Virus record (IMG/VR): IMGVR_UViG_3300046167_000284
Coordinates: 1 to 29,800 of that record
Source: a virus
Length of the DNA: 29,800 nucleotides
Strand: one strand, 5' to 3'
The notes under the pieces were generated by a model. That model made no database searches and was not told the DNA's origin. It saw nothing but the letters and a program-made list of their open reading frames with translations. The stretch's first letter is position 1; the number at the start of each line of letters is the position of its first letter. This document shows, piece by piece, positions 1 to 29,800 of the stretch. A program made the position numbers and the translations under genes.

Positions 1-65
1 CAGTCGAAATGAAAAGGGTAAAAGTCGGGCAGTGTTCCCGAATAAAATGATAAAATATAGGCACT

Positions 66-515
66 ATGCCAGGAAGAAAACCAAAGCCAACAGCGATGCT
101 GAAGGCAGCAGATACTTATAGAAAAGACCGTCACGAAGAGCGCCTTGAAGTGCAAGGCCGCCCAGTGCTCCCAACCTACCAAAGTGCAGAAGAGACTTTT
201 GATTGGTTGGTTAAGCACCTTGATGATCTTGGCGTTGTTGCAGAACTTGATGCCATCGCATTGCAAATGATAAGCGATGCGTGGGAGGACTATTGCGCAA
301 GCCGAGCAGTGATAAAAAGATTAGGCCCAACCTATGCGACTACCACAGCACAAGGTGATGAGATGCATCGACCAAGGCCCGAGCTTGCAATGATGAATGG
401 TGCGTGGGATAGAATAAAAAAGATGCTCCCCGAGTTTGGACTTACCGCAGCAGCAAGAGCCAAGTTGAGCACACCCGAGAAGATTGATAGTTTAGAAGAT
501 TTATTAGGAGAGTGA
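66..515 (+). CDS. terS: Terminase small subunit (P27 family)
   Basis: 149 residues. The start MPGRKPKP, an acidic/hydrophobic helical middle and a C-terminal AARAKLS segment match P27-type small terminase subunits, which recognise phage DNA and hand it to the large subunit for packaging. It lies directly before the large subunit, with which its stop overlaps. The 65 bases upstream hold only a weak 5-bp hairpin (TCGGG at 25-29 with CCCGA at 37-41) and a possible 13-codon ORF (9-50); I see no clear promoter there. An HNH gene lies at the far right end of the window, the usual neighbour of TerS if the molecule is circular. Family assignment is from recognisable sequence pattern; DNA binding is inferred from the family. 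Confidence 0.9.
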   Translation: MPGRKPKPTAMLKAADTYRKDRHEERLEVQGRPVLPTYQSAEETFDWLVKHLDDLGVVAELDAIALQMISDAWEDYCASRAVIKRLGPTYATTTAQGDEMHRPRPELAMMNGAWDRIKKMLPEFGLTAAARAKLSTPEKIDSLEDLLGE

Positions 516-2062
516 TGTACGACAGCAACAAAGCAGATAAGGTCATCAGATTTATAGAGCGTGTGTGTACACACGTTAAAGGTGACCTCGCAGCAAAGCC
601 ATTTATATTAGAGGAGTGGCAGATAGAATACATCCGCCAACTCTTTGGTACGGTAAACCAAGACGGTACTCGGCAGTACCGCACATCCTTTGTGTTCATC
701 CCGCGTAAGAATGGAAAGAGTAACCTACTCGCTGCTATTGGTTTGGCTTTACTATTCGTAGAGAAAGAGCCAGGAGCGGAGATATATGTATGTGCCTCAT
801 CACGCGACCAAGCAAATGCTATCTATGACGTATGTAAGCAAATGGTTCGGAATCAACCTGTACTCGAGCGCGCTTGTAAGGTGTACCGCAACTCAATTGT
901 GCTTAACGGCACCAACTCATTCCTTAAAGCTGTAGCTGCGGATGCTGGTGTTTTGCACGGGAGCAATGCGAGTGCGGTATTGTATGATGAGGTGCATACC
1001 GCTAAGAATCGTGAGCTTTGGGATGTAATGGCTACCTCTATGGGTGCACGTTCCCAGCCGCTTATGTTCGGCATCTCTACTGCGGGCCTCTTCGATCCTA
1101 ACAGCGTATGCTATGAGCTTTATGATTATGGGAAGAAGGTGCGCAGCGGAATTATTGAGGACAGCACTTTCTTGCCACTTATATATGAGGCCTCTCTTGA
1201 TGATGATATCCATAGTGAGGAGACGTGGCGCAAAGCAAACCCTAACTTTGATGTGAGCATCAAGCCCGAGTATTTCAGAAAGATGAGCCAAGAAGCAAAG
1301 AGCCTACCGTCCAGTGAGATTGCGTTTAGGCAGTTGCACCTAAACCAATGGGTGAATAGTTTAAGTGGCTGGATATCCGATGATGAATGGATGAAAAGCT
1401 CGGGTAGTGTACACTTAGAAGAGTTAAAAGGGAGGCCTTGTTATGGCGGTTTAGATTTAGCCGCCGTTGAGGATGTCACTGCTTTTGTTTTGGTATTCCC
1501 TTGGGATGATGGCAGTATTAAGGTGTTGCCTTATCTATTTGTAAGTGAAGCCGCCGTGGAGCGCAGAAGGGTGCAAACGGGTGGATCATACGACAGCTTT
1601 GTATCTAAAGGTGAGCTTATCGTTACCGATGGGAACAGCACCGACTATGGCGTTATCAAGCAGAAGATATTGGAGGCCGCTGATGTGTTTGATGTGCAGA
1701 GCATCGCTTTTGACAGGTGGAACTCCAACTCTTTGGTACAGCAGCTCGTAGATGAGGGTGTTGATATGGACCCGTTCGGCCAAGGCTTTGTATCTATGAG
1801 TGGCCCAATCAAGAATGCTGAGGTATTGATTAAGAAAGCAGCATTACACCACGGCGGTCACTCTATGCTTAGATGGATGGTAGGGAATGTTGTAGTGAAG
1901 AAAGATGATGCTGAGAATGTGAAGTTCTCTAAAGCAAAAGCTGGTGATAAGATTGATGGCGTTGTTGCTATGATAATGGCGCTGGGTGAAAAGATGACGG
2001 TTGAGAACTCTGATGTATCGAAAGTGAGCACTTATGAAAGTCAAGAAATCCGATTCTTATGA
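515..2062 (+). CDS. terL: Terminase large subunit (packaging ATPase-nuclease)
   Basis: 515 residues from the ATG. It powers DNA translocation into the prohead and cuts the concatemer. The Walker A-like PRKNGKS (about residues 63-69) and Walker B VLYDEVH (D158/E159) form the ATPase. The C-terminal RNase H-like nuclease shows conserved acidic residues in GGLDLAAVED (about 314), AFDRW (about 400) and KIDGVVAM (about 481). I chose ATG 515 over the in-frame GTG at 512. ATG 515 gives the common TGATG overlap with terS and sits 4 bases after AGGAG (506-510), whereas the GTG would be only 1 base away. It belongs to the Terminase_1/HK97-like large subunit family and appears full length. Confidence 0.95.
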   Translation: MYDSNKADKVIRFIERVCTHVKGDLAAKPFILEEWQIEYIRQLFGTVNQDGTRQYRTSFVFIPRKNGKSNLLAAIGLALLFVEKEPGAEIYVCASSRDQANAIYDVCKQMVRNQPVLERACKVYRNSIVLNGTNSFLKAVAADAGVLHGSNASAVLYDEVHTAKNRELWDVMATSMGARSQPLMFGISTAGLFDPNSVCYELYDYGKKVRSGIIEDSTFLPLIYEASLDDDIHSEETWRKANPNFDVSIKPEYFRKMSQEAKSLPSSEIAFRQLHLNQWVNSLSGWISDDEWMKSSGSVHLEELKGRPCYGGLDLAAVEDVTAFVLVFPWDDGSIKVLPYLFVSEAAVERRRVQTGGSYDSFVSKGELIVTDGNSTDYGVIKQKILEAADVFDVQSIAFDRWNSNSLVQQLVDEGVDMDPFGQGFVSMSGPIKNAEVLIKKAALHHGGHSMLRWMVGNVVVKKDDAENVKFSKAKAGDKIDGVVAMIMALGEKMTVENSDVSKVSTYESQEIRFL

Positions 2063-2208
2063 CCATAGATGAAGCCAAAAAGGTTGGGTTGCTGCTCTTC
2101 GATGTTCCAGGATTAAGTCCTTTTTTAAGACACGAGGGAGGGAATAACTACTCCATTGAACTCATTTTTGAGGGCAAAAGCTACACGATACAAAAAGAGC
2201 GTTATTAA
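2059..2208 (+). CDS. Small hypothetical protein after TerL
   Basis: 49-codon ORF whose ATG overlaps the terL stop in an ATGA arrangement, so it could be translated by coupling. The protein begins MTIDEAKKVG and ends SYTIQKERY. It has a short helix-like start and beta-like end, with no motif I recognise. Its stop codon lies inside the first bases of the duplicated control block (CGTTATTAACA, from 2200), so the left border of that block touches the coding sequence. The overlap and ordinary codon use favour a real gene, but it is short and has no family assignment. Confidence 0.5.
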   Translation: MTIDEAKKVGLLLFDVPGLSPFLRHEGGNNYSIELIFEGKSYTIQKERY

Positions 2209-2339
2209 CATTTGCCTGTTAATTTTCTTTTTGTTCCTCCTATATATAGAGAAAAAAAATAAAAAATAAAGGTATTTGTCTTTGTATTTATTTCCCTACG
2301 GAGGCATAGCCTCCTCCGTAGGTAAATAGATACTTGCAT
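2200..2339 (+). repeat. Control block copy A (direct repeat of 20719-20860)
   Basis: About 140 bases nearly duplicated at 20719-20860 in the same orientation. In order: dyad ATTAACA-6nt-TGTTAAT (arms identical in both copies, spacer different); T-rich stretch TTTTCTTTTTG; CTATATATAG; a long A-rich tract; TTTGTATTTATTTCCCTA; a hairpin; and TAGGTAAATAGATACTTGCAT split across 2319-2339. Conserved pieces alternate with divergent ones, as expected of protein-binding and RNA or DNA structural elements under selection. It lies between the terL operon and a single small gene. Promoter/operator is my first guess; a replication origin is an alternative. Confidence 0.85.
2295..2322 (+). promoter_or_regulatory. 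Hairpin of control block A
   Basis: A perfect 10-bp stem, CCTACGGAGG (2295-2304) with CCTCCGTAGG (2313-2322), and an 8-base loop. An alternative inner pairing GGAGGC-ATA-GCCTCC is also possible. It is not followed by a T run, so it is not a standard intrinsic terminator. The copy at 20816-20843 keeps the outer CCTA/TAGG pairs but has a different inner stem that still pairs (CGGGCC with GGCCCCG, one bulge), which suggests the structure is what is conserved. Confidence 0.7.
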
Positions 2340-2414
2340 CTTTGACAAACGCTGGGCACTTGTTTCGTGTTTGTTTTTTTGTATATTTAGAGGACAACAA
2401 CAAAACACTTGATT

Positions 2415-2615
2415 ATGAAAGAAACGAAATTAGTTATTGGCGATTACTTGCTATCGAAAAGATTCGGGTGGCAGTACAAGATCATCAGCATCAGAAACGG
2501 TGTTGCTGTTTTGCAAGATATCGTGCGTGAGAATGTGCGGATGAGATTTACCGTTCGCGCCTTGCGTAATAGGATTGAAATAGATAGCTTTGCTCACTCA
2601 CCGCATCCATTTTAG
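2415..2615 (+). CDS. Small beta-rich hypothetical protein, single-gene transcription unit
   Basis: 66 residues from ATG 2415. A TTG two codons upstream (2409) is the alternative start. The protein has short alternating beta-like strands (KLVIGDYLL, WQYKIISIRNGVAVLQDI, RFTVRALRN), resembling a small SH3/Tudor-type barrel; I cannot name a family. It stands alone between control block A and a strong terminator at 2661-2692, so it is probably transcribed as its own short message. That isolation, and the fact that the same control block precedes the replication genes, makes a regulatory role possible; this is inference only. Confidence 0.7.
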   Translation: MKETKLVIGDYLLSKRFGWQYKIISIRNGVAVLQDIVRENVRMRFTVRALRNRIEIDSFAHSPHPF

Positions 2616-2660
2616 TTTTGGTTTTGGTTTATTAATTTCTATTAGGTTCTTAGCGGTGCA

Positions 2661-2692
2661 AACCTCCTCATTGATTTGAGGGGGTTTTTTTA
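2661..2692 (+). terminator. Intrinsic terminator before the head operon
   Basis: AACCTCCTC (2661-2669) pairs with GAGGGGGTT (2678-2686): nine base pairs, one of them G-U, with an 8-base loop. It is followed by a run of seven T (2685-2691). It separates the 66-codon gene from the portal/protease/capsid operon. Confidence 0.88.
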
Positions 2693-2702
2693 TTCCCATT
2701 TA

Positions 2703-2718
2703 GCGATACTTATATTTG
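2703..2718 (+). promoter_or_regulatory. Putative head-operon promoter (GATACTTATATTTG)
   Basis: GCGATACTTATATTT at 2703-2717 occurs again, base for base, at 13635-13649 before the first adhesin gene. TATATTTG (2711-2718) matches the Bacteroidota -7 consensus TAnnTTTG exactly. It lies just after a terminator and about 30 bases before the portal ATG. I see no clear -33 TTTG. The shared GATACTT core also occurs at the end of both control blocks. Confidence 0.7.
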
Positions 2719-2748
2719 GTGATGTAATTACAAAGTACACACTACTTT

Positions 2749-3957
2749 ATGGCCGAGAATCAAAATCTATTTGGGCGTATCATTGGAGCATTCCGCTCTT
2801 CGCCTAATAACCCCTCAACATCATTAGCGAATCCCGCTTCTTGGATGTTTGACGGCGCGGCCTCAAAAACGGGTATTGCAATCACTGAGGATAGCGCTAT
2901 GCGACTTTCTGCGGTATTTGGTGCCGTTCGTGTTATCTCCGAGACTATAGCATCATTGCCGTGGGCAGTGAAGCAAGATGTAGGCGATAGCACCCGCAAC
3001 GCATCAGCACACCCAATCAATAAGCTCATACATCACCCGAACGGGATGATGACAGACTTTAACTTTAGAGAGGTTTGTCAGGCGCACCTTTGTTTGCACG
3101 GGAATGCATTTATTGCAATTCGTAGAAACGAAGCGGGCCAGCCCGTTAAACTTATTCCAGTACACCCCGACCGCGTTGAGGTTAAGGTCTACAAGGATGA
3201 GAAGTTCTACAACATCGACCAAGGTAAAGAGACTTTTGATGATACTGAGATGATACACATTTTAGGGTTATCGTTTGACGGTATCATTGGTAAGAGTGTA
3301 ATAGAGGCAGCACGAGAAAGCATAGGCCTTGGTTTGGCTGCTGACCAGTTCGGCGGTTCATTCTTTGGTAATGGCGCAAACGTAAGCGCGGTGCTCACGC
3401 ATCCTGGCCGCCTATCAGATGAAGCCTATAAGCGTTTAATGGCTTCTTGGCAACGTAGGTACAGCGGTCTTGACAATGCACATAAGACAGCTATATTGGA
3501 AGAAGGAATGAACTTGCAAAAGGTCAGCATCTCACCACAAGAATCGCAGTTCTTAGAAACGCGTAAGTTTGGAGTAGAAGACATTGCAAGGTTTTTCCGT
3601 ATCCCATTGGCTTATCTTGGATCATTAGAGAACTCAAGTACGAGAGCCAACATCGAGGAACAAGGCATTCAGTTCCAGCGCAACACGATACTCCCTTGGG
3701 TAAAGCGTTGGGAGGCAGAGTTTAACCGCAAGCTATTCCCTGGCCAAGAGGACTATTTTATCCGTATCAATATGGATGGGCTTCTTCGTGGTGATATCTC
3801 AAGCAGATACTCAAGCTATGCAACCGCAAGACAATGGGGATGGTTGAGCGTTAATGATATACGCAAACACGAAAGCCTTGACCCAATTGATGGAGGAGAT
3901 ATTTACTTACAACCTATGAATATGGTTGAGGCGGGAACTGATAACGCTGCTGAGTAA
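2749..3957 (+). CDS. Portal protein (HK97 type)
   Basis: 402 residues. It forms the dodecameric ring at the capsid vertex through which DNA enters and leaves. The segment with AVFGAVRVISETIASLPW (about residues 53-70), HLCLHGNAFIAI, and FGVEDIARFFRIPLAYLG followed by EEQGIQFQRNTILPWVKRWE are typical of HK97 gp3-like portals. It is the first gene after the terminator/promoter pair and overlaps the protease start by one base (TAATG). Length is normal for the family. Confidence 0.95.
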   Translation: MAENQNLFGRIIGAFRSSPNNPSTSLANPASWMFDGAASKTGIAITEDSAMRLSAVFGAVRVISETIASLPWAVKQDVGDSTRNASAHPINKLIHHPNGMMTDFNFREVCQAHLCLHGNAFIAIRRNEAGQPVKLIPVHPDRVEVKVYKDEKFYNIDQGKETFDDTEMIHILGLSFDGIIGKSVIEAARESIGLGLAADQFGGSFFGNGANVSAVLTHPGRLSDEAYKRLMASWQRRYSGLDNAHKTAILEEGMNLQKVSISPQESQFLETRKFGVEDIARFFRIPLAYLGSLENSSTRANIEEQGIQFQRNTILPWVKRWEAEFNRKLFPGQEDYFIRINMDGLLRGDISSRYSSYATARQWGWLSVNDIRKHESLDPIDGGDIYLQPMNMVEAGTDNAAE

Positions 3958-5240
3958 TGCCATACAATGACTATCCACAAGCAGCAGTAAACAACGCACA
4001 ACGTGCTTTAGACTTCCGTGAGGAGAATGGTACGGATTGTGGTACACCTGTAGGATGGGCAAGAGCAAACCAAATCGCGGGTAAAGAAAACCTCAGCGAT
4101 GAAACGCTTGTAAGAACTTACAGCTTTTTGAGTAGAGCGAAGACCTACGACCAAGGTAAGTTCACTGATGAGGACGGCAAGGAGATTTGCGGTTCTATTA
4201 TGTATGCAGCTTGGGGCGGTGATGAGATGCTGCGCTGGGCAAAAAGAACGATAGAAGGAATGGAAGAAAATAAAAACGAGCGCCACATCAAGTCAGTTGT
4301 TGAGACTGATGAGGAAATTGTCATCACATTTGGTAAGGGTGAGATGGAAGAGGCTGGCTATAAAGATGAGGAGCGTGCAGCACCCGATGCATTGAGCGTA
4401 GGTGATTTTGTACGTTGGAACACAAGCGGCGGAAACGCTTACGGTGTTATCATTCAAATCGAAAGAGATGGAGAACTCGAGGCAGATAGCGGCTTTAAAG
4501 TCAACGGCACTGCTGATGATCCAGCGGCTCTCATTAGAATATACCGCTACTCCTCGGAAGAGGAAGCCTACATCGAGCGCAAGCCAGCGCTTAATGTCGC
4601 GCACCGCTTCTCGACTTTAGAGAAGTTTGATGCTGAGGTGCGTAGCCACAAGGCCATCATTGAGAAGCGTGAGTTCCGTATGGAGAACGCTGAGTATGAA
4701 GGTAACACCATTAGAGGCTACGCTGCTGTTTACAACAGCGATAGCGAATGGATGGGAGGCTTCTACGAGCAGATTGCAAAAGGTGCCTTTGATGAGGTAA
4801 TGGATAACGATACACGCGCTTACTTTAATCACGATGAGAATTTATTACTTGGTAGAGTGTCCAGCGGAACCTTACGCCTTGGTAGTGATGAGCGAGGACT
4901 CTACTACGAAGTTGACCTACCGAATACTTCATACGCAAATGATTTGGTTGAATTGATGAAGAGAGGTGATGTGAACCAAAGTTCATTCGCTTTCTTGATT
5001 GACCGCGACCGCTGGGAAGAGCGTGATGGAAAGACTTATAGAATAATAGAAAAAGTATCAAGGCTTCTTGATGTATCGCCAGTTGCGCAACCTGCGTACC
5101 CGGATGCAACAAGTGAGCTAATGATGAGAAAAGATACACCCGAATCAGAGGGTGCTGAAGTTGAGGTGAAAGCCGAGGCGGAAGAAATGTCTGATATTGA
5201 AATCTTTGAATATAAACTCAAACTTTTAAAACTCGATTAA
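3957..5240 (+). CDS. Prohead protease with two extra N-terminal domains
   Basis: 427 residues, about twice a normal HK97-type prohead protease. Residues about 1-105 form a helical domain (PVGWARANQIAG, AAWGGDEMLRWAKRTIE) that resembles a domain often found in phage structural proteins. Residues about 143-222 (SVGDFVRWNTSGGNAYGVI, then DDPAALIRIYR) look like an HVA1/Tudor-type small barrel. Residues about 232-385 are the U35-type protease, with His292 in YFNHDEN and Ser342/343 in NQSSFAF as likely catalytic residues. The protease cleaves the capsid delta domain during prohead maturation. The Glu-rich tail (about 395-427) may be self-cleaved. The roles of the extra domains are unknown to me. 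Confidence 0.9.
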   Translation: MPYNDYPQAAVNNAQRALDFREENGTDCGTPVGWARANQIAGKENLSDETLVRTYSFLSRAKTYDQGKFTDEDGKEICGSIMYAAWGGDEMLRWAKRTIEGMEENKNERHIKSVVETDEEIVITFGKGEMEEAGYKDEERAAPDALSVGDFVRWNTSGGNAYGVIIQIERDGELEADSGFKVNGTADDPAALIRIYRYSSEEEAYIERKPALNVAHRFSTLEKFDAEVRSHKAIIEKREFRMENAEYEGNTIRGYAAVYNSDSEWMGGFYEQIAKGAFDEVMDNDTRAYFNHDENLLLGRVSSGTLRLGSDERGLYYEVDLPNTSYANDLVELMKRGDVNQSSFAFLIDRDRWEERDGKTYRIIEKVSRLLDVSPVAQPAYPDATSELMMRKDTPESEGAEVEVKAEAEEMSDIEIFEYKLKLLKLD

Positions 5241-5241
5241 G

Positions 5242-6441
5242 ATGAAAAACATCGAATTAAGAGGACGTCGTGCGCAGCTCATCAAAGATGCTGATGCAAT
5301 TGTAGCTGGTGCACACGCTGAAAATCGCTCAATGACGGGCGAAGAAAAAACAAAGTTTGAAGCTATCGAAGCAGATGCTCGTGGCCTCAAGCAAGAAATT
5401 GAAATCATCGAGCGTAACGCTGAGATGAAGAAAGAGATCGCTTCAATGGAAGGCGAAGCTCGTGCTGCTGCTCCTAAAGCAAACGCATCTGCTGCATTCT
5501 CTAAATACCTACGTCACGGCTTTGGTGCGTTGACTGCTGAAGAGCGCTCAATGGTACAAAAGCGTGGTACTGCGACTCAAGTTGCTGGTACTGACAACTT
5601 AGGTGGTTACTTGGTACCTCAAGAGTTCAGCAATGAGCTTGATGTTGCTACTGCCTTCACAGGTGAAGTAGAGCGTTTGGCTAAGAAGTTGAACACTGCT
5701 TCAGGTGGTTTGTTGGATTACCCAACAATCAATGATACTGCAACTGATGCCAACCTAATCGGTGAGGCTTCTGCGGTAACGGTACAAGATATGACCTTTG
5801 GTAACAAGCAGCTTTCTGCTTACAACTACAGCTCATTAGTAAAAGTATCTCAGCAATTGTTGCAAGACTCTGCTTTCGACTTGAACGCGTTCTTGGTTGA
5901 AGCTATGGGAGAGCGTATCGCTCGTGCAACTAATGCTGCCTTCACTACTGGTACTGGTTCTTCTCAGCCTCAAGGTTTGGTAACTGGTTCAGCTTTAGGT
6001 AATACTGCTGCTGGTGCAACTGCAATCACTGCTGATGACTTATTAGACCTTATCTACAGCGTAGATGCTTCTTATCGCAACAAGCCTGGCTTCGGTCTTA
6101 TGGCTCACGATAACATCATCGCTGCTGTTCGTGCTTTAGGTTTAGGCGCTGCAAACGACTTCCCAATCTTCATTCCTTCAATGGAAGCTGGGCAGCCTGA
6201 CCGCATCTTCGGTATTCCAGTTTATGTGAATAACGATATGCAGTCAAGCATCGCAACTGGTACAAAAACAATGATTGCTGCTGACTTCAGCAAGTTTGTT
6301 GTTCGTAATGCTGGTGGTGTTCAAATGCTACGCTTAAATGAGCGTTTCGCTGACGAACTCGAAGTAGGCTTTGTAAGCTACAAGAGAAGCGATTCTGCTG
6401 TATTGGATAGCCGTGCAGTTAAGCACTTGATCCAAGCATAA
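5242..6441 (+). CDS. Major capsid protein (HK97 fold) with delta domain
   Basis: 399 residues. The first ~105 residues are charged and helical (coiled-coil scaffold or delta domain), ending in the Ala-rich, linker-like AAAPKANASAAFSKYLRHG. The HK97 body follows: LGGYLVPQEFSNEL, SSLVKVSQQLLQDSAFDL, FTTGTGSSQPQGLV, then IFGIPVYVNNDM and a C-terminal strand ending LDSRAVKHLIQA. Codons such as GCT, GGT and CGT dominate, unlike most neighbours, as expected for a very highly expressed protein. It follows the protease by one base. Cleavage between the delta domain and the body is inferred from the family. Confidence 0.96.
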   Translation: MKNIELRGRRAQLIKDADAIVAGAHAENRSMTGEEKTKFEAIEADARGLKQEIEIIERNAEMKKEIASMEGEARAAAPKANASAAFSKYLRHGFGALTAEERSMVQKRGTATQVAGTDNLGGYLVPQEFSNELDVATAFTGEVERLAKKLNTASGGLLDYPTINDTATDANLIGEASAVTVQDMTFGNKQLSAYNYSSLVKVSQQLLQDSAFDLNAFLVEAMGERIARATNAAFTTGTGSSQPQGLVTGSALGNTAAGATAITADDLLDLIYSVDASYRNKPGFGLMAHDNIIAAVRALGLGAANDFPIFIPSMEAGQPDRIFGIPVYVNNDMQSSIATGTKTMIAADFSKFVVRNAGGVQMLRLNERFADELEVGFVSYKRSDSAVLDSRAVKHLIQA

Positions 6442-6443
6442 GG

Positions 6444-6632
6444 ATGAAAGTAGTCTTTAAAAAGACTATTGTTGGTTCAGGGTTCCGCTTCCGCAAAGGT
6501 GCGGAGGTGGAACTTCCCAACGATAGAGCAATGGAATTTTTGAACGCTGGGTACTGCGATGCAGTTGCAGAGCCACCTAAAAAGCGTGCAAAAAAGACCG
6601 TGTCAAAACCAAAAAGTAAGGAGAAAAGGTAA
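6444..6632 (+). CDS. Small basic protein after capsid
   Basis: 62 residues. The N-terminal half is a short beta-rich segment (KVVFKKTIVGSGFRFRKGAEVELP) followed by DRAMEFLNAGYCDAV. The C-terminal third is almost all Lys, Pro and Arg. Small proteins of this layout are common between capsid and connector genes in HK97-like phages, but their function is not clear to me. It starts two bases after the capsid stop, and its stop overlaps the next ATG. The basic tail could contact DNA or capsid; this is a guess. Confidence 0.8.
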   Translation: MKVVFKKTIVGSGFRFRKGAEVELPNDRAMEFLNAGYCDAVAEPPKKRAKKTVSKPKSKEKR

Positions 6633-7201
6633 TGGCTTATTCAGTAGTAACACCAGCGGCAAGCGAGCCGATTACATTAACGGAGGCGAAGAACTTCTTG
6701 CGTGTTGATGGTAGTGATGATGATGCACTCATAGAAGCACTCATTTCTGCTGCGCGTGAGATGTGTGAGCAGTATACTCGCCGCATCTTGGTTACTACTA
6801 CCATTGATGAGTATTTTGATGGCTTCCCGAACTATAAGAATGCGGTAAGCAAAGACATCATCTACCTATCAAGAGGCCCAGTGCAATCAATCACAAGCCT
6901 TAAGTATGTTGATGAGATTGGTTCGGAAGAGACGGTTGCATCATCTTACTACGTTTCTGATACTATAAGTGAACCAGCGAGAATAGCTTCTACTGCTGGA
7001 TGGTTTGCGACTAACGGAATCATCAATCAAGTCATTGTCCGCTATGTAGTGGGTGCTGATGTGAGTAGTATACCCACGCCATTAAAGCAAGGGATGCTCC
7101 TAATCATCAGCGACTTATATGATAAGAGAGATGACCGAGTGAGAAAAATGCCAACAGCATCGGAGTACCTGTTTAACCCATTCCGCATCTTTACATTCTA
7201 A
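6632..7201 (+). CDS. Head-tail connector (HK97 gp6-like adaptor)
   Basis: 189 residues. The pattern EPITLTEAKNFLRVDGSDDDALIEALISAAREMCEQYTRR is the signature of gp6/YqbG-like adaptors that form a ring under the portal. LYDKRDD near the C-terminus also fits. It overlaps by one base with both neighbours, within the usual connector cluster. Confidence 0.92.
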   Translation: MAYSVVTPAASEPITLTEAKNFLRVDGSDDDALIEALISAAREMCEQYTRRILVTTTIDEYFDGFPNYKNAVSKDIIYLSRGPVQSITSLKYVDEIGSEETVASSYYVSDTISEPARIASTAGWFATNGIINQVIVRYVVGADVSSIPTPLKQGMLLIISDLYDKRDDRVRKMPTASEYLFNPFRIFTF

Positions 7202-7530
7202 TGATAGACCAAGCTGGACAACTGGATCGTAGAATCACTATTCAAACCTTTAGTGAGACTACGGATAACTTTGGGCAAGAAGTGAAGAGCTTCTCTACCC
7301 TTGCTTCAGTATGGGCCAACGTGGTTGAGAAAGTAGGGCGCGAGGGTGAAGATGGTGAGATGATAGCAGCTACTAAAAAGGTTGAGTTTATCATTCGCTA
7401 CCGCACCGATGTTGATGAGGAGATGCGTATAGTATACAACAACAATACATATAAGATTCAAGCGATACAATCCGCAGATGCCCGCAAGGCATTCCTTAAG
7501 ATTGTATGCTTATGGTCAGATGCGCAGTAA
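7201..7530 (+). CDS. Head-tail joining protein (SPP1 gp16/HK97 gp7-like)
   Basis: 109 residues. AGQLDRRITIQTFSETTDNFGQ at the start, followed by SVWANVVE and VEFIIRYRTDVDEEMRIVYNNNTYKIQAI, is typical of the Phage_H_T_join family. These stopper proteins close the connector after packaging and receive the tail. The stop codon overlaps the next gene (TAATG at 7528). Confidence 0.92.
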   Translation: MIDQAGQLDRRITIQTFSETTDNFGQEVKSFSTLASVWANVVEKVGREGEDGEMIAATKKVEFIIRYRTDVDEEMRIVYNNNTYKIQAIQSADARKAFLKIVCLWSDAQ

Positions 7531-8066
7531 TGGAAAACGTAAAGGTAAGAGTTGAGGGTGTCGCTGAGGTGATGAGAAAGCTCCGCAAACTTGATGATAG
7601 ACTCAAGAAGAGGATACTCAAGAAAGTAGGGAAGAAATCACTGCCGCCTATGGTTGACTCTTATAAGCGCAACATCACTGATGCAGATGAGGTGTTCAAA
7701 GTATATCGAAATGGCAAGATAGCCTATGAGATAAAGCCTGGACAACTGCGCAGAAGTGTTGGTATAAAGACACCCAAGCACCTACAAAAGAAAGATGTAG
7801 TAGGTATGAGTGTTGGGCCACGCAGAAGCGGTAGGTATAAAGATGCAGAGAAAGGCGGTTGGTACGCTGGTATGATAAACTTTGGCTGGTTAAGAGTTGG
7901 AGGCAATCAAGGAAAGCGATACCAAGGTCAAAACTTAAACTTTGCGCAGAAAGCAATGGCTGCTGCAAAGACAAGGGTAAATGTGAGGTTTGTCCGTGTA
8001 TTTAGAACGGAAACCACAAGAGAGATAAATAAGCTCAAGTTTGGGCAAAGAATGGGCTTGAAATGA
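7530..8066 (+). CDS. HK97 gp10-like tail completion protein
   Basis: 178 residues from ATG 7530, chosen because it makes a TAATG overlap with the previous stop; an in-frame ATG at 7506 would extend into the upstream gene. VRVEGVAEVMRKLRKLDDRLKKRILKKVGKK, GQLRRSVGIKTP and the basic C-terminus fit the HK97-gp10_like family, which works at the head-tail interface or tail terminus. It overlaps the next gene by four bases (ATGA). Confidence 0.88.
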   Translation: MENVKVRVEGVAEVMRKLRKLDDRLKKRILKKVGKKSLPPMVDSYKRNITDADEVFKVYRNGKIAYEIKPGQLRRSVGIKTPKHLQKKDVVGMSVGPRRSGRYKDAEKGGWYAGMINFGWLRVGGNQGKRYQGQNLNFAQKAMAAAKTRVNVRFVRVFRTETTREINKLKFGQRMGLK

Positions 8067-8452
8067 TTGGTAAAGTAATAAAGTACAAGTTCGATAACAC
8101 CAGCAGCTTAAACAACGTTTTCGCTGGCCGTGTTTATCCTTTGGTTGGAGCGCAAACGAGTGCCCGACCTTTTTGCATTTACGATACTACAAGCATCCGC
8201 CCCGAGGGATCGAAAGATGCCGACAGCCATATTGATATAGTCAACATTGAGCTGACTTTAATAGGAGATAACTACGGTACGCTGCAAGCTGCCGTTGAAA
8301 ATATACGCACGACTTTTGTGCGAATGAAGGAAACAATTGAGGGTGTGAATGTTCAATCGTGTGGCTTTGATACTCAAAGTGAGGTATTCAATGTTGATGA
8401 GGAGACTTTTGCGGTATCAGTTGATTTAGTGTTTAGAATAGTCAAATCATAA
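8063..8452 (+). CDS. Tail terminator protein (DUF3168-like)
   Basis: 129 residues. RVYPLVGAQTSARPFCIYDTTS and the later beta-alpha segments (DIVNIELTLIGDNYGTLQAAVENIRTTF, AVSVDLVFRI) match the tail-terminator/gpU-like fold, which caps the tail tube and joins the head. Its place, just before the major tail protein, is the expected one. Assignment rests on pattern and synteny. Confidence 0.85.
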   Translation: MIGKVIKYKFDNTSSLNNVFAGRVYPLVGAQTSARPFCIYDTTSIRPEGSKDADSHIDIVNIELTLIGDNYGTLQAAVENIRTTFVRMKETIEGVNVQSCGFDTQSEVFNVDEETFAVSVDLVFRIVKS

Positions 8453-8464
8453 AATTAAAAAAAG

Positions 8465-8884
8465 ATGGCAGCAAGTACATCAGTAATGAATAGCACCGAT
8501 GTTGTAATAAAAGTCGGTAGTGAAATTGTCGGTAAAATGACAAGCGCTTCTTTAAGCGTTACAATGGCAACTCGTGATATTTCCACGAAAGACAGCGCAG
8601 GCTGGATGGAAGTATTAGAAGGCCAAAAATCTTGGACTCTATCCGGCGAAGGCTTGGTAGTGTACGATAATAGCGGAAAGGCAACGCCTGACGATATTTA
8701 CACATATTTAAGCACCCGCGCTGCGGTAGCTATTGAGTTCGGTTCAGAAACAACTGACGAGAAATACTACAGCGGTAGTGGTTTCTTCACTGAGTTCTCA
8801 ACCGATGCGGGAGTAGAAGATAACGCAACGTTCTCTTTCTCATTCCAAGGAACTGGCACCTTGACTCAAGGTACTCAATCATAA
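8465..8884 (+). CDS. Major tail tube protein
   Basis: 139 residues. The beta-rich sequence with STDVVIKVGSEIVGKMTSASLSVTMATRDISTKDSAGW and WTLSGEGLVVYD matches TP901-1-type tail tube subunits, which stack as hexamers to form the tail. It starts 12 bases after the previous stop in an A-rich leader, and a strong terminator follows immediately. That is a common way to keep structural subunits at high level relative to downstream genes. Confidence 0.9.
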   Translation: MAASTSVMNSTDVVIKVGSEIVGKMTSASLSVTMATRDISTKDSAGWMEVLEGQKSWTLSGEGLVVYDNSGKATPDDIYTYLSTRAAVAIEFGSETTDEKYYSGSGFFTEFSTDAGVEDNATFSFSFQGTGTLTQGTQS

Positions 8885-8890
8885 TATCAG

Positions 8891-8916
8891 TAGGGGGGCT
8901 TAGGCCTCCCTATTTT
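8891..8916 (+). terminator. Intrinsic terminator after the major tail gene
   Basis: TAGGGGGGC (8891-8899) pairs with GCCTCCCTA (8904-8912) over nine base pairs (one G-U) with a TTAG loop and is followed by TTTTA. Only 50 bases separate the two genes and no promoter motif is obvious, so it probably terminates partially and lowers expression of the chaperone and tape-measure genes. Confidence 0.85.
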
Positions 8917-8932
8917 AACATCACACACAACA

Positions 8933-9250
8933 ATGGAAACAAACTTGATAAAAGTAGGCGAAAAGACATACCCTGTAAAGTACGGGTTCAATGCATTAAG
9001 ATTGTTTTGCAATGCCAGCGGCATTGGATTGCAAGAGCTTGAAAAGATAGGAGAAAACATAAGTATAGACCACGCCATCAATTTGGTATGGGCGGGAATG
9101 AAAGACGGTGCACGAGCAGAGAAGCAAGCCTTCGATCTTGACACTGATGACATTGCCGACTTGCTTGATGAGGATATGAGTATCATTCAGCAGTGTATGG
9201 AATTGTTTGTTGCCTCCTTTGTGAAGCCAGGAGCTGAAGAAAAAAAGTAA
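8933..9250 (+). CDS. Tail assembly chaperone, short form (gpG-like)
   Basis: 105 residues. Start METNLIKVGEKTYPVKYGFNALRLF; a helical body with AINLVWAGMKDGARAEKQAF; acidic region DLDTDDIADLLDED. This is the layout of the gpG-like chaperone that coats the tape measure protein during tail assembly. The gene ends in Glu-Glu-Lys-Lys encoded across a slippery A-run immediately before TAA (9248-9250). A longer product is expected by -1 frameshifting. Confidence 0.88.
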   Translation: METNLIKVGEKTYPVKYGFNALRLFCNASGIGLQELEKIGENISIDHAINLVWAGMKDGARAEKQAFDLDTDDIADLLDEDMSIIQQCMELFVASFVKPGAEEKK

Positions 9251-9579
9251 ACGCCCAAGCCTCGGAATCCCTTGATTGGGATGCACTGGAAGCGGTAGGT
9301 TTGGGTGAGATGGGAATGAGTGTTGAGGAGTTCTACAATATGACTCCGCGACAATTCCAAAACAAAAGAGAGGGCTTCCAAAACCGCATTCAGTATGAGA
9401 CTGAATTGGTATGGGAGACCACGAGGTGGCAAGCAGCGGTAAACATTGCACCACATACGAAGAAAAGATTAGGCCCTAAAGACTTGGCTGTATTCCCTTG
9501 GGATAGCAAGAAGCGAGTACATAAGGCTGCAACATACGAAGAGGTGCAAGAGGCAATTAAAAAGGTGTTTGGTAAATGA
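8933..9579 (+). CDS. Tail assembly chaperone, frameshifted long form (gpGT-like)
   Basis: Reading the first 105 codons and slipping back one base at 9247 continues without interruption as VNAQASESLDWDALEAVGLGEMG to the TGA at 9577-9579. That gives a fusion of about 215 residues. The extension contains EEFYNMTPRQFQNKREGFQNR and ends near VQEAIKKVFGK. The downstream frame has no good independent start: a TTG at 9301 is the first start-like codon, and ATG 9310 would remove the join. In lambda and many other long-tailed phages the T part binds the tape measure protein, whose gene starts here at 9576, overlapping the stop. Confidence 0.87.
9241..9305 (+). promoter_or_regulatory. Programmed -1 frameshift signal
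   Basis: The heptamer A AAA AAG (9241-9247) is in the correct X XXY YYZ phase and is followed at once by the TAA stop of the zero frame. Six bases later CCCAAGCC (9254-9261) can pair with GGTTTGGG (9298-9305) in an 8-bp stem (one G-U). That stem encloses a smaller hairpin, ATCCC (9267-9271) with GGGAT (9278-9282). The heptamer and position are direct observations; the stimulatory fold is predicted by eye. Confidence 0.88.
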
Positions 9580-11123
9580 GCCGTACGGATATAGATTTTA
9601 AGATTGGCGCGGACTTAAAGCAGTTCCGCGGTGCAATGGGCAACATCGACCACAGCTTGAAGAAGTTAAGCGGTGGTTTTGGTGCTTTAGGTGGAGTGAT
9701 TGGCGCTTCATTTGCGATTGATATTATCCAGCAGTTTGCTGCTGAATCTATTGAGCTTGCATCTAAGATGGAAGGCGTTGAGGCGGCTTTTAATCGTTTA
9801 AACGATCCTACACTTCTTGACAACCTTAGAAAAGCCACAGCGGGCACCGTTGATGACTTAACCTTGATGCAGACGGCTGTAAAGGCCGAAAACTTCCGCA
9901 TCCCTATGGATGTGCTTGCAAAGGGTTTGGACTTCGCACAGCGCAGAGCACAAGCTACGGGTGAGAGCGTTGACTATATGGTTGAATCGTTTGTCACTGG
10001 TTTAGGGCGGCAATCGATTAAGATTCTTGATAACCTTGGTATTTCTGCCGCTGAACTTAGAGAGCGGATGGCAGAGGGCGCTACAATGGCTGAGGCTGTT
10101 GGTGCAATAATGGATGAGGAGTTCAAGAAGGTTGGTGAGCGTGTTACTACCACATCAATGAAGGTAGACCAGCAGCGTGCTTCAATCACCAACCTAAAGA
10201 CTGAAGTAGGTGAGAAGCTCCTACCTGTATACTCTGCTTTCCTTGATAATACAATCAAAGGGCTTGATACAATCAACTTTATTCTTGATGACCAGGAGAA
10301 AGGCTACAAGCGATTATTCACTGCTGTACAATCTTACTTCAACATCACTAAGTTTGGTTTAGATTTAGTGACCAACCCTACCAAGGCTTTAATGAGCTTG
10401 CTTGGTAAAACCGAGGAGGGAGTTAAAGAGATGAACGCTGAGTTCACTAATGGCCTCCCAAAAGTTCAAGATTGGAAGAATAAAGTAGAAGAATGGGTGC
10501 CTTTGCAAAAGGAGCTAAACAAAGCCACCAAGGAAACAACTGAAGCAACTGATGATTTAGGTGATGCTATAGCAAAAACGCATAACGAAGCGCACTTCTA
10601 TACCGAAACAATCCACAGGCTTAAGCAAGCTCACTCAATGCTGGGTAAAGCGCAAGGTGCTACCCTACAGCCTATTGTTGACACTACTTCGCAGCTTGCG
10701 GTTGCTGGATACGATGCTTTTGCCGCTTTTAACGAGTTATCGGGAAGCATAGGCAATACGCTTACAGCGGCATTTGAATCGGCATTGATTAACGGAGAGG
10801 GGTTCTTTACCGTATTTATACAAGGATTGAAATTGATGCTCGCACAACTCTTAGCTACCGTGGCAGCAGCCTTAGTATTGTCTGCTGTACTTGCAGCGGT
10901 AACGGGAGGAGGCTTAGGCGCTTTGTCTTTCCAATCGATTGGTACAGCATTCAAGCATTTCGGCGGCCCTTCAATGGGAGTGCCAAGTTTTGGAATAAAC
11001 GGAGGACTCGGTGGCGGTATGCAAGGCATTGAGATATTCGGAAGATTAAGCGGCTCCGACATATTGTTATCGGGCGAACGTGCTGGAAGGAATAGAAATC
11101 GATTAAGCGGAATAGGCGGATAA
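9576..11123 (+). CDS. Tape measure protein
   Basis: 515 residues, long and mostly helical, placed right after the G/GT chaperones. It sets tail length and may help DNA entry. The N-terminal part (FRGAMGNIDHSLKKLSGGFGALGGVIGASFAIDIIQQFAAES) and the middle ISAAELRERMAEGATMAEAVGAIMDEEFKKV are typical of tape measure proteins. A hydrophobic stretch lies around residues 420-450 (LKLMLAQLLATVAAALVLSAVLA), and a Gly-rich C-terminus follows. At about 1.5 Å per residue in an extended helix this predicts a short tail, around 75 nm; that is an inference from general tape-measure scaling. Confidence 0.92.
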   Translation: MSRTDIDFKIGADLKQFRGAMGNIDHSLKKLSGGFGALGGVIGASFAIDIIQQFAAESIELASKMEGVEAAFNRLNDPTLLDNLRKATAGTVDDLTLMQTAVKAENFRIPMDVLAKGLDFAQRRAQATGESVDYMVESFVTGLGRQSIKILDNLGISAAELRERMAEGATMAEAVGAIMDEEFKKVGERVTTTSMKVDQQRASITNLKTEVGEKLLPVYSAFLDNTIKGLDTINFILDDQEKGYKRLFTAVQSYFNITKFGLDLVTNPTKALMSLLGKTEEGVKEMNAEFTNGLPKVQDWKNKVEEWVPLQKELNKATKETTEATDDLGDAIAKTHNEAHFYTETIHRLKQAHSMLGKAQGATLQPIVDTTSQLAVAGYDAFAAFNELSGSIGNTLTAAFESALINGEGFFTVFIQGLKLMLAQLLATVAAALVLSAVLAAVTGGGLGALSFQSIGTAFKHFGGPSMGVPSFGINGGLGGGMQGIEIFGRLSGSDILLSGERAGRNRNRLSGIGG

Positions 11124-11124
11124 T

Positions 11125-13623
11125 ATGGCAAACCCAAAATTGTACAGTGAATTCAGAAGTGATCACGGTAATTTTTACCTCATTGAAATATGGGATGAAA
11201 ACTATACGGGCAATGATCCGGATCAATTCAATGTTTCGGGCAATGGTTTTGAATTGAATTATTCTGGACAAACCGACAATGTGTTTTCCCCAATCATTGG
11301 ATCATCCGTATCGTTTGGAATGTACGTTCAAAATTCCGCGACCAATACGTTTTTGACCAATTTAAAACAACAACAAGAAAATCGGTATTACGTCAAAATT
11401 TGGAAAGGCCAATTTAACGGCGAAGATGCAAACACGTGGTACAACACAACGAAAGTTTCCGACGATGGATTGGTGATGTCATTTTCACCCGACGAAGAAC
11501 AAGTGGTGTATCTTGATTTTTATTGGGGCGGATATATCACGCAAGATGTGATTGAAATTGAAGATGTTTCGCAACCGTACATTTTAAACATACAAGCGAC
11601 CGACGGAATCGCTAAATTAAAAAACACCACGGTCACCACATCATTTTTTCGACAATTCACAAACCAATTCATCAACGCATTGGATGCGGCAAACGTTTTG
11701 GGAATATACGGATCGGAACATTCGGTTTTGGCGGTCGTTTGTAATTGGTGGGCGTCGGAAATGACGTACAACGCCAACAACAACCCATTGGATGAAACGT
11801 GGGCGGATTTCCGTGTGTTTGATACCATTGATGAAGATGGTGTTTTAACGGGCCGCAATTGGTACGATGTATTGTCACAAATGTGTTATTTGTTCGGGTT
11901 GCGTTTTTATTATTCAAACGGACAATACCGATTGGAACAATTGTTTTTGCGTGATTCCGTATCAATGATTGAACATCGATATAAAAAGGACAAAACAAAA
12001 ATTGATTCCGAATCCGTATCGTACGAAAAAACAATCAACCAAACATCCAACAAGGCGCGTTTGGGTGGTAATATTTTTAATTTTCTACCCGCCGTCAAAG
12101 ATGTCACCGTTGTGTTAAACAAAGAACCAAAGGCAATCATTGGCGTTCGGTCAACCGATACAACACAACCGGTGACGCAATTGGGTTTCGTGGCATCAAC
12201 ACCCGACAACCAAATCACCGTATCATTTAAACACGCCGCAAGTATTGACGTCAACACGCAAATTTCGCAAACGAACAAGTTTATGAAATTGCGTTTGAAT
12301 ATGGAAATTTATGATTTCAACAACAACGTCACGTACTATTTGAAACGCACATATACGGGAATGACGGCATCAACCACATCGTGGACGACAACGCAAGCGG
12401 GTTCCGGTTATGAAGTTTTATTGGGGCCAATGGATGAATACACCGTCGGGTTGAATTACGTCACGGGAAACACAACCATTGTCACACCAAAAACACCAGC
12501 GGATGGTGATGTGGAATATGATTGGGAATTCGTGGAATTCGTAAACACCGTGGGTGCAACATATACATTGAACGCTGCGAATTCATACGGTTGGGTGATG
12601 GAAACGTCAAATTTAATCACGACAAATGGTCAAGGGATAACGAACCAAACCAATCGCGTTCGTGCCGTATCACCAAACACGAACATCAAATCAAATTTAT
12701 CGTACGAATTGCCCGAAATGAATTTGTTGACGGGCAACGGTGAACGCGGATCATTGGTGTTGCAAACAACGGTTGGATCGATTAATATTCGCACGCCATA
12801 CGGAAATTGGCGCGAGGGGAATGCGGGATCATATAAACAAATTCAAAAATTGGTCACGCAAGAATTTTTGAAATTGATGGATGAACCGATTGAAAAATAT
12901 ATGGGTGCCATATTCAGTTCGCACGATTTCCGTCAACGTTTATATTTTGATGGATCATATTGGATTCAATTGGGCGGTCGATTCACTGCGAACACGGATG
13001 AATGGGATGGCGAATGGTTTGTGATCCGACGTGCATCCATCACGCCAACGTTTGATGACATCAACACGGTTGTTGCGGTGACGGCGGTTGAAAACGCAAG
13101 TGGATTGACGGGCAACGTTTCATTCGAAGGGATTGACGCCGTCAACGCCGATTTGAATTCCGTGGATGTAACGACCAACGCGAACGTTGGTGGCGATGTG
13201 GACATCACGGGAAACACCGACGTCACGGGAACATTAGATGTCACGGGCAATTCAACATTGTCGGCCACATCGGTTGGTGAATTCACAACAACGGGGCGCG
13301 TGAATGTCACATTGAATGAAGTGACGGGAACGCCAAGCGGTTCGGAAACGTTGTCGGCGGACAAGAATTTCAACTTCATTGATTTCGCAACTGGTGAAAA
13401 TGGAACGTACACATTGAATTTGCCAGCATCCGAACCGGGATTGATTATGCGATTCAAAACGGATGACACCATCAGCAATTCAAAGGACATTTCATTGACA
13501 CCGCAATCGGGTGAACGCATTGATGGTGAGGCATCGTATACAATGGATCGACCGTATGACGGAATCACATTGATGGGTGGGCCGAGTGGCGATTGGTTCG
13601 TGATTCAGAAGAAGGAAAAATAA
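11125..13623 (+). CDS. Tail tip/hub protein with C-terminal fibre repeats
   Basis: 832 residues in one ORF directly after the tape measure. Residues about 1-650 are beta-rich with aromatic motifs (NFYLIEIWDENYTG, YLDFYWGGYITQD, GRNWYDVLSQMCYLFGLRFYY) that I associate with tail tip or hub proteins of Bacteroidota phages. Residues about 675-725 carry short repeats of the DVTGTLDVTGNSTLSA kind, typical of tail fibre stems. The last ~100 residues form a beta-rich tip. It uses GAA, CAA, AAA, TTG and ACG almost to the exclusion of the GAG, CAG and AAG common upstream, which suggests a different origin. Hub versus fibre cannot be separated without structure prediction. Confidence 0.82.
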   Translation: MANPKLYSEFRSDHGNFYLIEIWDENYTGNDPDQFNVSGNGFELNYSGQTDNVFSPIIGSSVSFGMYVQNSATNTFLTNLKQQQENRYYVKIWKGQFNGEDANTWYNTTKVSDDGLVMSFSPDEEQVVYLDFYWGGYITQDVIEIEDVSQPYILNIQATDGIAKLKNTTVTTSFFRQFTNQFINALDAANVLGIYGSEHSVLAVVCNWWASEMTYNANNNPLDETWADFRVFDTIDEDGVLTGRNWYDVLSQMCYLFGLRFYYSNGQYRLEQLFLRDSVSMIEHRYKKDKTKIDSESVSYEKTINQTSNKARLGGNIFNFLPAVKDVTVVLNKEPKAIIGVRSTDTTQPVTQLGFVASTPDNQITVSFKHAASIDVNTQISQTNKFMKLRLNMEIYDFNNNVTYYLKRTYTGMTASTTSWTTTQAGSGYEVLLGPMDEYTVGLNYVTGNTTIVTPKTPADGDVEYDWEFVEFVNTVGATYTLNAANSYGWVMETSNLITTNGQGITNQTNRVRAVSPNTNIKSNLSYELPEMNLLTGNGERGSLVLQTTVGSINIRTPYGNWREGNAGSYKQIQKLVTQEFLKLMDEPIEKYMGAIFSSHDFRQRLYFDGSYWIQLGGRFTANTDEWDGEWFVIRRASITPTFDDINTVVAVTAVENASGLTGNVSFEGIDAVNADLNSVDVTTNANVGGDVDITGNTDVTGTLDVTGNSTLSATSVGEFTTTGRVNVTLNEVTGTPSGSETLSADKNFNFIDFATGENGTYTLNLPASEPGLIMRFKTDDTISNSKDISLTPQSGERIDGEASYTMDRPYDGITLMGGPSGDWFVIQKKEK

Positions 13624-13634
13624 AAAGCCGCAAG

Positions 13635-13650
13635 GCGATACTTATATTTA
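13635..13650 (+). promoter_or_regulatory. Putative adhesin-cluster promoter (GATACTTATATTT)
   Basis: GCGATACTTATATTT (13635-13649) is identical to 2703-2717 upstream of the portal gene. TATATTTA is one base off TAnnTTTG. It lies in the 49-base gap between the tail tip gene and the first adhesin, 24 bases before that ATG. A small GCC-GCAA-GGC hairpin (13628-13637) overlaps its left end. Recurrence only in intergenic positions supports a promoter. Confidence 0.65.
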
Positions 13651-13672
13651 CAAAACATAAAGACGAAGATGA

Positions 13673-14434
13673 ATGAAACAATCTCAATTTTACTACCTCC
13701 TACGGAGAGGGTTGTTCAGCGCGGGTTCGGCAATAATCAAAAATGGACTTGTTATGTTTAACAAGTTCACGACCGCTGGCCTAAATTTCCCAGTCCAAGG
13801 CTCGGCCGAATTCAACGGGTCGAGTGATTACATACAACTAAATGACCCGTTTAGCCATACCAACCACACGATAGCGGCGTGGGTTTATGCGGATGACACA
13901 AGTTCGTATAAAGCAATTTTTACCGCTTGGGACACCTCATCCGATGGCATTCGTTTTTCTTTAAGAGACGACGAGGTTGTTATATACACAATAAACGGAA
14001 CCAATGTTTTGGCATCTGGCCTTAATGTAAATGAATGGTCTTATGTTGTAGCGTCTTATGATGGAAGCACAATGAAATTGTTTATTGATGGCTCTCAAAT
14101 TTCAACTAATTCAATAAGCACCACAATAGATAATTCAACAAACGCAACCATTGCGTCGCGTTCGGATAATTACGGGGATAAGTTCAACGGCAACCTCGCC
14201 AACGTCGCGATATGGAACCGCGCACTTTCAAGCGATGAGATTAATTCCGTGATGTGGAAAAGCTACGAAGGTTTAACCGATAGCGAAGAAAACGGACTGA
14301 AGGCGTGGTACTCATTAGATGACATCACAAGCCCGGCGGCATCGCTCGCCAATATGGAGCAACTCGCAACGGATAAAGACGCAACAATCGAAAACAAGGC
14401 GGCCATCACGGCGGCCATAAATGCACTAAGCTAA
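13673..14434 (+). CDS. LamG-like adhesin
   Basis: 253 residues with one concanavalin A/LamG-type jellyroll at about residues 43-195. Its signatures are AEFNGSSDYIQL, TIAAWVYADD, WSYVVASYDGSTMKLFIDG and LANVAIWNRALSSDEI. A helical tail ends LANMEQLATDKDATIENKAAITAAINALS. Such domains bind carbohydrates and this is likely part of the receptor-binding apparatus. I prefer the ATG at 13673 because IIKNGLVMF before the domain looks like the usual lead-in. An overlapping 30-codon ORF (13669-13761) and a later ATG at 13754 form an alternative arrangement. The gene stop overlaps the next start (TAATG). Confidence 0.8.
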   Translation: MKQSQFYYLLRRGLFSAGSAIIKNGLVMFNKFTTAGLNFPVQGSAEFNGSSDYIQLNDPFSHTNHTIAAWVYADDTSSYKAIFTAWDTSSDGIRFSLRDDEVVIYTINGTNVLASGLNVNEWSYVVASYDGSTMKLFIDGSQISTNSISTTIDNSTNATIASRSDNYGDKFNGNLANVAIWNRALSSDEINSVMWKSYEGLTDSEENGLKAWYSLDDITSPAASLANMEQLATDKDATIENKAAITAAINALS

Positions 14435-16188
14435 TGGCACTAATTGACAAAGCGAGCCTTTTAATGGTGCCCAGCACCTACGAGGCGGGGAAATTATATA
14501 ACGTACTACCAAGCGGGAACCGCGCACCGGATAGCACCGACCAAAATAGTGGTTATGACCAAACGCGGGCCGATTTTGATTTTGACCGCGGGAGCAACAC
14601 GGCGGCAACGAGAATTGGAAGCGATGGGCTTATAAAAAAATATCGGGAGAACAAATTTGTACAAAGCAACAATTTCTCTACAAATTGGACGTTGAGTGCG
14701 GCAAGTGTAACCGGAAACCAATCGGATAAAGACGGCGGAACAAACGCTTGGCTTTTAACTGATTCAGCAACAACGGCAGAACATTTGATAAGACAAACCC
14801 CATCTTTTGGTGGGCTTGTAACTATATCGGTTTACGCAAAATCAAACACAAACAATTGGCTTTGGTTAAGAGGCGTGAAATCAGCCGCAAATGTGAGGGC
14901 GTGGTTTAATTTGGAAAACGGAACAAAGGGCACAACGGCGGGCAGTCTTATTGATTATAAAATAGAATCTATTGGCACCGAAGGGTGGTATCGTTGTTCA
15001 ATGACATTACAACACGATTCTGCTTTTGAATACTATATCGGAGTAACTAATGCCGACGGAGTTGCTGGTTATGCTGGAGACGGCACCGGCTCAATCTACA
15101 TCCAAAACGCCCAACTGGAAAGCGGTTTGGTCAGTACGGACTACCTCGATAGCGGAGCGACCACGGCAAAGGCGGGCGTTCTCGTCGATTTGCCGCGTAT
15201 CAATTACGACGCTAATGGGGAAAACGGAAGTTTGCTTTTGGAGCCGAGTCGTCAGCAGTTAATTCAATACTCGGAATACTTTGGGGCAAGTGATTGGGCT
15301 TTAGATGGGGGCACTCAATCCGTTACAAATAATTATTCAATAAGTCCCGAAGGTGTAAAAAACGCGGCGCGTTTACAATTAGACAAAACGGGAACAACTT
15401 ACTCAAGATTATACGTCGATGCTGGTAGTGTAGGCGAGGCCACTATTTCGGTTTATATGAAATCGAACACAAGCCAAACGCAAAACGTAGGTTTAAGATA
15501 TGACGGGACTGGTGTAAATTGTGAAGTTCCAACCGAATGGAAAAGATTTGATTTAACCGCAACATCTACGTCGGTAAGTCGTTTCCAAATTTTGCTTTTT
15601 GATTCAATCGCGGGCAATGACGAAACTGCTGATATTTCAATCTACGGCGCAATGCTCGAACAAAACGCAACCTATCCGAGTTCGTACATCCCGAATCACG
15701 GGGAATCGGGCGGAGTTACCCGCGCGGCGGATTCTTGTTTAGGTGCGGGTGATTCAAGTTTATTTAATGTAAATGGCGGTGTTCTTTTTGGTGAATTTTC
15801 TGCGTTTTATGACGATGGAACATTTAGACAAATGGGGATATCTGGTTCGACTGGAAACGAAGTGAATTTAAGTTTTGATTCAACATCAAATCGAATTGGT
15901 GGCATTGTAAGGTCGGGCGGTACTTATTATGTTTTATCGCACGTTGTTAGTGATACGACAATAAACACCAAAGTGGCATTAAAATATAAAGTAAACGACC
16001 TCGCCCTTTATGTTGATGGGGTGGAAGTGGATTCTTTAAGTAGTGCGGCTATGCCAACATCTTTAAACGAATTCAACTTTGCAATTGGGACAACCAATTC
16101 AAATGTTTTCTACGGCAACGTCAAACAAGTGGCAGTATTTAACGAGGCATTAAGTGATTCCGAATTGGCAACCCTTACAACTTTATAA
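14434..16188 (+). CDS. Modular tail fibre/adhesin (two CBM-like, one LamG-like domain)
   Basis: 584 residues. The N-terminal part contains LYNVLPSGNRAPDSTDQNSG and DFDFDRGSNTAATRI, a lead-in I associate with tail fibres in aquatic phages. Two related beta-sandwich modules follow at about 75-235 and 277-420. Each begins with a short aromatic SNNF/YSEYF-type motif, contains TISVYAKSNT or TISVYMKSNT in the middle, and ends near ADISIYGAMLE...SYIPN. The C-terminal ~145 residues are LamG-like (KVALKYKVNDLALYVDGVEVD; VKQVAVFNEALSDSELATL). Probable carbohydrate binding at the host surface; domain names are my reading of sequence patterns. Confidence 0.8.
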   Translation: MALIDKASLLMVPSTYEAGKLYNVLPSGNRAPDSTDQNSGYDQTRADFDFDRGSNTAATRIGSDGLIKKYRENKFVQSNNFSTNWTLSAASVTGNQSDKDGGTNAWLLTDSATTAEHLIRQTPSFGGLVTISVYAKSNTNNWLWLRGVKSAANVRAWFNLENGTKGTTAGSLIDYKIESIGTEGWYRCSMTLQHDSAFEYYIGVTNADGVAGYAGDGTGSIYIQNAQLESGLVSTDYLDSGATTAKAGVLVDLPRINYDANGENGSLLLEPSRQQLIQYSEYFGASDWALDGGTQSVTNNYSISPEGVKNAARLQLDKTGTTYSRLYVDAGSVGEATISVYMKSNTSQTQNVGLRYDGTGVNCEVPTEWKRFDLTATSTSVSRFQILLFDSIAGNDETADISIYGAMLEQNATYPSSYIPNHGESGGVTRAADSCLGAGDSSLFNVNGGVLFGEFSAFYDDGTFRQMGISGSTGNEVNLSFDSTSNRIGGIVRSGGTYYVLSHVVSDTTINTKVALKYKVNDLALYVDGVEVDSLSSAAMPTSLNEFNFAIGTTNSNVFYGNVKQVAVFNEALSDSELATLTTL

Positions 16189-16192
16189 AGCT

Positions 16193-16571
16193 ATGAAGTA
16201 CACATTTAGAAAATACGAGTTTACCGACGCGGCGAGCGCACAAAGCGCAATCGACGCGCTCGGTATTGATGACGACGGCAACGCAACCCACCGCCATACA
16301 ATCGCAATGCTGGGGCATATCGTAACCACGGCGGCAACATACGACGACGACGGCGAAGAGTTAACCCCGGCGCTACTGGCGGACAATTATTCCGTCGACG
16401 TGCTTTGGCGTGATGAGATCGCAGAAGATTGGGCAAGCTAATATCGTTTGGCCCGATCCAGTGGGAGTGCATAGCTTTGGCAATAGCGAGGCAAACGCGG
16501 AATACACCGCGACATTGTACGCACTATTTCCCGACCGCGTGCCGGTTATTGATAACGATTTAAACGACTAA
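16193..16571 (+). pseudogene. Fibre-associated small gene broken by an apparent +1 frameshift
   Basis: The first frame (ATG 16193 to TAA 16441) encodes 82 residues starting MKYTFRKYEFTDAASAQSAIDALG and ending EDWAS. The next frame continues without a start codon from 16434 to TAA 16571 as QANIVWPDPVGVHSFGNSEANAEY and on. It makes a sensible 45-residue completion of a protein type I recall beside phage tail fibre genes (a W..W.P.GVH.FG ending). Skipping one G of GGG (16431-16433) joins them into about 125 residues. This could be a sequencing or assembly indel, a recent mutation or, less likely, programmed +1 shifting. The 82-residue form may still be made. Confidence 0.65.
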
Positions 16572-16575
16572 AAAA

Positions 16576-18453
16576 ATGGGCGTAACTACAACAAACAACA
16601 AGCCGTTCAACCCCCGCGGCAATGACCAAAGCCCGAAGGGGTACAACCGGGCTTCCCTTTTTAGCGGTAAAGCCTTGGATTTTGACGGGGCTAATGATTA
16701 TGTAGACGGCGGTACTTTAGATATAACGGCTTACACTCAAATGAGTGTTTCTTTCTATATGAATGTAGACACAACTACACAAGATTTTAGACTCATATCT
16801 ATTCGGTATAGCGGTGCGGATGATATTCGTATTTTTCATTCAGTAAGTATTGGCGGTGGGGTTTTAAATTTCTCTTTAGACGATGGAGATGTTGATAATA
16901 TCGGTGTAAACTTTGAAACCAATGAATGGTATCACGTTGTGATGACACACGACGGCACAACATTAAAAGCGTATTTTAATGGTATTGAACAAGCGTCCAC
17001 GGCATCTACTTTTGATTACGCAAACGCTGACGGCTTGTTTTATATTGGTCGATACACTGGCGGCTCGGTTACTTTTTACGACGGAGAGGCGTCAAACTTC
17101 AAAATCTTCAACACCGCCCTAACCGCCGCACAAGTGGCCGACCTATACAACAACCCGGAGAAGGTCGTACCTACTGGTTTAGAATCAAATCTAAAGTTAT
17201 GGCTTCCAATGATGGAAGGCGCGGGAACGACGGCGTACGATGGTAGCGGCAACGGAAACCACGGGACTATTTCGGGGGCCACATACGTCAACGGAATCGG
17301 CGCACCAAGTCCGCAGTCGGCGGTGATGGACTGGAATAAGGATGTAAACCTTGCTCCATATAGTGAGGACTTTACGCAATCGGTGTACACGAAAACTGGC
17401 GTAGTTTTAACGGCAAACGATATTGTATCGCCTAACGGATTGACAACGGGAACCAAGGTATCAATGAACCAAGACGCTGAAAGCGGAGTAAAAATATTTA
17501 CTCCAATGAATGCGGGTGCTTATACAATGAACTACTTTGCAAAAGCGGGGACTATTACCAACGCGAAATTTTACCAAATTGAGCAAGGTGTAGCCGAAAG
17601 ATATATGGACATAGACCTTGCGAACGGCACTATATCAAACGTGCCGAGCGCGTGGGATAGCGCGAGTATTCAAGATGCTGGAAATGGATGGTATTTGATA
17701 TCCGTTACCAACACAATGGACGCGTATCATTCGGGGCACGGCTACGGGTTGGTTGTTTCAAACGAAAACGGGAACTATTTTTATTTATGGGGTTTCCATC
17801 ATAAAGAAGCCACAACGCTAAAAACCTATGTGCCCAACTTTACGGCGTCCAGTTTAACCTCACCCGTATTACTCCCGCAAGGCTTAACAACGGGCCGCGA
17901 TATTACGGGCGTGAATCTATTTGAAAACGTGCGGAAACAAGGCGCGCTAAATCTTGACGGCAATAGCTGGGCAGAGGTTCACGATAATGAAAGCCTTGAT
18001 ATGACAACCACGGCAACAATGGAAGCGTGGGTAAATTGTGATGACCTTGTGGCGGCTTACCAAATCATTATGGTAAAAAGTAGCGACACTTATTGGACGG
18101 GTAATTATGGCCGTTATACTTTAAGAGCAAATCAAAACAGCGTTAATTGGTGGTTTGATGATTATACAGCGAATTCCAAAACCCATAGTATATCATTAAG
18201 TGGCTACAATCATTTAGTGGTTACCAAAGACGGCACCGAAGAAAAACTATATATTAACGGCGCATTGGTAAGCACTCAAACGGGAGCGGCAACATTTACC
18301 GCTTCGCCTTATTCTTTGGTTATTGGTGCCCAATCTTCATACGCTGAAAATTGGGATAATCAATTAGCCCAACCGCGCATATACAACCGCGCACTAACGG
18401 CCGAGGAGGTGCAGAGAAACTACAACGCGGGGAAAAATACATATACAAATTAA
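16576..18453 (+). CDS. Modular adhesin (LamG - CBM-like - LamG)
   Basis: 625 residues. A LamG-like domain at about 34-192 shows ALDFDGANDYVDGG, WYHVVMTHDGTTLKAYFNG and FKIFNTALTAAQVADLYN. A linker with LKLWLPMMEGAGTTAYDGSGNGNHG follows. A CBM-like module at about 258-422 (LAPYSEDF ... GNGWYLISVT ... LKTYVPN) resembles the pair in the preceding large adhesin. A second LamG domain at about 455-618 shows ALNLDGNSWAEV, ATMEAWVNCDD, YNHLVVTKDGTEEKLYING and RIYNRALTAEEVQRNYNAGK. It is likely a receptor-binding protein for surface polysaccharide. Catalytic residues of a depolymerase are not evident. Confidence 0.82.
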   Translation: MGVTTTNNKPFNPRGNDQSPKGYNRASLFSGKALDFDGANDYVDGGTLDITAYTQMSVSFYMNVDTTTQDFRLISIRYSGADDIRIFHSVSIGGGVLNFSLDDGDVDNIGVNFETNEWYHVVMTHDGTTLKAYFNGIEQASTASTFDYANADGLFYIGRYTGGSVTFYDGEASNFKIFNTALTAAQVADLYNNPEKVVPTGLESNLKLWLPMMEGAGTTAYDGSGNGNHGTISGATYVNGIGAPSPQSAVMDWNKDVNLAPYSEDFTQSVYTKTGVVLTANDIVSPNGLTTGTKVSMNQDAESGVKIFTPMNAGAYTMNYFAKAGTITNAKFYQIEQGVAERYMDIDLANGTISNVPSAWDSASIQDAGNGWYLISVTNTMDAYHSGHGYGLVVSNENGNYFYLWGFHHKEATTLKTYVPNFTASSLTSPVLLPQGLTTGRDITGVNLFENVRKQGALNLDGNSWAEVHDNESLDMTTTATMEAWVNCDDLVAAYQIIMVKSSDTYWTGNYGRYTLRANQNSVNWWFDDYTANSKTHSISLSGYNHLVVTKDGTEEKLYINGALVSTQTGAATFTASPYSLVIGAQSSYAENWDNQLAQPRIYNRALTAEEVQRNYNAGKNTYTN

Positions 18454-18465
18454 AAAAGAATCAAA

Positions 18466-18831
18466 ATGAGGGGAAACGTTTACATCTCAATTCCAGCGGC
18501 GGACAAAAACAATGCATTGCCGTCAGCAATCACACGATACGATTGGACGGAATCAACATACAATGATGATGGTGAAGTGGAATCAACCACAACCATCCAT
18601 CCAACGTGGGCAGAGTACGGCGAAAAGTACAAAGCGGATTTTGGTGCGGCCGTATCGGTTAGCGTTAACGATGTTGAGTTCATCGTTTATGAGATCACTG
18701 CAAGCTGGAAAGATTCAGAAGTATCTGCATTGATTGCTTTAGGTAATGGTCAAGCAGCACCTAACTATACGGTAATGACAGCAGAGGAAGCCAGGGCGTT
18801 TATTGCGGACAACGCTGATGCACAACTCTAA
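18466..18831 (+). CDS. Fibre-associated hypothetical protein at a mosaic border
   Basis: 121 residues, starting MRGNVYISIPAADKNNALPSAI, with no family I can name with certainty. The ending NYTVMTAEEARAFIADNADAQL is helix-like. It lies between the adhesins and the endolysin, overlapping the latter by one base, so it is probably a small fibre-associated or assembly factor. Codon style changes inside the gene. Up to about 18650 it uses the GAA/ACG/CAA style of the adhesin block. After about 18665 it returns to the style of the genes on the right, which suggests a recombination junction within the gene. Confidence 0.7.
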   Translation: MRGNVYISIPAADKNNALPSAITRYDWTESTYNDDGEVESTTTIHPTWAEYGEKYKADFGAAVSVSVNDVEFIVYEITASWKDSEVSALIALGNGQAAPNYTVMTAEEARAFIADNADAQL

Positions 18832-19289
18832 TGCTACTGAGCGACAACTTAAGCCTTGCCGAAGCGATATCCTCTGCGACTGCTTTACGAAAAGGGATTG
18901 CGAACAAGCCAACGGTCACGCACCTTATCAATCTAAAGGAGGTGGCAAACAATATCTTTCAGCCTTGCCGAGAACACTTTGGCAAGCCTTTAAGAGTTAC
19001 CTCTGGTTATCGATCCGAGGCGTTGAATAAAGCAATAGGAGGCTCGAGTAAATCGCAACACTCAAAAGGTGAGGCTTTAGATATGCAAAGCACAAAGGGC
19101 TACACCAACAAGGAGCTCTTTATGTATATCAAAGACCACCTAACCTTTGACCAACTCATTGGTGAGTTCCCCGATAATGTTGGGGAGTATGCTTGGGTGC
19201 ATTGCTCTTATAAGAAAGAGGGCAATAGAGGTGAGGTTCTTATTGCCTACAAGGACGACAACAACAAAACAAAGTATGCAAAATGGTAG
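18831..19289 (+). CDS. Endolysin, M15-type peptidase
   Basis: 152 residues. LRVTSGYRSEALNKAIGGSSKSQHSKGEALDM gives two zinc ligands, His77 and Asp84, and AWVHCSYK supplies His124. This is the zinc site of Peptidase_M15_3 (D,D- or L,D-specific endopeptidase/carboxypeptidase), which cleaves the peptide stems of peptidoglycan for host lysis. There is no signal peptide, so it needs a holin. It overlaps its neighbours on both sides, and the following genes encode membrane proteins, as expected for a lysis cassette. Confidence 0.92.
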   Translation: MLLSDNLSLAEAISSATALRKGIANKPTVTHLINLKEVANNIFQPCREHFGKPLRVTSGYRSEALNKAIGGSSKSQHSKGEALDMQSTKGYTNKELFMYIKDHLTFDQLIGEFPDNVGEYAWVHCSYKKEGNRGEVLIAYKDDNNKTKYAKW

Positions 19290-19666
19290 ACTTTAAACTT
19301 ATAAAAAGGAACATCTCAACGGTGTTGAGCTTTGCAGATAGCGAGTTCTTAGAGCTTCTGATTGCTGTATTGCACACTTTCCTACTACCCGCAGCAGTAT
19401 GGGCAGAGATAGGCTTTAAATGGCACATCATCTTTGTTGCTATAGCTGGCGGATTGTTTCAGTTCTATAGCGTAGGGATGCGCGATTTACGTTGCAGATA
19501 CTACAGCACGGTGATAGCTACCTTAGTGGCGTTCCTCACCGTTGAACAATACATTATGACTGGGCTTTTGTGGGAAGCTCCCTCTCGGTTCGGTTGGCTT
19601 ATAATCGCTATCGCAGCAGTCATCAATCAAATACGAGTAACAAAACAATGGAGAGCAAAGAACTAA
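19283..19666 (+). CDS. Membrane protein, holin candidate
   Basis: 127 residues with about four hydrophobic segments (roughly 22-43, 48-66, 73-95 and 103-118) and a basic C-terminus VTKQWRAKN. The ATG overlaps the endolysin stop by seven bases. A multi-span membrane protein right after an endolysin is a good holin candidate. I do not recognise a named holin family, and a host-membrane or superinfection role is also possible. Confidence 0.65.
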   Translation: MVDFKLIKRNISTVLSFADSEFLELLIAVLHTFLLPAAVWAEIGFKWHIIFVAIAGGLFQFYSVGMRDLRCRYYSTVIATLVAFLTVEQYIMTGLLWEAPSRFGWLIIAIAAVINQIRVTKQWRAKN

Positions 19667-19947
19667 TCATAGCCTTGGTCACGATCTTAGGGAGCGGTGC
19701 GGCATTTAAGTTTTATGAAATAGTCATTAAGACTAAAAAGGATGCGGCACGCGAATTGCGACAGGAAGAGCGTGCTGAAAACCCCGAAACAATGTTCCGC
19801 GATGACCTCCTTAAACGTGTCAATGAAATGAGTGCAGCACTTGATGCGGCACAGCTTAAAATCTTAAGCCTTACGCAAAAGGTAGCAGAGCTTGAAACCG
19901 AGAACCGCTACTTGCACCGTGAGATTGATATACTAAAAAGAAAATAA
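19648..19947 (+). CDS. Single-pass membrane protein with coiled coil
   Basis: 99 residues from ATG 19648 (MESKELIIALVTILGSGAAFKFYEIVIKT), inside the end of the previous gene; upstream in-frame residues from 19570 are shadow sequence. One N-terminal transmembrane segment (about 5-25) is followed by a charged helix that becomes a coiled coil (MNEMSAALDAAQLKILSLTQKVAELETENRYLHREIDILKRK region). It resembles small holins or i-spanins that span the periplasm. Because a lipoprotein gene follows at 20209, an inner-membrane spanin partner is one possibility and an accessory holin another. Confidence 0.7.
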   Translation: MESKELIIALVTILGSGAAFKFYEIVIKTKKDAARELRQEERAENPETMFRDDLLKRVNEMSAALDAAQLKILSLTQKVAELETENRYLHREIDILKRK

Positions 19948-19948
19948 G

Positions 19949-20119
19949 ATGTTTAATAGAATCACTGAAAACACAAAAACCTCTATTGCTGGGGGAGTTA
20001 TCTTTATAACTGGCATCGCTCTTATCATTATGGATAAAGCTACACTCACTGAGTTTGGCGCTTTCCTTGGTGTAGCGTTCGCTTTATTATTTAGTAAAGA
20101 CCCTAAAACAAGCAAGTAA
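19949..20119 (+). CDS. Small holin-like membrane protein
   Basis: 56 residues, starting MFNRITENTKTSIAGG, with two short hydrophobic spans (about 14-29 and 35-48) and a basic end (DPKTSK). It begins one base after the preceding stop, within the lysis cassette. Size and topology resemble small phage holins. It is too short for family assignment by eye. Confidence 0.65.
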   Translation: MFNRITENTKTSIAGGVIFITGIALIIMDKATLTEFGAFLGVAFALLFSKDPKTSK

Positions 20120-20230
20120 ATGGATGATTGGGAAGACAGCTTCAACAGCTTTATTGAGGAATTAGAAAACCAGGAGCAACCACAATGCTCTATAGAAAAC
20201 CCTGAGGAATGCGACTCTTGTGGAAGTTAG
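20120..20230 (+). CDS. Tiny acidic Cys-containing protein
   Basis: 36 codons, MDDWEDSFNSFIEELEN, then a Cys-containing end (PQCSIENPEECDSCGS). The ATG follows the previous stop immediately, and its end overlaps the lipoprotein gene by 22 bases in another frame. The tight fit favours translation, but nothing indicates a function. Confidence 0.45.
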   Translation: MDDWEDSFNSFIEELENQEQPQCSIENPEECDSCGS

Positions 20231-20625
20231 GGGTCGTCGTTACAGCATTGATGCTGACAAGCTGTGGTGCATCGTGGCACCTAAAGCGTGCGATTGCAAA
20301 AAACCCAGCGCTTGCTCGGGACACGGTTCTAAGGATCGACACAACCATAATAAAGGAAAGCGTTGAGCTTAGAGACACCATATTTATTAAGGAGGTCGAT
20401 ACCATTAGGGTAGTAAAGAATGGAGTGGTTGTTGATATTAGACGGAGCTTTGACACTATTGAGGTTGATGTGGAATGCCCTCCCGATACGATTCGGATAC
20501 TTAAAGAGGTACCGATGGTTCAGATTGTACCTGAAAAGAAAGAGCGTAATTTAGCACTTGGTGGAGTTATAGGTTTTATCTTAGCGCTTGTACTTATCCG
20601 TGTCGCTGGTCGATTAATAAAATAG
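20209..20625 (+). CDS. Lipoprotein with C-terminal membrane anchor (u-spanin candidate)
   Basis: 138 residues. It begins with a lipoprotein signal peptide (MRLLWKLGVVVTALMLTSCGAS; lipobox LTSC, Cys19). A periplasmic domain of about 95 residues follows, rich in short beta strands with DTI/DTIRV repeats. It ends in a hydrophobic segment (LALGGVIGFILALVLIRVAG, about 115-134) plus basic residues. An N-terminal outer-membrane lipid anchor with a C-terminal inner-membrane span is the defining layout of unimolecular spanins such as T1 gp11, which fuse the two membranes in the last step of lysis. Last gene of the lysis operon, followed by a terminator. Confidence 0.72.
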   Translation: MRLLWKLGVVVTALMLTSCGASWHLKRAIAKNPALARDTVLRIDTTIIKESVELRDTIFIKEVDTIRVVKNGVVVDIRRSFDTIEVDVECPPDTIRILKEVPMVQIVPEKKERNLALGGVIGFILALVLIRVAGRLIK

Positions 20626-20665
20626 AATACATTCGGCAGCTTTAGCTGTTGTTTTGTTGTTGTGT

Positions 20666-20701
20666 GAAGAGGGAGTTGATGTTAAAATCGGCTCCCTTTT
20701 C
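20666..20701 (+). terminator. Terminator-like hairpin after the lysis cassette
   Basis: A long stem, GAAGAGGGAGTTGAT (20666-20680) with ATCGGCTCCCTTTTC (20687-20701), gives 15 base pairs including three G-U and a 6-base loop. The 3' arm carries the T-rich stretch (TTTTC). It marks the end of the late operon before control block B. A weak CAGCT-TT-AGCTG hairpin (20637-20648) lies just upstream. Confidence 0.7.
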
Positions 20702-20718
20702 TATTGCTCCAAACCTCA

Positions 20719-20860
20719 CGTTATTAACAAAAACCTGTTAATTTTCTTTTTGCTGCTGCTATATATAGAGAAAAAAAATAAAAAATAAAGAAATATCTGC
20801 ATTTGTATTTATTTCCCTATCGGGCCTTGTGGCCCCGAGTAGGTAAATAGATACTTGCAT
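20719..20860 (+). repeat. Control block copy B (direct repeat of 2200-2339)
   Basis: Within the 382-base stretch between the lysis and replication modules. Shared with copy A: CGTTATTAACA; CCTGTTAATTTTCTTTTTG; CTATATATAGAG plus an A-rich tract; TTTGTATTTATTTCCCTA; and TAGGTAAATAGATACTTGCAT (20840-20860). The hairpin here, CCTA-CGGGCC-TTGT-GGCCCCG-TAGG (20816-20843), has a different inner stem from copy A but still pairs. The dyad ATTAACA/TGTTAAT spacer differs (AAAACC here). It probably controls the replication module, as a promoter/operator or as an origin element. Confidence 0.85.
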
Positions 20861-20869
20861 TTAAGGCAG

Positions 20870-20941
20870 ATGAAAAAGGTAGCGCAAAGCATCTTGCAAA
20901 GCATCTCGATCCTGGCTGTGTACAATGGTGTGGATAATTAA
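20870..20941 (+). CDS. Possible 23-codon leader peptide
   Basis: ATG 20870 opens 23 codons, MKKVAQSILQSISILAVYNGVDN, just 10 bases after control block B. It may be a leader peptide or chance. The rest of the stretch to 21007 holds one promoter candidate and otherwise nothing recognisable. Confidence 0.3.
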   Translation: MKKVAQSILQSISILAVYNGVDN

Positions 20942-20955
20942 TTCTTTGTTGATTG

Positions 20956-20985
20956 TTGTGAATTAAATTTTATTGTGTAGATTTG
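20956..20985 (+). promoter_or_regulatory. Bacteroidota-type promoter before the replication module
   Basis: TTG (20956-20958), a 19-base gap, then TAGATTTG (20978-20985) matches the -33 TTG / -7 TAnnTTTG layout known for Bacteroidota housekeeping sigma factor, with normal spacing. The first downstream ATG is at 21008. Of all sites here this fits the host consensus best, so it may be read by host polymerase early in infection. Confidence 0.7.
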
Positions 20986-21007
20986 GGTATAACCAAAAAC
21001 AACTAAA

Positions 21008-21133
21008 ATGAAAAAGTACAACACATTCGAGAACATCGGCTACATCACTACGCTCTACATTCTATTAGGTATAGGCACATTCGCATTCTTATGCGTTTAC
21101 AAGGCACTTCTATGGGCCTTTGGTGTAATGTAA
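21008..21133 (+). CDS. Small single-span membrane protein
   Basis: 41 residues, starting MKKYNTFENIGYITTLYILLG, with one long hydrophobic span (about 11-40). First gene after the promoter candidate and 85 bases before the SSB gene. No family recognised. Early phage membrane peptides are often host-takeover factors, but nothing in the sequence shows that. Confidence 0.55.
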   Translation: MKKYNTFENIGYITTLYILLGIGTFAFLCVYKALLWAFGVM

Positions 21134-21170
21134 CCATATTAAGATTAAAGCATTCACATAGCGCTGAAAA

Positions 21171-21204
21171 TGCCTCACAGCGTTACTAATTAACAACTGA
21201 GGCA
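21171..21204 (+). promoter_or_regulatory. Inverted repeat before the SSB gene
   Basis: TGCCTCA (21171-21177) and TGAGGCA (21198-21204) form a perfect 7-bp inverted repeat with a 20-base centre, ending 14 bases before the SSB ATG. It could be an RNA hairpin near the ribosome entry site, giving translational autocontrol by the single-strand binding protein, or an operator. It is not followed by a T run. Confidence 0.45.
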
Positions 21205-21218
21205 ACATTACAACAATT

Positions 21219-21770
21219 ATGGCAAAGCTAGATTTTGCAAAGGGCGTGTCCGCGGTATTAACGGGCACAACCAATTGGGCACAACTCACTGAGAAAAGTG
21301 GCCCTAACAAGATGAGCGGTAAGTATCAAGTAGAACTTACCCTTGATGCGGAGAGCATCAAAACACTTGAATCAATGAAGATTCTTGAGCACGTTAACAT
21401 TAAGCGCCAAGATGGTACGCTCAAGTATGAGCATCCGACGGTGCGCTTAAAGACCAACAACCCGCCACAACTTTGGGACACCTCAAAGATGCCGTTTGAT
21501 GACCTCATCGGCAATGGGACAACGCTACGCGCCAAGGCCTTTATTAAGAGTTGGGAGATGGCGGGAAAGAAAGGCCTTACGGCATACATCAACAAGGGCA
21601 TCATCCTATCCTTGAATGATGTGAATGGCGCTGATGATGATGACCTTTGGGAAGATGTAAAGGTTGAGCCATTGGTAGCGGGCCAAGAACAAGTCCCTAC
21701 ATCAAAGCCCGATGTAGCTACAGCCTCGGAAGCATTCGCTACTGAGGAAGATGATGATTTGCCATTCTAA
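21219..21770 (+). CDS. Single-stranded DNA-binding protein (gp2.5/DUF2815-like)
   Basis: 183 residues. The body FAKGVSAVLTGTTNWAQLTEKSGPNKMSGKYQVELTL, TVRLKTNNPPQLWDTSKMP and GNGTTLRAKAFIKSWEMAGKKGLTAYINKGIIL fits the OB-fold phage ssDNA-binding proteins of the gp2.5-like/DUF2815 group. It ends in a strongly acidic tail, EEDDDLPF, the classic SSB tip that recruits other replication proteins. It opens the replication operon and overlaps the next gene (TAATG). Together with the exonuclease at 22979 it could also support recombination by strand annealing. Confidence 0.88.
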   Translation: MAKLDFAKGVSAVLTGTTNWAQLTEKSGPNKMSGKYQVELTLDAESIKTLESMKILEHVNIKRQDGTLKYEHPTVRLKTNNPPQLWDTSKMPFDDLIGNGTTLRAKAFIKSWEMAGKKGLTAYINKGIILSLNDVNGADDDDLWEDVKVEPLVAGQEQVPTSKPDVATASEAFATEEDDDLPF

Positions 21771-22348
21771 TGATTGCAAATGATATGATAAAAGAGGTGC
21801 GTAAGCATTTCGGTATTGACCCATCTCTCCGCACACGGCGGAGGGATGTGGTTGATGCTCGGAACGCTATTATGGTATCTCTACGTTCCATTCATACGAT
21901 GAATGAGATCGCTCGCTTTTTTCCGTACAAGGTGCGCAGAGATGGTGAGGTATTCTATAAGGGTATGAGCCATTGCTCAGTGATTCACGCGGTGAAGCAA
22001 CATCAAATACGCTACCACAGCGACCCATCAGAACGCCAAGTATCCTTCTACCTGTACTGCGAGATTTATGACTATTGCAAGAACTACCTCGGTGACAACA
22101 CCTACAAGCCGATGTCTCAATTAGAGATGCGTGAGGAAATAGGTAAGGCACGTTTTGAGGCAAAGGAAAAGAAGAAAGAGATGGCAGAGCTGCAACGCGC
22201 ATTTAAGGATGAAATCAAGGAGATGAAAAGAGAGATGCGTATGCTGCAAACGGCAGTGCGCAAGGTGACCTCCGAGCGCGACCATTACAAGACGGCCTTC
22301 ACTCAAATGTATAAGGAGAAAAAAGCAAGAGATGAAAAAGCTATTTAG
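21770..22348 (+). CDS. DnaA domain IV-like DNA-binding protein with coiled coil
   Basis: 192 residues. Residues about 22-80 (RTRRRDVVDARNAIMVSLRSIHTMNEIARFF ... MSHCSVIHAVKQH) follow the DnaA C-terminal helix-turn-helix pattern. The signature H-x-S-V-I-H-A corresponds to HTTVLHA, the DnaA-box recognition helix. There is no AAA+ domain. The C-terminal half (about 118-190) is a long charged coiled coil suited to dimerisation. Its place between SSB and nucleases suggests an origin-binding or replication-regulating factor. An operator-binding role at the duplicated control blocks is an attractive inference, not shown. Confidence 0.75.
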   Translation: MIANDMIKEVRKHFGIDPSLRTRRRDVVDARNAIMVSLRSIHTMNEIARFFPYKVRRDGEVFYKGMSHCSVIHAVKQHQIRYHSDPSERQVSFYLYCEIYDYCKNYLGDNTYKPMSQLEMREEIGKARFEAKEKKKEMAELQRAFKDEIKEMKREMRMLQTAVRKVTSERDHYKTAFTQMYKEKKARDEKAI

Positions 22349-22526
22349 AAAGGTGGCGCATAAGCGCTACATTGAAAAGTACATCACTGAGCTACGCTGG
22401 GAAACACTAAACACGGTGATAACGGCAAGCAGAACGCAGTGGAATGATGATGTTGTGAAGCTGTTGGATAACAACGCGCAGCTTATCCGTAAATACGAAA
22501 GGAGAAGAAGATGGGTGAAGTTTTAG
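22332..22526 (+). CDS. Small basic hypothetical protein
   Basis: 64 residues, helical and basic (MKKLFRKVAHKRYIEKYITELRW ... YERRRRWVKF). The start overlaps the end of the DnaA-like gene and its end overlaps the next gene. No family recognised; nucleic-acid contact is possible from the charge. Confidence 0.65.
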   Translation: MKKLFRKVAHKRYIEKYITELRWETLNTVITASRTQWNDDVVKLLDNNAQLIRKYERRRRWVKF

Positions 22527-22831
22527 ATAAGTACAATCTATTCAGAGAGGCCGTTAAACTTGTGGCGCTGCTACAGGCATCTCTTGAGCAGATGGATGAG
22601 TTAAAGGGCACCAAGTTCTACAAGCAAAAGGTAAAGCATCTGATGAGCCAGCTCGAGAGAGAGTTGGAGAAGCACCTGGTTAACCCATTGAACGCCCTGG
22701 ATCAACAAGACCCTGAACTACTAACCAAGATTCAGTACAATGTAGAGCTTGTTCTTGGTATGGACTTGGAAGAGCTGGCAATGCTCCGCCAAGAGATTGA
22801 TGAATATAGAGATACTAAAAAAGATGAGTAA
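22511..22831 (+). CDS. Helical hypothetical protein of the replication operon
   Basis: 106 residues, all-helical with heptad-like spacing (LFREAVKLVALLQASLEQMDELKGTKFYKQKVKHLMSQLERELEKHL) and an acidic second half. Similar proteins are common in Bacteroidota phage replication regions, without known role to me. It overlaps both neighbours. Confidence 0.72.
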   Translation: MGEVLDKYNLFREAVKLVALLQASLEQMDELKGTKFYKQKVKHLMSQLERELEKHLVNPLNALDQQDPELLTKIQYNVELVLGMDLEELAMLRQEIDEYRDTKKDE

Positions 22832-22979
22832 AGAAAGCCACGAAGCATTCGATAAGATGATGGGGTATGCAATGGGCACCGTCAATGAATTGGTAGAGAA
22901 AGCCAAGGAGATAAACCGCAACAGCATCATTGCACTAAACAACCGCGACCTTAAGGAGAACGGAATAGAAAGAGACTGA
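22824..22979 (+). CDS. Small helical hypothetical protein
   Basis: 51 residues from ATG 22824 (MSKESHEAFDKMMGYAMGTVNELVEKAKE), overlapping the preceding stop. In-frame sequence upstream to 22749 is inside the previous gene and not convincing. The ending NRDLKENGIERD overlaps the exonuclease start. Function unknown. Confidence 0.65.
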   Translation: MSKESHEAFDKMMGYAMGTVNELVEKAKEINRNSIIALNNRDLKENGIERD

Positions 22980-23596
22980 TGAAGATATTAGAACTACAGC
23001 AACGCAGTAAGGAATGGTTTGAGGCACGCCTCGGAGTGATTACTGGATCGAGAGCAAAGAGCGTGTTCTCTAAAAACAACCTCCCATTTATTGATGAGCT
23101 TATCGCAGAGCGCCTCACAGGTGTTATCCCCGAGGGGTTTACATCTGATGCAATGCGCCACGGCATACTCTATGAACCCGAAGCCATAAGAGTATATGAA
23201 GAGACAACGGGCAGAATAGTTGATGAGATAGGCTTCTGCGTACATAAGGACTACCCTTTCATTGCCGTATCTCCCGATGGCCTTATCAATGTGGGCGGTA
23301 AGTATAAAGGTGCCGTTGAGGTGAAGTGCCCCAGCAGTAAGAAGCACATTGAGTATATGCGCATCGGTAGGGTGCCAAATGAGTACAAATATCAAGTCAT
23401 CCACTACTTCGTAGTAAACGAAGATTTGGAGTGGTTAGATTTTGTATCTTATGACCCGCGCCTTAAGAATTGCAAGTTGCACGTTCACCGAGTATTCCGT
23501 GATGATATGATGCACGAGATAACTGAGGCGCTTGATGCCTACCTTAAGTTCTACGATAAGCTAAAGAAGTACGAAGATGGCATACTCGGAGAATGA
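22979..23596 (+). CDS. YqaJ/lambda-type exonuclease
   Basis: 205 residues. QRSKEWFEARLGVITGSRAKSVFS opens the fold and MRHGILYEPEAI (Glu67) follows. The PD-(D/E)XK core is SPDGLI (Asp100) with AVEVKCP (Glu114, Lys116), and YKYQVIHYF supplies the YqaJ-type Gln139. Enzymes of this family digest the 5' strand of duplex ends to give 3' overhangs for annealing or repair. The SSB at 21219 may act as its partner, as no RecT/Bet-type annealase is recognisable. Confidence 0.9.
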   Translation: MKILELQQRSKEWFEARLGVITGSRAKSVFSKNNLPFIDELIAERLTGVIPEGFTSDAMRHGILYEPEAIRVYEETTGRIVDEIGFCVHKDYPFIAVSPDGLINVGGKYKGAVEVKCPSSKKHIEYMRIGRVPNEYKYQVIHYFVVNEDLEWLDFVSYDPRLKNCKLHVHRVFRDDMMHEITEALDAYLKFYDKLKKYEDGILGE

Positions 23597-23717
23597 TTTA
23601 AAAGCCCTGTGTTGGGAAGAGGCCAAGGTCTACTTCAGCGCAATGGATCGTAGCCACATCTCAAGAATGATTGAACACGCCGTAAGGAAACAATATGCAG
23701 ATACCGAAGAATCTTAA
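23577..23717 (+). CDS. Small hypothetical protein between nucleases
   Basis: 46 codons, starting MAYSENDLKALCWEEAKVYF and ending HAVRKQYADTEES. It fills the only gap between the exonuclease and the VRR-NUC gene and overlaps both. Composition looks protein-like (amphipathic helices). Without it 23597-23694 would be an unusual uncoded gap in this operon. Confidence 0.55.
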   Translation: MAYSENDLKALCWEEAKVYFSAMDRSHISRMIEHAVRKQYADTEES

Positions 23718-24129
23718 AGAACTCAGTGCCCTGGCCACGCAGCTAAAGGCAGAGAAGCACCCCGATGTACCGCCCTTTGCTTTGGTAAAGAAGCGCTTCA
23801 AGGATACCACCGCCAATGAACTTACAAAGACTATCATTTGGGATATGTACCACATCCGCGAGGGTGTAGCCTACCGCATCAACAATGGGGCGGTCTATGA
23901 TGTAAAGCGTAAGGTGTACCGCGCGGGAGTACAAAAGAAAGGCGTGCCCGATATCATTGGCATCATCAATGGCCGATTCATAGGTATAGAGGTGAAGATT
24001 GGTAAAGACCGCCAAAGCGCTGACCAAAAACTTATAGAAAAGGAAATCAATGCCGCTGGCGGTGTGTATTTTATAGCCAAATCGTACGATGACTACCTAA
24101 GCAAAATCAATGAATTCACACATAACTGA
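23695..24129 (+). CDS. VRR-NUC domain nuclease
   Basis: 144 residues. GVPDIIGIINGRFIGIEVKIGKDRQSADQKLIEKEINAAGGVYFIAKSYDDY is a full VRR-NUC core (Asp86, Glu99, Lys101, Gln in SADQ). The family includes structure-specific nucleases, and phage members are thought to trim or resolve DNA intermediates. The N-terminal ~45 residues are unassigned. It overlaps the next gene. Confidence 0.9.
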   Translation: MQIPKNLKELSALATQLKAEKHPDVPPFALVKKRFKDTTANELTKTIIWDMYHIREGVAYRINNGAVYDVKRKVYRAGVQKKGVPDIIGIINGRFIGIEVKIGKDRQSADQKLIEKEINAAGGVYFIAKSYDDYLSKINEFTHN

Positions 24130-24469
24130 TGGGGCAATATCTGAACTGCAAGTAGCTGCTCTATTATTAGAGCACGGCTGGGCCGTGGCGTTTCCCTTTA
24201 CACATCAAAACCCTTACGATCTTATCATCTACAAAGATGGTAAGGTAAGGACGGTGCAAGTGAAAAGCGGAACATTTGCCGACAACCAGCACACGGTGAT
24301 TAAAGCCGATTTCAACAACTATGCTGAGGTCGACTACATTGTACTGCACGATAGGGTACAGCATCAGTTTTACATCTTCAGCAAGGGGGAGCTGAACAAC
24401 CGCCGCACCATAACAATGAACCCCAAGAGACACACACAACAGCTCAACAACTGGAAACGAATTAAATGA
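24110..24469 (+). CDS. PD-(D/E)XK endonuclease-like protein
   Basis: 119 residues. The order Glu12 (ISELQVAALLLEHGW), Asp37 (NPYDLIIYKDGK), Gln50-x-Lys52 (VRTVQVKSG) is the PD-(D/E)XK pattern of Holliday-junction-resolvase-like and intron-endonuclease-like families. It directly follows the VRR-NUC gene and overlaps the primase gene by four bases (ATGA). It may serve as a resolvase before packaging. The exact substrate cannot be told from sequence. Confidence 0.82.
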   Translation: MNSHITDGAISELQVAALLLEHGWAVAFPFTHQNPYDLIIYKDGKVRTVQVKSGTFADNQHTVIKADFNNYAEVDYIVLHDRVQHQFYIFSKGELNNRRTITMNPKRHTQQLNNWKRIK

Positions 24470-26433
24470 ATACGACAACAATAGCTAAGAAATACCTTGC
24501 GCACGGCTTTAGCCCCATCCCACTTATTGATGGGGAGAAGCGCCCAAGCATAAGGAATTGGCAGCAGTATGGTGAGGAGCCTATGGGACTCCAAGAAGCC
24601 GAGCGCCTCTTCCAAAATACGGGGAGCATAGGTTTAGTGATGGGCTTCGATGGCATCCAATGCCTTGATATCGATGCCAAGCACTTTAGAGGTAAGGAGT
24701 ATGAGGTCTTCTGCGAGAGGCTAGAAGAGGAATCTCCTGGCCTTAAGGATAAGATGATTATACAAACCACGCGCAGCGGTGGCTTCCATTGGATATTTAA
24801 ATGCGATGAGATAGCGGGCAATCAAAAGTTCGCTCGGAATATAGATGGTGAGGTGACTTTTGAAACGAGAGGCCGAGGTGGTCAAATCGTTACCTACCCA
24901 AGCAAAGGGTACAAGATACTCGGGAAGATAACCAACGTTAAGCGAATCAGCCCCGTGGAGCGCGACGTTATCTTCCGAGTAGCCCGTACAATGGATGAGA
25001 TGCAAAAGGAAGTGGTTGTCGAAAGCAAGCGCATCGGTGATATTGAAACGCAAGACCAAACGCCGTGGGGTGAGTTTAGAGCAACACACACGGCCCTTGA
25101 TATCTTACAGCGCTACGGCTGGAGCATAGTAGGGGAGAGCAGCAAGTACATCTATCTGCTGCGCCCAGGATCAACGGACAGCAAAACGAGTGGCGTGATA
25201 TTTAAAGACACCGAGCTGTTTTGGCCGTGGACAACAAGCAGCGCCTTTGAGGCTGAGATGCCATACGATGGATTCCAATGCTATACCTTATTAGAACACG
25301 GCGGTAGCTTTGATGATGCCATCAAGGATATCAGAGAACAAGGCTATGGCAAGCGCTATGAGTTAAGTGCACCGAATGACTTTAATATAGATTTAGATGA
25401 TGAAGAAGTACAGGAAGAGATGGGCCAGCTATTGGCAAAGCTACGCGTTGACTCTACTATTGAGGTATCCCAACCTCCTAAAGCTCTCGAGATGGTTTTT
25501 GGTCAAAATAGCTACATCATCGGCTCCTTTGGAAACTTTAGCCTCGTTCAAGGAAAAGCGAAGAGCCGCAAGAGCTTCTTCCTATCAGCACTCGCAGCGG
25601 CAGCATCATCGGACTCAATGGTATGCGAACACCTCCGAGGGTACATCTACCCGCGTAAGGTCATATATATTGACACCGAGCAAGGAGACTTCCACGCCGC
25701 TAAGGCGAAGAAGAGGGTGCACGAGATGGCTGGACTGCAAGGCAACCTCAACTACGACCATATCGAGTACATCAAGCTCCGCAGCTTGGATACAAACGCG
25801 CTCCGACTCGCTGCAATAGATTACATCTTTAGAACGGAGGAGAACATCGGGTATATGGTCATCGATGGTATTGCTGATGTAGCCTCTAAGGGTGTGAATG
25901 ATGAGGAGGAAGCCACAGCAATAGCCTCTAAGCTACTTAAATGGACAGCAGAATACAACTGCCATATCACCGTCGTGCTGCACGAGAACAAGAACGATAG
26001 AAATGCTAAGGGCCACCTTGGGCAGTATATCGTTCAGAAGAGCGAATCCACTTTTAGCGCTAAGAAGAGTGAGCACAATAGAGACATCACTGAGATCACA
26101 CCCGAGTACACAAGGAACATAGAACCGCCAGCGATTGAGATGAGTATTGGTGGCTTTGATCTTGTTGAGTTCTCAGAGGTTGAGGTTGATGAGTTCTACA
26201 ACAAAACACGCGTTTGGACTGATGAGGATAAGCACCGCATTGCCGCCAAGATATTAGGTAAGAGCAAAGGCGATGCTGCTACCTTCATACGCGATACGGA
26301 GGACTGCAAGCGCAAGGATGCTGAGAAGGTTTTGGCATTGATGGAAGAAAATAGTATAATACATTGGGATGGTAAGCGCCCCAAGATTGTAGCGCTTGGC
26401 CCTAAAGATGGTGAAGAGCCTATTGATTTATGA
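24466..26433 (+). CDS. Primase-polymerase / RepA-like helicase fusion
   Basis: 655 residues. The N-terminal prim-pol domain (about 1-175) has KRPSIRNWQQY, the metal-binding CLDIDAKHF (Asp68, Asp70), SGGFHWIF (His108) and TFETRGRGGQIVTYPS. A middle domain (about 205-300) contains ILQRYGWSIVGESSKYIYLLRPG. A RecA-like ATPase follows, with the Walker A-like GKAKSRKS (363-370), YIDTEQGD and Walker B YMVIDGIADV, ending VVLHENKNDRNAKGHLG. It should prime and unwind DNA at the fork. No phage DNA polymerase is present, so host polymerase probably extends. Confidence 0.88.
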   Translation: MNTTTIAKKYLAHGFSPIPLIDGEKRPSIRNWQQYGEEPMGLQEAERLFQNTGSIGLVMGFDGIQCLDIDAKHFRGKEYEVFCERLEEESPGLKDKMIIQTTRSGGFHWIFKCDEIAGNQKFARNIDGEVTFETRGRGGQIVTYPSKGYKILGKITNVKRISPVERDVIFRVARTMDEMQKEVVVESKRIGDIETQDQTPWGEFRATHTALDILQRYGWSIVGESSKYIYLLRPGSTDSKTSGVIFKDTELFWPWTTSSAFEAEMPYDGFQCYTLLEHGGSFDDAIKDIREQGYGKRYELSAPNDFNIDLDDEEVQEEMGQLLAKLRVDSTIEVSQPPKALEMVFGQNSYIIGSFGNFSLVQGKAKSRKSFFLSALAAAASSDSMVCEHLRGYIYPRKVIYIDTEQGDFHAAKAKKRVHEMAGLQGNLNYDHIEYIKLRSLDTNALRLAAIDYIFRTEENIGYMVIDGIADVASKGVNDEEEATAIASKLLKWTAEYNCHITVVLHENKNDRNAKGHLGQYIVQKSESTFSAKKSEHNRDITEITPEYTRNIEPPAIEMSIGGFDLVEFSEVEVDEFYNKTRVWTDEDKHRIAAKILGKSKGDAATFIRDTEDCKRKDAEKVLALMEENSIIHWDGKRPKIVALGPKDGEEPIDL

Positions 26434-27278
26434 TAACGGTAAACAGCTTGAGCGGAGGTAAGACCTCAGCATATATTGCAGCGCACTACCCAGCGGACTA
26501 TGATGTATTCTCTTTGGTGCGTATTGAAGATGAGAACTGCAAGTTCCCCGATGAGAAGATACGCAAGGAGGTTGAGGATAGAATCCAAGCGCCATTCATT
26601 GGTACAGCAGAAGATGATACCATCATCTACACTATGCTCGACCTTGAGCAGTACATCGGCAGAGAAATAACTTGGGTTACAGGTAAGACCTTTGACCAAA
26701 TAACAACAAGAAAAGACAAGGTCTACCTTCCTAATAAGGTGCAACGCTTCTGCACCGTCGAGATGAAGATTGAACCTATGTTCTATTGGTGGGCAGAAAA
26801 CGTTGGCGAGCCAATAGAAACAAGAATAGGTTTTAGAGCTAATGAGATGCGCAGAGCAAAGAATATGCTTGAGCGCTGCAATGAAGATGGCCTCAGTGTA
26901 TTTAAAGCAACCTTTGAGAAGCATAAGAGCGGAAGAAACAAATGGGAAGATGTGCCCTACCAAAAGCCCGTGTTTCCTTTAATAGATAGCGGTATCTTTA
27001 AAGACAACGTTGAGCAGTATTGGATCGATAAGCCCGTGCGCTTTGCTTGGATGAACAACTGCGTTGGATGCTTTCACAAGCAACCGCTCCTACTAAAGAA
27101 GATGTGGGAGAAGCACCCAAACAAATTGGAGTGGTTTGCAAAGAGAGAGCGCGACAGCATCAATGGCGCAACCTGGCGCTCTGATGTTACCTATGATGAG
27201 GTGAAGTCTTGGAACAGCCAATTCGACCTCTTTGATGATGATTTTAATGAATGCGACAGCGGATACTGCGGAATATGA
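26430..27278 (+). CDS. PP-loop ATPase (PAPS reductase-like)
   Basis: 282 residues. The PP-loop NSLSGGKTSAY (5-15) of the adenine nucleotide alpha-hydrolase/PAPS reductase superfamily; GFRANEMRRA (134-143), similar to the conserved arginine motif of PAPS reductase and DndC relatives; Cys108 (RFCTVEMKIEP), Cys211-x-x-Cys214 (NNCVGCFHK) and Cys275/Cys280 at the C-terminus, which could hold an iron-sulfur cluster or zinc. Sulfate reduction in a phage is unlikely to be the purpose; sulfur transfer to DNA, tRNA or a nucleotide is more plausible. It overlaps both neighbours, so it is co-expressed with replication genes. Confidence 0.85.
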   Translation: MITVNSLSGGKTSAYIAAHYPADYDVFSLVRIEDENCKFPDEKIRKEVEDRIQAPFIGTAEDDTIIYTMLDLEQYIGREITWVTGKTFDQITTRKDKVYLPNKVQRFCTVEMKIEPMFYWWAENVGEPIETRIGFRANEMRRAKNMLERCNEDGLSVFKATFEKHKSGRNKWEDVPYQKPVFPLIDSGIFKDNVEQYWIDKPVRFAWMNNCVGCFHKQPLLLKKMWEKHPNKLEWFAKRERDSINGATWRSDVTYDEVKSWNSQFDLFDDDFNECDSGYCGI

Positions 27279-27508
27279 TAGACCTAAAGACACGCAATAA
27301 GATAGCACAGCTCATTGTAGATATGCACATAGGTGAGAAGAAGCCTGTGCGTAAGCAAGAGATGCTTCCATTAATTAAGGAGGTAAACGATACGGCAATC
27401 ATCGGCCACGCCATTCGCTTTGTAAAGAATGACAGCACAGGTGAGGTCACACACATTAAGAAATATAGAAAAACCGCCATAGAAAAAAGAATAGAGAATG
27501 AAACGTGA
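27275..27508 (+). CDS. Hypothetical protein downstream of PP-loop gene
   Basis: 77 residues from ATG 27275 (ATGA overlap with the previous stop); an upstream in-frame ATG at 27251 is less likely. Begins MIDLKTRNKIAQLIVDMHIGEKKPVRKQEM, ends in basic repeats (KKYRKTAIEKRIENET). No family recognised; looks like a small winged-helix-sized protein but this is not established. Confidence 0.68.
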   Translation: MIDLKTRNKIAQLIVDMHIGEKKPVRKQEMLPLIKEVNDTAIIGHAIRFVKNDSTGEVTHIKKYRKTAIEKRIENET

Positions 27509-27806
27509 ATGCATCAAGTGTAAGAAAGAGCACCCCATTGAGGACTTCTACCCATTAGAGAGAGGTAGAGATGGCAGAAGAGCACGCTGCAAGCATTGTG
27601 AGAAAGAGTACCGCGATGCTAATAAGAAGCCTGTGATGCCCCGCGATGGTCAACCCTTTCAGCTTGATACCAACACGGTACACAACCATTTCTACATCCA
27701 CTTTGGATTCACTGAGTACCGCTACAACCCAACCGAATGGAGTGAGCGCGCTAAGTACATCATAGATAAAACAATAACAACAACAACTAAAAACAACAAG
27801 CTATGA
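27498..27806 (+). CDS. Zinc-ribbon protein
   Basis: 102 residues. CIKCKKEHPIEDFYPLERGRDGRRARCKHCEKEYR gives a Cys2-Cys2 zinc ribbon of the kind found at the start of phage HNH-type proteins, but no HNH core follows. The C-terminal half (NHFYIHFGFTEYRYNPTEWSERAKYIID) is unassigned. Overlaps both neighbours. DNA or RNA binding inferred from the ribbon only. Confidence 0.75.
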   Translation: MKRECIKCKKEHPIEDFYPLERGRDGRRARCKHCEKEYRDANKKPVMPRDGQPFQLDTNTVHNHFYIHFGFTEYRYNPTEWSERAKYIIDKTITTTTKNNKL

Positions 27807-27949
27807 CATTTCCCGACAGCTACCTTGATGACGGTAACCCGTGGACTACGGACAGCGAATGCTGCGCAGAGTGCGGCAAAGAAACTGAGAACTATGCACT
27901 GATTGATTCAGAACCAGTGTGCCAAGACTGCGAGCATAGTGTCTATTAA
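27803..27949 (+). CDS. Small zinc-ribbon protein
   Basis: 48 codons, MTFPDSYLDDGNPWTTDSECC, then AECGKETENYALIDSEPVCQDCEHSVY. The CxxC pairs (CAEC, CQDC) form a compact zinc ribbon. Start overlaps the previous stop (ATGA), and the end overlaps the methyltransferase. Function unknown. Confidence 0.65.
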   Translation: MTFPDSYLDDGNPWTTDSECCAECGKETENYALIDSEPVCQDCEHSVY

Positions 27950-29102
27950 GATCAATCAACTCGACCTCTTTAGTGGTATCGGAGGATTCCACCTTGGCTT
28001 TGAACGTGCTGGCTATGAGGTTACGAGTTACTTCTCGGAAATAGATAAGCACGCAGTAGCAGTATATCAACACAAATTTAAAGATGCAACCTATGTCGGA
28101 TCAGTTACTGATGTTCGAGGAGCAGACCTCCCCAACATCGACCTCATCACTTTCGGTTCTCCTTGTCAAGACTTTAGCCTCGCTGGAAAGCGTAAAGGGA
28201 TGGACGGAGAACGAAGTAGCCTTATCCTTGAAGCAATACGCCTTATCACCGAATGCCAACCAAGAGCTTTTGTGTGGGAGAATGTTAAGGGAACATTCAG
28301 CTCAAACGATGGCGAAGATTTTGCGGCAATCCTCCAAGCCTTTAGCAACATTGGGGGCTATAGACTTGAATGGCAACTGCTTAATACAGCGTGGTTTCTA
28401 CCACAAAACCGAGAGCGCATCTACCTTGTCGGATATTCTACAACCCCCACAGGAGATTGGGGAGGAGTTTTTCCTGTCGGAGAATGCCGTGGAAAGAATA
28501 ATAGTGACACAAGAAGCGAGCACCAAACCGCTAACACCCTCACAACAAGATACTTCGCAAGCACATCTCAAGGATCGTACATTGGTGAGTGTGACGAAGT
28601 TCTCAAAATAAAAAGCGCCAACAAGAAAGGATACCAAGAGGCTGAAGATGGTGATGCAATACGGTTGTACCAACCCAACAGCGAAACGCAAAGAGGAAGA
28701 GTAGGTAAAGGTGTAGCGCATACCTTAGAGACTACTAGGCAGCAAGGTGTGGTGCAGCCTTACTATGAAGACATAGAAATAGGAGATATTCGATACGATG
28801 AAGGAGGCTTTAGGCCTCGTAAAAATGGAATAGCGCCAGCTTTAGTAGGGAGTAATGATAAGAGCGGAACGCCTAACTGCTCAATCCTTAAAAACAATAG
28901 TACCTACCGCATCCGTAGGCTTACACCTATAGAGTGTGAGAGGCTCCAAGGCTTCCCCGATAACCATACCGAGTACGGCATCTATGATGGTGAGGTGAAG
29001 AAGATGAGTAACACCCAGCGCTATAAGCAATGCGGTAACGCAGTTACCGTTGATGTAGTCAAGGCAGTAGCACAGCAACTAATACCTATCTACAATGCCT
29101 AA
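27939..29102 (+). CDS. DNA (cytosine-5) methyltransferase
   Basis: 387 residues from the GTG at 27939. This start overlaps the previous stop and lies just before motif I; a TTG at 27903 is an alternative. All core motifs are present: I LDLFSGIGGFHLGFERAGY, IV FGSPCQDFSLAG (catalytic Cys), VI FVWENVKG, VIII PQNRERIYLVGY, IX RRLTPIECERLQGFP, X QCGNAVTVDVVKAVAQQL. The variable target-recognition region lies between VIII and IX. It transfers methyl groups to C5 of cytosine in a specific site. No cognate restriction enzyme is recognised beside it, so it is probably an orphan that protects phage DNA from host restriction. Target unknown. Confidence 0.93.
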   Translation: MSIKINQLDLFSGIGGFHLGFERAGYEVTSYFSEIDKHAVAVYQHKFKDATYVGSVTDVRGADLPNIDLITFGSPCQDFSLAGKRKGMDGERSSLILEAIRLITECQPRAFVWENVKGTFSSNDGEDFAAILQAFSNIGGYRLEWQLLNTAWFLPQNRERIYLVGYSTTPTGDWGGVFPVGECRGKNNSDTRSEHQTANTLTTRYFASTSQGSYIGECDEVLKIKSANKKGYQEAEDGDAIRLYQPNSETQRGRVGKGVAHTLETTRQQGVVQPYYEDIEIGDIRYDEGGFRPRKNGIAPALVGSNDKSGTPNCSILKNNSTYRIRRLTPIECERLQGFPDNHTEYGIYDGEVKKMSNTQRYKQCGNAVTVDVVKAVAQQLIPIYNA

Positions 29103-29382
29103 CTCACCGAAAAGAAAGCAGCGCCCTTGGCTCCAAGGCAGTCAACAGCACAGCCAGGATCGTAAGGAGCGCAACAAGTTCTACAACACTACAAGGTGGC
29201 GTAAGCTGCGTGCTATGTTCATCAAAGAGCAGCCACTATGTATTGAGTGCAATGGTATCGGTGAGGTGGTTGACCACATCACACCCATTAGATTAGGAGG
29301 TGATGAGTTGAGCTGGGACAATCTACAAACGATGTGCCATAGATGCCACAACGTTAAGAGTGGAAAGGAGGCACACCTATGA
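29095..29382 (+). CDS. HNH endonuclease
   Basis: 95 residues. FYNTTRWRKLRAMFIKEQPLCIECNGIGEVVDHITPIRLGGDELSWDNLQTMCHRCHNVKSGKE contains the CxxC...CxxC zinc knuckle and the HNH core (VVDHITPIRLGG, NLQTMC). Small HNH proteins of this type usually sit beside terminase genes and help packaging cleavage in HK97-like phages. Here TerS would be the next large gene if the window is joined end to end. Overlaps both neighbours. Confidence 0.92.
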   Translation: MPNSPKRKQRPWLQGSQQHSQDRKERNKFYNTTRWRKLRAMFIKEQPLCIECNGIGEVVDHITPIRLGGDELSWDNLQTMCHRCHNVKSGKEAHL

Positions 29383-29762
29383 ACGAGGAGAAGCTGTTTA
29401 ACTACATCAAGGCTAAGTACATTGATGACCTACAACCAACGCAAGGGTACTGCTCCTTCGATGGGTACAGCATCAAATACCAAGCGCTCGTAGAGCTGAA
29501 GTGTAGAGCCAAGCACTATGATGATATGATGATAGAGCAGCAGAAGTACAAGGCGCTGATGCGTGAGGCAGATACCTTTGGCTTTGTTGTGTATTATGTT
29601 TGCTCTACACCTAAAGGTATATACTGCTGGAGCCTGTTAACTATTAAAGCTCCAGTGTGGTACGAGAATGAGACAATGCCAAAGAGTACAGCGTTCGATG
29701 ACAAGAGTGTAACCTCCAAGGCAGTAGGATACTTAGGTATCGACAGCTCAACAAGATTATAG
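29379..29762 (+). CDS. PD-(D/E)XK-like hypothetical protein
   Basis: 127 residues. The core FDGYSIKYQALVELKCRAKHYDDMMIEQQKYKALM shows Asp28 then Glu39-x-Lys41 (VELKCR), the spacing of a PD-(D/E)XK nuclease, followed by two beta strands (FVVYYVCSTPKGIYCWSL). Proteins of this shape recur in Bacteroidota phages without a name I know. It may process DNA ends at packaging, given HNH next to it; this is inference. Confidence 0.7.
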   Translation: MNEEKLFNYIKAKYIDDLQPTQGYCSFDGYSIKYQALVELKCRAKHYDDMMIEQQKYKALMREADTFGFVVYYVCSTPKGIYCWSLLTIKAPVWYENETMPKSTAFDDKSVTSKAVGYLGIDSSTRL

Positions 29763-29776
29763 GAGGGGGGTTGTAA

Positions 29777-29800
29777 ATGTCTGAGTACAACACACTTACA
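29777..29800 (+). CDS. Partial ORF at the right edge
   Basis: ATG 29777, MSEYNTLT, runs off the window. It is preceded by a G-rich stretch (AGGAGGGGGG at 29761-29770) that could serve as a ribosome site, 6 bases from the ATG. If the window ends join, it would stop after 11 codons (TGA at 10-12 of the left end), so it is either a real gene cut by the edge or a short chance ORF. Confidence 0.35.

Follow-up and report, generated by a model that had tools for sequence, protein, structure and literature searches.

Does a short inverted repeat that resembles a DnaA box, and that occurs twice in a phage genome, mark a replication origin, or is it a site of transcriptional control? The DNA that raises this question (the window) is a stretch of 29,800 nucleotides, positions 1 to 29,800 of the IMG/VR record IMGVR_UViG_3300046167_000284. 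The first-pass annotation had pointed out the dyad ATTAACA-N6-TGTTAAT and had proposed that a DnaA domain IV-like protein of the same phage binds it to control replication or early transcription.

The dyad is the upstream end of a repeated element

ATTAACA-N6-TGTTAAT is present exactly twice in the window (Table 1), as had been claimed, with positions shifted by one base relative to those first given. It was absent from dinucleotide shuffles of the window (chance expectation 0). Among 25 perfect 7-bp dyads with spacers of 3–9 bases no other is repeated with identical arms and spacer length, and a recurrent dyad of any kind arose in 1 of 60 first-order Markov simulations. The arms of the two copies are identical and the spacer changes, again in line with the earlier description: TTTGCC and AAAACC differ in four of six bases and share the final CC. 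With its flanking bases, the left arm reads TTATTAACA, which departs from the DnaA box TTATNCACA (TTWTNCACA) at position 6 only, the single difference noted before; strictly, the dyads thus contain no DnaA box. The 9-mer TTATNAACA is found three times in the window against 1.65 expected and is therefore not significant by itself.

Missed in the first-pass annotation, the dyad forms the left end of a near-repeat of about 150 bp, in which it is followed by a T/C-rich spacer, TATATATA, an A-rich stretch and a long hairpin. Relatives were gathered by a scan for the hairpin pattern, via relatives of terL, by an operator-promoter scan and via relatives of the DnaA-like protein, and the element was found on about 40 related IMG/VR contigs from uncultivated phages. 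With a covariance model built from nine copies, every one of the 21 contigs that were searched from end to end gave a match. Both sites are spanned by five related contigs (G001, G002, G003, G005 and G006), and each of these carries two full-length copies on the same strand, 16–19 kb apart in the linear orders that show both directly; the remaining contigs have one copy and mostly do not span both sites. Copy 1 lies between terL and the portal gene, followed by a 66-aa ORF that is absent from the most distant clade, and copy 2 lies between the end of the late operon and the genes for SSB-like and DnaA-like proteins. Both contexts are invariant among the related contigs, with the exception of one short contig, L073. 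There (L073:4000-4600), a single element joins the end of the late operon to the 66-aa ORF and the portal gene, a junction that stems either from misassembly or from recombination of the two direct repeats with each other, giving a late-module circle or a duplication.

Among 50,697 phage records, no isolate relative was found by blastn with positions 20000-24000 or by tblastn with the DnaA-like protein or the 66-aa ORF. The exact operator-promoter pattern had no match in GTDB genomes, and consequently no host was assigned; it is the style of the promoters that suggests a host group of the Bacteroidota type.

Table 1. Positions in the window of the two element copies and of neighbouring features.
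Feature	Position	Strand	Basis
Dyad, copy 1	2204..2223 (arms 2204-2210 and 2217-2223)	+	kept in related contigs
Left arm of copy 1, near-DnaA box TTATTAACA	2202-2210	+
T/C-rich spacer and TATATATA (2241-2248), proposed activated promoter P_A, copy 1	2226..2248	+	fixed spacing; putative function
A-rich stretch and structured RNA, copy 1	2249..2355	+	covariation, fold
P1, copy 1	2275-2280/2344-2349	+
P2, copy 1	2284-2293/2324-2333	+
C-U mismatch, copy 1	2294/2323	+
P3, copy 1	2295-2304/2313-2322	+
P_B1, second promoter-like site TTG-N19-TATATTTA, before 66-aa ORF	2360..2389	+	read directly; putative
66-aa ORF after copy 1 in the window's clade	2415..2615	+
Strong intrinsic terminator at the end of the copy-1 unit, ~440 nt downstream of TATATATA	2660..2692	+
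Terminator-like GGGAG...CTCCCTTTTCT ending the late operon, directly upstream of copy 2	20671..20701	+	read directly; similar in block-2 relatives
Dyad, copy 2	20723..20742	+
Left arm of copy 2, near-DnaA box TTATTAACA	20721-20729	+
T/C-rich spacer and TATATATA (20760-20767), proposed P_A, copy 2	20745..20767	+	fixed spacing
A-rich stretch and structured RNA, copy 2	20770..20876 (P1 20795-20800/20866-20871)	+	covariation
P_B2, TTGTGAAT overlapping TTG-N19-TAGATTTG, Bacteroidota-type, before early operon	20956..20985	+	putative
Proposed dyad-binding protein, DnaA domain IV-like over residues ~1-110, C-terminal helix of ~75 aa	21770..22348	+

Half-sites at a fixed distance from a putative promoter

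The right arm is separated from TATATATA by 15 bp in 34 of 36 distinct elements and by 14 bp in the other two. The spacing between the arms, in contrast, varies from 5 to 7, and in one clade the half-sites are direct instead of inverted repeats (TTGTGAGT-TTC-TTGTGAAT). Together, these three observations argue for protein half-sites at a promoter and not for an RNA stem; because of the clade with direct repeats, the dyad was rejected as an RNA hairpin, and the stem energies of the dyad among relatives range from -0.4 to -10.2 kcal/mol. Across clades, the left arms read TTATTAACA, TTACTAACA, TTACGAACA or TTATCAACA, and the half-sites fit TTAYN[A/C]ACA, a relaxed DnaA box in which position 5 is free like the N of the DnaA box. 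Both copies of one genome have the same right-arm variant, TGTTAGT in G001 and TGTTTAT in G002; TGTTAAT is the right arm in the window, G003 and G006.

An inverted repeat followed by TTTTCTTTTTG could also be read as the intrinsic terminator of the upstream operon, and in two relatives (L028 and L032) the stem indeed reaches -10 kcal/mol. In the window, however, it amounts to about -3.5 kcal/mol only, four relatives (L042, L036, L047 and L053) have no such stem, and a strong terminator already precedes copy 2. With a stem that is weak and not conserved, we rejected the dyad as terminator and regard this function as highly improbable. The position of copy 2 directly after the late terminator implies that its RNA most simply starts inside the element.

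If TATATATA serves as -10 box, the centre of the dyad would be located near -40, where class II activators bind. A scan for sigma-70 promoters gave no call at P_A and no excess over shuffles, and TATATATAG at P_A is unlike the TANNTTTG box of Bacteroidota. A TANNTTTG-like box (P_B) lies between the hairpin and the next ORF; at copy 2, TTGTGAAT lies over its -33 region, and the -7-like box of P_B1 recurs in relatives. In both contexts this better box follows the hairpin, so that the main mRNA may lack the hairpin.

A DnaA-type DNA-binding domain joined to a long helix

The proposed binding protein had been described as the DnaA box-recognition helix fused to a coiled coil, without an AAA+ domain, and our analyses agree with this description. 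The 192-aa protein matches Pfam Bac_DnaA_C with an E value of 7e-6, which is below the gathering score, and 11 of 12 aligned proteins, the one from the window among them, match this family; no AAA+ domain was matched in the window protein. AlphaFold2 yielded a pLDDT of 60 for the protein alone and a mean pLDDT of 87 with 12 relatives, and the model comprises a DnaA-IV-like helical domain, a beta-hairpin in the turn of the HTH and a helix of 75 residues. The best realigned PDB chain was 1J1V (E. coli DnaA domain IV with DNA; Z 9.9), with 89 residues aligned within residues 1-109 at 22% identity, followed by the M. tuberculosis DnaA-DBD (Z 9.4) and another DnaA (Z 7.4). It was this realignment that ranked DnaA first: Foldseek by itself placed the DnaA-DBD ninth (E 0.7), and a sequence profile search of the PDB returned coiled coils only. 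DnaA initiators combine an AAA+ domain III with domain IV; the window protein consists of a domain IV-like part and one long helix.

In DnaA, R399 is inserted into the minor groove over TTA, the recognition helix lies over TNCACA, and D433 and H434 are among the base-contacting residues (PMC5742627, PMC7561715). The fold and the TTAYN[A/C]ACA half-site are shared with the DnaA box and domain IV (1J1V), and the equivalents of R399, R407 and H434, as assigned from our own alignment, are invariant. Differences from DnaA and its box are the A at position 6 in the window, the serine that replaces D433 in the clade of the window, and the lack of the AAA+ domain. The recognition helix starts with SHC[ST] in the window clades, with DHTT in DnaA and with DHST in a distant clade, and the right arms are TGTGAAT (equivalent to TTCACA) in the DHST clade and TGTT in the SHC[ST] clades. 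The left arms of the DHST clade, TTATCAACA, do not track the change in the helix. As it is essentially one phylogenetic contrast, the correspondence between helix and box is suggestive only; if it is real, changing S to D at the start of the recognition helix should alter the choice between TTATTAACA and TTATTCACA.

The protein was found in 13 of 22 contigs searched whole, and searches for relatives added further carriers; by gene order, we read the contigs without it as not reaching its locus. On contigs that cover the locus, its gene belongs to the operon that has one copy of the element at its head, in agreement with the claim that it is encoded nearby. In L084 (G001, contig 3300046167_000415; ~7291-7858) the frame is split into two overlapping frames, by a frameshift or a sequencing error. 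From these comparisons the link between protein and dyad emerges strengthened, and we consider it plausible. Neighbouring genes encode a gp2.5-like SSB (21219-21770), a RecE-like exonuclease (22979-23596) and a Prim-Pol and AAA_25 protein of 655 aa (24466-26433), which is a probable replication protein; a PAPS-reductase-like protein and a C5 cytosine methyltransferase (26430-27278 and 27903-29102) are also encoded in the early region.

DnaA domain IV homologues of phage origin without AAA+ domain are known as GafY from the Caulobacter GTA (also HdaB) and GafA from the Rhodobacter GTA, which activate phage-like gene clusters as well as their own operon (PMC9632790, PMC11150451, PMC9638019). Activators of this type contact RNA polymerase (RpoD or omega). 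The window protein has the DnaA-IV-like DNA-binding domain of this type (PMC9632790). The GafY site is located around -113 to -123 and IHF is needed, whereas here the boxes adjoin TATATATA. In comparison to GafY and GafA, the window system adds the beta-hairpin insertion in the HTH turn, the long coiled coil and a structured RNA. Neither of the two ORFs that follow the protein gave a GafZ/DUF6456-like Pfam match, and a literature search for phage DnaA-like activators returned nothing on point. Lambda-type and Mu C operator dyads at early and late phage promoters likewise consist of paired half-sites on the -35 side; in the present case, the fold is DnaA-type and the orientation of the half-sites varies between clades.

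The hairpin is a structured sense-strand RNA

The consensus of the hairpin consists of P1 (5-8 bp), an asymmetric internal loop, P2 of ~10 bp, a 1x1 mismatch and P3. A nine-sequence MAFFT alignment, made beforehand, contained 13 covarying pairs and showed an invariant U-G wobble in P2. In 33 distinct sequences, whose alignment was fitted to the model and hence favours the structure, 91.7% of cells pair and 23 of 25 pairs show changes on both sides (compensatory), compared to 14.9 in shuffles; the covariation score was 0.588 versus 0.174 for shuffled alignments and at most 0.169 in slid controls. When each strand was folded separately, the plus strand gave 40 G-U pairs and the minus strand 8, and the fold of the plus strand was more stable in 21 of 22 representatives. 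A DNA hairpin would not show such an asymmetry, which therefore disfavours a DNA structure and indicates an RNA of plus sense. The hairpin is a structured plus-sense RNA of ~75 nt.

Searches of Rfam (release 15) with the element from the window and eight further loci gave no match at E<=1 and E<=0.5, and membership in a known RNA family was thus rejected; a literature search for a matching phage RNA motif gave nothing on point. The hairpin is a previously uncatalogued RNA family, and what is new is the RNA and its combination with operator, promoter and protein. Every genome that spans both sites has retained two copies, so the RNA must serve a useful purpose.

Replication origin or transcriptional control

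An origin at the dyad, where the DnaA-IV-like protein, with or without host DnaA, would bind and the A/T-rich DNA would unwind, agrees with the DnaA-like half-sites, their A/T-rich flank and the location of the protein gene beside the SSB-like and Prim-Pol genes. The A/T-rich DNA after the dyads is indeed present; the unwinding element that the first-pass annotation saw in it is better read as promoter spacer, -10 box and RNA leader, and the A/T-rich part belongs to a sense-strand RNA element. A replication role of the dyad is further disfavoured by the strict, promoter-like distance of 15 bp to TATATATA, by the position of the element at the head of transcription units, with a sense-strand RNA following, and by the distance of 16-19 kb between the copies, one of which lies between terL and portal. 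An origin would have a cluster of boxes beside an unwinding element; here there is one dyad per copy and two copies per genome. At neither 2.2 nor 20.7 kb does the GC skew show an inflection, which is a weak argument as nearly all genes run one way. A short distance downstream of copy 2, at 20917-20937, there is a tandem TGTGTACAA-TGG-TGTGGATAA, the second of which is a perfect DnaA box (TTATCCACA). Equivalent pairs with 12-bp spacing are present in G002 and G003, but G001 and G009 lack them. The tandem boxes are not part of the repeated element and represent a better candidate for an origin than the dyad. Nothing that we tested points to a replication origin at the dyad, and we consider such an origin distinctly unlikely.

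The reading we prefer, with a probability of about 0.5, is that both copies are an operator-promoter-leader-RNA element under the control of a GafY/GafA-like phage DnaA-IV protein. The dyad would be a two-half-site operator for the coiled-coil protein, which would bind the paired half-sites on the -33/-35 side of an activator-dependent promoter with TATATATA as -10 box. The P_A transcript would be short, with an A-rich 5' end followed by the hairpin. Copy 2 heads the early/replication operon that encodes the protein itself, which would result in autoregulation, and copy 1 heads a small terminator-bounded unit between terL and portal. The RNA would most likely be a cis-acting leader that affects RNA polymerase and elongation, translation or mRNA stability. 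That the protein binds the DNA, that it activates and does not repress, where transcription starts and what the RNA does are inferred; activation is preferred because the -10 box does not resemble the TANNTTTG box of the host and the nearest functional precedents act as activators, GafY being a homologue of DnaA domain IV that activates phage-like gene clusters (PMC9632790, PMC11150451).

The same architecture could be used by an autorepressor, in which case the RNA would do no more than stabilise short mRNAs at their 5' end. The gene for the protein lies downstream of copy 2, the boxes overlap the -33 regions of P_A and P_B2, which is a common place for a repressor, and stable 5' hairpins can protect mRNAs. 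However, the lack of a good host -7 box in P_A fits activation better, and the conserved internal loop, C-U mismatch and U-G wobble suggest more than a mere 5' cap, so that this alternative appears possible but somewhat unlikely.

Phage HK022 likewise has two copies of a structured RNA, putL and putR, each close to where a transcription unit begins (PMC9378689), which makes a put-like role attractive. Processive antitermination by a hairpin that modifies RNA polymerase would allow copy-1 transcripts to pass the terminator that closes this unit and enter the late genes, and a terminator of -16 to -21 kcal/mol is indeed present at the end of the copy-1 unit in most relatives scanned. However, put RNA is an antiterminator of ~70 nt that acts in cis and has two stem-loops and a triplex, whereas the window RNA is a single long hairpin (P1-P2-P3) with an asymmetric internal loop, and after copy 2 no strong terminator was found on the plus strand. 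Moreover, the portal gene is preceded, after the terminator, by a conserved promoter of its own, TATATTTG, which has a GATACTT/AAGTATC dyad, so that readthrough is not needed for the portal operon, which weakens antitermination as a necessity. We therefore consider a put-like function unlikely. That the DnaA-IV activator recruits polymerase and the nascent hairpin then reprograms it (antitermination or anti-pausing) in the early and terL-portal units is a similarly doubtful extension of the preferred reading.

The portal promoter (2701-2745) itself lies between GATACTT...AAGTATC-type arms, which co-vary among relatives (GATAGTT/AACTATC in G003) and constitute a second, different operator. The 66-aa ORF, which forms a unit with its own promoter and terminator between terL and portal, encodes a conserved basic protein (GDYLLSKRFGWQYKIISIRNGVAVLQDIVRENVRM); searches of Pfam and PDB found no relative and no family for it.

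Biological implications

The hairpin represents a strongly covarying RNA family that has no Rfam entry. DnaA domain IV-like transcription activators are known mainly from alphaproteobacterial gene transfer agents. If the proposed binding holds, the same device would be used by free phages of a different, apparently Bacteroidota-type group, and the box variants of these phages could be compared with the recognition helix.
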